From the NCBI GenBank assembly GCA_010093485.1, contig MU001496.1, positions 1,183,666 to 1,247,665 of the forward strand: a stretch of DNA of 64,000 bases, written 5' to 3'. Shown in pieces: positions 1 through 64,000 of the stretch (its first letter is position 1; each line of letters starts with the position of its first letter). Source of the stretch: Karstenula rhodostoma CBS 690.94 (taxonomy: Eukaryota > Ascomycota > Dothideomycetes > Pleosporales > Didymosphaeriaceae). The notes below the pieces were generated by a model. That model had not been told where the DNA came from, did no database searches, and was given only the letters and a program-made list of their open reading frames with translations. Both the position numbers and the translations under genes were made by a program.

Positions 1-1563
1 GGGTCGGATGCGTCCCTTGATGCTTGCAATTTCTTCCCAGACGATCAGGCCGCCTTGCCAGTCGGCACGATGCAAGCAATCGTCTAGAAAGCGAGATAGA
101 CCGATTATGTCCAGACCCCAACCGTCATCCTTCATCTCAAAGTAGATGTCCATCGCTCTTTCGAAGCCAGCAAATTCCAGAACGCCATGCATGAGAGCGT
201 CGAATACCATAGGCGTGGGATACACCTTCTGCAAGACCTTTTTCTCGCTGGCACGAATCAGGCGGCCATTCCCCGCTTCGTTAATTGTGATATCGGGCCT
301 CGCTAGCATCAATGCGTTGCCTGCACCTCGCATTTTGGCAACAAACTTACTGAACTGCTCAGGGCGCCGTTCTTCCGCATAATGATTTAGGATGGTAGCG
401 CATGTGATCTCATTTGGGCGAATTTTGCAGCCGTCCATGTCCTTAATGACATCATCGACAAGGCGTGGCTGTTCCCACTTTCGGAACCCAGCGAGAAGAA
501 TGTTGAAGGTCTGCAGGTTTGGAGCAGCCGTTGAGACGAGTAAATTGTGACAAATCTTGGCCGTGGCTACAGCGATGTCTTCGGTTTTTTCACGTTTGCC
601 GTGGTATTCCTCAAACAATTTCTTTATGGCCACATTGAGCTGGTTAGTGATGTGGTGGAAATCCCCATCGCTGTCCTGGAAGTAATTGGGCTCTGCTTGA
701 ATCTTTGGACCGGTTCTGATACTCATTGAATCCTCGGGCCAGTCCTCCTTGTTGGTCTTTTCTAGGGCTCTCATATTCGCCATGATTTCACGTCGGATCC
801 TGAGACTTTCTTCATCAGTAAGAAAAGCCACAGTGCCGATATGTGGCGACAATGAAGCAAGATCGTCGTCAGACAACAAGTATGCTTCAGAATGGCACAG
901 TAGGTTGTGGACCAATGAACACACTGAGAGCTCTTGCAAGGCTAGTTTCTTCCGAGTCGCTCTGTTGCGCAGGGCCTTCAAGCGCACACTCTCCAGCGCC
1001 CAAAGAGACTGAGGAGGCAAATTGTATCTGGATCCCGGACCGAGGCCAGTGCTGGCAGGCCAGTCGAGCAAAGATGGCCCATCGAGGCGGGCGTCGGAAC
1101 GCAGCAAGTCCCACAGGACCTCCGGGATAGCAGCTGTGTCCAATATCTCCTGTCGCTTGTCCAACACGGCATCATCAATCATATCCATTCCAGCGGCCTT
1201 GAACGCGTCGTCCCAATCCAGATCGCTAGGAATCGCTTCCACAGAGCGCAGCGTGTCTCGTTCGGGTGCGACGCCTGCAGTGTTTCGGTGCGCCGGCCTT
1301 TGCAGTGCGCGCAACTCCTCCTGTATGGTTTCGAACGCGGAGTCCCATTGTTCGCCCCGGCTTCGTTTAGCTTTTGCGTCTATGGCAAGACCCGCAGTGA
1401 ATATGGTTGTGTAGACGAAGGTCGATGTCGGGGTGCCCAAAGCCCATGCGCCTCGAAGGCCAGTCGCACCGGCGCGCCTTGCCACGGCGGGTGTGTTCGC
1501 CGCGCAGGATATGCACCTACAGGTACCCGGGGTGCGAAATGCCCGGGACCATAGTGCTGTCAT
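1..1563 (-). CDS. Pentatricopeptide-repeat (PPR) mitochondrial protein, 3'-truncated by window edge
   Basis: One uninterrupted minus-strand frame of 521 codons starts at the ATG at 1563 and runs off the left edge without a stop, so the C-terminus is missing. The N-terminus is rich in Arg, Ala and Ser without acidic residues and contains CRCISC, like a mitochondrial presequence. A hydrophobic stretch (FVYTTIFTAGLAI) and a charged helix follow. The later half shows PPR-like helical pairs, for example NLQTFNILLAGFRKWEQP, then PNEITCATILNHYAEE, then PMVFDALMHGVLEFAG. Fungal PPR proteins of this layout act in mitochondrial RNA processing or translation; the RNA target cannot be read from sequence. 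No intron is needed over the visible part. The PPR assignment is fairly sure, the exact family is not. Confidence 0.78.
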   Translation of the reverse strand, partial: MTALWSRAFRTPGTCRCISCAANTPAVARRAGATGLRGAWALGTPTSTFVYTTIFTAGLAIDAKAKRSRGEQWDSAFETIQEELRALQRPAHRNTAGVAPERDTLRSVEAIPSDLDWDDAFKAAGMDMIDDAVLDKRQEILDTAAIPEVLWDLLRSDARLDGPSLLDWPASTGLGPGSRYNLPPQSLWALESVRLKALRNRATRKKLALQELSVCSLVHNLLCHSEAYLLSDDDLASLSPHIGTVAFLTDEESLRIRREIMANMRALEKTNKEDWPEDSMSIRTGPKIQAEPNYFQDSDGDFHHITNQLNVAIKKLFEEYHGKREKTEDIAVATAKICHNLLVSTAAPNLQTFNILLAGFRKWEQPRLVDDVIKDMDGCKIRPNEITCATILNHYAEERRPEQFSKFVAKMRGAGNALMLARPDITINEAGNGRLIRASEKKVLQKVYPTPMVFDALMHGVLEFAGFERAMDIYFEMKDDGWGLDIIGLSRFLDDCLHRADWQGGLIVWEEIASIKGRIRP

Positions 1564-3847
1564 TGCTACCGGGACATGCTTCGAGCTTCGTACGCTTCCG
1601 AAAGAGATACGATTGGGTGTCGCGAGCGCAGACGCTCTGCCCGGTGCGAAAGACGTCAATTGGGGAATCGTGTAGGATAGACGGGCCACAGTGGCTTCGA
1701 GCCGCCAATACAAGCTCGTCGGGGGGGTCCGTTGCTGCCGTCGAGTGGTGTGAGGAAAAACTTGGGCTGGCCCAGCGCCGTCTTGGCAGCACGGTGGAGC
1801 GGAGCGGAGCGGAAACACTGTCAACAACAGAGCGACATCTGGAACGAAGAATCAACAGCGCGCCTCACATTCCCCCAGAGCGGGGCACCGTCACATCACA
1901 GGCTCAACCTTCCACGTGCCCGATTGTCGTGCATTGTCATCATTCACAGTTGATCGTCCGCGCTGCAGATGAGGCACGAGACAACACCTTCATTCGTCGA
2001 TTTGACGAGGGAGCCGCGAGATACGACTTTGTCAGTTGCCAGTGCCCAGGTGCCTGTCAGCATACTTTACTCTCTTTATTGTTACTGTTAGTTAGAATTG
2101 GTGAGGTTGTTCTTTAACCACCTGATGAAGCGTGCAACCAGTCCAACAAGCCACGTCCTGTTCAATATCTAAGAGGGAAGACTCCATATCCGTGTCTCCA
2201 AACACCTGCTTTTCCAACAGGGTCGATAACGCTATCAAGGTTGGGCTCGATCACGCTTGATGTCTATCTCTGTGTCCAGCTTCCCGACATGCACCCGAGA
2301 CACTTTGCCAGACTATTGATATCTGCTGAATCTTAAGCTCTGGCCTGGAAGACTTTCGCGTGTGAGCTATTACTCAACACCGATATCTGATAACGATAGC
2401 AACTGGCCCGACAGAGCAGATTCTTTCTGGGAGCATATCTGGAAACCATTACTGCCTTTGATCCGAAGACGGCTGGCTCAAAAAGCTAGAAAAACCCTGA
2501 TATTAACCAACTTTTCCGTCTGGATGCTCGCTTGCTGACATCTTAATTGCGGCGCTGCCAAGGTTGGTCACTGCAGTTTACTCAGATTAACCGCAATCTA
2601 CGCAGCGTGCTTCACGGTAGACAACCTTGCAAGCATCATTCATATCGTATTACCAAGCTCGAACGCAGAGACGAGCGAACACCAACAAACCTGCCAGGTC
2701 GCGTTCGGTGATTTCGCACATCTCCGCGTGCCATTTATTCAGAGATCAAAGGCTGTCTTCTAGTGACTAAGGTAAGTCCAGTCGTAGTGCGAGCGCTCTC
2801 TTCCAACACCACGCGCCTCTATCGTGCGCTATTTTTGGTTATCATCCTCGCCCTTCAGCGCCTTCGATTTTTGATGTGTCTGCTCTCCTGACAATTTCAC
2901 CCGCAATCAATTCCTCGCTTAGCTCTAAGTCAGTGCGCGAAGATGCCTTAAATAGTTCCAGTACAAATGAATCCATATCACAGCTATGATATGGTGCCGG
3001 CAACACCGTTATGGACATCCACCCACGCTTTCGATTGCATTTACATCGGGTACTCCGGACGCTTCGATTGGTAGAGGGTTGGTCCAAGGTCTGGACTCGC
3101 AGTGTACAATCAAAGAACAGCCAAGAACACGGGCATTCAGTCACCTGCAAGAGAATCTTCCGTTGTGCGTCGATGTGGCGAGACCTTGAACGAGACCCAA
3201 TGAAGAAGTCGAAAGGCGCATTGGGCACCTGCGTTACAGTGAGATCCTACCTCGCCCTATCAACACGGACGCAACCCGTATTTATGGTCCCGAGCACCTT
3301 CCGTTACCTCCATCATCTGGAGATTCTGGGCGCCGCAAACATAGTATCTGTTGCTCAAAGCATGGGCCCAGCCCATCCAGGGGACCATCGCAGACTGCGC
3401 ATCCCTGCTTCCATCAGCTTCGACGCAGACCGCCAGGGTTATTCACCCCACATGATCGTCGTGCCACCCATGTACTTCCTCATCAGTCATGCTCAGGGCT
3501 GGTCATTCGGTACGTCCCGCTATTAGTCCTCTTTCACGCCATGTAATCTCTCCCTTACGAGAGCCGTCTAGTCTCTGTCGCAAAAGGAACACATCATGGC
3601 GGGTGATGCGGCATGGTTTATCCAAATTGATGATACGGTAGTGGTTGCCATCAACGAAGTGGTATGGACCGAATGCGGATAGCTCATCATCCTTCGAAGC
3701 AGGTGGCAACTAAACGCTAAGTATATGAATATGGATCTCGTCATGTCCGTGTTCGAACCAAACCATACTCCAGCCCACTCTGCTCAAACATCTTAACACC
3801 GCCTAGCTCTAGTACCCGCTTCTTATATTGACGTAAAGGAGAACGCC
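1564..3847. other. Intergenic spacer without a supportable gene
   Basis: This 2.3-kb stretch separates the PPR gene from the repeat-peptide gene. The longest frames (minus 2842-3228, plus 3011-3526) show no domain, signal peptide or splice-consistent extension. It should hold the promoter of the PPR gene at its left end and that of the repeat-peptide gene at its right end. Confidence 0.5.
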
Positions 3848-4430
3848 ATGCAGTACAGGTTGATTTCGGTGATAGCCGTTGGCGCTTTCTTCGTGAACGT
3901 GAGCGGACTGCCTATTGCGCAGCCGGAGGTATGAACTTCCTAGCACTTGTCCTGCGATGTTCCCAGCCACAACATATACTGATATCTTACAGGTGCAAGA
4001 CACTGTCAGCACAACTCTGCCAGATGACATACAACTTGGACCGCCCTCTACCGTTGTCACTTGGGGCAAGGAGAAGCGTGATGCCGACGCTCCCACCCCG
4101 ACCGATTCGTACTGGCTTGGAAAGCCGACTACCATCGTAACATGGGGAAAAGAGAAGCGTGACACGACTCTTCCGGACTTTGGGCTCGGCCCGCCCAGCA
4201 CAGAGATCGGATGGTCGAAGCGAAGTGGGTCGACGAAACCTGATGACACGATTGAACTCGGTCCTCCTTCGATGGTGGTGACATGGGGCAAGCGCGATAC
4301 GACTCCTCCGACATTTGGTCTTGGCCCACCAGACTCGACGATCGGCTGGGGCAAGGAGAAGCGCGATACGACTCCTCCCACGTTCGGACTGGGACCGCCG
4401 GACTCAACCATCGGATGGGGAAAGCAGTAG
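3848..4430 (+). CDS. Secreted Kex2-processed repeat peptide precursor (KEP-like), six repeats
   Basis: Two exons, 3848-3928 and 3993-4430, joined over a 64-bp intron (GTATGA...TTACAG, phase 0), encode 172 aa. Exon 1 encodes a signal peptide (hydrophobic core about residues 5-18, ending near VSG-LPIAQPE). Exon 2 is entirely repeat: six units of 29, 27, 21, 24, 23 and 21 codons starting at 3993, 4080, 4161, 4224, 4296 and 4365. The first five end in KR (three as WGKEKR, one WSKR, one WGKR); the last ends WGKQ-stop. The shared core is LG(P/K)P(S/T/D) followed by (V/I)(T/G)W(G/S)K. There is no cysteine. Known: fungal precursors with a signal peptide and KR-bounded repeats are cut by Kex2 in the Golgi and released as peptides (alpha-pheromones, dikaritin-type RiPPs, epichloecyclin precursors). 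Inference: this gene releases about 20-residue peptides. No DUF3328/UstYa gene lies nearby, so a cyclised RiPP is not supported. The repeats lack the usual Cys-containing ascomycete pheromone core. Confidence 0.88.
3993..4427 (+). repeat. Six in-frame peptide repeats inside the secreted precursor
   Basis: Units occupy 3993-4079, 4080-4160, 4161-4223, 4224-4295, 4296-4364 and 4365-4427. They fall into two classes by the residues before the cleavage site: VTW (units 1, 2, 4) and IGW (units 3, 5, 6). Units 5 and 6 are identical over 20 residues but differ at 12 codons. Confidence 0.9.
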
Positions 4431-6491
<2,061 letters not shown>

Positions 6492-7153
6492 GGCGCTAAG
6501 GCGATGCACCCCGACCGTCGCGATGACGATGCGACATGCCACCATGCCCAGGTCTGCCTGCGACCCAGACAACCCTCTCTCATCCCCCGCCTTATCACCC
6601 CTTAACGACCTCGGAAGAACCTCTACAAATGTGTCTGTGCTTGCGTGTAATTCAAATCGGATGGTGGAGCGGACAGATTTCCTTTTCACCACTGGAGTTT
6701 GTGAACTGCCATGATCGCTACATCATTAAATGTCACGGATTGTTTGGTGGTTCAAATCGGAAATAGTCTACCGGGTACTCTTCAGTGCTACTATCCAATT
6801 TGAGCCTTTGTTTTGCTTCAGACTGCTGCTCTGCAGGTATCCCAGCGGTCGCATGATCTGCAGCTTCTTGTGAATCTACATACAACTCGTACCAACAAAG
6901 CCAGGAGTGTAGCATGGGTTGCAAGATTGTTTTCATTCACAACAAGCATATCATAAATCTTCTATATCATGCCAAATGCACATCATCCCAGAACCTGAAC
7001 GCCCACTCTACCTATGCGACCAATCTCCTCGCCAGCTTTCATCCCAAACAACACAGACCGTAAAACTTTGGACCACCATCGAGCGAGGCACCAGCCATTC
7101 CAGACGGCGGCTCTTCCGCTGCATGCATGCTAAAGCGACCAACAAGTCAAACC
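6492..7153. other. Convergent 3' spacer between ARF1 and the MOB2-like gene
   Basis: About 660 bp holding the two 3' untranslated regions. I see no gene in it. Confidence 0.5.
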
Positions 7154-8480
7154 TTACACGGCCACACCCTGCGGCGCACCGCTCGGAGGCGCACCCTCCT
7201 TCGGGGCCTGCGCGGCCTGAGGCGGCGGAGGCAGCAGGCCCTTGGACAGCCAGAGGTCGACGAGAGGCTGCATGGGCTCGATCTCCTTGTCGGTGATGAG
7301 GTTGAACAGCTTGCCCACGTTGATGAAGTGGACGAAGCATGTGTTAAGCTCCTTGTAGGCGCCCGCGTGCCAGAAGGGGTCGAGCCAATGGCCGTGGTAG
7401 ATGTGAGCGTAGCAGCGCATCATCTGGCGGTAGATGCTCTTGATGTCGGACTCGAAGGTGTCAGGGAAGCCGGAGCTCTTGCCAAGCCATTCGCGCCCGG
7501 AGAGCTGCGAGAGGGGAGCGTTGATGCTGGTTGGGCCGAGGGCCTGAGGGGTAGATGATGGGGTCAGTGAGCCGGAAGCGTAGCTCGAGGCTGAGTCTGA
7601 GAAGCGGGCGGTGTCTGTAGGGAAGATGGAGGGGTCGGTGATTTTGCCTGAGATCCATTTCTGGACGAGGTTGATGTACTGGATGGCGGGGATCTTGATG
7701 GGCTTCTTGTTGTTGTCGAGCCATGTGTAGGTGTGGCCGCTTGCCGACATGGTCGGGCACAATTCTGGGTTGCAGCATGGCTTCCCGGTCCTCTCATCCG
7801 GCACCTTGATGATGTTGATCATCTGCTCCAGCAAGCGGTACTGCTCGACGACTGCTCACGCGAGCTGGATCAGTACGGATCACGTGAGCCGAGGAACCAC
7901 AACATACCTTGATGCGCCAGCCACTCGCCCTCCTCGACAAGGTTAGGCTTTGCAGCCAAAGTCATGAAGTTGCCGCGGACAATCAAAGAAGAATACTCTT
8001 CGCGGAAGAAGAAAGGCGGCCTGCGCGAACCAGAGGGTGCCCCCTCTTGAGTAGCTTGGCTCTCGAAGGACATGGCGGAGGACAATGCGGGGGAATGGGG
8101 CATGGGCGGGAAACTTGGTGCCTGGCCTGGGGCGGCAGAAGGCGAGTATGGTCCGCTGGTGGTAGGTGAAGGGGTGCCGTTCCCGCCTTTGCCCTGCTGG
8201 TTGTTGCTCTTGTTGGAGCGTCCGGCCAGTCCTTGGCGTCTAGTGGGAGTTAGAAAGCGGTGGAGGTATGGAGGGGAGACACGAAGGTCTAGCTTTAAGC
8301 GAGGCAGGTGACAATCAGTGAAGCTTAAAGGAGACACAGAGGGTGAGACACTGAACTGCGCAGCTGGTGAAGCAAACGTCGACTGAGCGGTCTGGAACCC
8401 GCAGACGCATTGCTGCTGGTGCAAGCAGTTGGGGGGAGATGCATGCCAAGCACTCACACGCTGGAGAAAAAGGACGCCAT
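7154..8480 (-). CDS. mob2: Mob1/phocein-family kinase activator, MOB2-like
   Basis: Three exons on the minus strand, 8458-8480 (23 nt), 7908-8239 and 7154-7851, encode 350 aa. The tiny first exon encodes MASFFSS and splices over a 218-bp intron into VRQGLAGRSN. A Ser/Pro/Gly-rich, probably disordered N-terminal part is followed by the Mob fold from about residue 90: REEYSSLIVRGNFMTL, EEGEWLAHQ, CPTMSASGHTYTWLD, KIPAIQYINLVQKWI, RCYAHIYHGHWLDP and NTCFVHFINVGKLF. The zinc-site Cys and His residues are present. Mob proteins bind and activate NDR/LATS kinases; the fungal Mob2 type partners Cbk1/COT1 in polarised growth. A serine-rich insert lies between the helices near residues 190-210. MOB3/phocein is the alternative but fits less well. 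Confidence 0.88.
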
Positions 8481-8871
8481 AGCCGGCTACAGAGGTGGTG
8501 CGGCGGTCGAGCGAGGTGCAGAGGCTGTGTGCACTTGATCCGGCGGCGTGAACGGTGAGTGAGAGGAGAACACACGGAGCGGACGCTGGTGATACGCCTC
8601 GAATGGGCCGCAGGGGCGTGGAGCCCTGAAGGAAGTCGCGCTCCAGGCGAAGGAGAGGCTAGGCCGCATCGAGCCGGCGCGAAGCTCATCGTCGGTCGGC
8701 CGTGGTGCAACTTTCGCAGCACCGCATCGCCGCTGCCTCCCACTCACACATTCAATTCAATTTCTCTCTCACATCGACGCTCTGGTTGCGCCGTCGCGAT
8801 TGCATCGTGCTCGTATCCCCCACCTCGCACCTTTGGCTTTCCCTTGGACGACCGACTGAAGCAACGCGACA
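8481..8871. promoter_or_regulatory. Divergent promoter between MOB2-like gene and LEO1
   Basis: The two start codons (8480 minus, 8872 plus) are 391 bp apart and transcribed away from each other, so this interval must hold both promoters and leaders. I saw no clear TATA box. Confidence 0.5.
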
Positions 8872-10308
8872 ATGAGCGATCTTTCGAATGTGCCGTCCGA
8901 GGACGAAGACTTCGCAGCCAGCGCGCCCGCCGCGGAAGAAGAGACCGCTGGGACCCCCGCGAACGTAGAAGACGACGACCTGGATGGCGATCTCTTTGGC
9001 GATGACGACGACGCGGACCAGCCCGAGTGAGCTGCTACGTGCCCTCTGCTGGACTACGCCGCTGACTTCTCGAACAGGCAGCGCAAGCTCGACGATGACG
9101 ACCTCGACTCCGACGACGACGACGAGGGCCGCAACGACCGCGCGGCGAGGGACACGCCCGATGTCGAGACGCAGAACCAAAACTTCACGTTCGAGGACGC
9201 TGAGATCGCGCGTCACGCCGTGCCCGAACCCAGCGACGGCGAGCTCTATCTCCTCAAGATCCCGACCTTCATGTCCATCGATCCGACCGCCTTCTCCCAC
9301 AAGACATTCCAGCCGCCGACAACGGACCACCACTCGAACAAGCCCGCCTCGGACCATTTCTCTGCCTTCAACACTGCCATGACCACCATTCGCTGGCGCC
9401 GTTCGCCATCTGACCCCTCGCAGCTACAGTCCAACGCACGCATATTGCGGTGGTCGGACGGCTCGCTCACGCTGCAGCATGCCAATGACCCGGTCAATCA
9501 CTACGAGATCAGTGCGCAGATGCTTGCGCCCCCACAGGCACACCCTGTAGTGCCCACACCTACCATGATCAAAGGCAGGCGGAAAGACGACCATAACAAG
9601 GAGAGCTACACGTACCTTGTGGCACCTTGCGAAGGGCCTAACGTCTTGCGCGTAACGAACAAGCTCACCACCTTCTTGTCCGTGGCCCCAACCTCGAACA
9701 CAAAAGACCAAGCTTTGGAGAAATTGCAGAACGACCTTGCCGCAGCCGCGTCCCGTGGCCGTGATGACTCCAACCAAGCCATCTCCTTCATCGACGTGAA
9801 CGAAGATCCTGAACTCCGTCGACAACGTGAAGAGGTGCAATACAAGGAGAAATTGAAGCAGCAACGAGCGCGGGAGAAACATGCCATCAGAGAACAGGAA
9901 CGAAGTAATCGCGTATTGGGCAAACCCAGGGGCGGTTACGGTCTTGATGCGGACATGCTCGAAGGCGGCGAGGGCCGAAGGAAAGGCGGAGCTAAGAAGC
10001 CGCGGGCGCAGGCACGTCGTGGTCACCAAGACTGGAGCGACGATGAAGACGACGCTTATGCTCGACGAGGAGCCAACAAAGAGGACGAGTACGACGAGTC
10101 GGATGACTTCATCGCTGACAGCGACGAGGAACCCGAAGTCGTCGACGACGATGAAGATGACGACGATGGCATCATTGAAGAACCACGGAGCCGGAAATCG
10201 GGAAGTCCGAAGCGTAGCAGGGGCAACGATGATGACGAAGACGAGGATGTGGTCGCTCGGTCGAAAAAGAGAAGGGTGGTTGTGGACGACGACGAGGATG
10301 ACGAGTAA
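8872..10308 (+). CDS. leo1: Leo1, subunit of the RNA polymerase II Paf1 complex
   Basis: Exons 8872-9026 and 9078-10308, over a 51-bp intron, encode 461 aa. The first 100 residues are acidic (runs of D and E), typical of Leo1. The conserved Leo1 domain begins near residue 100 with PEPSDGELYLLKIPTFM and continues through TTIRWRR, RILRWSDGSLTLQ and ESYTYLVAPCEG. A basic helix (RREEVQYKEKLKQQRAREK type) and an acidic tail with KKRR-type basic clusters follow. Leo1 works with Paf1, Ctr9, Cdc73 and Rtf1 during transcription elongation, supporting H2B ubiquitylation and H3K4/K36 methylation. Exon 1 is joined because the frame continues ...CCC GA|G CAG and gives the expected acidic N-terminus. Confidence 0.96.
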
Positions 10309-11044
10309 AATATTGCAAGGCACTGCGGCGTAGAACCGATGCTATATCTACTATAAACTGCTTCATGAACATGGCCGTCACGAGCTGCAAGTTCTTCCTT
10401 GATTAGAGTCAAGGAGCAGTTCGGCACAACATCGATGTCTCAAGGGACATTGTGTTTGTGCAGCATGGATAAATAATTTCTTCGCGCAAGTCGCAATTGT
10501 GGGTTCATTTTGTGGCTTCATTTACTGCTTTGCATAGCCTGGAGTTTGGCTATTGTGCATCGAATACTCAGACATATCAACAATTCTAGATCATCTATCA
10601 AAGGTTTCTGTTTTCATACATGTTTGCAGGCGTGCGGGATTCTTCTGCTACGAGATGCCTCTTATTGTACAAGACGCAATCAATGCGCACTGGGCGGGAT
10701 TTGTGCTTGGCGTGCCCGCCTGGAGTGAAGACGTGAGGGCGTTATCTCGTGTAGCCAGAGGCAAGTTGGACAAGAGTTTGAGCACAGGGAGGGGTATGTG
10801 TTACCTATCCCGCCTCGGCAGAGCGGCACGCGATGCTTCTGATTAAAATTTCAGGTGTACCATATGTGACAGAGCTCCTTCTACAAACCATCGTACCCAC
10901 CAAATTCGCTAAGACCTGATGCAAGAACGATCCGCATACGGCAGTACCAATTGTGGAGCGTGTCTTCCTTACCGGTGCCACCTTGGATTCACAACACAAC
11001 GTGGGACTTACGCTCACCATCTCAAATCTCGACTACGGGACAAG
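10309..11044. other. Spacer downstream of LEO1
   Basis: About 735 bp with the LEO1 3' end and presumably the promoter of the small gene that follows. I see no gene in it. Confidence 0.45.
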
Positions 11045-11853
11045 ATGGACCACCTCGACGACATCGAGAAGCTCTCGAACCGCATTGCCAGTACGCAAGC
11101 TGCCATCTATGTTATAGTTTCGCTACTTACAGACTGCAGGGCATGCGCACGTCATCTACGGCTCCACGTATCCTAGCGCCCACACTTTCGAGGTGGTGAC
11201 CACCTGTTATCCACGCGAAGCATCCGGCGATGCTGGCGGTAAGCAGACGCTCGTTTCGAAGCGAGTTTCCTCAATTAAGTCCCCTTTCCGCGTACAGGCA
11301 TCGGTCTGCGAGAATCACGCAAGGACGACTTCTACACAGCCAAGCTTGTCGCTTTTCTCGGTGATAACTTCAAAAACTGCTTGATGTTGAAGCAGAGCGG
11401 TGCGAGGCCGTCGGACAAAGGTGCGATTGAGGCTTTGTGGAGTGAGATCCAGTCATGCATGCTGGATCTTCGACGTAAGTTCTTGTAGAGAGTGCATACA
11501 GCTCAGCCAGCGCAGAACCTTTCTCGTACTACCTGTCCTGGAACAACATAGAACATTGCTGATTGAAAGAGCAGCATTTGCAACGGGCGACGGCAGAACT
11601 TGGCTCAGGCCTCGTGTGGTTCCATGAAGCGATCGCTGCTGGCATCTGGACGTTTTCAAGTCTGATTCAACAGAATTTTCCATGTCAGCTTTTCTGCGAA
11701 TTCGGTTTTGTGGACACTGCAAATTTTAAAAGACATTTCATACACTTTAGCCGAGTTTCAAGTCCAATGAGACCACGCAGTGCGTCTGAGATTGAGGTAC
11801 CTCGACTCGCCATAATAGTGCAGTCAGGATCTTCAAGCAAAACTATCATCTAG
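11045..11853 (+). CDS. Unrecognised small protein, multi-exon; 3' end uncertain
   Basis: I do not recognise this family. Splice-consistent exons are 11045-11090, 11140-11238 and 11298-11474, with introns of 49 and 59 bp. They give a continuous, protein-like frame: MDHLDDIEKLSNRI, then HVIYGSTYPSAHTFEVV, then DDFYTAKLVAFLGDNFKNC. After 11474 two outcomes are possible. A splice to 11570 continues into a Gln/Ala-rich helix (QQHLQRATAELGSGLVWFHEA) and an open frame to 11853. Reading through instead stops at 11488. The predicted core is soluble, without signal peptide or membrane segment. It lies tail-to-tail with the thiol oxidoreductase gene. Real coding sequence is likely for exons 2 and 3; the ends are guesses. 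Confidence 0.42.
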
Positions 11854-11939
11854 CTCCCAACTTTTCCTTCTCCACTGCTCAACATAACATCCGCATCCGG
11901 TCCCTCCAGCACGCAACCGTACCTACTTCCACCGAGATC

Positions 11940-12935
11940 TTACTCTTCCAGTAGTTTCAGGGTGGCCATCTCCCTTTCGACGGCGATTTCCATACCTGCT
12001 CCCGCTGCGGCCTTCATCCCGTCCGCCATTGAAACCGTGACCTGCTTCATAGGAGTGCATGTATCCCCGCCAGCAAACACACCTTTCACGCTTGTCGAGT
12101 TGCACATCGGGTTTACGATCTTGATATGTCCACCCATAGACGGTTCCACACATTCCACTCCCAGCTGTTCGATCAAGTCCTGTGACCTGTTCACTGTAGC
12201 CGCCTTGTGTGCGATGAATCCTAAGATAAGCGGTTCGCCTTCTTCGAATTCTACGGTCACACCTTCCTCGTGCGTAGGACCGTTGTTGACTAGACGCCTG
12301 ATCTTCCTCCCATCGATACTCGCGCCCCAGGCTTCGCATATCCGCAGTTGTTGCTTGATGGCTGCATCCTCGGGGACGACACCATTCGTCAACACAGTAA
12401 CACGCGAGTCAAAGTTCAGAGCCATATTCGTGAAGTGTGCCGTCTTCGAGCTGCAGTCGAGAACACCAATCGGCGTGCCGCGTTGCTCAAACCCATCGCA
12501 CGCGAGACATTGGTAGATGTGCTGAGGCCAGTTCTCCTTGAACCCCTCGATGTCCGGGAAGACGTCCCGCGAGCCCGTCGCCAAAATCAGTTTCTTGCCT
12601 TGGTGACTCTGCCCCTCGCTATCCGTGACTTCGAAGCCATCGTACTTTTCTTTTCCCAGCAGCTTCTTCACTGCTTGCGTGATGGTGACGTTATCGAACC
12701 ACACGCTGGGATAGCGCGATGTGATTTGCTCGCGGGCTATGCTGCGGAACTCGTAGGGGTTGATGTGGTCGCGGGAGGGCACGCTGTGCATGTGCGCTAT
12801 GCCTTCATTGCGGTAAGATTGGGAGTCGAAGACGATGGCTGTGGTGCGGGTGCGGGCGTAAACTAGGGAGGCGGCGAGGCCGGCGGGTCCGCTGCCTATG
12901 ATGAGGGCGTCTACTATCTGGGGGCGAGGGGGCAT
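11940..12935 (-). CDS. Thioredoxin-reductase-like FAD thiol oxidoreductase
   Basis: A single exon encodes 331 aa. Residues 11-20 carry the FAD dinucleotide motif GSGPAGLAAS. LATGSRDVFPDI matches the ATG motif of this flavoprotein fold. The redox pair is CLAC (QCLACDG), at the place where thioredoxin reductases have CATC. The C-terminus has GGDTCTPMKQV, the second FAD-binding motif. The region where NADPH reductases have GxGxxA reads IGVLDCSSKTAH and lacks the glycines. Known: members of this fold such as GliT oxidise dithiols in fungal toxin pathways and can use oxygen instead of NADPH. Inference: this enzyme may be a thiol oxidase rather than a reductase. No peptide synthetase or other toxin-pathway gene is visible around it. 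Confidence 0.85.
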   Translation of the reverse strand: MPPRPQIVDALIIGSGPAGLAASLVYARTRTTAIVFDSQSYRNEGIAHMHSVPSRDHINPYEFRSIAREQITSRYPSVWFDNVTITQAVKKLLGKEKYDGFEVTDSEGQSHQGKKLILATGSRDVFPDIEGFKENWPQHIYQCLACDGFEQRGTPIGVLDCSSKTAHFTNMALNFDSRVTVLTNGVVPEDAAIKQQLRICEAWGASIDGRKIRRLVNNGPTHEEGVTVEFEEGEPLILGFIAHKAATVNRSQDLIEQLGVECVEPSMGGHIKIVNPMCNSTSVKGVFAGGDTCTPMKQVTVSMADGMKAAAGAGMEIAVEREMATLKLLEE

Positions 12936-13587
12936 GTTGGTGGGATCGGTTGAGTGAACAAACTGCTGATTGTTTCGGGTGTTGACTGCAGTTCAAGCGC
13001 GAAAACGTTGTATGCGCAGTGATGTGTTGCTGACTGCTATTGTGAACGCGAACACTCTTGGTCATATAAATAAGGGCCAGCTCGGGATCTTCGAGTAGAG
13101 AGCCTGTCATCTTGAGTCTTGCCAGGCTCGCGGTGGGTTTAAAATCTCTCCGAAATGTCTCCCGGTCAATAGGAGGACGCTGGTAAGATCAACACAGATT
13201 ATGAGGATTCGAAACATGTTCTCTCACAAGATGTCTGATCAGGCTCGCGATAAGTTTTAATGAAAAGTCCCGCACGGAATATTGGTCGAGGGAAAGCGTG
13301 TTTGTTGTAGTTGGGATGGTGGACACTAGGGAAGTCTCCTTAGCCCGTCGGGCACTTTTAACACCAGGCTCTCGCTCATCTCTTCTCTTTGTCAGACATA
13401 CACTGCAGCTCGAAATTATCCTATCTTCGGGAACATTCATGCACGATTGACGACAAACAGCATGATTTGAGCAGATACTGCCTACCCCATTGAGCGCACT
13501 GCTCATAGCAAATTGTATTCAAGTGTATCAGTATTCCAACTCACGATGATATAGATACAGCATCTACGACCTCACAGCTCCTTTTCT
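12936..13587. other. Spacer between thiol oxidoreductase and AAA ATPase genes
   Basis: About 650 bp. The right part is the 3' end of the AAA ATPase gene and the left part the promoter of the oxidoreductase. No gene seen. Confidence 0.45.
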
Positions 13588-15875
13588 TCAATCACGTACC
13601 CCGAATTCCAGCTGGTCGACCTCGGTACGAATACCCAAAACCACCTTGAAATGTTTCATCTTCAGAGGCTTATCACGTGCGGCCAATACAAGCGCAGTCT
13701 TGATCAAGTTCTTGATCTCTCTCCCATTCATGTTCGTTTTGGCGAGCTCATCAAAGTCGTCGTCGTTCATCTGCACGGCATCCGCTGGCAGTCTGCGGAT
13801 GAAGTTCTTCCAGACTTGCTTCCGTGCTCCCTCATCGAGATCGTGGTATGGGAGGATCAAATCGACACGCGATCTGAAGGCAGGATCGATGGTACTGATT
13901 CGGTTCGTTGTCAAGAACAGCAGACCTTGGTAGTACTCGAGCTGTCGAAGGAAGACTGGATCGTATCGTAAGCAGTTTTCACATGGCATATGATGTTTGT
14001 GAGACTTACTGGACACCAACTCGTTTCGAATCAGGTTGTTGGATGATCGAGACTCCATGAATACATCTGCCTCGTCAATCAAGAGCACAGCGCCCCAAAG
14101 CTGGCAGCATGTGAGGGCTCGTTTGAGACCGGCCTCGAGGTCATCAGGTCGACTGCCAAGCTCTCCCGCGCTCAGCATGTAGAGAGGAACTCTAGATTTC
14201 TCCGCCACTTTTCATGGTCAGGCATGTCATCTTTACGTTGTCATTTATCGACTGATCGCACTCACCTGCTTCGGATGTAAGGGTCTTGCCCACACCAGGA
14301 GGTCCTGCGAGAAGGATAATAGTTCCCTCGCCTGGAAAATTGTAGTTAGCCTTTGATTTTTTGTCCCAAGCTGGGAAGTTCTCACCCTTGTGCTTCACGA
14401 AGTCATCGAAACCAGTGTTGCGGACTTGGTTGTCTGCAAAAGCCATTAGGAGCGTCTTTTGCTCTTCCTTCAAGACCAGGTTGTCATAAGGATGGTCGTT
14501 CCACTCTGGGTCACGAACGTCGTCAACGTTGACCAGGCCTGCGCATCTCGTCAGCACAGTCGAAGAGGAACATGATCCACGGATGTCTTACACCACTCTT
14601 TCCCCTGCAGGTCGAAGCCTTTCACGCGAGGGACAGCCAGCAGACATTCATCATCAGTGAGAGGCTTCAGATTCTCGTTCCGTTGGCTCTTGTCATTGTT
14701 CCCTTCGCTTTCAGCAGGTGTGTCCTTACCACCGTCCTCCATCTCATCGGCATCGTCGCCGTAGAGTTCTTTTTCGTAGAGATCGTCTTCGTCTTGATCC
14801 TCATCGTTGTCCTTCTTCTGTTCGGGAGCTTCCAGGATACTGTCAGCCAATTTGGGAGCGACGGCGCTCTGGCAGAAGTAGTAGGCGTGAGCATCCACGA
14901 CGAATCGACCAGCGATCTGATCAAATGTCAATCAACAACCTCCTCGGGTTTCCAGGCTAAACTTACCGGTTCCACAGAGAAGCCACATCGTCCCGGCACA
15001 AACTTTTTACCGTGAACATTTGTCACATGGAACCCGCGAAGCGACTCAAACCTTCTCCCTCGTTGAAGGAGCTTTTCGCGCAGGCTCACTTGATCCAGGG
15101 CGAACTCGAACGGGTAGTAGTCCAGCTTCTGGATGAGCTTGGTCCCTTCAAAGAATCGTTGCTTAGTGTTCGTGATAGTGAACCCATGTTGGCTTCCGTT
15201 CCAGTCGATCTGGCCCAAAGTGACGATCCAGTACGGTTTCTCGTTGTCGAGGTGATCGCCAGCATAGCCCTCGTCGCCAAAGTTGTACCGTTTTGCAGCT
15301 ACAATCTTGTACAGGCAAGTGTTGCCCCCGACGTTGGACACTGCAAACTCCCCTGGGGCAAGCACGAGCCAGAGCTGATTAAAGGTCAGAAGCGAGGTGC
15401 GCTTCACTTCTGCGAGCGAGGAGATGTGGTTGGTAAGGAGCGGTTCAATCTCCTTATCAAACATGTGTAGCTCTTCGCGGAGATCTTTGTTTCCTTCCCC
15501 TTTGATGGCATCCTGAATGGCCTCCCACCGATGAAGCAGAGGATTGTAAGGCGGGAAGAAGGTATATGGACTGTCGTCCGCATACGGGTTCGGATAGTCA
15601 TGGAAGATCTTGTCAAGGAAAGATTGCAGCGTGGGGCTCTTGATCTCGATCGAAGAGATTGTCCACGTGTAGTCATCATCATCGGTCTTCTGCTTCGAGT
15701 AGCGTCGAACAATGAAGTGAGACTGCCCGAGCTCCTTAATTCGGCGCTCCTCGAGGATAGGGTCCTTGATTTCCGACCATTTGGCTGAGTTTCGAGAGCG
15801 AGATGTGGAGTGGTTGTAAAGGTTTTTTACGGCGCGGATCGATCCGACTGGCAATTCCTCTGCGACTTTCGTCAT
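13588..15875 (-). CDS. AAA+ ATPase with fungal N-terminal domain (DUF7025-type)
   Basis: Six minus-strand exons, 14967-15875, 14592-14916, 14386-14538, 14266-14331, 14010-14207 and 13588-13955, encode 672 aa. All introns are 50-58 bp with GT-AG ends. The N-terminal half (about residues 1-330) has the fungal AAA-associated domain with WLVLAPGEFAV, IDWNGSQHGF and FHVTNVHGKKFVPG. A very acidic linker (about 335-395, many D and E) follows. The ATPase core has Walker A GPPGVGKT (about 473-480), Walker B LLIDEAD (about 525-531), a sensor-1 segment LLFLTTNR, and arginine residues in DPAFRSRVD. Such proteins are common in filamentous ascomycetes and their substrates are mostly unknown. The DUF name is from memory of the family. 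The ATPase itself is certain and looks catalytically intact. Confidence 0.93.
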
Positions 15876-16931
15876 TGTAACGAGGGAGGGTCGCTTTAGT
15901 TAGCGACTTTGTCGTGGCTAGTATGCAATAGAAGCCGGTGCGTTGGGTCGAGTGCCTTTCGAGTTGTCTGTTTGTTGTTCATGTGAACAGCGCAGACTAG
16001 ATGCTATAGAGCCGGCTATCTCAATGATTTATAGACGTCTACAGTCACTGGAACGGAATAGATGCGCCTTAAACCCAATCATTTAGCTACCGTCCAGTCG
16101 GATGGCATATTGTTGCACAAAATCCAGGCAGCCGCCTATCAGATCGCACCTTCCTTTGGGTCGGCCCCAAACAGAGATATCTGCCTAATGGTACGTCCCA
16201 TCACCATACGGGTCTTGGCGGCACAGCCGCGGTTGTTGCCTGATACCTGCGGTCTCGAATCGTGCCCCCACATTTCACCGATCTACGTGGACTTGCTATT
16301 GATTTCACTAGCCGTGCACAGAGTGTTGTAGATATTTGGGCTAGGTAGCGTCTATTGAGATGTGATAACGCGACGCTGAGTTCACTGCTGGGGCGAAGAA
16401 TTGGCAATGGGCTGGGCGTCAAGAGGTCGATATCAAAGACAACAACACGAAACAGGACAATCCCACGTCTCACGGCTGTCTGTGCGAGATGCTGATAAGA
16501 GGGAATCTTATGAGCGGTTCAGAAGGCAGCAGGCCCCAGGGACGAGCCAATCAACGCAGATATTTCGCTTACATAAGTTAAAGTGGGGCAAAACACACGC
16601 TTGATAGCTCGAAGTCGTCATCGCGACAATGATTTATCTACATTAAGCCTGTGTGTGGGTATTGAGATGCATCATACCTCCTTTGGACGCCTGAACTCCA
16701 GGTTACGCGCGCTGAACTGGCAGCGCCTGCTCCATGCCTCGCGTAACGAAGCATCGATTCTAGGCCACCAAACTGCAACCAACTCAACAATTCCTCAGTC
16801 CATTTCGATTGAACGATTCGATGCTGCAACGTCCGAGGCACGCCCTGGATGCGTCGGATCACCGCTTGTCTATTCGGAAGAGACGTGTTCCCAAAAGTCC
16901 TTATTCGATTCCTAGATGACCGTGAGTCAGA
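15876..16931. other. Spacer between AAA ATPase and GT32 genes
   Basis: About 1.06 kb with the AAA ATPase promoter at its left and the GT32 gene's 3' end at its right. Short open frames on both strands show no protein features. Confidence 0.45.
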
Positions 16932-18207
16932 TCACTTTTGTGGCGGCTTGCTTGCAAGAAGTTTGTCTTGCTCTTCTTTGGGAAGTTTGTCCCAGTCCGC
17001 TACATTCTTATCCTGTGAGGACAATTAGCACGTCGCTCGGAAAGAGCATCTTGTCGATTACACTTACCCATTCGGCAATGCACTCTACCTTCCAATTGCA
17101 TTTCTCTACCTCACCGTACATGGGATGGTTGCGACGCGGGTGGAGCGATGGCCAGCCCGACGCATGATAGTGGTGTTTGACCAGCGCCCCCCTGGAATCG
17201 TGATTCCCTGAGTCGGAATGGCCCTGGCCTGCAGCGAAGGCTTCCACGTTCAGGACCAGTATACCATGGACGAGCCTTGACTCCGCCAGGTTATGGAAAG
17301 GATCCCAAGTCACTTCTTTGCCCCCGTTCATCGCAGTCATCTGGGCAAGGACTGCATCTGTGAAAGCCGATGGGCCTGTTCCGCTGATTACCTCGTTGAA
17401 GTCGAGCTCAAGCTGTCCGACGGGCACTCCTTTCGTCTTGGACAGATTGTGAACCCATTCTTGGATGTTCTCGATCAGCCTCATCATGACAGGAAGTCGA
17501 GGCTTAGCCGCAAACGTCCATTGGCAGAACGATTTGCACTTGGAACCTAGAACGGGATGGCCTGCAAAGGCAGGCTCATCAATCTCCACTCCAATGATCA
17601 TGTCGACCTCGAGCTCGGCGTAGCGCTCGGGAATAAAACGGTGGACTGGCCGCAAGCATTCCACATCGATATCTGCGTACACTCCGCCCTCGGCATACAT
17701 GATCAAATAACGCAAAAGGTCCGCTCGTATGATCGTAATATTGAGCGCTCGGTAGAGATCGACGATGTCTGGTCGGTTGAAGCCATGGACGCCATAGTGC
17801 TCTTCGACGTATTCGAGAGCATTGTCATCTGTCAGAACCTCATATCGATAGTTCGGGTTCTTTGCCGGCCATGTCTTCGCTGTATCCGAATCTCGCTGTT
17901 CGAAGGTGAGCGGTCCTTGTTTCCAGGTCTGCCAGATCTTCTTCGGGATGGTGGTCGTCGATGCTTGCAGGGGCTGCTGGTACTTAAGCTCCCTCCTGTA
18001 CTTGTGTGCCGCTCGGATGGGAGCGGTGAAGAAATGTGTATTGGCGAAGAGGAGGATGATGAATAGAAGAGCAAGGTATGCAGGCAGCACTCTTCGGACT
18101 TGAGTGGTCAGTCTGCTTCTGAAGTGTGAAGCAATCGGCGAGTGGACAGGCATCTTCGTGTCAAGATGGAGCTTCAGCGGTGGAGGTCTGAAGGACCGCG
18201 TTTGCAT
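16932..18207 (-). CDS. GT32 family glycosyltransferase (Och1-like, type II membrane)
   Basis: Exons 17068-18207 and 16932-17012, over a 55-bp intron, encode 406 aa. Without the second exon the frame would read intron sequence after ECIAEW; the splice restores DKNVADWDKLPKEEQ and a natural end at PPQK. One membrane segment (about residues 40-60) after a basic cytosolic tail marks a Golgi type II protein. GT32 signs are IPKKIWQTWKQ, LRYLIMYAEGG and the DxD motif in VYADIDVECLRP, which binds the nucleotide sugar with a metal. Och1/Hoc1-type enzymes transfer mannose from GDP-mannose; donor specificity here is inferred. A second Met at residue 19 could be the true start. It is transcribed divergently from the acyltransferase gene. 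Confidence 0.92.
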
Positions 18208-18997
18208 GCTGGTCTCAATTGGAGGTTGCAGCTGCGCGCCTTTTTGCCAGCTTTGACGCTCAGGGAGCTATGGAGGACTCATCAAGCAGCTCCTTGCTAC
18301 TCGAGGTTTCGTTTCCCTAATCCTTACCCTGCGCGATACGCAGCCAGTAACGAAGAGCCTCGGCCAGGAGGCGGCATGACGTTAACTGAAAGGACCTCGA
18401 AGGAGCGATAGACACTCGGTACGTACGTGAAAGGCAGGTCAATATCTCGTCCGACAGGGGAAAACATTGAACACTGCATGCCCATACTACCGGCTCGCAG
18501 GCCTCACCGGCACAATACGCTGAGTTGGGATAGTGTCCCAGCCAAGCTAAAGCTTACACAGGTAGACGACTCCGCAGTTGCAGACGCCACCAAAACGTTT
18601 TCGGAACGCGACAACGTGATGCTGCCAGGACCTGGCCTGATGATCCACTCACATGCTTGGAGGAACTATGCGTCCGTGCCCTGCATGTGAAGGTCCGAGC
18701 AAATTGCTCGCCGATCCTGACCCCAGCAAACTTTATCCCCGCATCTGCAGTAAATCAGCCCATGGCTTAACCAATCATCATCATTCGGCCTTCAACGTCC
18801 CGGTATTAGGCCTGGTCAGTATGAAGTCCATGCTTCTGGCACGCAGGCAAAACCGTGCATTGAATTGTGGAGGCTTTTGGGGGGATGGCCAATTCCTTCG
18901 CAGGTCCCCGCAGTGAAAGTCATAGTGTTCTCTTCACATCGTGGTATCTCACACCATCACTGCAAAGTCTCGGTCACCTCAACGAAGCCCATACACA
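18208..18997. promoter_or_regulatory. Divergent promoter region between GT32 and acyltransferase genes
   Basis: A 790-bp interval between opposite start codons, so shared regulation of the two genes is possible. No recognisable site was found. Confidence 0.45.
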
Positions 18998-20479
18998 ATG
19001 CCGGCGAAGTACGAAGGCTTCCTAGACCAGGAACGAATGCAGGAAGTCAGTTCCCATTCTGCGACTTGGAAATCCGTACGACCAGGAAGATGGAGTCTCG
19101 ACGTTGTTCGACCTCAGTTCTTCGCTATGCGTCCTGGCAGTCCAAAAAAACGATTGCGGCCGACAGCATGGCTTGATGGCCTTCGAGGCTTTGCAGCTTT
19201 ACTCGTCTACATCCATCACAACCAGCTTTGGGCTCACGACTCAAAAGGAAATCTCATCTACGAAAACGCATTCGGCTATGAAGGCAGACATTATTTCGCT
19301 GCTTTGCCTTTTGTTCGACACTTTTTCTCGGGCGGCCACTTTGCGGTCTCCATCTTCTTCGTTATCTCGGGATACGTGCTTTCCGTAAAATCACTCAGTT
19401 TGATCCACAAGGGCCAACATCAAAACGTAACGGACAGTGTCGGCTCAGCACTCTTTCGGCGCTGGATTCGACTCTACATTCCGGTTATCGCGGTCAGTCT
19501 GTTGTGCATGGTATTGCGACACTACCCCGGGATTCACCCCGCATACGGTGAAAAGAAAGAAACCTTCCGTGAGGACCTCTGGAACTACTACACAACCTTC
19601 AAGAACTACAGCTTTGTATTCCTGACTGGCAACATGTATGAATTTCCTCTACTATACCACCCTCACTCATGGTCGATCCCCATCGAGTTCAAAGGATCAA
19701 TCGTTGTCTATACCGCCCTCTTGGCCCTTTCCAAGTGTACCAGGAACGCGCGACTATGGCTTGAGGCAGGACTCATCTTCTATTTCCTGTACATCGTGGA
19801 TGGATGGTACGGCGCCCTGTTCATGGCTGGAATGATGTTGTGCGACCTGGAGCTGCTCGCGGTCAACGACAAACTGCCGCGCATTTTCTCCAAGCTTGAG
19901 GACTTCAAGGAATTGATATTCTTCCACCTCTTCATCACTGCGATGTATCTTGGAGGCGTGCCATCTTGCGATGGGGATGACTTTACAGGCAGGTTGAAGA
20001 ACTCGCCAGGTTGGAAGTGGTTGTCACATCTCAAGCCTCAAGCTGTCTTCGACGGGAAATGGTTCTACCTTTTTTGGGCGGCTTTATTCACGGTCGCATC
20101 AGTCCCACGGTTGCCTTGGCTGAAGCAGTTCTTCGAAACCCGCTTTTGCCAATACCTTGGCCGTGTTTCTTTCGCGCTGTACCTCGTACACGGCCCGGTT
20201 ATATTCTTCATAGCTGACCGTATCTACGCTGCGGTCGGCCTCACGAGAGATGATCACGAGCTCCGCATTCCAGACTGGATGAACAAATTCCCCATTTCGA
20301 CGAGTGGGCCAATGGGAGTCGAATTGGCTTTCTGGGCAGCACAGTTGATTATCTTTCCGATTACACTGTGGGCAGCAGAAGTGGTGACCAAATTGTTTGA
20401 CGAACCGAGCGTTAAATTCGCCAATTGGCTCTACAACAAGTCACTGGCCTCGCCCTTGTCACCAAAGTTTGTAGCTTAA
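18998..20479 (+). CDS. Acyltransferase-3 family integral membrane O-acyltransferase
   Basis: A single exon encodes 493 aa from the ATG at 18998; the frame is open further upstream, but from a GTG only. The family signature is clear: WLDGLRGFAALLVYIHH near residue 57, a catalytic-type His pair in that segment, then HFAVSIFFVISGYVLS, RRWIRLYIPV, HSWSIPIEFKGSIVVY and YLGRVSFALYLVHGPV. Around ten hydrophobic segments are visible. Members move acetyl or other acyl groups from a cytosolic donor onto sugars, lipids or peptidic acceptors at a membrane. Sitting between two glycosyltransferase genes, it is most easily read as decorating a glycan or glycolipid, which is an inference. Confidence 0.94.
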   Translation: MPAKYEGFLDQERMQEVSSHSATWKSVRPGRWSLDVVRPQFFAMRPGSPKKRLRPTAWLDGLRGFAALLVYIHHNQLWAHDSKGNLIYENAFGYEGRHYFAALPFVRHFFSGGHFAVSIFFVISGYVLSVKSLSLIHKGQHQNVTDSVGSALFRRWIRLYIPVIAVSLLCMVLRHYPGIHPAYGEKKETFREDLWNYYTTFKNYSFVFLTGNMYEFPLLYHPHSWSIPIEFKGSIVVYTALLALSKCTRNARLWLEAGLIFYFLYIVDGWYGALFMAGMMLCDLELLAVNDKLPRIFSKLEDFKELIFFHLFITAMYLGGVPSCDGDDFTGRLKNSPGWKWLSHLKPQAVFDGKWFYLFWAALFTVASVPRLPWLKQFFETRFCQYLGRVSFALYLVHGPVIFFIADRIYAAVGLTRDDHELRIPDWMNKFPISTSGPMGVELAFWAAQLIIFPITLWAAEVVTKLFDEPSVKFANWLYNKSLASPLSPKFVA

Positions 20480-21340
20480 TATCAGCGACGTGAATAGTTT
20501 AGAAAAATGGAATCAGTTCGAACTGCCAAACCCATGTTCCCCCGATATCGCTATTTTCTGTGCATACGCACAGTAACCTCCCTGGCTCGGAGGCCTGGTG
20601 TGGGGCTCAGACGGGAGGATTGTAGGGTCAGCAGATACGTCTTTGTCTATGCACTATGCAAGCTGGATCTTGCAGATCTGGGAGATTACGCCTACAAAGA
20701 CCTCGCGCTAGGATTCCGAGGGGAGAGATTGTACGAGTGTGCTCGTGTGTCGTGTGTCGTGTGCCGTTATTTCACATGTACCTCGGACTAGAATCTGAGC
20801 TGGACGCCGCAATCTTCCAGCCTCAAAAACAGCTGAATCCTTGCTCCCAACCAGGATGAGAATTATTGGCTATCCATAAACGGTGCTGCGTCCGGCGCTA
20901 AATCCCCATACATACCCCAGAAGGCGACCCGTTAGCGGGGTAAGTTCCCGGGCCCCTGCGCTACGCCGCCGATCCGCATCGATGTGAATGGTGGCAGAGT
21001 ACTGACTTCCCGAAGTGCGGCATGCTCATCGGGCATCTGAGAATCGTGCAGATCTGAAGCATGTACTGTGCACCAACTGCGATACCGCGGCATCTCCCAG
21101 GATCCTTGTCTCGCATGCCAACTCATGACGCTCAACTCGACCCTTGTATGCTCAACCATTTTCATCACAGTGCATCTCATCAGATGTCGTAATAGCGGTG
21201 GCCAGTCACTGATCCCTTCCGGCTTATTGAGGCCATCTTATCTGTCGCTCGGAAAGTGACCTGGACGAGATAGGAAAGGCCCCAGCCTTGGGGTTCAAGC
21301 TCCTTGTTTAGCAGCGAGACCGTCCAGCATCTTCACAACT
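20480..21340. other. Spacer between acyltransferase and GT8 genes
   Basis: About 860 bp containing the acyltransferase 3' end and GT8 promoter. A short GTGTC-type simple repeat lies near 20737-20766. No gene seen. Confidence 0.45.
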
Positions 21341-22660
21341 ATGCGACGCTGGCGCAGTGTCGCGACAGCGACACTCATCCTCATAACAGTCATCTATTTG
21401 ATCACACTGAATCAAGCAGCCATATCAGACAACTACTCTTTTGGCAAACCTTTTACAGAGTGGGATCAAGATGGGTTCGGAAACAGTAAGGCGCAGGAAA
21501 GGCCAGCGGAATCGAATGACTCTGAAGCCGTGAAAGCGTCATCGGATTTAGGGCCACATCCACCAGAATCACTCCCGAATGAAGCAACACCGCAGGAAGC
21601 GAACAAAGACCTGTTGAACATTCATGTAAACCATGAGCCCGACCTAGCATTACCGGATAGTTCACAGCTACCTCCACCAACCGAGCCTGTGCAAGTAGGC
21701 TTCCAAGCTGAGTTCGGCTTCCAGAAAGACCTAGAGCTAGATCTACCTGTGGACGCCTTGAGAAAATTCAGCAACAACAGACCACACAACTACGATCCTA
21801 CCGGACCCAAGACCAACGTGTATGCCACATTCATGGCAACCAACAATCCCTCGATAAAAGATCCGTACTATATGGCCATTCACTCGTTGATCTATCGCCT
21901 TCTCTGGTCTCCCAAATCTCGAAGTGAAAAGTACGCCTTCGTTGTCTACGTCGCAAACTACGTTACACCGGAACAGCGGGAGCTTCTCGCGGGAGCCGGT
22001 GCCGTCGTTCGAGAGCTCGAAATGCTCGAATGGGACCCTCAAGTCGAGGGCATCCAAAGCCGCTGGAAGAACCTATTCGCCAAACTCAACATGTGGAAAG
22101 AGACGGAATTCTCGCGGATATTTTCCCTGGACGCAGATGCATTCCCGGTTACGAACATTGATGCCATATTCGAAACCGCCACCGAACAGAACTGTATCGA
22201 AGCGAAGCTTGCTCCCGAAGACTATCTGCTCGACGGTACATCCACTTGCGAGCCTTACGTCTTCGCAGGCATCCCTCAAGATCCTTTCAACCCAATCGCC
22301 AAAAACATCAACGGAGGAGCCCTTGTTTTCTCCCCCTCAACACGCATGCATCAGCGCTTTCTGCAGAACTATCTCAAGTTTGACAAGTACGATGTTAAGC
22401 TGGTTGAGCAGGCTTTCTTGAACTGGCAATTCGATATCAACGGCGCATTTCCCGCTCAACAATTGGAGAGGCAGTGGAATGCCGCGTTTCCGAATGACGA
22501 GGACGAAGGAAAAGTCAAAGTGGTGCATGAAAAGATCTGGAATGAAGAACGGGAGTGGTTGAAGAAGGAGTGGGTGGATGAATGGGTGGCAATGACGCAG
22601 TTCTACATGAGCGAGGCCTTTGTCAACGCTAGATTCCTGGATGGACTGGCTCAGGGTTAG
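21341..22660 (+). CDS. GT8-like (glycogenin-type) glycosyltransferase, type II membrane
   Basis: A single exon encodes 439 aa. A membrane segment (about residues 7-24) follows a short basic tail, and a Pro/Glu-rich stem runs to about residue 140. The catalytic part has NVYATFMATN, the segment SEKYAFVVYVANYVTPEQ, RWKNLFAKLNMW, and SLDADAFPVTNID with the metal-binding DxD. NINGGALVFSPS is typical of GT8 enzymes. Glycogenin-like GT8 proteins use UDP-sugars; a stem and signal anchor argue for a Golgi enzyme rather than glycogenin. It is co-oriented with the acyltransferase gene and probably belongs to the same glycan process. Confidence 0.9.
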   Translation: MRRWRSVATATLILITVIYLITLNQAAISDNYSFGKPFTEWDQDGFGNSKAQERPAESNDSEAVKASSDLGPHPPESLPNEATPQEANKDLLNIHVNHEPDLALPDSSQLPPPTEPVQVGFQAEFGFQKDLELDLPVDALRKFSNNRPHNYDPTGPKTNVYATFMATNNPSIKDPYYMAIHSLIYRLLWSPKSRSEKYAFVVYVANYVTPEQRELLAGAGAVVRELEMLEWDPQVEGIQSRWKNLFAKLNMWKETEFSRIFSLDADAFPVTNIDAIFETATEQNCIEAKLAPEDYLLDGTSTCEPYVFAGIPQDPFNPIAKNINGGALVFSPSTRMHQRFLQNYLKFDKYDVKLVEQAFLNWQFDINGAFPAQQLERQWNAAFPNDEDEGKVKVVHEKIWNEEREWLKKEWVDEWVAMTQFYMSEAFVNARFLDGLAQG

Positions 22661-23463
22661 TGAGGTCGTAAGTAATGCAGGTTGCTTTTTCCTTGCCCGG
22701 CCAATGATACCCTTAATATACATAAAAATCGACCATGTTATGTATGCATTCGAGCCCGTTGCCTATGCCGTATTGACGCCATGCACATGGTGAAATCTTC
22801 TCTCCTGCTCAACCCTTACTTGGCTGGTCCTCGCATCGATAAACAAATATTCAGTAATAATTGGCTCTGAGTATATACGTAATGAATTACCCCTTTGAAG
22901 CTTATATTGCATATAGTGACTATGAGGGCGGGTAAGTCAATGAAGCAGAGATGAATATGAATCGCGTCACAATCTTGGTGTGGAGCAGAATCGTACGATA
23001 AAAACTTATGAGGGAAACCCAGAGCTACCTGACCAATCTGTAATATAAAACTTTAGAGACTTCATGCACCTCCTGCCTCACGCAGTGTATTGCGAGGCCA
23101 AGCACTAACTCGTCACTTACGCTTGGGCTTCGTGACGAAGAGCCGAACTAACAAGCTCAAGTGTTTATAAGAGAAACTTCATAGCTAGCTAGAGTAATCT
23201 AACAGAGTGAATAGCGCAAGGAATCAGTTCATGTTTTGCTACAACAGAAGAACGTCGCGTGGTGAACTACATAACTTTGCTAAATGAAACAGGAAACATT
23301 GAACGCAAACCAGATGTGCCCATCCTGACATATCTCAACCGTTCTTTTTCTCTGCGCCTGGAGATAACGCCAGAGGAAGCTCTACACGTACATCCGGACA
23401 TGATAGATTGTCTCCAAAGCTCTCAACATCTGCAACTCCAGCAACATAGTCCGCATTAGCTTT
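22661..23463. other. Convergent spacer, no gene seen
   Basis: About 800 bp, somewhat AT-rich, between the 3' ends of the GT8 gene and the secreted 8-Cys protein gene. Confidence 0.45.
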
Positions 23464-24363
23464 TCACCTGGCCGGCGGTACTCCTGGTTTCTGTATCGCT
23501 CCCATACCACCAGGTGCCATTGGCAGCGAGAGATCGTGATGTGCGGCGCTTCTTGTCGGAATGTGAGGAGGTGCAAGGCTCGCTTGGGACACATGGCTCC
23601 TTACGGGTACACCTCTTGCCGTTGACACACTTTGACCCAGCACTGTCGATGTTGAGGTTCTGATTCGGTTTTGAAACGTCGAGATGGGCGTTTCGACAGC
23701 AAGGCTTCGAAACGACGGAGTCACCGTCGCATAATCTTCCTGCGCAGTATACCTACCCGACACCGTGTCATCCGCAGAACCTAGCTTCAAGCTCTGCAGC
23801 CCTTCGCACCCACGTCCCTTCCTCGCCTTGCCGCAAAAGAGGGTGTCGCAAGATGTTTCGCAGAGCACGTCCAGGTTGACAAAGATGTTCAGCGATTCTG
23901 GCCCTGCAACAGTGGGGATGTCAGAGTCGTGTTGACCGGCTATTACGTTGTGTCCACCCACAACTGCAGGTTGCGGTGTTCGCTGGACAACCGGTAGAGG
24001 GGTCACCGTAGTATGGAGTGTTGAATAGCAGCGTAGGTCGCGCGGACAGCGGTTGCAGTTGAGTGCTAGCGCGGGGCAGTTCATTATCCAAAGTGCTGGT
24101 ACGAAGTTGTCGACCATTTGCGATCGGCCGTTGTCATTAAACGGTGATATTGGGTCGAGCGAAACGGGAACGTGATTCTTAGAATCAGGTGACCACTCAG
24201 GATTCAGAGTGTAACCTGGCTTCATGCTTGGGTCTGAATCGGGGGCTTGTCGGGGCAAGTGGCCAGTGTTTGATGCGCCATTGATTTTGGGGAAATCTCG
24301 CGAACGCTTCGCTGGCGAGGCAGTCGCGCAGGACAAGAAGCAAACGAAGAGTAGGAGATACAT
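23464..24363 (-). CDS. Secreted 8-cysteine protein, function unknown
   Basis: A single exon encodes 299 aa. The first 17 residues (MYLLLFVCFLSCATASP) form a signal peptide, directly followed by AKR, a likely Kex2 site, so a short propeptide is possible. The mature part carries eight cysteines in two groups of four: CPALALNCNRCPRDLRC and CETSCDTLFCGKARKGRGC. The C-terminal third is rich in Ser, Thr and Pro with no predicted helix breaks into a membrane, and there is no GPI-type hydrophobic tail. I do not recognise the family. Paired cysteine blocks suggest four disulfides in an extracellular protein; an effector or wall-associated role is only a guess. Confidence 0.75.
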   Translation of the reverse strand: MYLLLFVCFLSCATASPAKRSRDFPKINGASNTGHLPRQAPDSDPSMKPGYTLNPEWSPDSKNHVPVSLDPISPFNDNGRSQMVDNFVPALWIMNCPALALNCNRCPRDLRCYSTLHTTVTPLPVVQRTPQPAVVGGHNVIAGQHDSDIPTVAGPESLNIFVNLDVLCETSCDTLFCGKARKGRGCEGLQSLKLGSADDTVSGRYTAQEDYATVTPSFRSLAVETPISTFQNRIRTSTSTVLGQSVSTARGVPVRSHVSQASLAPPHIPTRSAAHHDLSLPMAPGGMGAIQKPGVPPAR

Positions 24364-24815
24364 TGTTGTGCAGCGTTGAGGATGGTTGGAATTTGAGCCG
24401 CGGGAGTAAAGCTATATCAATGTTCCAGAATCTGACACGCGCGGCTACGGTGTACGGCATGCAAGGGAGATTATGGCGAACCAATACCCGAGAGTAGTGA
24501 AGAATGCAGGAGAGGATCGATCGGAGTGCACACATGGAAGCAGCGTGAACTTTCAAGAATCTGGAATAGACTGTCGTTTAAAACCTAGAACTATGGTTCC
24601 ATCCGAGGCACTAGTGGACGGTGTGGAGACCACCACTCAACAACAAAACCTCGTCAAATTACAGATTTCCACGAACGTTGCCTAAACCAGCACATGAAAA
24701 CAAGCAGATACAGAAGCATATAGCTATAAACGAGGACCACTGGCTCTAGGCGCGAGGGTTTGGGGTTGATTATCCCTCGGATCCTTAGTAACTGCTTTAA
24801 GTAGCAGCGAGCACC
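24364..24815. other. Spacer, no gene seen
   Basis: About 450 bp with the promoter of the secreted-protein gene and the 3' end of the SDR gene. Confidence 0.45.
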
Positions 24816-25659
24816 TCACCACTTCTCGACAGCAGGCCTCAGGTCAAGCTCCCACGTGAAGTTGGTCCTCGGTTGCGTGTGAAGATACCAGTAGTCGTTG
24901 GCAATCTGTGTATGCTGTTAGCTTGACTAGAAATTCTAGTAAAGTGGTACGCACCCCGTCTGCGCTCAACTTGGCCTCTGGGCCTGCTTCCTTCAACCAC
25001 TCCTTCGTTCGAGGGATGTCGATAACACCGTCAATAATGGCGTGGCTAACGTGCACACCTTGCGGTCCAAACTCTTTTGCCAAACTCTGGGATAGCGCCC
25101 GGAGCGCCCATTTGCCAGTCGAGAAGGACGACATTTGTGCGCTACTTTTGACAGAAGCGGTCGCGCCAGTGAAAATGAGTGATGGCGGGTGTTGCGACTT
25201 TTGCTTTACACCTTCGAGGAGGAGGGGGAGAGTTGCTTGTGAGAAAAGAAAGCCGCCCTTCGCACTGACAATAAGCGACTGAGTGAAGCCGTCTTCTGGC
25301 AGCTCGAGGAACGGCTTTCGCACGAAGCCTCCACTGGCATTGAATATAGCTGCCTGTCCTAAAGTTCAGTTGCTATTCGTAATAAAGGCTCTCGTGTGAC
25401 GCACTGCAGCTGCTACATCAGATCCAAATTCTTTTTTGATGGCATCAACGGCATTCTGGACACTCTTCGAGTCTGAGACATCTGTGCTGATACCGATAGC
25501 CTTGCCTCCACTTGAGTTGATCTCCTCAGCAAGACTCTTGAAGTTGTCAGGATTCCTCGCCAGCAGTACGACTGGGTATGTCGATGCGAACTTGCGCGCG
25601 ACAGCGGCACCGGTACCAGCACCGACACCCGCGACGATGGCGATCAACTTCGAAGACAT
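24816..25659 (-). CDS. Short-chain dehydrogenase/reductase, Phe-for-Tyr subgroup (SDR_c10-like)
   Basis: Exons 25405-25659, 24955-25353 and 24816-24905 (introns 51 and 49 bp) encode 247 aa. The start is the Met of MSSKLIAIVAG. The nucleotide-binding motif reads AGVGAGTGAA, slightly off the classical TGxxxGxG. FNASGGFVRKPFLEL takes the place of NNAG. At the active site the Tyr of YxxxK is Phe162 (FSTGK, Lys166 kept). The C-terminus TWELDLRPAVEKW is added by the third exon. Known: one classical-SDR subgroup (SDR_c10 in CDD) has Phe instead of the catalytic Tyr, so normal dehydrogenase activity cannot be assumed. The donor at 25404 gives a run of alanines at the junction; a donor nine bases earlier in transcription is an alternative. 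It is a paralogue of the SDR at 46752-47655. Confidence 0.9.
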
Positions 25660-26022
25660 GATTGGCTGATGTGTGAATCGAGGCAAAGTGGACAATGTAG
25701 TGGGTGGAAGATGGAAAGACAACAATTTGAGCGAGGCAGAAGATATAGGTCACACCTTTATGGCCGGCTTTGATTAGATATTCGTAGATGTTTAGTAAGT
25801 CATCAGCCGTTGTGCAATGCTGAAGACGCATTGCGAAGAACGGAGCTGGTCGGAGACCGAGCAACGTCACGATTGTTAAGCGAACAAGCACTAGTGAGCC
25901 TCAACCTCACTGGTCAACCACAACCACAGCTACAACCTCACCATCAGACTCCAAGATCCTCTCGCAAAACATGGACTAAAAACGCATCGTTCCCCTCCCG
26001 TGACAAGCAGCGTAGAATTGGT
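25660..26022. other. Short spacer, SDR promoter
   Basis: About 360 bp between the methyltransferase stop and SDR start, both on the minus strand. No gene seen. Confidence 0.45.
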
Positions 26023-27002
26023 TCACTTGGTAAGAGTTCCGAAAACATGAGGGACCGTCGCGTACCAGGTCTCTTCGGGAGGCTGCACCAGGTCAAGTCT
26101 CTCCCAGGGCCCCGCCTGCAAAAGGCTATTTTTTGTATCTGAATACGCGCAGGCGATTAGTAGATGTCTCAGCAAAGCGCGCAGCGGAAGACGATCTAGA
26201 CTAGCTTACCTCTGCACAACTCGCAACCCCCTATGATGTGCGGCCAAAACAGATTGACGAACGCTAACCGATACGTAAGCTGGGAACCTGCGACAAGAAT
26301 CCAATGCCACCCACCTTGATAGAAACGCATAAAGTAGTTCTTATTAGTCTTCACATGCTCGAAGATGTACCACCTGCCGCCCTTTTTCAGGTATTGGTAA
26401 AGTTCGGCGATATTTTCCTCGGGCTCAGGAATGCCGCACAGGCAGAGCAGAGTGACGATGCAATCAACGCTTCCCTTTTCGATCTTGCTGGTGCTGCCAT
26501 CAATTTCTGTCACTTCGACTTTCGAAATGTCCTGTATTCCAGTTGGGATGATGTTGTAAACGCCGTCGAGGCCCGCTTGGTGGGCTCTCATTTGCAGGCC
26601 TGCATGTGCCGTCGTATTCGGCTCGACCCCATACACTTTCAAATCGCCCGTGTTGCTTTTGGCGTAGAGGTCAACCCAGAAGCCGGGCCCGGGCCCGATA
26701 TCCAGGATGACGCCACTGACGGGGGGCACCACAGGCTTATCGACCACCCGACCCTGGCTCACGCGACCTTCCAGAAGCGCTGTAATGCGCGGCCCGTTCC
26801 CAACTCGAATGTTCGCACCAGCCCGAGCCCAAAACGCATTGAACCAGGCATCTCGAATGCGAGAAAAGGATATGTTTTGGAGTGGCTCCGTCTGCACCAA
26901 GTGCTTGATGGCCCCAGGAAGGTACGATATAGCAATACCCAAGAACTGCCAGGGAAACAGCAGCGACAAGCAGACTGTAAAGAAGTCTTGAACGGCAGTC
27001 AT
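26023..27002 (-). CDS. Membrane-anchored class I SAM-dependent methyltransferase
   Basis: Exons 26210-27002 and 26023-26138 encode 302 aa. The intron has a textbook branch sequence (CTACTAAT) and splicing adds the conserved-looking end AGPWERLDLVQPP to GTLTK. The start at MTAVQDFF is chosen over upstream in-frame codons because a hydrophobic anchor follows at once (FFTVCLSLLFPWQFLGIA). SAM-binding motif I is VILDIGPGPGFW, followed by VYGVEPN (motif II acid) and DCIVTLLCLCGIPEP (motif IV region). YLKKGGRWYIFEHV is typical of type-11 methyltransferases. The layout resembles METTL7-type membrane enzymes; the substrate is unknown. It lies just upstream of the SDR on the same strand. Confidence 0.88.
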
Positions 27003-28254
27003 CTTCAGTGTTGTTTGGTTGGGTTGCAAAAGTGGTTGAAGCAGGTATGATTTTGCCGAAGCAGTAGTGAGGGAGAAAGGCGGGAAAGTGGGGCATATGG
27101 GAACGCCATTTCCAACGAGCATTGGGAGACTTTATATACAAACGCAGCGGATAGTGCCGCCTTTCAGCGGTGCTAGACGATAACATCGCCGAGCTGGTGC
27201 CGAACAAACATGTATACTTCGGGTTGCCGTATCAGAACAGTAAGCGGAGAGGACCGGAAAATTGCCATGGCCCGACGCTACTGTTGGTATAGGATTAGCG
27301 AATTGTTCCAAATGGAGACGTACACACCAAGTTGTATGATCATTGTTGGGGCTGGGTCGCTCTCAAATCTAGGGATCCGGCACCACATGTATACAGCATT
27401 GGACGAATCTAGGGAAAGCAATTTGTGGGCGATGTGATATTTGTCTACATGGTCATCTGAACAAAGAGTACATTGGCAAGTGGGATGAAATTGTATATTC
27501 ACGGTCTACATGTTCCGAGGCGAAATCCTGCCGTCAGCTGGAGCCTATCCGAATAAAAACAAGACCGAGCCTTCCTAGGCTTCCACCCACTACTCTGCGA
27601 ATACGTGGCGGTTCCAATGGATCACAGTGAATGAGAAGCGATCACTTGTGCATCCCGTTGGGCAGAATGATTCCAATTCGATGTCGTCTTGGTTGGTTGA
27701 CTGCGCCGAATGTTCCTGACCAAATGTGAGCATGAAATCTGTGCACCCATCTTGGCCATCATTGTACGCGCTGATGAATAATACAGGCGTGACAACGATA
27801 TGTCTCTCACCATCAAACCGCGACCTTCATTGTCAACTCAGGAGCGGTCTGCAGGCGAGCATAGCTTTTGTGAAGCCATGTGTAATCATTCTCCGCTAGT
27901 CGTATAACTTGATTCAACCATCGAGAAAGGTTGGCAAGTAGATATCCTAGCGTTTGGGGAGGTCTCGCGATCGGCGAGGATTGATGGGCAACGAAGGGGA
28001 ATGCACGGTGCAGTCAAGGTGGTATCGCTTATGATCGTAACCTATGTCGTTGTTACATGCCATCGTAGGCGTGTCCATAGCCCGAGCTGAACTGATATAA
28101 CGCCCCTAATTTTTCCATGCATTGTGGCATATCGAAAGTGGTGTAGACTTGTTATGCATTCCGTCCGCTCGATGTAAAGGGCTACAGCCCGCGCCTATGC
28201 CCCGGGCATTCCAGCCATGAAATTGTCGTGAACCAGAGAAAACCACGCCACCGT
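27003..28254. other. Spacer, no gene seen
   Basis: About 1.25 kb between the methyltransferase start and RPL26 stop, both on the minus strand. Only short unsupported frames occur. Confidence 0.45.
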
Positions 28255-28923
28255 CTAGGCCTCCGACTTCTTCTTCTGAGCCTCGCGGCCCTGGCTTATC
28301 CTCTCCAGGATGTTCTCGCGGTCCTGCCCTGCGTTAGTTCGCGACATTGCAATATGCATGTCATGTCCATACCTTGTCAAGCTTGAGCTTTGTAATGACA
28401 ACCTTGGAGGCGGCAATGGGGATTGGGACAGACTGGCCGTTGCTCTTCTCGCGGACGACTGTGTAGTTGTGAGCGTTGGTTGACGAAACGGGCGCCGACC
28501 AAGGTGTACGTACCACCGTTGATGTGAAGGGCGTATTTGAGACGGTAGACGGAGGTGATCTTGCCCTCACGACCCTTGTTGGTTCCGCGCACGATCATGA
28601 TCTCGTCCTGCCGCTGTTCAGTAAACGTTCGGGGGCTACGCGCGAGTCGAGGATGCATACGTCTTTTCGGACCGGGATGCTGTTGAAAATTAGCCATGCA
28701 TCTGTCAATTAAGGGGAGAGAATTTACCTCTTCACGTTGTGCTTCTCGCGGAGCTCCTTGCTGAGCGGCGCCTGTCAACGTCAATACATCGTCCTGACAC
28801 TGAATTTCTGCCTCGGGGCCCACGAACCGACATGATGATGCGGCGGACGCTGCTGGGAGCGCTGAAGTGCGCCTTCCGCGACTTGCGGCGCGAGCTCGCG
28901 ACGTTTGCTTGAACCTTGGTCAT
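28255..28923 (-). CDS. rpl26: Cytosolic 60S ribosomal protein L26 (uL24)
   Basis: Six exons, 28828-28923, 28728-28771, 28661-28679, 28514-28607, 28373-28458 and 28255-28323, encode 135 aa. Exon 3 is only 19 nt. The protein begins [19 protein letters not shown], has the KOW segment [12 protein letters not shown], and ends with a Lys-rich tail (AQKKKSEA). Introns are 48-56 bp. uL24/L26 sits near the polypeptide exit tunnel of the large subunit. Five introns in a 135-codon gene is typical for ribosomal protein genes of filamentous fungi. The start codon is 380 bp from that of the divergent AT-hook gene. Confidence 0.97.
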
Positions 28924-29303
28924 TGTGCTGGTGGTTAGTCGACAGTGGTGTTGTTTGGCTTGCGAGCACGATTTCAAAGTGTGTGATTTCGCTTACAGAA
29001 GGCGCGCTAGTCGCTTAGCTCAGCTTGGCGCAGTCGGTCGCGACTTCCTTAGGCGAAACACGAACTTGCCAACCAGCTCTACGATCACACGCGCACACCC
29101 TTTGGACTTGGTTCGCGACTTTCGCTTTCGGTTGTCGCCCATCTTGAAGCTCGACACTAGCGGCCCGTGTGCACCGATACCCTCCCTTGAACGGCTCCAT
29201 TTATCTAATCCGGCGTTTAGCCACTACCCACCATCTTGATGCGCTCAATCAGACATCGGGAAGAGGTATCGGGCGGGGCTGAGGCTCTGTAGGTCTTGCA
29301 GCC
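28924..29303. promoter_or_regulatory. Divergent promoter between RPL26 and AT-hook/C2H2 gene
   Basis: A 380-bp interval between opposite starts; both promoters must lie here. No specific site identified. Confidence 0.5.
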
Positions 29304-32300
29304 ATGGCATCCAACGATTACAATCCCTACAGCTACCCGTACCAGCAGAGTTCTGCGCAGCAATACTCTGGATATCAAACCGCGCCGGCCACCAACAACG
29401 TCCCTCAATCATCGCGTCAGTACCAGTCGACACCTGCCACCTCGCAGGCATCAGACTATATGTCATACCAAGCGCAATCGTACAACAATCAAGGCAGTGC
29501 ATACGGCGGGGCTCAAGACAACAACTGGGGCGGCAGCAGCTATGGTGGCAATCGGGAAACAACAAGTCGAGCTGCAGAGGTTCTGCGCAATATGAGCAAC
29601 ACGGCTTATACGCCAAGCAACGCGACGCCAACGAACCAGGCCGCATTCACCGCTGCAAACGCTCCCACTCACCGTTACTCGAGCAACACCCCTCAAGGAC
29701 ACTCACACCAACCTCCCAAGACTCATGCCACATCTTCTACTTATGGACAATCGCAATCGCGACCTCGTAGTGTGAACGCCACTTCTAGAGGACTTCCTTC
29801 GCCAGCAATAGCCGCCGGATATCCTTCCCAGCGGACGTCAACTTCGTTCAATCACCAGCCACGCTCTGCGTCCCCGGCGCGACCTCCCGCGACCTCAGCG
29901 AAGAGCGCAGCAATGTCTGCAGCTTCACAGTCACAGTACAATGATCACAGCAATCGGCAGCTACCCACCCTCGACGCCACGCGCAGCGGCACAGCAGCAG
30001 CCTCTTCCTACAGCTATAGTGACACTCAAGCGCCAACGCCAACTGTCCAGACACCCGCGAATAACGCTGCGCAGTCTTACAATCAAGGCGCGATTACGGT
30101 GGATCCGATGGCTGTGTACGACCCATGGCCGGAATACCAGAGGAAACAAGAAGCACTTCGTGCACAAAAAGCTATAGAAGTTGCCGCACGCGCAGAGGAA
30201 GAGCGTATAGCTGAAGAGGCGCGCAAAGAAGAGGAGAAGAAACAGGAAGAACAGCGGAAGCAGCAGCAGGAGGAGGAGGAGGTGGAGGAGGAGGAGAGAT
30301 CACGACAGGCAAAGCAGAGCAAGTCGAAGCAAAAGAACCGCAAGTCCCAACAACCAGTACCCGTTGAGGCCAGCTCTGGCACTTCTGCTGGCGGTGCAGA
30401 GGATGGTCCCATGAGTGCAGGTATGGAATCCGAAATTCGGGCTTTGATGGCCAAGATGAGGGAGTTCAACTCAAAAGATCCTGCTATGCTTGCGCGCATC
30501 TGGGAAGAGGAGAGGCGTGCAAAAGCACCAAAGTCGCCAACTGCACCCGCGAGACCGGCACCACAAGCAACGCCTGTAGCTCAGCCAGCTCATGCAAGTG
30601 CTCCCCAAGCGGCCAATCAAAGGAATAAAGTTTCTGCCGCGAGAGAATCATCCGCAGCGGCGATTGTGAAGCCAGCAACTCCCATTGCAACTCCACACGC
30701 AGTTAGACCAGCTGTTCCCGCTGCGATTGCATCCACACGGGCTGGCGGCCACACCATCTGGCCACCAGAGAAGAAGACGGCTCTGGCATCCGCGGCAGCT
30801 ACTTACTTGAATGGCCAGAATCCGCAAATGCCCATATACCCTGACCAGATCCTCGGCATGCTTGACGGGAACCCATCCTATATTGAAATTTGCGAGCATT
30901 TGGAAAACATGGGCATTAAACTGGACCGAGCCGCGTTTGCGAAGAACCTACTCACTGCTGTACCGGACGTAAACTCCTCGTCGCGAGCCAAAACTGTACA
31001 CATGCCCAACAATGGGGCAGTTCCCACCAATGCGCCGGTCGCGCCTCCAGCTATTATGAAACGAGATATCGGAACGCCCGCAACCCCAATCGCGAATTAT
31101 CCTTCTGCTGCACCATCTCCTACATACCCGGCTTACCCAGACTCACGTACGCCTGCGGTTCCTATGTCTGCTCCTGTCGCAGAGATGGTGCCCATAAAAC
31201 CAGAGTTGAAACGACTTGCCAACAAGGAGGAAGCCGCAAGAAAGCGGGATTTTAGCGACCTTATCGATTTGACGCAGGCGGATGAGGATGAAATCGAACC
31301 CCTTCCCAAGAGAATGCACGTTGCGTCAATGTCGTCATTGGATCCTTCTGACCACAGTCCTCCAGACTATATGGACTTTGACGAAGGTTCTCATTTTCCA
31401 GTTTCAGCTCATGCCAGTCCGCAACCTGCCACCCACCAGCCCGTTCCTCCGGCGCCGCACGCTCGTGATTTACGGCACGTTGATATCGTGGAGTCGCTCG
31501 ATCGCAGGAAGGCCTTGCGTCGCAACACCTACAACATCAAGACCATTGCGCGGGATGTCTTGTTGGCGTGTGGTAGACACCCAGAACAGCGGCAGTTGAA
31601 CCAGCATTTGGAGGCATTAAGAACTACATTGCCCCAAGTACAGCAAGACGCGGATTTGAGTACGGTACGGTGGGACCTCATCGACCCAGGAAAACCACCG
31701 CGAGGTTATTTTGGAGACCGTACTCAAGGTTTCGCCGAAGATGCCGACGATGAGGATGACTCGGACGAGGAGGGAGAGGACAAACGGCGAGTGCTGTCCC
31801 TGCAGTCAAGTGAGAGTACAAGCCACCAGAAGGTCCAAGCGCCCCCGCTCGCTGAAGCGATCAACCCATTCAAACAGAAGCGACGCCTGGGTCGTCCGCC
31901 GCGAAACTCCTTCGGCCCTGACCAAACGACACAACCTTCAACTCCGGCGCGCCCGGCCCCGAAGACGATGAGTGCAAGCGCGCCGCGCGAGGGCTCAGCT
32001 GGAGTCAGCTACTCCGCGTTCCGATCCGCGACACAGTACGACGCCAACGGCAATCCGATACCGAAGAAGAGAGGTCGCCCGGTTGGCTGGCGCAAGAACA
32101 TACATGGCTCTGGGCAAGCGCAAGCCCAAACTAGCGCAAACGGACATACCGGGTCTCGCCAGCTTCAGTTCAAGCCTGCAGAGCCGAGCGCACTGCGTAA
32201 CCCGACTGCGAGAGACAACGGAAACAAACCAATTATGATCGACTCCCGCTCGCCCAGCGTCGCAAACAAAACCAATCGATACCAGTCATTCAAGTGCAAG

Positions 32301-32988
32301 TGGCAAGGCTGCAAAGCGGAGTTACACAACCTTGATACACTGAAGAAGCACGTCTCCAAAGTGCATCGGCGCTCTATCAATAGCAGCGGCTTCATCGAGT
32401 GTCACTGGGCGGACTGCGCAACAGAAGTGACGAACCAGGATGCCATGACTGGAATACGTATCGAGCAGCACAAGCCCAAGTCGTTCACGACAATTGCCAA
32501 CTGGATGCAGCACTTGGAGCAGCTGCACTTCAGTCCGCTATCCTGGGAGCTGGGTGATGGACCGGCAAGCGGGGTTTCAGGTTTGCACAACCATCCTTCT
32601 CCATGCGCACATACTGATGTTAACAGACTGAATAGATGCGACTGATTCCGAAGCATATCTTAGTGATGCTCATGGACGTCGTGTAACCCCGAAGCTCACC
32701 CCTCGCCCAGAATATCTCGAAAATAGTCACGTCAATACTCCTGATCGAAGCGGTGCTCCAGACCCTTTAGCGCCCCGTGGTCGCGGACGCCCACCCAAAC
32801 ACGATGTACAGCAGGAGGCTACAGCTGTACAAAAGCGGTTAGTTGCGCAAAAGAAACGCATCGGGGGACCAGGAATGGATCGCGGAGGTGCGACACTTGT
32901 TAACGAGAAACGCCGCAAAGGCTTCGTCGAAAACGACGACGTTGAAGAGGAGCTCGTTGATGCAGAAGATGATATACAGAGCGAATGA
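29304..32988 (+). CDS. Large nuclear protein with three AT-hooks and C2H2 zinc fingers
   Basis: Exons 29304-32580 and 32636-32988 encode 1209 aa. The first ~290 residues are low-complexity (Gln, Ser, Tyr, Pro), followed by a charged coiled coil of Glu/Lys/Arg (about 290-350). Two folded-looking blocks lie near residues 480-560 (TIWPPEKKTALASAAATYLN) and 725-810 (RRKALRRNTYNIKTIARDVL). AT-hooks are LGRPPRN (about 860), KRGRPVGW (about 920) and RGRGRPPKH (about 1140), the last supplied by exon 2. A C2H2 finger CKWQGCKAEL...HVSKVH starts near 998; a second, less regular one starts CHWADC and ends HLEQLH. The intron donor at 32581 restores VSDATDSEAYLSD. AT-hooks bind the minor groove of AT-rich DNA, so a chromatin or transcription role is likely. 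I do not recognise a named orthologue. Confidence 0.85.
30270..30299 (+). repeat. GAG-rich trinucleotide tract in coding sequence
   Basis: A short run of GAG/GTG codons encodes a Glu-rich stretch in the coiled-coil part of the AT-hook protein. Such tracts often vary in length between strains. Confidence 0.6.
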
Positions 32989-33364
32989 TACCAATCTTCA
33001 TGAGGCAGTAAAAAGACGGGCAACGAGGCTACTATGGTCCAGTCCGCTTTACTTCCAGCATAGCTCCTTCCGAGCGTTTTGCATGCGCATTGTCAAAGAC
33101 AACTTGCGCCTAACGTCCTGGAGGGGCGACAGTTTGCAAAACTAATTTTTTAATAAGTGACGAATCAATTGGAAGCATGCTACAGCTTCTGTGATCTCAA
33201 CTCCAAACTCCACGAGCACTAGCTCTTGTGCCGCCCATGAACCATGTGATGTGCCTGTACGTGTGGCTGACCTCCCTGTTGTCGCTATTTTCGCCCATCT
33301 CACCGAGTCATACAGGGATGTGCCGCTGCTCTCGTGTGGTATAACGCGCCGTGGATCTGTTCCA
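32989..33364. other. Convergent 3' spacer, no gene seen
   Basis: About 375 bp between the AT-hook gene and OST4. Confidence 0.45.
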
Positions 33365-33517
33365 TCATGCCTTCACCTTGCCCACAGCAGCCCTGGGCTT
33401 CTCTTCCGGAACATGGTCTTCCGAATTGACCTCGAGGAAGTGGTAGAGAACAATCAGGAGCATGGACGCGCTTCCGAGGAAGACGGCAAGCGTGTAGAGT
33501 TGGTTGTCGGTGATCAT
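33365..33517 (-). CDS. ost4: Oligosaccharyltransferase subunit Ost4
   Basis: A single 153-nt frame encodes a 50-aa protein beginning MITDNQLYTLAVFLGSASM and continuing as a hydrophobic helix (LLIVLYHFLEV) with a charged cytosolic tail. This is the Ost4 layout: a tiny single-span ER membrane subunit starting MI(S/T)D that holds the catalytic Stt3 and Ost3/6 together during N-glycosylation. Yeast Ost4 is 36 residues, so this one is slightly longer at the C-terminus. The antisense frame is also open here, which can mask the gene. It is divergent from TMA46. Confidence 0.93.
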   Translation of the reverse strand: MITDNQLYTLAVFLGSASMLLIVLYHFLEVNSEDHVPEEKPRAAVGKVKA

Positions 33518-33935
33518 CTTGGCCGCGCGTTCGTAACGTGAAGATGTATGTGTTCTGTGATGGGCTGTTCTGGTGGGTTAGTGAGGGGAGCTGTCCGCAC
33601 ACAATGTAACTTACACTCGGCAGTGAGTATCGCGTCAATCGAACGACTCAATTGGAGAAGAGACGGGCGTGGATCTGCACTTTGTGAAGCTGATAAAGAC
33701 ACCTTGAGCTTCCGCGATGACATCTTGGCGCCGTTCTTGGCCCGTGCCTTCCGCCGCCACTCACTCCCGCTCCCCACCAAAACCGCCGGCGTCATTCTCA
33801 CTTTGCGCAGCCTCGACATATCCAAGACAAATCGCCAACAGGCAACCACCACCAACTTCACCCACTGTCTCTACACGTCCACGCGTACTCTTTGTACCCC
33901 CGGAATTTTTGTCAGCGCAGAAACGGCTTTTCAAC
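33518..33935. promoter_or_regulatory. Divergent promoter between OST4 and TMA46
   Basis: A 418-bp interval between opposite starts. No specific element recognised. Confidence 0.45.
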
Positions 33936-35045
33936 ATGCCGCCAAAGGGCAAGGACCAACCGAAGGCGGCCAAGGTGGCCGTCGACAAGGTACGTTCGCT
34001 TCGCTGCACTGCTGTAGCATTTGCATACTAATCACTACTAGTCGTTTGGCATGAAAAATAAGAAGGGTGGAGCGGCACAGAAACAGATCAAATACCTTCA
34101 GCAGGCCGCCGCGGGCGCAAAATCCCCCGCCGAGAAGAAGAAGGAAGCCGAAAAGCTACAGCGCGAGAAGGAAAAGAAGGCCATCGAAGATTCCAAGAAG
34201 GAAGTCGCCGATCTCTTCAAGCCCGTCCAGGTGCAGAAGGTTCCCTTCGGTGTCGACCCCAAGACCATACTTTGCCAATTCTTCAAAAAAGGGCACTGCG
34301 ACAAGGGCCGCAAATGCAAGTTCTCGCACGACCCGGCTGTGGAGCGGAAGACCGAGAAGAGGAGTCTCTACACGGACAACAGAGAAATCGAAAAGGAAGA
34401 GAAGGAGAAAGACAAGATGGACGACTGGGACGAGGAGAAGCTGCGAAACGTTGTGATGAGCAAACATGGAAATCCAAAGACAACGACGGACAAGGTGTGC
34501 AAGTACTTCATTGATGCTGTGGAAAACCAAAAGTATGGATGGTTTTGGGTATGTCCGAACGGAGGCGACAAGTGCATGTACAAGCACTCGCTGCCACCTG
34601 GGTATGTGTCTCCTTCAAATGAAACAGACGCCCACCTGCTAACATTCCTAGTTTCGTGCTCAAGACCAAAGAACAGCGTGCTGCTGAGAAAGCTCTCATG
34701 GAGAACTCGCCCTTGGCTACACTTACGCTCGAAGACTTCTTGGAATCGGAGCGCCACAAGCTCTCAGGAACGCTCACACCCGTCACAGAGGAAACCTTTG
34801 CCAAGTGGAAGAAGGAGCGCATGGACAAGAAGGCTGCAGAGGAGCAGGCCAAGAAGATGAGGGAAGCCACGGGTAGGGCCATGTTCGAGAAGGGCGACTG
34901 GCAACACAGCGGCGATGAAGACGATTCTGATGAAGAAGACGACGGCACATGGAATCTCGAAGCACTACGACGAGAGACGGAAGCCGCGCGTGTGAAGAAG
35001 GAGGAGGAGCGCATGGCGGCCGAAGGAGGCTACGAGGCCTCTTGA
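33936..35045 (+). CDS. tma46: CCCH zinc-finger translation factor Tma46 (ZC3H15/DFRP1 homologue)
   Basis: Exons 33936-33989, 34042-34601 and 34652-35045 encode 335 aa. Exon 1 gives the Lys-rich start [18 protein letters not shown], which continues [20 protein letters not shown], the DFRP family signature. The first CCCH finger ([19 protein letters not shown]) lies near residues 96-114; the second begins [10 protein letters not shown] and ends CMYKH near 171-200. [10 protein letters not shown] and an acidic tail follow. Tma46 binds the GTPase Rbg1 (DRG1 in animals) and associates with translating ribosomes. Introns are 52 and 50 bp. Confidence 0.96.
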
Positions 35046-36578
35046 ACCTCATACGCTTACCCACAGGACACCTCAACCCCCCGCCAGGAGGAGTGACAGA
35101 CCGGAGCAGGGCCACACAATGCTGATAAAGCTTGTGATGCTGCACCGAGCGCAGGTGGAGATGGAGGTGCGGTGGCATACCCACGTATATGTTAGCCATG
35201 CTCAATGCGTGGTATCCACTCATGTCTTTGCGAGCATGCGGCGCATAGCACCGCTTCGCGCTACTCTCACTGGGAAGCGGAGGTCTGGTGTTTCGGCGTT
35301 GGCTCGTTAGATCTTACTGTGCAAGAAAGCCAGTTATCTTCAGAATGCATGACCTATCGCTATGCACGGGTTCGTGACATTAACAGTGGCTTTCATCCTA
35401 TCACAACAGACCGGAGGTGACAAGCGAGGTGTTACGGCGAGGTCTTCGGCGCCTCTGTCGCGATAGTGATGCTCTGCCTGCTCTTTTTCGTACACTATGC
35501 GGCCGTAAGTTCCATTTTAAGGCATGTTGCGTCGCATCTCATAGCACTTACCTTCAACTGCGTTCCCGACGCAAGCCAAGTCCACCCTCGTTCAAAAAGA
35601 AGGAACTCATGTCAACGACGGCGGCGCGCGCGGCAAACAGCTTCGTAGACGAACCTATCTCACCCGATTTCCCTCTACCCACTTTACCGGAATCAGTTTC
35701 CTATGTCCGATACCAAGGCGACATCCCAGGAGTTGGCGTGCGAACCACAAGGCAGATGCCCCACCGCAGCCCCCCGACCGGTAAGGCTTCCACACAGTGT
35801 GCAGCGCTGTCGCAGACGCACATGCATGGGTACAGGCCGGTTATGCAACCGCTCATGCACTTTGTTCTCTCATAGGATGTGACTCGGGACAGGCAGTGCT
35901 TATGCGCACTTCATGTCAAATTTATGCTGACGATGGCCATTAAACATGACATTGCGTGGAACTGTTTTATGGCAGTTTACGATTCGCTGCCGAGATAGAT
36001 AAGAACACAGACTCAATGGTCTTTGAATCCCTTATGGAACTGTCGGTGATAGCCTTCATTTTTCTGACTTATTTGCTTGACATGGTGGGGACTGCGTGGG
36101 CGCTTGAGAGGATGATCAAATGCAAATTGTTCGAGATTGAAATTATCGTTATCGTTACGAGACGATGCAGTCATACACGGAGTGTGTAGACAAGCGTCAA
36201 TAATTACATGGCCGCCGATAATGGGGCTCGTTCCTTCCTAAGCTCCGAGCCAAGGGAACATGGAAGAACAGACATCAGGGAAACACAAAAAATGCACGGA
36301 CCAAGGTCGCATGCGTACATGATAGATAGTGGGGGCAGAAGGAGGAATATTCAAGGCCAGCAGGGTTTTGCTGGTAAGAATATCCGGGAACTTGCGTCGC
36401 CCACTGTATTAGAGCTTCGCAGTGAAGCTTTCTCCCGTTCCGAACCTAGGAGACAAGGAACAAAAGAATCACGGAGAAACGAAAAAGAAGCGCACGGGAA
36501 AGAGACCCACGCACAAGCGATAAGAAAGTCCAGAGGCAGCTCAACCCCTCCAGCCAAAACAACAACCACAGGAGACAG
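35046..36578. other. Spacer, no supportable gene
   Basis: About 1.5 kb. A plus-strand frame at 35417-35875 contains a good donor (GCC|GTAAGT near 35508) after a hydrophobic MLCLLFFVHYAA, but nothing recognisable follows on splicing. The right part is the 3' end of the C2H2 gene. Confidence 0.4.
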
Positions 36579-38121
36579 TCACAACGGTGCATACCGAGGC
36601 TTCCTTAGGGGCTCGGGACCAACTTTGTGCGTGCGATACTCGTGTTTCTTCCTCGCATCCGATCTCTTGAACAACTGCGGACAGCAACTGCACCTCAGTT
36701 TCTCGGGGTCGCCTGGACTCTCGCCATTTTTCACTAAGAGCTCTGGGTGGTTGGATTTGAGGTGGCGTTTCAGATTCCCCTTTTGGTATTCGCCCGTGAA
36801 CTTGGAGTCGCAACCTTCGGCGTAACAAAAGGTGGTCTCAGCCAAAGGCTTGTCGATCCGTTCAGATTCGGGGTCGTAAGGCCCCTCGAGCTGGTGGATT
36901 TGGGGTGGCTGGGTGAGCTGACTTTGGGTAGGAGATATATCCGAGATTGCTGGGCTATACGGGTATTTGCCTGCCGGGAATTCTGAAGTGGACATTGGGA
37001 AGCCCTGTGTGTTGTAATTGTTCTGGTTGATGCATATGTTTGGGGCTGTCGGGCTATATGAGTTCAATGATGCGATGGACGGACGTGAGCTTGGCGTTGT
37101 CGATGGTGGTGACATGAGGCCGGACTCGAAATTTGAGGGGTAGGATTGGTCGGCCAGCATATAAGTAGGGAAGCTTGCGGCAAGATCAATGTCGTATTGG
37201 GGGCCATAGCTACGTTCAATGATCTGGGGTACGTGGACGGTATGCCTACGATTGAAGCTTCTCGTATCCAATGGAACAGATGCTGAGTATTTGACATGAC
37301 CGAACGCTAGATCATTGGGGGGTTTGGTGATTGGAATGTACTGTGGGATTACAGTGCCTGTGAATACGGCATTGGGATGTTCTGGCGTGCTGGCAGGTTG
37401 CCACCATGTAGTCGGATCGACGAACTGTTGATCGGTCGCGGCTGTGTATCCAACTTCGGTAGGGGAGGCCGTGTAAAACATGTTTCTTTCCCCGCGCCTA
37501 CGCTTCTCCGCTGGATGGTTGTGGGAGAGGGGGTATTGCATCGATAAATGTTTCCCTCGGTTGGGCTTTCCTCGAGTTCAAAACGGTTGAACTGATTGAA
37601 GAACAACGTTAGCATGAACAATGTAACAAACATTTGGCTATATCCAGCTTGTAGACTCTTTACAATTATGAAGGCATGTCTTGAGGCAACATTGTCTGGA
37701 TACTATCTCAAGCGCATTGGGTACTTACAGAGCTTTGAGACGACAGCTCCTGAAGCTTCTTGCTGCCGTAGGGATAATTATTATCTGGGAACGAGTACTG
37801 TTGGTTTTGAGCGAGCTCGCTGATACAGGTGGGTGCCGACCCCGGTAGTTCGATAGCTGAAGAAGGCCGTTTGAAGACCTTGCTGAGCGTCTCTCCCGCT
37901 CGTCGCCACCTGTTGTGCTTTGCTGGGGACTTTGGGGGCGTATATGGTGTATCTAACGGAGTTGGACTGCGATTGTCCACGTATTGGATCCTCAGCGAAC
38001 CCCCGGGGGAGCTCGGGGTGGTAACGGTCACGGTTTGCTCTCCCACGCCGGACCAAAGTGCTCTGCCTTTCTTGTTGCGGCCAGAGCTTGTGATTCTATT
38101 CAAGATCAGCAATGGAACCAC
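36579..38121 (-). CDS. C2H2 zinc-finger transcription factor, paralogue A
   Basis: The main exon (from about 37571 down to 36579) encodes two C-terminal fingers. Finger 1 is CYAEGCDSKFTGEYQKGNLK then RHLKSNH, with 15 residues between the second Cys and first His instead of 12. Finger 2 is canonical, CSCCPQLFKRSDARKKHEY then RTH. Ser/Pro/Tyr-rich sequence precedes them. An upstream exon (38121 to about 37732) reads like coding sequence (TPYTPPKSPAKHNRWRRAG, KVFKRPSSA) and ends at a strong donor, CT|GTAAGT. A phase-compatible acceptor (GGAAAG|CCC) near 37571 would join them. The true N-terminus may lie further upstream. It is related to the factor at 41851-43542. Target genes are unknown. Confidence 0.75.
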
Positions 38122-41100
38122 CAGTTGGTTTGAATAATTGGTGGACAGACTGTATATCCAAGCCAGCGAACTCGAAAATGAATCGCATTTTGTAGAATCC
38201 GAGGCGGGTTGTGCTGGTTTTCAGATGAGACGTCGAGACCCGGAGGACCCTTATGAGTTCTGATGTCAAGCTGTAGGAGAGCGCTGGCCACTAGCAACTG
38301 GTCCGTTGTCCACCCAAGTGTCCTCCTGAACGTCCGCCCGAACGCCCGCCGATGGTCCTGACGTCGCCGTTTGAGCAATCAAAGAAGCCAAGAAGAAAGC
38401 CACAACAGTTCCTCAGTCTGTTCCTGAAAGAAAGAAGGTGAGGGACTGCGCCGGTGGATTGTCGTCCTTCGCTCAGCTGTCACGTTGCACGTATGTTGGG
38501 TCTCGATTGGCGGGGGTGGCGATCGCATATTGCTTGCCCGGCGACTCGTACAATTCCGCATCTGTATGCCTCGAGGGACGGCCGGTTCACCGGTTTGGAG
38601 TTGCTGTGGAGTGGACGGAGGACCACATGCATTTGGTGGTGGCAGAAGCAAGCTGCCACTGCATGTGCCCCGATAGTAGATGCACCCACGAATCCACAAA
38701 TTTGCGCCATACCCAATGTAGGACGCAATCTAATCGTGTTGGTGGACCAAATATGCAGCTGGAGGACTTGACGGTTGTGCGTCGACAGCAAAGCTCAAGG
38801 CTCTCGCGCGTAGCATATGACCAGTGCTGGAAAGAGCCGGAGTCTGCTCGCAGACTGGCAAGATTGTCGATGTACCACGAAATCCCGGAACATGCAGATG
38901 TTCTCACCGGTTTCATGGCCGGCATTTCTTTTGATGGTAGCGGTCCTCCAATGCCAATGCAAAAGTACGCGTCCGCTTTAGAGGGTTTTTCCAATATTTT
39001 CCCCCGCAACACTCCACGTAGAGCGAACGTATCGGAACTGTCTTCTTATGTGTTCCGGGCGGGCTAGCAAACAATGAGGATTTAGGTTGTGGTAATTCTG
39101 ACTCCATTGCTCTAAGCCTATGTGGTACGAAAGCCCTACGAATTCAAATGGACTTGAAGATTTCTGGAATTTCTGGAACTCGTCAATTCTTGCTCCATGA
39201 ACGAATTTCGAAGCTGCTTTTCGGAAGAATGCATCTGTTACACGATTCAGGATTGATATGCCTTCATCTCGTTTCGTAGTGTAACTTCACCAGAGGTCCA
39301 ACACAAAACGACAGGACTGTAGATAAGTTTTGGGTTGAGGATGCACTTGAGGTAATGGGAGAACAAAGACAAAAGCTCCTGCACATTTAGAGACAAAAGC
39401 CTTCCAGACTCAACAGTCGTTGCGGTATGCTAGTTCCTTATACTAACATCTGCTGAAATACCTAGATCGGCAATTGGGGCCAAATGTAACGATATCCAGT
39501 TTAGGCCCCAACATAATCATCAATAATCACTCAGCCTTTGATGCTGCCTACGTGTAAGTTGGATGAGTGGTTTCGGTACGGTGACCGAAGCTTGTGTTGA
39601 GCCGCATGTCTCCTGCAACATGACGAATCGCCTAGAGACAAGATGTCGCAACGATACTGCATAAGACATAGCCTCAAAGATATAGTATAATTAGCTACAC
39701 ACACGGTAGCAGATACTGCGAGTAACCGGTGGAAAGAAGGAGACAGCGTCTGGTTGTGGTCCGACGGAGCGGTAGTCTCAGGGCTATGCCAGTGTGATAA
39801 TTGTGTCGTCTCTAATTCATGAGACTGGTTTCAAAGATCCCGCATAACGAAAAGTATGTAAAAGGGGGCGGGGCGCAGGCCAGACCTGTGTTCTAACTCC
39901 ATTATCTGTTTCCGAGTCAGCAAGAAAGTTCGACAATAGATTGCCCGCATCATCATCGTTATATTTGGTCACCAAACCCTTGGCCCAGGAGTCCTTCAAT
40001 TCCTTCCGGGTACAATGAATGCAAGCACGCCCTAGTCCGCCGTCCTCCCGCAGCCCAGAAAGCGTCCGTCACCTGGGCATAGTTCAAGTACTGATGTGTC
40101 TACGTGCAAGAAACTGGAACGTATCCGCGACTTCCGCGAGAATTGGCAAGGGGTTGACCAAGTGGTGTCGAGTTGCAAGCGTGGTTAGGTGGACGGTTGT
40201 ACACGGAGACAAGCGAGCCGCGGCACCCACTTGGGTCCCGCGTCACGTGTGGCCTTTCCTGGGCATGACGCACGCAGCCGACTTTCGATATACTCATATT
40301 ATCTGGAGAGTAGTAAGGATAAAAAGATAGAGTTATTATAAAGAGTAAAAAAAAAATTCAAAAAGATATCCCCCAACCTAACAGCTCAAACACTCAGACC
40401 ATACAAATACACATTAAACAGGTTCAGCACTTCTGCCGCAATAACGAATCCTGCAAGGGTGGCATCCTCGGGACTCGTGATACCCCAGGGTAGACCGAAA
40501 AACGTCGGAGCCGAGTCCGGAGGAACCGAACATGATCGTTGACGTAGTCTCGAGGCCATCATGCGGCAGTGTCCGCATCGCTAACCGCACTGCGTTTCAA
40601 CTCCCGGACCATCCATCTACTCCAATAACAGCATCCACATCGCTCTACTGAAGAAGGCAGCGCCTTATATGCGGGATACAGTTGCCTTTTTGCCCTTCGG
40701 AACATTATGGGGGCAAACCAAACGAGAGGCGCTAGAGGCCATGCATGCCCAAATGTGAAACGCCCAGAATTGGCAAGACGCGATATCTTTGCCCAGCAAC
40801 CTCAATAGACGGCTCCGAACACATTCACGTGTGCGTATTGAATGAGAGGGTGCGAGTGTGAACGAATCAAATTTTGCAGGCCTTGTATGCAGTTCAAGTC
40901 AGGCGGAGGTGCCACAGCTTGCTCAGGTAGTTCATCCGGAGCTCCCGCTCCACGATAGTTCCCTGCGTACATGCAGAGCTTCACCGGAAGGCGGACGTGG
41001 ACCAACGTCAATCCTTCGTCCTCCATATATTGAAATCCATGCACAGCATGCGCCAACGTTCCGCTCGTCACATTGCGAATCCGTGGTTTAATCGAGCCGC

Positions 41101-41850
41101 AATTTTCAAGGTCAGTGGCTTCCCCTCGTTATGTATACGTCTTTGAGACTTGTCGGATCCAGCACGTGTGATTGTCAACATCTCGACTTCCCATTATGGC
41201 GCCTCCTCGAGTCATCCTATGTTCTGTCATCAATCACTGGTGTGTATGATTGTGAGATCAGCAGATCAGGCTGATCCGTGGATCCGTCCAGCTGAGGCAC
41301 GTGACTGACAGCAGCCTCGCCTTGGCGAAGATGCCAGTAATAGCTCTCCGTGCGTATAGCGATACCCTATAGTCGATCTTAAAATTCTATATGCGGATAC
41401 GCCTACCGTCCTGGTGGAAACCCCTGCATCCTGAGCGACGACCGTCGATCCGATCTTATGCAGATGGATTCTCGAAACAGAGCATCAACCTTGTCGACCT
41501 CGAGTTGAACGATACTAAGCAAAGACCGATTCAGTCGAAGTTTGGTTCGCTGTTTATTGTAGCTTCTATTCTCAGGTGAGAGTGACTAAAACTTGAGTGA
41601 ATCTGATGGAACAGGGATTCTCGTAACTGCATTCCGCACTGCTCCCCTGTCGCACGCTGCAAACCGCTGAGGTATCGACAGAAGTAGAAAGTTAAATATT
41701 CGCATTGTGAGGAGGACCGTAGATTAATTTTGACATGAGGTATAGTCTGCGCCAGCTCAAGTTACCTCTGCCTGAGGTACACTTCTCAGGAGCTCGAAAA
41801 CCTAGGTACAGTAACAACGACAATATCGCCCGCGACTAAGACCATGTCCG
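38122..41850. other. Long spacer between the two C2H2 genes, no supportable gene
   Basis: About 3.7 kb. Open frames at minus 38379-38699 and plus 38438-39067 overlap each other and neither shows a domain; the minus one could be a further 5' exon of paralogue A. The part from 39.1 to 41.8 kb has no long frames, and contains an A-rich tract near 40320-40370. Confidence 0.45.
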
Positions 41851-43542
41851 TCACCAACTGTCCTCGCGTTCGTCTGGCATAGACGGCATGTATATCCTCC
41901 TTTCCCCACCGCGTTTCACAATGTGCCGTTTGGTAGGTCGGCTAGCCTCAATTCTGTGCTGCTCCCACTCATGTTTCCTCCGTGCATCTGTCCGTCTGAA
42001 CCGGTGGAGACAGTCCCGACAGGTTTTGCCATCGTCGTCGTTTGCTATCGCAAGGTTCACAGCTACATGGAAAGAGTTGACGTGGCGATTGAGGTTGGCT
42101 CTCTGATACTTCCCGTTGAACTGTTCGCCACAGCGGGGACAGGCGAGCGGACGAAGATTTCGATCGGACGTGGTTGCAGTTCGTTTGACCTTTCTTTGTC
42201 GACAGAGATGCCGCGGGGCTTCCTGAACCTCCCGAGCCATCTGATCTCCCAGGTGCATTGGTCCGTCATGGCTCTCTTCATAAGCTGGCAAGACCTCGTC
42301 GAGGTCGAAGGAAGAGCTATATGGTGTTTGTTGCAGATTAGGCGCATCGTAGTGATATCCGAATGGATTAAATGATGAAAGATCGTTAATGTACTGTTCC
42401 GAAGCAAAAAGTCTTCTTTGAACAAACCGGGACAAGTCATTGGAAGGGCCAGTGTGTCTGTGTTGTAACTCGTGAGAAGCTGGCGAGTCTTGTTGTGAAT
42501 TCAAGACACGGGGCAAGTTATCGGAAGCTTGCGGGAAATGGCAAGGACAGAAATGTGAGCAAAAGGCTGTCGTAGCGAGCGGAGCATGAGACAGATGGTC
42601 GGCAAGCACGAGGTTGTCATCATGGCGAGCGATGGGTGGCACGGGAGATAAGATAGGAGCGCTAGCATGTTGGCCATGAGTATACACATCGTAGCGGTTG
42701 TTGGAAAATCCGAATTCGTATTGCATGAAACCTTTTGCAGTAGCATGTCTTGCAGCTTGGAGATTTCTGGTATCAGAGATGGTCGAACCAGTGGGCGAGA
42801 TGTATGTCGAAGGAGATGTTGGAAAGGAGGGAGGACTGATAGTCGGTGGAGGGCTCAGCAATGCGGTCCCTGCTACACCTCCTGCCCGGTACTTCTGGCC
42901 GTGGTCGTTGCTTGGAGAAATATAGTGAGCGCTCACGCGCAAAGGTGATGCTCGCGCCATGTCCACGGCAGTATTAACTGATGTCTGAGCGCTTGAAGAT
43001 GTTTGAGGGGTGTTCAATACAGGAGCGACATTTGTAGGGCTGGTACAAGCACAATCGGGGTGATGATGCTTCTGCCAAGCCCTGGTATCTACCGGCGTTG
43101 CAACACATTCGGTGTCTTCATGTCGGTGCGTCTGTTGATAAGGACCTGTATCGGGATGTGCGGGTAACTCGCAAGGTTCCCGTCCTCCTGGCAATTCAGC
43201 TGGGCCAGTGGATAAGTAGTCCTCTGCTGCATATGCTCGTGCAGTGATGTCAGACTCAAATGCTGAGTATTTAGGCAAGCGATCCCGTGAGAAACGAGGC
43301 ATCATTTTTCGAAAAGACTTGCGAATACTTCGCATTCGAGAACGTGAAGATGAACAGCTCTGTCTTGGATTTAAGTCAGAATGCCGGCAATGCTCTGCTA
43401 ACGGTGAAGCGAAGTCGTGTGTCGGCGAGTCCAGAAGCGGAGGGCCAATTTCCTTGGCAGTCAATGATGACGAACGGGAAATTGGCTGAACAATGCTGTC
43501 GGAACTCCTGTGACTAGAAAAGCTGAGTCTACGCGCAGTCAA
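41851..43542 (-). CDS. C2H2 zinc-finger transcription factor, paralogue B
   Basis: A single exon encodes 563 aa. The N-terminus is Ser/Arg-rich with a basic cluster (MRSIRKSFRKMMPRFSRD), and a long Ser/Pro/His-rich middle part follows. The C-terminus carries two fingers: CPRCGEQFNGKYQRANLN then RHVNSFH, with the same 15-residue spacing as paralogue A, and CRDCLHRFRRTDARRKHEW then EQH, canonical. About 12 residues of RxDARxKHEW type are shared between the two proteins' second fingers. Ending the protein shortly after the fingers (KRHIVKRGGERRIYM) mirrors paralogue A. Likely a DNA-binding regulator; the targets cannot be inferred. Confidence 0.85.
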   Translation of the reverse strand: MTARRLSFSSHRSSDSIVQPISRSSSLTAKEIGPPLLDSPTHDFASPLAEHCRHSDLNPRQSCSSSRSRMRSIRKSFRKMMPRFSRDRLPKYSAFESDITARAYAAEDYLSTGPAELPGGREPCELPAHPDTGPYQQTHRHEDTECVATPVDTRAWQKHHHPDCACTSPTNVAPVLNTPQTSSSAQTSVNTAVDMARASPLRVSAHYISPSNDHGQKYRAGGVAGTALLSPPPTISPPSFPTSPSTYISPTGSTISDTRNLQAARHATAKGFMQYEFGFSNNRYDVYTHGQHASAPILSPVPPIARHDDNLVLADHLSHAPLATTAFCSHFCPCHFPQASDNLPRVLNSQQDSPASHELQHRHTGPSNDLSRFVQRRLFASEQYINDLSSFNPFGYHYDAPNLQQTPYSSSFDLDEVLPAYEESHDGPMHLGDQMAREVQEAPRHLCRQRKVKRTATTSDRNLRPLACPRCGEQFNGKYQRANLNRHVNSFHVAVNLAIANDDDGKTCRDCLHRFRRTDARRKHEWEQHRIEASRPTKRHIVKRGGERRIYMPSMPDEREDSW

Positions 43543-46500
43543 TGAGTGGTTTTATCCGTAACGAGCATGAAGGTCAGTACGAACTGCAACTCACTCGCAA
43601 GACCAGTGGATTGAGAAGCGCATCTTGCCAATGTTAGGATGTCTAGTCCGGCTTTTCTGAGCACAAACAGAGCGGACAAGCAGGATTTATCACGCCCGCT
43701 ACCCACGGAAAGTTAAAAATGACATCGCGGGGTTTGCCGTGCCCTCATTCCCACTGGAAACCTTTTCATGCAGCAGGACTATGGTCCGTACCTGTGAGTG
43801 ACACGTAACCGTACGTCGCCCATTAGATGGTATTCCTCCCGGCGACAGCATCGCCCACGAACGACACGCGGCCGGCAGATTGGTGTGCGATGGAAAGAGC
43901 AACGCCACAAGTCGCCTTGAAGAAGGCAAGGACTCAGTCACACCGCAGTATGTTGTTGTTTACCGGATGTAGTTCGCTCGGGACCATTGACTGGATACGT
44001 GATCGGAGTGGTAGCCCTGTCCGATGCGCAGAGCAGGATGGGCCGCCGAGAACGTGGAAGCAGGGGAGCGTGGTCTCACTGGCATCGACGTCCTCTGACA
44101 GTAGACAACCGTACGTTGAAGTCCTTTCGGTTGATACCCCTGCTGGAACGAATCGATCCGCATCGAGTTTTCGGACCTATTCGTAGAGTTCCAAATATGC
44201 AATGCTAGAACTGGGGCGCCCGCGGCGACAGGCTGTGAATACGCGGCGGTACTTTGCTTTTTCTTTCCGCAAACTTTCGATTGCCCGCATGGAGCAACAT
44301 GCAATCACATGTTCAGCCAGGGGCACTGCAGACATACGCTCAAACGAGTGTGACATTGAGTGGTACGACATCGATGCAGGGCCGAGGACTCGAAGCTCGA
44401 GAGCTTTGCAGGTATCCAGATTGGACACACCGAAGCCTAAGCGAAGTCGGAGGAAAGAATGAGGCTGCACCGGTATCTTCGCTTGACGCCGTCGGCAACG
44501 ACAGGTGGAGTGGAATCACGAGTCGCTGACAAAGCCAATTGGTTGGAGGAACACCTTGAGTATCTCTTGACCGGTTTTTCGACGATCACTGGACGTAAAG
44601 TTACGGCGGCGGACGGGAGTGCTTCGGGACCATTAGGTTTTCGATTTCGCGCAGAACCAATTCAAAGTGTGCTGGCGGCATGTTCACTTATACATGTCTT
44701 GAAGTAGGCGGAGCCGTTGTGTTAGGCTTCGTTCAAGATTGCTCAGCCCCCAAATGACACCAATCGTCTCTGGCAAGGCTTTCCCAAGGCAGATTCGAGC
44801 GGTTTGGCCTGTGTTGGCTTGTGCCTACGTCGGCAACGGCCTTTCGTGGCTGCCCGATGACCGGCTGCGTGTAGCATAACGTAAGACCAAACCCGTATCT
44901 AGCCAATGAGCCTTCACCGGTGAATTCCTGGAAACTACAGGTTTCGGAGACGTTGGGCATTTGCCTGAAGGACCGTGGTCCACTCAATGCATGCCAGACT
45001 GACCGGGGAACGTCTGGGTCGACCCGTGTCTGGAGGAGGTTTTGGTCTGGCCAGTACTGTCGCCCTGTATCATGGCACCATACGCGACATGCATTCAGCC
45101 AAGGAATTACACGACTGCAGCTGTACACTGGATCCAGTATGGGATGCTAGGCAACCAGATTGATGCCTCGGAGAGAAGACCAAGGCCGTCGTGAGTTACT
45201 GCTCGTACATGCCACGTCACTACGATTAACGACCTCTGGGGAAGAAGTCGATAGCGTGGCATATGCCTTTTCCCCCTCCTCTTATCAGTTTACGTGCGGC
45301 CTCTCGACACTATGCTATAATTAGCGCGCACCCCAGTCACCCAGACAGCCTCATTGCGGTACTATAAAAGGAGAGGTACAGTGCATGATGTCGCGAAAGA
45401 TGCCGTTCTAATGTAAGAACCGTGGGCGCGCGGTGAAAGGAGGGGTCGGGTGTGAACGTCGTCTGAACAAGGGCACGGACCGGCTGTTGTTTCGCTCTCG
45501 ATCAAACGGCGGGGGCGGCTGCTCGCCGATCTTTACACACACGCCATGTCGTACCTCTAAATCACTTTGTACGCCACACAGCACGAGCAAATACCTACCC
45601 ACTCTTGTGTCATCGCAGAATGCCCGTCTGATCGATCGATTCTTCAAACGCCGAGCGCCTATGCATGTGAATCTGCAGGTGCAAAGTCCGCACTCGGAAC
45701 TGGTTGGTGCGCATGAGTTGTCCTCCGCCTCATCGCTCATGTGCCCAAACGTTCATATATGCCATTTGACCACCAAGATACGCCGTCGGTACGGTACACT
45801 AACAAAACCGCTGCTACATACGGGTGGCCTCTGGCCCCGACCCCAGAATGGCTCGTCTGCCACTAGGCAATGCCTTAGACAGTTGCAACCACATCGGTTT
45901 TCGGAATCCTTTGCGACTGTACTTGCTACTGCAGGTTAAAATTAAACCTTGGCACATATGACGGCGGTTTCCTGCAGGAATATATGCAAGTGTTTTGCCC
46001 TGTTGCCCTACCCATGCATGTTTATTCGAATGCGAGTCCTTCAGGAACATGCGCGGGTCCTCTGGCCTCCTACAAATCGCCACATTCCACGATGTCTCGA
46101 TCGATCCGCTCGCACCAGGGGTGTATGCGCGTGTCTAGCGATCTGTGTTGTCCAGGTGATCTATTCGCATAGCTCTTCCCGGGCAACCGACTTCCCTGAG
46201 TTGAACCATCGGAAAGCTCAGCTCGAGGCTCCGATGGGTTTGGCTCTCATCGGACCTGGCGTGCAGTGTCGCCATGCATGTCGGGCCGATATGACATCTG
46301 CGACAAATGCCACTTTGCTTCACCCTGTATTGTAACATTGGTTTTAGCCCTCGTTCGTGGAGATTATGGAATAATCCTCGTACTCGCGTTCGAGGAACGT
46401 TCCCTGCACTTTGCGCTTAAACCCGCTACAGTGGGGGCGATATACTCATGAAGATTCACTACATCTGTTCACGATGTTCTCTGGATGATGTTGTGGTGTT

Positions 46501-46751
46501 GGATGATATTGTGCTCTTGATTACGCCATATGTAGAGATCTCAAGTTGCATGTTGACACAGTCAGGGTCCGCGGAATCAACCCCGCACACAGCTCACAGG
46601 GTAAATCTCTAGTGATGATACAATGGCTCCACTATGTTGTAATCGAAAGCTCCACAGCAACAACCTAAACATATCGTACAATCAACACAAATCCGATACT
46701 CCCAACCAAGAACAGTGGCAAGTACATCGTGAACGGCCGCAAATAAACGAA
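43543..46751. other. Long spacer, no supportable gene
   Basis: About 3.2 kb. Many overlapping short frames occur on both strands without domain, signal peptide or splice support. A TATA-like sequence (CTATAAAAGG) lies at 45363-45372 but no convincing coding sequence follows it. Confidence 0.45.
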
Positions 46752-47655
46752 ATGCCTCCATCAGGTCTCGCAATTCTGATTGGCGCAGGCCCGAATACGG
46801 TGAGCCATGCATGAAATCGGTTTTACGTGGCTGACTTGGTATCTAGGGAACTGGAATTGCTCGTATTCTCTCCCACGCGTCTCATGGGAATCTAGCTGTC
46901 GCTCTTCTTGCACGCCGCCCAGAATCCCTTAATGAGGTCGTCAGCACGGTGCGCAAGGGAAGCCCCGATGCTGTTCTGGAGACCTTTGCTACCGATACGT
47001 CAAAACCATCACTTGAAAACGCTTTCAAAGATATCCGGAAGCACCAAAGCTTCAAGGATCTCAAACTGAAGGTGGCAATCTACAGCATCAAGCATTCTTC
47101 AAAGAAGCCGTTCTTGGAAGAAACACGTGAAGACTTCGAAGACTCGCTGAATACATATGTCGGTGGCGCCTTTACGTTCGCACAGGAGTCGTTGAAGCGT
47201 TTCTTCGCGGATCACGGCGAGAAGGGACTGGCAGAGGGCGGCGAAAAGAAAGGCGTAAGAATCTGCTCCATACATAGACAGAACTCAGTTGACCATACTC
47301 ACAGACACTCATCTTTACGGGCACGCTCGGCGCGCTTCGCTGCAGCGCGCAATTTGCCGCGTATGGAGCTGGTCGCGCGTCCGTACGCCAGTTGGCGCAA
47401 ACACTTGCGCGCGAGATGAGCGAGAAGGGGGTTCATGTGGTGCACACTATTGCCAATGGCAGTATCGCGGATGCGGACGGAGAAGATCAGGAGAGAGGCA
47501 GAAAAATGAGCGCAGATGCGGTTGGCGAGACGTACTTGTGGCTACACAACCAGAAGCCTTGTCTTTGGACGCACGAGCTCGGTAAGTCGCCAGACGCCAC
47601 AAATACCATTACTGACTACTAGTTAGACATGCGGCCGGCTTGCGAAAGGTTTTAG
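46752..47655 (+). CDS. Short-chain dehydrogenase/reductase with YxxxR active site
   Basis: Exons 46752-46799, 46847-47254, 47305-47581 and 47627-47655 (introns 45-50 bp) encode 253 aa. The nucleotide motif GAGPNTGTGIA is split by intron 1. LARRPESLNEVV, TLIFTGTLGAL, CSAQFAAYGAGRASVRQLAQ and a C-terminal ELDMRPACERF follow. The last exon is only 29 nt and restores the same ending as the SDR at 24816-25659 (ELDLRPAVEKW), which shows the two are paralogues. Here Tyr172 is present but the catalytic Lys is Arg176 (YGAGR). Lys normally lowers the Tyr pKa and holds the nicotinamide ribose, so activity is doubtful or altered. It is adjacent to, and convergent with, the CFEM-like gene. Confidence 0.88.
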
Positions 47656-47802
47656 ATTGTTCATTATTCTCCAGCACCCAGACATCTGAGTTCCACCGTA
47701 GAAATCAGTTAAAAGTAGACCCCCACGATACTGCTCAGCTTCCTGATTATAACACACATGCACATGCGACCATGAGTAGCTGGATGCTGATCCGTTCGCA
47801 AA

Positions 47803-48703
47803 CTAACGCATCTCGTGTATAGCCATACTACCACCGATCTCAACAGGTTGTGGAGGAACTGTATCTTGCTTCAGTTCGTACACCTTGGACGACCCAGTGT
47901 ATCCCAAATGCGTTGAGTGGGCTCCCGGCGCCTCGAATGTCAACCCGTGGATCCCTTTTTTGTTATCGTAGTCGGTGGCCGCAGGACCTTTGGGTAATTG
48001 CTGCTTTCTCCTCCGATAGACAAAAAACGCCACGATGGCTACTGCGATGAGTATGATCGGTACAGTGACTCCTGCGGCAATAGCCGCGGTGTTGGTCTTC
48101 TTCGGAGCTGGCGTGTCTTTTGCGGGCTGCGTCGTTGATGACGAAGGCGTTGGCGACGCTGAGGCACTTGTTATATGTGGAATGTATCCTGGGGAGGCAG
48201 AAATGCTGTTTGGTTCTGTCATCGAGCTCGATTTCACTAACGAAGTAGTCGATACTGTTGACGGTATGGGTAATGCTGAAGACGACGTGGAAGATGTCAC
48301 TGATCCAGGCCAGTCAATACTCGGCACATTGTAAGGTATAAAGGTCAGGCTAACCAGAGGTAAGTGAGTCACCGAGGTGACAATAACCGTCGAACAGTTC
48401 CACCGCAGAAGTTCTCTGGACGTCCGGCTTGTCGGTCGCGCAAGCTTTTTTCACCTTCGAGCCGATGAGACTGCTGAAGTATGAGGACGAGGTGTGGCAG
48501 AAACAATTGTATGAAGTTGTCTTGGAACCATCGCCGCATCCATCCTCCATATTCCGTACGATTGTCGATACATGGGACTCAGCGCAGTCAGCCAGTGACG
48601 AATATTCAGGAAGCTGATTAATGAATAGCTTAATCTGTCCAGATGCAAGCGCCAAGTGCGCGAGAACCAAGAGAAGCAGTGGCTTACGGATTCCGGAGGT
48701 CAT
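47803..48703 (-). CDS. CFEM-like domain surface protein with one membrane span
   Basis: Exons 48373-48703 and 47803-48275 encode 267 aa. A signal peptide (MTSGIRKPLLLLVLAHLALA) is followed by a Cys-rich domain with LPEYSSLADCAES, DGCGDG, YNCFCHTSS, KKACATD and DGYCHL. These are six cysteines in CFEM-like spacing, fewer than the eight of classical CFEM. A Ser/Thr/Pro-rich stalk, a hydrophobic span (AAIAAGVTVPIILIAVAIV) and a basic cytosolic tail starting YRRRKQQ follow. The 97-bp intron is inferred because the first frame stops soon after the domain and the next frame begins with the stalk; an acceptor 18 bases further on is also in phase. CFEM-type proteins sit at the fungal surface in haem uptake, adhesion or sensing. 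Confidence 0.82.
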
Positions 48704-51610
48704 TTTGAGATGATGTTGCCGCCGAGCTTTCGTAAGAGGTAGGAGAGGGCGTGAAAGAAAGTAGCGCCTGACAGAATGTGTAGGTACCCAAGAATCGAGA
48801 AATGTCGGACTTTACTCTCATAAAAGCAGGGAACAGCAGAACCGCAAATCATACGACAAATCAAGCTCGTATTCGAGCCGAGCCTGCTCCTGCCAGACAC
48901 AGTAGCGTGGCCCCCAACGACGTGCTCTTCGTAAAAGCAAACCTAGATCGTACCGAGAATTGATGTAACCCTAATCTCGCAGCCGATGGTAGCGTACGGC
49001 CAGCAGCCACCATCATCCACTACATTGTTCAACATCTAATGGACGTTACAAACGAACATAAATTACTTCATCAATGAGCACGGGCTGGGGTTGAGTGACG
49101 CAAAGGGACTGAATTTAGTAAACGGGCGAGTTTACGGCCTCATATCAAGTTTAATTATAATTTTTGGCGGAGGCAAGCATACCGAAGCATGCGTATACAT
49201 CGTTGAACTTACTGTCGCGGTAGTGGCCAGTAAGGGAATGCATGTTAAACAGATCTGCGCGATTCACGAGTCAATAGATCGATAGTTCCCAGCAACAACG
49301 TAAACTTCATGCTCCATGTTTCATCACGTAACGACCACGACTTAAGTTCATTCCCATATATGTACCTACGTTGTGCTCACAGACATTCATGAACAACCGT
49401 CCTTTGCGCAATATGGTACCGCGAGTTCTTCTGTGAGCAGCCATTCTTCGGAGCAGCGTTAGCGGAAGAGACAGGGAGTTGCAATCGAGAGACAGACAGC
49501 CATCTGTGGTGGCCACAGCCTGGAATTTTGATAAATGCGATTGAGCGAATCCGGGGAGTAGGTTGATACCTATCTTGCTTACCGTAGTAGGTCGAAAAGA
49601 CAACTCACATGTGGTCGTTGGTTCGAGGATCGCTTATCTCGTTGGCTGTACCCAGGAGAAATGCGCCTACTCCCAACCTCTCACATTTCAAGGACAGATT
49701 CCCGTCGTGTCGACGCCTGATGTTTGGAAGATGGCTTGTGACGACACCTGTGGCTCGCTTACATAATTAGTCTCGGCGCATAGTGGCTCCGCCCCGCTCT
49801 TACTCTAAAAACTTCGCGAACGAACTTCTGCTTTTCACACCTCACAGGCGCCCTCACAGAGCAGCCGACGCGCGCACTCGCGCTCTTTTGATCTTTGTAC
49901 GATTGCTTAGCTACTGACCAGCTCTGGTTGCGTAGACATAGCGCGCAGTAAGTTGTTCTCATTCCGTCGGTCCCGCAGCAGAAGATTACACTTCATAACA
50001 ATCCAACTCCTATAGCTCCGTGATGGACTACATACTCTAGAATTACAATGATGCACATCGCTCGACCGCATTGTCACTATATTTTGTTGAGAGACACTGC
50101 TAACGCGCCGAACAGGTTCACAAACATCGCTCTGCACGCGCAAGCTGGGATTTGTTCATTCTCATAAAAGGTATGGCTACTCCATCTCTTCCACACCTCC
50201 CACAGCACAGTGATGATACTGTGACACCGGAAAGGCATTCCTCGACCTGAATATACGATGTCGATTCTGTCAAACTTAAGTTTCAGCCTTGTCTGATTGT
50301 GCTCTTACCATTTCGAACTTTGTCGCGCACGCTTCTTAGACCATTGCTAACGACGCGTCGCATAGGTACAATACCCTCTTCCGCTTCAAACACCCTCGCT
50401 CTCCTGATGAAACATCTCCGATGCAACGGGCGGACAGATTGCGCTCCGCGACCGGCACTCGTTTACAACAGGACGTACAAACCTGTGGGTGTTCGGGCGT
50501 GGGGTTGCTTGTTGATAGCGCATCTTCTGATCGCCATCATATCACATACATGGACAACGTACCTCGATGACATGAAGCTAACCCCGGCTTCAGGTATGCC
50601 GAATTTTTTTGTTTCGCGTGGTGCTCCATCTCTTCTATGATGATACTTCGATATTCACACTGTGTGAGCGGTTTCTGCCGTATTGATCTTACTAAAAAAT
50701 CTGATTTAATGAGGTAAGTCGAGCCCGGAGTCTGAACGAAGGCGTCAACTAACTCGAAGCAGGCTGATCTCAGATGGAGACACTTTTCCCCTGTCCAACC
50801 AGGATGAACGTTCGACTTTGCAGTTCACAGCTGACCACAGTCTTGCGCAGATACCCATTTGCCACACGTGATGTTAGAGTGCTGGACCGCCCACATGGTA
50901 CGTACACTCATCCCCCACCTGCACCCCTTTCACCTGATGAACAACCTTATTTCGCTGTGTTCTTACCGAGTACAACGTTGACGAAACAAACCAATCACCT
51001 TGGAGAGCTGATACCCAACCCAACATCCGTCTTTCTCGACTCTGTTGCCAGACCTCGCGCTAACGGACATCAGGTCTTTGAATACCGCACCAGCGTTGAC
51101 CGCAGTGCCTATATACCCACTAGCTTAGTTAATGTACTCTTCAATATCGAACCCACTGTGCACATGTTCCAGATGCTCTCCGGCGCCCGCTTGCCAGCGT
51201 GTCACCGTCCCGTTCCGTTTCCATGCCAGCACCCGTGAAAGCCGTCTTGTCTTATCCTGTCTTGTTTGTTTACGCGCCCACACCGCCCCCACCTCCACTC
51301 GCATCTTTCTCGTCCCGGCGGGCGGGTGGTCTGCTCTCGACCGGTCTTTCCGTTTCCCGCACCGCTCTTTCTCCACGCCCGCGAACTGCGACCGTCGGCG
51401 TTCGGTGGGGGTCGCGTCTCGGCGTGGGCTGGGCTGGGCCCCTCGACTCGCTTCGCAAGTGTCTTTTCCTTCAAAAGGCGGTCAGCCGGCGGCCACGTCT
51501 GTTCTGCCACACGTGCTAGCGGTGCAGTGATGGCGTGCGTGATGGTCGCGGGCCTTATGCGTGTGCTGCGTTAGTGGGTGGGTACGGTTGTTTGCGTGCG
51601 CAAGGTGTGC

Positions 51611-51660
51611 TCTGCTTTGCTTTGCTCTGCTCTGCTTTGCTCTGCTCTGCTCTGCTTTGC
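51611..51660. repeat. Pentanucleotide microsatellite, ten TYTGC units
   Basis: Ten perfect 5-bp units of TCTGC or TTTGC in mixed order, 50 bp in all. The C/T variation sits always at the second base. Confidence 0.95.
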
Positions 51661-53186
51661 GTTGGTGGGTGGGTCTTGCGTGGGTGGGTGGAGGCGGGTA
51701 CGGTAGGGTACGGTGGAATAGACATGAGGGTATGTATGGAGAGGGAATTTAAATACAGGATCGCCGAGATGGATGCCCTTGGTAGCTTGAGGCGATCGGG
51801 TGTTGGTGGGGATGAGATGAGGGGAGTGCGATGGAGATCGGTGCCCGGCGTGCTATGTGTCGGGTTGGGTGAAAGCGTGGAGGATGAATGCGCGAGAGTG
51901 CGAGTTTTGCATCGTGGTGATGAAGCGATGATGGCGTGTTCGGCTGTATATGACTGGGGAGGCTTTGGAGAAGATGCTATGCTGAACGTTTGGATTCTCC
52001 CCGTCTCGACCAGACTTCGTCTTGTGCGTCAACTACATGTATATCAAAGACCGTATGCTCTTAACGTTGTACATACAGACCACAAAGGTGGTATGGGATT
52101 GCAAAGGTGAATGAATTGCCCGGAGCCGACCTCGCTACTCCCACGCGCAAATGCTGGGTAGGAAGAGCTGCGAATGGTGTCGGCTCATCCAGACAGAGTG
52201 CCATGGCCACGCATCCCAAGCGAAAGATCCCAAGGCACGACACTCGGCAGCGCACTGATTCGCGCGGGAGCGAGACGAGGACGGACGGGCCTTTTCCTCA
52301 GGACAGGAACCCACGTGGTCCAACGGCTCCCATCGACCCGAGTATGATTCACCAAGCTGACCCGCATTCGGTCCTCGTTTGCAACTCCGGGCTCCCCTCG
52401 GCCTCATCACCGTACCACCGCACTGTGTATAGTCGAGGCTATTATTGCGTTCTCCGACATCAAATCAGCCTCACGCATCAGCAATACATTCGTGCAGATA
52501 CACCAGGTTCCTCGCTCGCCTTGTGAGGCTGGGAGGTCCTGAAGGTGTGTCTCACGCCCACGTCAGATGGGGATTCGCAGCGTCGCTTCCCACGTAAGCC
52601 GCCCCTAGTGAGACAGCATCTTGATGGATCGGGACGGTCCTTTGCGGACGTGCTGGGGTAAAGTTCCTGCCGTGTGTGGCTGACGTTTGAGCGGTGCGGT
52701 GCTGGCGTTATCTGCACGTCTGGCACTGTGGGAGGGTTTCATGTGGGAGAGTAAGGTACGGTGGACGGTCGGTTTGTCGGGCACGTTATCATTGCTTTTC
52801 GTGCGTCGCCGTTGTTGCTTATTCTAGAAGGGCAGGTGCTGACCGCTGGAAGAGGAAACCTCGGAGATGCGCCCACCATGGTCGTCACGTCGTCGTAGCA
52901 CACCCGTCGCGGCCCCTTGATGCTCGTGCCCCAAGGAGGTTGCCTCGCCGAGGACCCGGGCACAGGTTGGAAGGATGTTGGTGGGTGACAGGCCCAACAA
53001 GCGGGGTAGACTTGGTGAAGCAGCGCCAAACAGGTTTGATTTGCACACGAACACACTGTAGTGCTGTGTTGGCGAAGCAGGAACAAGTGGAATCGCGCTA
53101 GGGTGAATGGGTGGTGTATGCTAACGGTCTTGGTGGTGGCTGGAGAGCGGAACCAGGAACGGAGCAGCGACGGAAGGGGAGCCGTT

Positions 53187-53222
53187 TACTCTGCATGGGG
53201 TGAGTACTCTGCATGGGGTGAG
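53187..53222. repeat. Two exact copies of an 18-bp unit
   Basis: The unit TACTCTGCATGGGGTGAG occurs twice in direct tandem, exact. Confidence 0.95.
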
Positions 53223-54178
53223 CTGGCATGTTTACAAGGCTGGCCTGCAGCATTCACACCGTGTTCGCGGCCCATGTCGTGCTTGCAGCGCGAGCGCACG
53301 CGCAATCAGGTCCAGGGCGTGAATGCAACGTCGGTTGGTTTGACGTTGTTCGTTTTGTCAAAATTGATTGGGCGACAGCTTTTGTCATTACCGGCGGGTC
53401 TACTGCCTGAATTCGAATATAGTCGAGTGGTCCGGAGGTTGCACATACGATGCCTAGCTGATGACGGCAGTGACGATAATGGACGATTCGTTCTGCAAAC
53501 GCTAGTGCTGCCAGGCGAAACCGTGGTGACGTGGAGCGCTCGAGATGCCCAAGTAGCACAATCACGTAGGGGGGATATATCGAAATCTTGCTGGAGCTGA
53601 TGCGGGCCTGCCGAGCTTGAGGGTGGGTAGGCAATATAATTTGATGACGACGGGGGATTGCGCAGACGGGAGAAGGTTTCTAGAAGACTGGCATATCAAA
53701 ACACGATGACAGGCAGACCAAGTCGGCGAGAGAAGGGCCGTGGAAGTTTTGGGCTACGGCATTGGTAGGACACCAAGCATGCAGGAGGCATCGGAAACAC
53801 ATGGTCGCTCGCTGGCATCCAGTGGTGAATGCTGCAGAGGGTTGTTGGACACGCTAGAGATTGAGTTTTGTCGGTAGCAGGGACGTCGATGACGGCGGGC
53901 AATGTCGAGGTCACGATGGATGGCGTGAACAGGTTGAGCCATTGTCACCCAGAGGATCGTCGGCGAGATGACGGCAGTTCCTGTGTGCTTTCCCGTGGCT
54001 CCCGGCGCGTGCGCTACGGGAGGAGGCCTCGAGAGCAGAAGCACAAAGGCGGAATCTTGGGGCTTGGGGGGCCAATGGCAGGCGGATGCCGAGGCACCAC
54101 GCGAATAAGGCTGCATGTCGCTCAGGGACGACGGCCAAAACAAGGATGGGAGCGTGGGAAAAGGGGCAGAGGGAGCGA

Positions 54179-54206
54179 GGGGCAGAGGGGCAGAGGGGCA
54201 GAGGGG
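54179..54206 (+). repeat. G-quadruplex-type tandem repeat (GGGG with CAGA loops)
   Basis: Four GGGG runs separated by three identical CAGA loops, a perfect 8-bp tandem and a canonical intramolecular G-quadruplex pattern on the plus strand. Confidence 0.9.
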
Positions 54207-54579
54207 CCGGCGGCCGGCGCAGCAGAAACGTGTTGGGCACCCCCATGTCATGTTGCTGGCAGTGCGAAGCCGCCCGCGTCGCGATGGTGTATGCAGTTGT
54301 GGATTGCGGATGGTGGATGCAGCAGCATGCGACGCCGATGGCCGCGAACGACGGGTCAGCCTTGGGCTCAGCGCGCGAGGGAGCGAAAATGGACATAGAT
54401 ATAGCGACGGGCCGGCATAAGCGTCACGTGGGTGCACAACGGCGGGCACAGCGGCGCGCGACGGAACAATAGCGTCAATGGACGTAAATGCAAAAAGGGG
54501 GCCAATGGGGTGCGTTTGGCCGCATTTTGCGAGCTCGCTGCTGGCGGTTGGTTGTGGTGCAGTGCAAGCATCGCGGCAC

Positions 54580-54628
54580 ACTGCGCACTGCACGCTGCAC
54601 ACTGCACACTGCACACTGCACACTGCAC
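54580..54628. repeat. Heptanucleotide microsatellite, seven ACTGCAC units
   Basis: Seven 7-bp units; units 1 and 3 carry one substitution each, the last four are exact. Confidence 0.95.
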
Positions 54629-54680
54629 ACACGAAGCATGGGCTGCGCTACGGATGGGATAGCGCTAGGCTGGGCTGGGC

Positions 54681-54738
54681 CTGGTGCTGGGCCTGGTGCT
54701 GCTGGTGCTGGTGCTGGTGCTGGTGCTGGTGCTGGTGG
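54681..54738. repeat. Hexanucleotide GCTGGT microsatellite
   Basis: Six exact GCTGGT units at 54701-54736, preceded by degenerate copies from about 54681. Confidence 0.92.
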
Positions 54739-56035
54739 CTCGAGGCAGGCGGATCCAGCCGACTGAGCCTTCCTTCCTGGCCCTCCTGGCCCTCCTGGCT
54801 CTTCCTGGCTCCCCGGCGGTAGTGCCACACTGCCAGTAGTCAGTCCAGGTCAACACCTCGCCTGTCGCGAAGCTTCAGCCCCCCGTCGACGCAATCTCGC
54901 GCCCCCAAGCAGCGCCTGCGCCGGCCTCCATCGCCATCCGCGCGCTGCCCACCCGCTCAAAACCCTTCGCGTCGCCATGGCCCTCGCCCCTCTGCTATAA
55001 CGCGCCTGCCTCCCGTCCAACGCTCGCTAGCATTCACCGCTCTCTTACCCTGCGAGGTGCTGTCCCGTTCCCGCCTCCGCCTCCTGCAGCGCCTCTGCCC
55101 GCCGCTCACCAATTCTACCGGCTTGCGACCGTGCCAGCACACCAACGCCGCGACCGCCAGCTGCTCCCCTCAGCAACGGCCATCCTCTGGCCTCGTCGCA
55201 GCTTTACCCTTTGCAGCCTCACCATCTCCATTGTTACCGACTGGCCACGCCGCTCCTTTTCCCCTCTAATCTTCCAACGGCCCTGCCCTTGCCCGAAATT
55301 GTCATACCCGATTCATGCTCAAGCCCACACGCCCGCCGCTTTGCTCTCCCGCAGGAAACCCTCCGTCAATCACAGAGCGTGCTACCCGCAAGACCCCTCT
55401 CCCGTCAACACGCCGCTGTTGTTGTGCGCCCACGCGCTATTCGGCCATCCGCCGCCGCCCCGACTGCCAACCTGCTTGGACCGCCCGCACCAACGTGCCT
55501 GATCACCCATCGACTGGAGCCCATTGCTCTGCCGTCTGGTCTCCTTTCCAACTGTGTTCCACTTGCCTCCCTCCCCGGACGCACGTCCTCCGTCACCCAG
55601 GTATCCTGATTCACAAGCCACGCGAGCCATGGTCAACAAGTAATTCTTCTGTCGCCCGCTAGAATCATCCTATCCCGTGCAACTCTATCCGCCTACCGTG
55701 TCCCTGGACCGTCCACCGCACGCCCTTTTCCAACCCTCGTCCCTCATTTCTTCCACTGGGTCGCACCTGCGTCAATCTGGACCCTTACTACTCCTCCTAT
55801 CGAACCTGGATTTGTCGATAAGCACTGCAAGGCCCCTCAGCTGCATTCGACTCCCCGCCGCGTACCACCTGTTCACCATCCACGTCCCACCAAACCAATC
55901 AAACACCAACCTGACATGAACCCGACGGCGCTGTAGACACTGACATCAATCCAAAAGGAACGCTACCAGCGGTATGTACATGTCCACGCGTGCCACAAAC
56001 AAAGCTGATTCATCTAGTTCATCAAATCCTCAACC

Positions 56036-58430
56036 ATGTACCCCGACACACAAACTCAGCCGCAAGGTTGGGCGTCGTTGGAGGAGAGATATGAGGTGAT
56101 GAAGGAGATTGGCGACGGCAGCTTCGGCAGCGTCGCTCTTGCCCGCGTACGGACCGCGGGTGCACACGTTGCTCGTCGTGGCACACTTGTAGGTAGCACG
56201 GTTGCGTTTGCATCAGCCAGTGCCTAACATTTCACAGGTCGCCATCAAGACCATGAAGAAGACGTTTGACTCGTTTCAATCTTGCCTGGAGCTCCGAGAA
56301 GTCATCTTCCTGCGGTCACTTCCACCGCATCCCCATCTCGTTCCTGCATTGGATATCTTTCTGGACCCTTATAGCAGGCGACTCCACATCGCCATGGAGT
56401 TCATGGACGGCAATTTGTATCAGCTGATGAAGGCGCGGGACCACAAGCCAATGGACGCGCACAGTGTGAAGAGCATCCTGTTCCAGATCCTTTCCGGCTT
56501 GGAGCATATCCACCAGCGCGAGTTCTTCCATCGCGACATCAAGCCCGAGAACATCCTGGTGTCGACCTCACAACAAAACGACACATCGCATCCCTTCCGG
56601 AGATACTCTGCGCTCATGACGCCTCCATCCACTCCTCCGGTGTACACGATCAAGATCGCCGACTTTGGTCTCGCCCGAGAAACACATTCCAAGCTGCCCT
56701 ACACCACCTACGTCTCCACTAGATGGTATCGCGCGCCGGAGGTTCTGCTCCGCGCAGGTTCGTACTCGGCACCAGTCGACATCTGGGCGGTTGGGGCCAT
56801 GGCCGTCGAGATTGCTACTTTGAAGCCTTTGTTCCCTGGCGGCAACGAGGTCGACCAGGTGTGGCGGGTTTGCGAAATCATGGGTAGCCCCGGAAGCTGG
56901 GTCAACAAACATGGCAACCGCGTCGGCGGTGGCGAATGGAAGGACGGTGTGCGACTGGCCCAGAAGCTCGGCTTCTCTTTCCCCAAGATGGCACCACACT
57001 CGCTCGATACGATCCTGCAAACGCCCCAGTGGCCCGCCAGTCTGGCCAACTTTGTCACAGCGTGCCTCATGTGGGACCCCCGCGGCCGGCCCACATCCAC
57101 CCAAGCTCTGGCCCACGAATACTTCCAGGACGCTGTTGATCCTCTCCGCCTCAAGTCCTCCTCTTCCCGCCTGTTGGGTCGCAAACAATCCGACATTTCT
57201 GGAAAGGATTCGCCTGACGCGTCCCCCAGTTTGACATCCAAGACCTCTTCATGGCTACGACGATCGCTCGTGGCACGAGAGAGTGCTCCGGCTGTACCGC
57301 AACACACCTCGCAGCCATCATCTGTACACCCCAGTCCCGCAGATACACCAGCCAAGCAGCGACCTAACCCGGCTAAGCGGGCTACATGGACGAACGGCGT
57401 CCCTGTGAATGGAGCACCGATCCCAATCCTGCCTTCAATCCGGCCAGTATCTCCCTTGTCGGCAGAGGTGACCGCTCAAGCGAGCGCACGTGCTGCAGAG
57501 AGCGAGAAGGCTGCGAAGAAGATCGGTCGCCAGCTTTCCGAGGCCTCGCACGGCAACCACTATGCAGACATCCACCGCCAGGAAGCGGAGAGAGCTCTAA
57601 ACGGCCAATCAGGCCTTACCTCACCAATAAACGGACAGAAGGAGGGATTCTTCTCGCACCTCCGGAAGCGAGCACGCCGTCTATCTGGTCGGTATCAGAC
57701 CCCAATGTCGCCCAACTCGGATGACATCGAAGCGAATGCTGGTTGCGCGCCCTGGGCCTCTGGAAACACACGTCAGTCGATGTTGATTGACCAGCCCCTC
57801 GCCCCGACTCCATCGACCACCTCGGATTTTTCCGATCTCGACAAGGCCTTGCAGCATGTGAGGCGTAGCCTCGAAGGCGCACCTCAACCCAGCAACGTGA
57901 CGAAGAGTGCACGCGTTGCTGCCAACCCGATGCCCAAGCGGCATCACTCGCTGAACCACGGCCCAGACAACCGTACATCTCAGCCAGGTGCTCCCCAGCC
58001 AGCTGCCCCAATCTCGAGCAGGACCCGGCGCGCTCTTCAGACCAAGCCAAACCCTTCCAACTATGAGACACCCAACGAAGAGGAGGAGCTCTTGAGCGAA
58101 GTGCTTGCCTCCACCCACACGGCAGTGAAGAAGCTTGACCGAAACTCCCAGGCTGCCCAGGACCAACAGGGCAAGGCTCAACGGCCAGCATACGTAGATG
58201 GCAACGCCGCTGCCTCGTATCTCACGCCTTCACCATCTGCCAACGGGAATGGCGTGGGGTTCGGGCAATCACCCCACATGACCCCCACCCAGCCGCTCGA
58301 GATATCGAAGGTGCGCGCTCCCAAAGACCAAGGGCCTTCGGCCACGTACGCTACACCACCCGACGACCCCAACGACTGGGCATCGAGCGTGGCAGCCAGT
58401 CTCCTGGCCACGCAGTCCATGTACAGGTGA
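56036..58430 (+). CDS. ime2: Ime2-type (RCK/MAK family) serine/threonine protein kinase
   Basis: Exons 56036-56188 and 56238-58430 (49-bp intron) encode 781 aa. The kinase domain spans about residues 19-347: glycine loop GDGSFGSV, VAIKTMKK with the catalytic Lys, FHRDIKPEN, DFGLA, and the activation segment TTYVSTRWYRAPEVLL. The TxY motif is TTY, in the position of the dual-phosphorylated TxY of Ime2, MAK and ICK kinases. PVDIWAVGAMAVEI follows. The last ~430 residues are Ser/Pro-rich and disordered-looking with basic patches (LRKRARRLSGRYQ). Known: Ime2 drives meiosis in yeast; filamentous relatives act in sexual development and light or nutrient responses. An unusually long upstream region precedes it. 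Confidence 0.93.
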
Positions 58431-59567
58431 TTGCCGACGTCTCTGTTTTATCTCGACATATCTGGATCTACATTCTCTACGCCTTCTTCAGCCCTATACA
58501 TGGTGTAATTCGGGGCTCTTTGCGGCTTTCATATACTAGCGTCTATCGTCTGATACATCTCTGGGCTCGCGCCGCACTAGACATTCACGGTTGACGACCA
58601 CAACCCGTCCGGAACGGTGCACGAGCAAGAAAGATGTTAGACGCACGCAGGTCGCATCTGGAAAAGCGGAACAACCACCGCGTTTTTGGTTTTGGTGTTT
58701 TTGGCGCCCTGTATCTTGTTCATCCGCTCGCTTTCTGCTCGTCATTTGGCCTTGTCGCCTTGCAGCCAAGATTTCAGCTCTCGCTCACTTTTCCATCTTC
58801 CACGGGCACAGCATCTAGGCTACATTTTCAACGGGGATCTTTCTTGCAGGAGGGGAATTATCGTGGTCATGTTTTGTCTGTTCGCGCGCGGACGGGCCCC
58901 CGCCGCATGATCACTCAATCTCCTTTTCTGTTTCATCCGAGGGGCGAACGCTTTGTAAGAGATACCTCACTAGACCGCGCGTTTGTTTCTTGGATTATTT
59001 CCTTTCTCGATTGGCGAATACCCCCCAAATTTGGCATATTGCATTTGCGCATATCATCACCATACCACAGTACATTATATTACTCGACTTGGATTGGGCG
59101 GATTGGGCGGTTTGAGCGATTCACAAGTTGGATTATTGGCGACAAGGGGAAAAAGGCACGCAGCCGGAACAATTGTAGCTAGCCAACATTTCTCCTTGCT
59201 TCTCCCCACCAGACAGACTGTCGACGACAGTTCTCTATTTCCTTTGTGATACCTAGTCTCCTGTTTCTTTTGTCATGGCTGTAGAACGGATCGGATCGGG
59301 TCGGATCAGATGGGCCTCTGGGAGTCCCTTGCCCTGCACCGGCTCTCCCAGAGTGTACCTTGTAACCTTATAATACGCAACTGCTGGCTGCCCAGGATTG
59401 GCAACGCCACCAATCTGTACACTTTGACCGCGTTACTTTTACTTTTACTTTTGTTTTCCGTGGCCCGGCGCCTGCTGGGTGATTGATGGCCAGGGTTCGC
59501 GCGAGCTACTTGGTTACTTACTCGCCTACTCGCCCTGCCTGTCTGTTTTTGTCTACTTTTTTTTTTT
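58431..59567. other. 3' flank of the kinase gene up to an assembly gap
   Basis: About 1.1 kb without a supportable gene, ending in a run of T immediately before the gap. Short repeats of ACTTTT type lie at 59433-59452. Confidence 0.5.
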
Positions 59568-59967
59568 NNNNNNNNNNNNNNNNNNNNNNNNNNNNNNNNN
59601 NNNNNNNNNNNNNNNNNNNNNNNNNNNNNNNNNNNNNNNNNNNNNNNNNNNNNNNNNNNNNNNNNNNNNNNNNNNNNNNNNNNNNNNNNNNNNNNNNNNN
59701 NNNNNNNNNNNNNNNNNNNNNNNNNNNNNNNNNNNNNNNNNNNNNNNNNNNNNNNNNNNNNNNNNNNNNNNNNNNNNNNNNNNNNNNNNNNNNNNNNNNN
59801 NNNNNNNNNNNNNNNNNNNNNNNNNNNNNNNNNNNNNNNNNNNNNNNNNNNNNNNNNNNNNNNNNNNNNNNNNNNNNNNNNNNNNNNNNNNNNNNNNNNN
59901 NNNNNNNNNNNNNNNNNNNNNNNNNNNNNNNNNNNNNNNNNNNNNNNNNNNNNNNNNNNNNNNNNNN
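59568..59967. other. Assembly gap, 400 N
   Basis: Exactly 400 N, a round number suggesting an estimated or standard gap size. The left edge is a poly-T run, a likely cause of the break. Confidence 0.99.
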
Positions 59968-61996
59968 TGGATTGGGAATGGAATCATTCCTCGCCCTTCA
60001 TCTCCTCCGCCGCCGCCTCCGCCGCTACCGTAGCGAGGTTGGAGCGTGATCGGAGCGTGGTTCTGCGGAGACAGAGCTGCCGTGCCGTCCTGGATGGATG
60101 GATGGGCTTGACGTCGGTCGGGCGTTGGTCGGGCATCGGGCGTCGTCATGCTTTCAATGAATCATTCCTCGCCTTCGCACTCCCCTTCATTACCCCCCCG
60201 CCGCATCCGCACGGCACACGGTCGCACCGCAGTCAGTGTGCGTCGTCGTGCGCCCTCGTACCCATCTACCCGCTGCGGTGCGTAGGTACGCCGCTCCAGG
60301 CGCAAGGGGTCACCGTGCCGGCGTTTGGTGTCTGCCAGGCTTGCCTGCTTGCTTGGATGCTTGGATGCGAGAGGGAGGGAGCGGCCCGCTGCGTGGGCGG
60401 GCGGCTGCGCGCGTGGGCGTGGGCGTGCTTGCTTAGTGTACCACGTTTGCCGTCAGGGTCTGGGCTGGGCCAGGCTGGGCTGTGCGGTGGTGGCGCGTGG
60501 GCATGTGATTTGGCGTTGGGTGGGGCGGGCATCTAGACTTGGGTGGGTGTGGCTGTGAGGAGGGGTTGGATTGGTATTGTCCTTGAGTCTGTGAGTTCTG
60601 TGTTGTTTGTGGGCGAGGGGGAAACTGGAGCGCGACGGCGTATACGGTTCGTGGCTGTGTTTCGTATGCGGTTGTTGAGATAGTAGAGTTGATGACTTTC
60701 TCTTCTTCACTCTGGTGGGGTGTGTGAGCGTAGATAAGATTACCACCGGGACAAACTTGCCTGTTCGTTTGTTGTTGACGCCATGTTTCTGATTCTCTGA
60801 GATGCTCATGTGTTCTGGTTTATGTCCATACTTTCTCCAGAATTTATCCACATCGGCTGCTTCCGTGCACGAAGTCGATAATAGACTTATTACACAGGCT
60901 TGCAAAGCTCTGATCAGAATGAACTTATATTTCACCATCACGGTGTCCTGGCCCGTGTTGTCTTGACCTCAGCTGGCAAGACCTGCTGGAGGCGGGGACG
61001 TACGTTGATCTAACAACGTCTTCATACGTGCCAGTATCCATATCCACGGTCTTCAGTCTGTAAAAGCTTCTTGCGACAGGTCCATGGCAGAGAAAAGACA
61101 GTTCCATCATCGGGATTGCTTTCCTTCACGTCCCACAATCCAAGGTGGCGGGCTTCGAAATGAATGTGGGGTCCAACACCATAGGCGTGCTACTCCCGGT
61201 GCTTTGGTAACGAGGAGTAAACTCGGGGGCGGGACAAATAGAAGCTGGCGAGAGATTAGTGTACAGAAGGCAGGCGGAAGAATCGTTGCTGATTCCAGTT
61301 TGATCTTGCAAATCCAAAACATTGACATATTTGTCGTTACCTAGAGGCAGATAACCTTCAACCAGGACTACCATGTCAGCCAGGCGTAAAATATCAGCGC
61401 AGCTCGTCAAGAAGTCCACGGGTCGTATATGATTGTATGATATCTTGATCGTCGGAAGCCGATTGGCAGTGAAACAGTAGTGATCCAAAGAGACTGAAGT
61501 TGGTATTCGATGTCAGAAATTCGAGCGGATCGAGGCCGATAAGCACAGGAACGGCGCATTCGATGTGATTGGTAGAGAGTTGAAGGCGCTTTGGTGATCC
61601 TGCGGCTGTAACGTCACACAATGCAGAGCATTTTGTCGGATTTATCAGCATTGCGAAACCCTTTGGCTAGTTCCTCCATGGGCAAGGCCGACGTGTACGA
61701 GTTGCTGCACGCCCTACGGGATGGCAGCCCTTGCATTGTGACGTCTACAAGGTTACTTCTCAGGTTCAGTTCGGAGTAAGGTTCCCAGGTTTCAAAGTTC
61801 GGTTGGCACCGACCCATGGACCCGACATACAAGCACAGCTGTCAAGCCGCCGGTCTTGTAGCTCTGATCATAGAAGTGAAGGTTCGTATCTCATTGACCG
61901 CTTTCTATTCTATCCTTAGGCTATACGCCTGCAAATGCTCAGTTTGTATGCAACGCTCTTCTATCCTGAACCGTGATCATGTTCAACGAAAAAAGG
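59968..61996. other. Spacer between gap and NAR1, no firm gene
   Basis: About 2 kb. 60.0-60.9 kb is G-rich with GGGCGT- and GGAT-type simple repeats. Minus-strand frames at 61126-61488, 61394-61651 and 61614-61832 overlap in different phases and contain protein-like text (LQLSTNHIECAVPVLIGLD), but I could not join them into a gene. Confidence 0.4.
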
Positions 61997-63883
61997 CTAC
62001 CATCCGCCACCGATGCTGCTTGCAAGACCGGCGACTCTCTCTACATCGTTCACTTTCTTCCCAACGTCGCTTTCTACCTTGCGGTACGACGTGTATACCA
62101 AGTTTTGCGTGTCAACCCCGGTGATGGCGGACCAATGGCTCAGGATGCCCTGGATGTACTTCTTCGAGATGCCGTTCACGATGTCTCCGTCAGGGAGACT
62201 GTTCGTCCCATTGGTATCGATGTCCTGCATCTCCTGGTCGACATCTACTTCGTCTTCCGAGCCTGAGAAGTAGGCTTCGTCCACCCGCCCTTGCCACTCT
62301 TTCTGCTCCTTGGGGCCCGGCCTGGAAGAAACGACATCGCCATTGACAGCCTGGACGCCCTCGTATGCCCGCACTTCTTCTACCTCGCTGACCTTGACTT
62401 GGCCACCGCCATTTGTGCATCCTCCAGGACACGCCATGACCTCCACATATGCGTAGTCTTTCACTGTTTCCACTGCCGCACCGTTCGGCTTCCGGCTTCC
62501 GCCCACCCTTGCGCCCGGCATTTTGCTAACTTTTGCGGGCTTTAGTCGCCGCACGAGGTTCTGGATGTTGCGGAAGCCGTAGTATCGGGCCATCTTGACA
62601 ATGGTCTCGGATCCGCGCACGAGCGTGTAGTCGATTACGTCGGTGTTCCTCCCCTGTTTTACTACGATCTCCGAGCCGGGATTTTGCGCTTGGTATGTAT
62701 GCAGTATGTGGTGGAGATAGCCACCCGAAGGCCCAGCATCTGGGTTTTGGTTCTTTCGGCGCGAGGGTGGGAAGAGGAAAGCATCGAGTTTCGGGTCTGG
62801 GAAGGGTGTCCGTTGGGAAGAGGGTAAAGGTGAACGGGAGAGGTTCGCGAAGTTGATGTTGCGCGCGGCGGCGAGGTGCAGCAGTTCGCGGGCAGTGATA
62901 ACACAATCGGTGTCTCGTACGGGGTCCTGCGCGGAATCATGGTTAGGAAGCCAGACGGAAGAAGTAAGCTCGCTCCTGCTGGCCTCGAGCTTCTTGTCAA
63001 AGCATGGCATGACGGCAAGATGCCATATTTGAGAGGGCGGAACGTTGTAACGCTGGCTCAGCACCGACTTGAGCAGCGTCCCGGTCAAAGCCTGCGGGGA
63101 CTTCATACGCGAGAGGTGTGGGAGGACGTAGGGATGTGTTTTTTCGGCGTAGCATATCCAGCCGGGGCATGCTGATGTGAGGATGGGCTTCTTTGGTGTG
63201 GTATCGATGGCTCCTTCTGAGCCAGATTCTGACGGCGCATTCGAAGTCTCTGACGAAAGGGCCGTGACAACCTCGTTGGCGGCCGCCTCGAGACACGCGT
63301 CCCGGACGACATTGGTATCGATGACCCAGGTGAAGTCACTACCGTTGTGTCCACCAGCTTGCAGCCCTGACGGACCACTGAGCAGTTGGGCAATCATGTT
63401 CCCAACTTCAACCTCAGTGACGGAGAATACGGCGGCCAAGCTTGCGCGGGTCTGCGGGGAGACGCTGGCTACGAACAGCTTGCCCTCGGCATGTTGGCCA
63501 CTCACGCCATTTGTTGTGCCATTGTGTGCTTCCCACGGCGCGCGTAACGACCGGTAGGTATCGAGCGTGGTGAGGACCTCGGTATGCGACTGGAGCGACA
63601 CCAGCATGGCCTCGGCGCTGGTCACGCATCCTGAGCATGCCAGGCAGTCGGTAAGCGATAGCGTTGCGGGCGGCGGCGGTTGTGAGGCTGCGACTTTGTC
63701 TTCGGTGGTGACTTCGTATGCATTCTAGCATTTGTCAGTATGGGCGATGACGCATGCGCGCGCGAGCGAGGATCGTACGGCGTCGGCGGGTTTTGCCGCG
63801 GGCAGGGTTTCTATGGGCTTTATGCATGCGACGCCCGGCGATATGAAGTCGTTCAGGTCGTCTGCGGAGAGAATGGCGCTCAT
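61997..63883 (-). CDS. nar1: Nar1, cytosolic iron-sulfur cluster assembly factor
   Basis: Exons 63779-63883 and 61997-63724 (54-bp intron) encode 610 aa. The N-terminus [19 protein letters not shown] holds the first ligand Cys; exon 2 adds NAYEVTTED and DCLACSGC, completing the N-terminal cluster site. The hydrogenase-like body shows [23 protein letters not shown] and [11 protein letters not shown], the C-terminal cluster ligands. The protein ends SSIGGGW with a terminal Trp, in keeping with the aromatic C-termini of CIA-targeted proteins. Nar1 is an essential member of the CIA machinery, linking the early Nbp35/Cfd1 scaffold to the Cia1-Cia2-Met18 targeting complex. Extra length lies in Ser/Gly-rich loops. 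Identity is firm. Confidence 0.96.
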
Positions 63884-64000
63884 GGTGGGTTGCCGTTGGC
63901 CGTGCAGTGGCGGGGGAGAAACAGGTGCGGGCGGCGCAAAAACGTCGACGAGGGCGCTACGGTACGGCAATGCGCGGGCGAAACTGTGGGGGAGTAGGAA
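63884..64000. other. NAR1 upstream flank, window end
   Basis: About 120 bp of the NAR1 promoter or leader; nothing else is visible. Confidence 0.5.

What the first reader, a model, noticed from the sequence alone, without database searches (positions are those of the whole stretch)
3848..4430. Secreted precursor built of six Kex2-bounded Trp-Gly-Lys peptides
Seen: a signal peptide, then nothing but six repeats with a core LGPP...(V/I)(T/G)WGK, the first five ending in KR. Known: this is the design of fungal Kex2-processed repeat proteins, which release pheromones, signalling peptides or RiPP cores. The core here is Cys-free and unlike the Cys-containing ascomycete alpha-pheromone core, and no DUF3328 or other RiPP-modifying gene lies within about 60 kb. 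Inference: a secreted linear peptide signal of an undescribed class, around 20 residues per unit.
Basis: partly seen in the sequence, partly recalled or inferred. Interest (0 to 1): 0.88.

Follow-up and report, generated by a model that had tools for sequence, protein, structure and literature searches.

The report
Fungal precursor of repeated secreted peptides
This is a gene, apparently unannotated, of the fungus Karstenula rhodostoma whose protein looks built to be cut into six short secreted peptides ending near a tryptophan; related precursors occur in several other fungi of the same order, and what the peptides do is not known.

Summary
Exons 3848-3928 and 3993-4430 around a 64-bp intron encode 172 residues: a likely signal peptide and six units with a core LG[PK]P-x(3-5)-[VI][TG]W[GS]K, the first five ending in KR. 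The unit is under selection as peptide: the last two share 20 residues but differ at 12 bases, all silent.

The genome is Karstenula rhodostoma (Pleosporales): its second precursor is 100% identical to a protein of strain CBS 690.94. The gene belongs to a conserved family: 31 database proteins at E < 1e-3; the ten with organism names come from Bipolaris, Alternaria, Stemphylium, Boeremia and Ascochyta. A longer architecture (456-855 aa in named records, Cys-containing C-terminus) carries a related unit in K. rhodostoma and ten further named genera.

Best reading: a Kex2-processed repeat protein (KEP) releasing linear acidic peptides of about 19-34 residues ending in W-G, W-S or WGKE. The nearest UstYa/DUF3328 match is 143 kb away. 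Receptor and function are unknown. KEPs are a known kind; I found no name for this family in the papers searched.

The parts
3848..4430 (+). whole precursor gene, two exons, 172 aa
3848..3907 (+). predicted signal peptide MQYRLISVIAVGAFFVNVSG (cleavage site inferred)
   Evidence: hydropathy; similar start in many relatives
3929..3992 (+). 64-bp GT-AG intron, phase 0, after the codon for E27
   Evidence: read-through models of relatives at the homologous place
3908..4079 (+). unit 1 (interrupted by the intron) LPIAQPEVQDTVSTTLPDDIQLGPPSTVVTWGKEKR
4080..4160 (+). unit 2 DADAPTPTDSYWLGKPTTIVTWGKEKR; DADA is an XA-XA (Ste13-like) start
4161..4223 (+). unit 3 DTTLPDFGLGPPSTEIGWSKR
4224..4295 (+). 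unit 4 SGSTKPDDTIELGPPSMVVTWGKR
4296..4364 (+). unit 5 DTTPPTFGLGPPDSTIGWGKEKR
4365..4427 (+). unit 6 DTTPPTFGLGPPDSTIGWGKQ, no dibasic end; 20 residues identical to unit 5 with 12 silent differences

Best explanation
The gene encodes a Kex2-processed repeat protein. Shown from sequence: a hydrophobic start, six units, dibasic ends, purifying selection on the unit, conservation across several genera of Pleosporales, a second precursor with a related unit in the same genome, and one kexin candidate in the genome. Inferred: the precursor enters the ER, stays unfolded, and Kex2 cuts after each KR in the Golgi. A Kex1-type carboxypeptidase then strips the basic residues, giving linear acidic peptides of about 19-34 residues that end in W-G (from WGKR), W-S (from WSKR) or WGKE (from WGKEKR). 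Natural ends of relatives match this: 14 of 33 precursor models stop at VTWS and 8 of 33 at WGKE. A Ste13-type aminopeptidase may trim some N-termini. The peptides are most likely released as extracellular fungal signals or as peptides acting on the biotic surroundings; which of the two is not decided.
For: Gene structure. Silent-only change: 12 of 12 differences between units 5 and 6 silent, about 1.3e-7 under a simple model in which 26.7% of substitutions are silent. Homologues: 9 proteins from P0001; 32 at E<=10 from profile A1, 31 of them below 1e-3 (where only the 7,991 candidates sharing most words were scored). 148 W-anchored stretches in 33 proteins give P-x-D-T-I-E-L-G-K-P-S-T-[EV]-[VI]-T-W-[GS]-[KR]-R (a few of the 148 are misfires of the loose expression). 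Precursor ends: 14 VTWS and 8 WGKE of 33. Long paralogue in the same genome: found by P0001 at E 1.5e-4 and, searched back, gives 3 matches at E<=1, itself and two in this gene; profile-profile E 3.8e-18, probability 99. A PSSM trained only on 104 distinct short-family stretches scores >=4 at 90 of 422 W positions of 27 long proteins, against 3 of 13,941 other positions and 1 of 21,100 shuffles. One P_proprotein domain, in a frame of 853 aa: a kexin candidate. Model of the precursor without confident fold (mean pLDDT 43). No UstYa match within 143 kb.
Against: No expression, peptide or phenotype data. The low-confidence model may only reflect a shallow, repetitive alignment. In the long paralogues only 163 of 290 W motifs are followed by KR/RR within four residues, so there the motif also occurs where no peptide end is predicted. 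In the K. rhodostoma long protein itself only 2 of 17 W positions reach the PSSM threshold and both are followed by D, not by KR. Two window genes of general kinds that could in principle modify a peptide, a Pyr_redox_2 protein at 11940-12992 and a methyltransferase at 26196-27131, are not excluded. Knockouts of KEP genes in Coprinopsis cinerea gave no detectable phenotype (PMC9769878, abstract), so a strong signalling role cannot be assumed.
Confidence: 0.78

Rival explanations
1. The released peptides are structural: the STVVTW-type ends are short beta-strands that self-assemble on hyphae, as Kex2-cut Rep1 peptides of Ustilago maydis do.
For: The six residues ending at W have a higher mean Chou-Fasman strand value than the rest (1.18 against 0.86). 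Long paralogues carry many [ST]-x-[ST]-W stretches, also without KR. [quoted passage not shown]
Against: The W residue and LGKPST are more conserved than a general strand would need (my judgement). Peptides are acidic and rich in Pro and Gly. AlphaFold gives no confident strand. Chou-Fasman is a weak predictor.
Confidence: 0.15
2. It is the alpha-type mating pheromone of this lineage, read by Ste2.
For: Precursor design like alpha-factor. Some XA-XA starts after KR (short form XAX[AP] at 4 of 107 sites, among them DADA in the window; long form 27 of 197, ten of them EAEAQ or DAEAQ). The genome has one Ste2 gene. The known Pleosporales motif PYG[LM]P[IV]G has 0 matches in this genome, and the relaxed YG[LMIF]P[IVM]G has 8 isolated matches, none in a KR-repeat frame.
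Against: The family occurs in Alternaria, a genus with the PYG[L/M]P[I/V]G pheromone (PMC6339444, section read). The core shares neither that motif nor the Cys motif. For the Cys motif W-C-x3-G-[QE]-x-C (recalled) the genome gives 16 matches against 12 for the control, i.e. background; the eight of these 16 that I read in frame were no precursors. X-P, the other Ste13 signature, is rarer after KR than elsewhere (second residue P at 1 of 107 short and 14 of 197 long sites, background 9.5% and 20%). Two different precursors of one unit in a genome is unusual for a pheromone (recalled). An exact-codon pattern can miss a diverged pheromone.
Confidence: 0.07
3. It is a RiPP precursor of the dikaritin kind, cyclised by UstYa enzymes encoded elsewhere in the genome.
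For: 59 UstYa matches genome-wide, exon by exon.
Against: No match within 143 kb, whereas DUF3328 genes that accompany KEP genes lay on average 3.09 genes away in the survey (PMC7329392 abstract). Only one Tyr in the six units, and Tyr is called mandatory for the known cyclisations (PMC7329392 discussion).
Confidence: 0.04
4. The conserved W-G-K-R gives C-terminally amidated peptides (W-amide), as in animal neuropeptides.
For: GKR is the classical amidation signal (recalled); +1 of W is G in 85 of 148 stretches.
Against: Position +1 is S in 44 of 148 and 14 of 33 precursor models end at W-S, which cannot be amidated this way. No Cu2_monooxygen match in the genome, but the control genomes gave none either, so this is uninformative.
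Confidence: 0.02

Closest known systems
KEX2-processed repeat proteins (KEPs; Le Marquer 2019, Umemura 2020)
   Same: Signal peptide, three or more units bounded by dibasic sites, no Pfam domain found.
   Different: The units are degenerate rather than identical, and the core is not among the conserved cores listed in the section that I read (DADAATXYV[A/V]D, YVW[G/A][G/S], SPPHKT, QKLKVD, EDYXI). YVW[G/A][G/S] is the nearest in look but lacks LGKPST and the TW.
Unnamed KEP type G-9 (#16) of Umemura 2020
   Same: 48 KEPs in 48 strains of 14 genera, among them Bipolaris, Alternaria, Stemphylium and Ascochyta, none with DUF3328 (table read).
   Different: Its motif is in a figure and a supplement not held here, so I cannot say whether it is this family, the long form or the Pleosporales pheromone.
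Pleosporales alpha-pheromone precursors (PYG[L/M]P[I/V]G)
   Same: Kex2 repeat precursors in the same order, whose conserved core has no Cys.
   Different: Core motif not shared; exact motif not found in this genome.
Rep1 repellent of Ustilago maydis
   Same: Kex2-cut into several short secreted peptides (passages).
   Different: No sequence comparison was made; self-assembly untested here.
Long W-G-K-R precursors, e.g. K. rhodostoma P171DRAFT_435466 (P0035)
   Same: Related unit of the form P-x-[DN]-x-I-x-[LI]-x-x-P-x-x-x-[VIF]-[ST]-W-G-K-R (my reading) and a P-E-A-Q-like stretch after the signal peptide.
   Different: 456-855 aa in named records, acidic proline-rich spacers, many W motifs without KR, conserved Cys-containing C-terminus.

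Membership tests
KEX2-processed repeat protein | N-terminal signal peptide | tested here: inconclusive
   Hydropathy peak and similar start in relatives; no SignalP run
KEX2-processed repeat protein | at least 3 tandem repeats of 8 aa or more between KR/KK/RK/RR sites | tested here: met
   six units, five KR sites; criterion read; the survey's own repeat-scoring program was not run
KEX2-processed repeat protein | a kexin in the genome | tested here: met
   one P_proprotein domain match at C13:363652-363912, E 4.4e-29; the subtilisin domain was not scanned
KEX2-processed repeat protein | peptides actually released | not testable with these tools
   needs peptidomics
Dikaritin-type RiPP precursor | UstYa/DUF3328 gene nearby (within 15 genes in the survey) | tested here: not met
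   nearest matches 143 kb upstream and 211 kb downstream
Dikaritin-type RiPP precursor | Tyr in the core | tested here: not met
   one Tyr in six units; requirement read
Ascomycete alpha-pheromone | Cys-type core or Pleosporales PYG[L/M]P[I/V]G core | tested here: not met
   sequence of the units; motif read
Ascomycete alpha-pheromone | Ste13 dipeptides (XA/XP) after KR | tested here: inconclusive
   window: 1 of 5 sites (DADA); short family second residue A at 12 of 107 against 3.3% background, P at 1 of 107 against 9.5%
Ascomycete alpha-pheromone | recognition by Ste2 | not testable with these tools
   Ste2 is present
Rep1-type repellent | self-assembly on the hyphal surface | not testable with these tools
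   only a strand-propensity difference
Short-form W-[GS]-K-R family (this report) | significant homology to the conserved unit | tested here: met
   E 3.0e-30 to 2.4e-9 for 9 of 9 hits

The most novel reading that the evidence does not exclude
An order-wide peptide-hormone system of Pleosporales unrelated to mating: one conserved Trp-ending unit delivered by two precursor architectures (a short string of units, and a long precursor with a Cys-containing tail) and read by a receptor other than Ste2.
Probability: 0.3. Interest if true: 0.68.

Novelty: new member of a known kind. Interest (0 to 1): 0.45.

Why it matters
Functions of fungal KEP peptides are largely unknown (PMC9769878, abstract). 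Here is a KEP family conserved in well-studied genera such as Bipolaris and Alternaria, with a predicted peptide end that relatives themselves display as the natural C-terminus, and with two precursors in one genome. That makes a clean target for peptidomics and double deletion. The gene itself appears to be missed by the public annotation of the strain.

Tried and rejected
Looked for a canonical alpha-pheromone precursor in the genome with four codon patterns. PYGxPxG gave 18 matches against 37 for the control. Matches read in frame: 4 of the 18 and 8 of the 16, and 8 of 8; none of those read is a KR-repeat precursor. A first DNA pattern for the core hit two other places and missed the gene, because the gap I allowed was a base too short for units 5 and 6; those two places were not studied. 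Pfam finds nothing in P0001 or P0034. A weak hit in a 154-aa frame on C4 (E 0.06) lies opposite a 456-aa frame that reads as a FAD monooxygenase (my reading, no Pfam run), and one on C8 (E 0.058) lies in a 6602-aa frame; both taken as chance. The structure models have too little confidence (mean pLDDT 43 and 35), so no fold search was made. One search scanned window frames of 60 aa or more for a 3-residue context repeated three times or more before KR/RR: only this gene came up. P0033 (E 1.3) and some W-anchored stretches caught by the loose expression (for instance in P0018 at 67 and P0032 at 22) are probably not real units; they were not removed from the 148. One search used distinct stretches of P0002-P0033 under a slightly different expression.

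Literature: ten searches; two searches gave no paper. Of the papers listed I opened four (PMC6339444, PMC7329392, PMC9769878, PMC8528282); the rest were seen as listings only, including the 15 shown of 3,371. So 'no name found' means none in those searches and those sections.

Full report
What is there. The gene at 3848-4430 (+) has two exons around a 64-bp GT-AG intron (3929-3992) and encodes 172 residues. After a hydrophobic start come six units, the first five ending in KR. The pattern LG[PK]P.{3,5}[VI][TG]W[GS]K occurs six times in residues 28-172 and in none of 20,000 shuffles of them.

It is a real coding gene under selection for its peptide. Units 5 and 6 share 20 identical residues but differ at 12 bases, all third positions and all silent; 26.7% of single changes of unit 5 would be silent, so about 1.3e-7 in a simple model with equal rates. 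This pair was chosen because its residues are identical, and the model ignores transition bias; the figure is a guide.

The intron. In 7 of the 33 precursor models (window plus 32 database proteins) a stretch starting with V and ending with Q or K stands where the window has its intron; for three of them a close relative lacks it (P0014 against P0012, P0015 against P0005, P0024 against P0021). I read these as the same intron left in by gene callers.

Whose genome. The window lies in a 44.3-Mb, 29-contig genome. A second precursor on contig C16 is 100% identical over the 522 residues searched to the 542-aa P171DRAFT_435466 of Karstenula rhodostoma CBS 690.94, a member of Didymosphaeriaceae, Pleosporales. 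No record of the window protein itself was returned by two searches, so it seems unannotated, within the length and word limits of that tool.

The family. From P0001 nine proteins were found (E 3.0e-30 to 2.4e-9), from the profile 32 at E up to 10, 31 of them below 1e-3 and one (P0033) at 1.3 (only the 7,991 candidates sharing most words were scored). The ten with organism names are from Bipolaris (four species), Alternaria (two), Stemphylium, Boeremia and Ascochyta (two); that these are all Pleosporales is recalled. The 148 W-anchored stretches give P-x-D-T-I-E-L-G-K-P-S-T-[EV]-[VI]-T-W-[GS]-[KR]-R. Models hold one to nine W motifs; the low counts look like fragments. Fourteen of 33 end at VTWS and eight at WGKE. 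These are the very ends expected after Kex2 and Kex1-type trimming of WSKR and WGKEKR, which is my main ground for the predicted mature C-terminus.

A second architecture. P0001 finds the C16 gene at E 1.5e-4 and 1.1e-3, and the C16 protein in turn gives three matches at E up to 1, itself and two in this gene. Twenty-seven long relatives at E up to 0.01 (again with capped candidates) include named ones from eleven genera: Karstenula, Paraphaeosphaeria, Kalmusia, Paraconiothyrium, Didymosphaeria, Bimuria, Melanomma, Neocucurbitaria, Byssothecium, Periconia and Lophiotrema. The profiles of the two forms align with probability 99 and E 3.8e-18, which repeats may inflate. An independent test: a matrix trained on 104 distinct short-form stretches scores at least 4 at 90 of 422 W positions of the 27 long proteins, against 3 of 13,941 other positions and 1 of 21,100 shuffled windows. 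Against this, most W positions (332 of 422) do not reach it. In the K. rhodostoma long protein only 2 of 17 do, and both are followed by D; its KR-bearing units, such as NSIGIQPPQVSFSWGKR (-11.5), score low. Only 163 of 290 W motifs of the long form are followed by KR/RR within four residues. So common descent of the two forms is well supported, but the long form's cleaved units have drifted from the short core. No named Alternaria or Bipolaris protein appeared among the long forms and no named protein of Karstenula's suborder (suborders of the others recalled) among the short ones; K. rhodostoma has both.

Surroundings. I scanned 28 of the 81 stop-to-stop frames of 150 aa or more (list) with Pfam. 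Hits: a PPR protein, Leo1, a Pyr_redox_2 oxidoreductase, DUF7025, a sugar transferase, an acyltransferase, a GT8-like enzyme, a methyltransferase, a KOW protein, a CCCH zinc finger, a kinase and an iron-hydrogenase-like protein. The oxidoreductase (11940-12992) and the methyltransferase (26196-27131) are of general kinds; I have no sign that they act on the peptide, but this is not excluded. The next gene downstream reads as an ARF GTPase (5775 onwards; recognised from its residues, not scanned). UstYa has 59 matches in the genome; the nearest on this contig are 143 kb upstream and 211 kb downstream. Two 10-kb stretches upstream were listed for frames only.

How it most likely works. Shown: precursor design, selection, conservation, one kexin candidate in the genome. 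Inferred: secretion, Kex2 cleavage, basic-residue trimming, and release of linear acidic peptides of 19 to 34 residues. A Ste13-like start is seen at unit 2 (DADA) and at 27 of 197 sites in the long form (XAX[AP]); X-P is not enriched. AlphaFold gives no confident fold for the precursor (mean pLDDT 43), as expected of a chain meant to be cut, though a shallow alignment would give the same. Function is open: signal, peptide acting on other organisms, or self-assembling surface peptide.

Against known kinds. It meets the published KEP criterion of three or more repeats between dibasic sites (method read), though I did not run that survey's program. It fails both features of dikaritin precursors that I could test. 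K. rhodostoma has Ste2, but I did not find its pheromone with exact motif patterns, so a pheromone role is unlikely rather than excluded. Six core strings occur in none of the 5.39 million held papers; motif tables in supplements and figures were not readable, and the unnamed type G-9 of PMC7329392 could be this family (table read). Papers: PMC6339444, outline with abstract, sections 8, 9, 10, 17 and passages; PMC7329392, outline with abstract, sections 6, 9, 13 and passages; PMC9769878, outline with abstract; PMC8528282, passages.

Verdict. A true and conserved peptide precursor of a known kind, whose sequence family I found nowhere named in the literature I could search.

Noticed in passing
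L005 952-2598 (-), G000:C16:1221968-1223533: The long paralogue ends in a conserved Cys-containing part (C..PPCVPPTCPH..C...EIEKTIVTI...CPTYTCVPW in many of the relatives read) without any Pfam hit in P0034; the model gives it strands only at low confidence.
   Followed up: partly
long-form proteins P0035-P0061: Sites KR-EAEAQ / KR-DAEAQ look like alpha-factor spacers and would leave an N-terminal Gln; Q follows KR/RR directly at 100 of 197 sites.
   Followed up: partly
whole genome G000: 59 UstYa/DUF3328 matches (exon by exon, so fewer genes), several in groups on C5, C18 and C21: probable RiPP clusters.
   Followed up: no
window 17008-22660: A sugar transferase (DXD), an acyltransferase 3 and a GT8-like gene lie side by side, perhaps a small glycan-modifying group.
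   Followed up: no
window 61997-63724 (-): Iron-only hydrogenase-like protein, probably the Fe-S assembly factor Nar1 (Pfam; the name Nar1 is recalled).
   Followed up: no
P0033: A metagenomic protein named lipoprotein-anchoring transpeptidase by its source holds a stretch like a unit of this family near its start (IQIGTPTTTVGWNKEKRD); the name looks wrong or the hit is chance (E 1.3).
   Followed up: no
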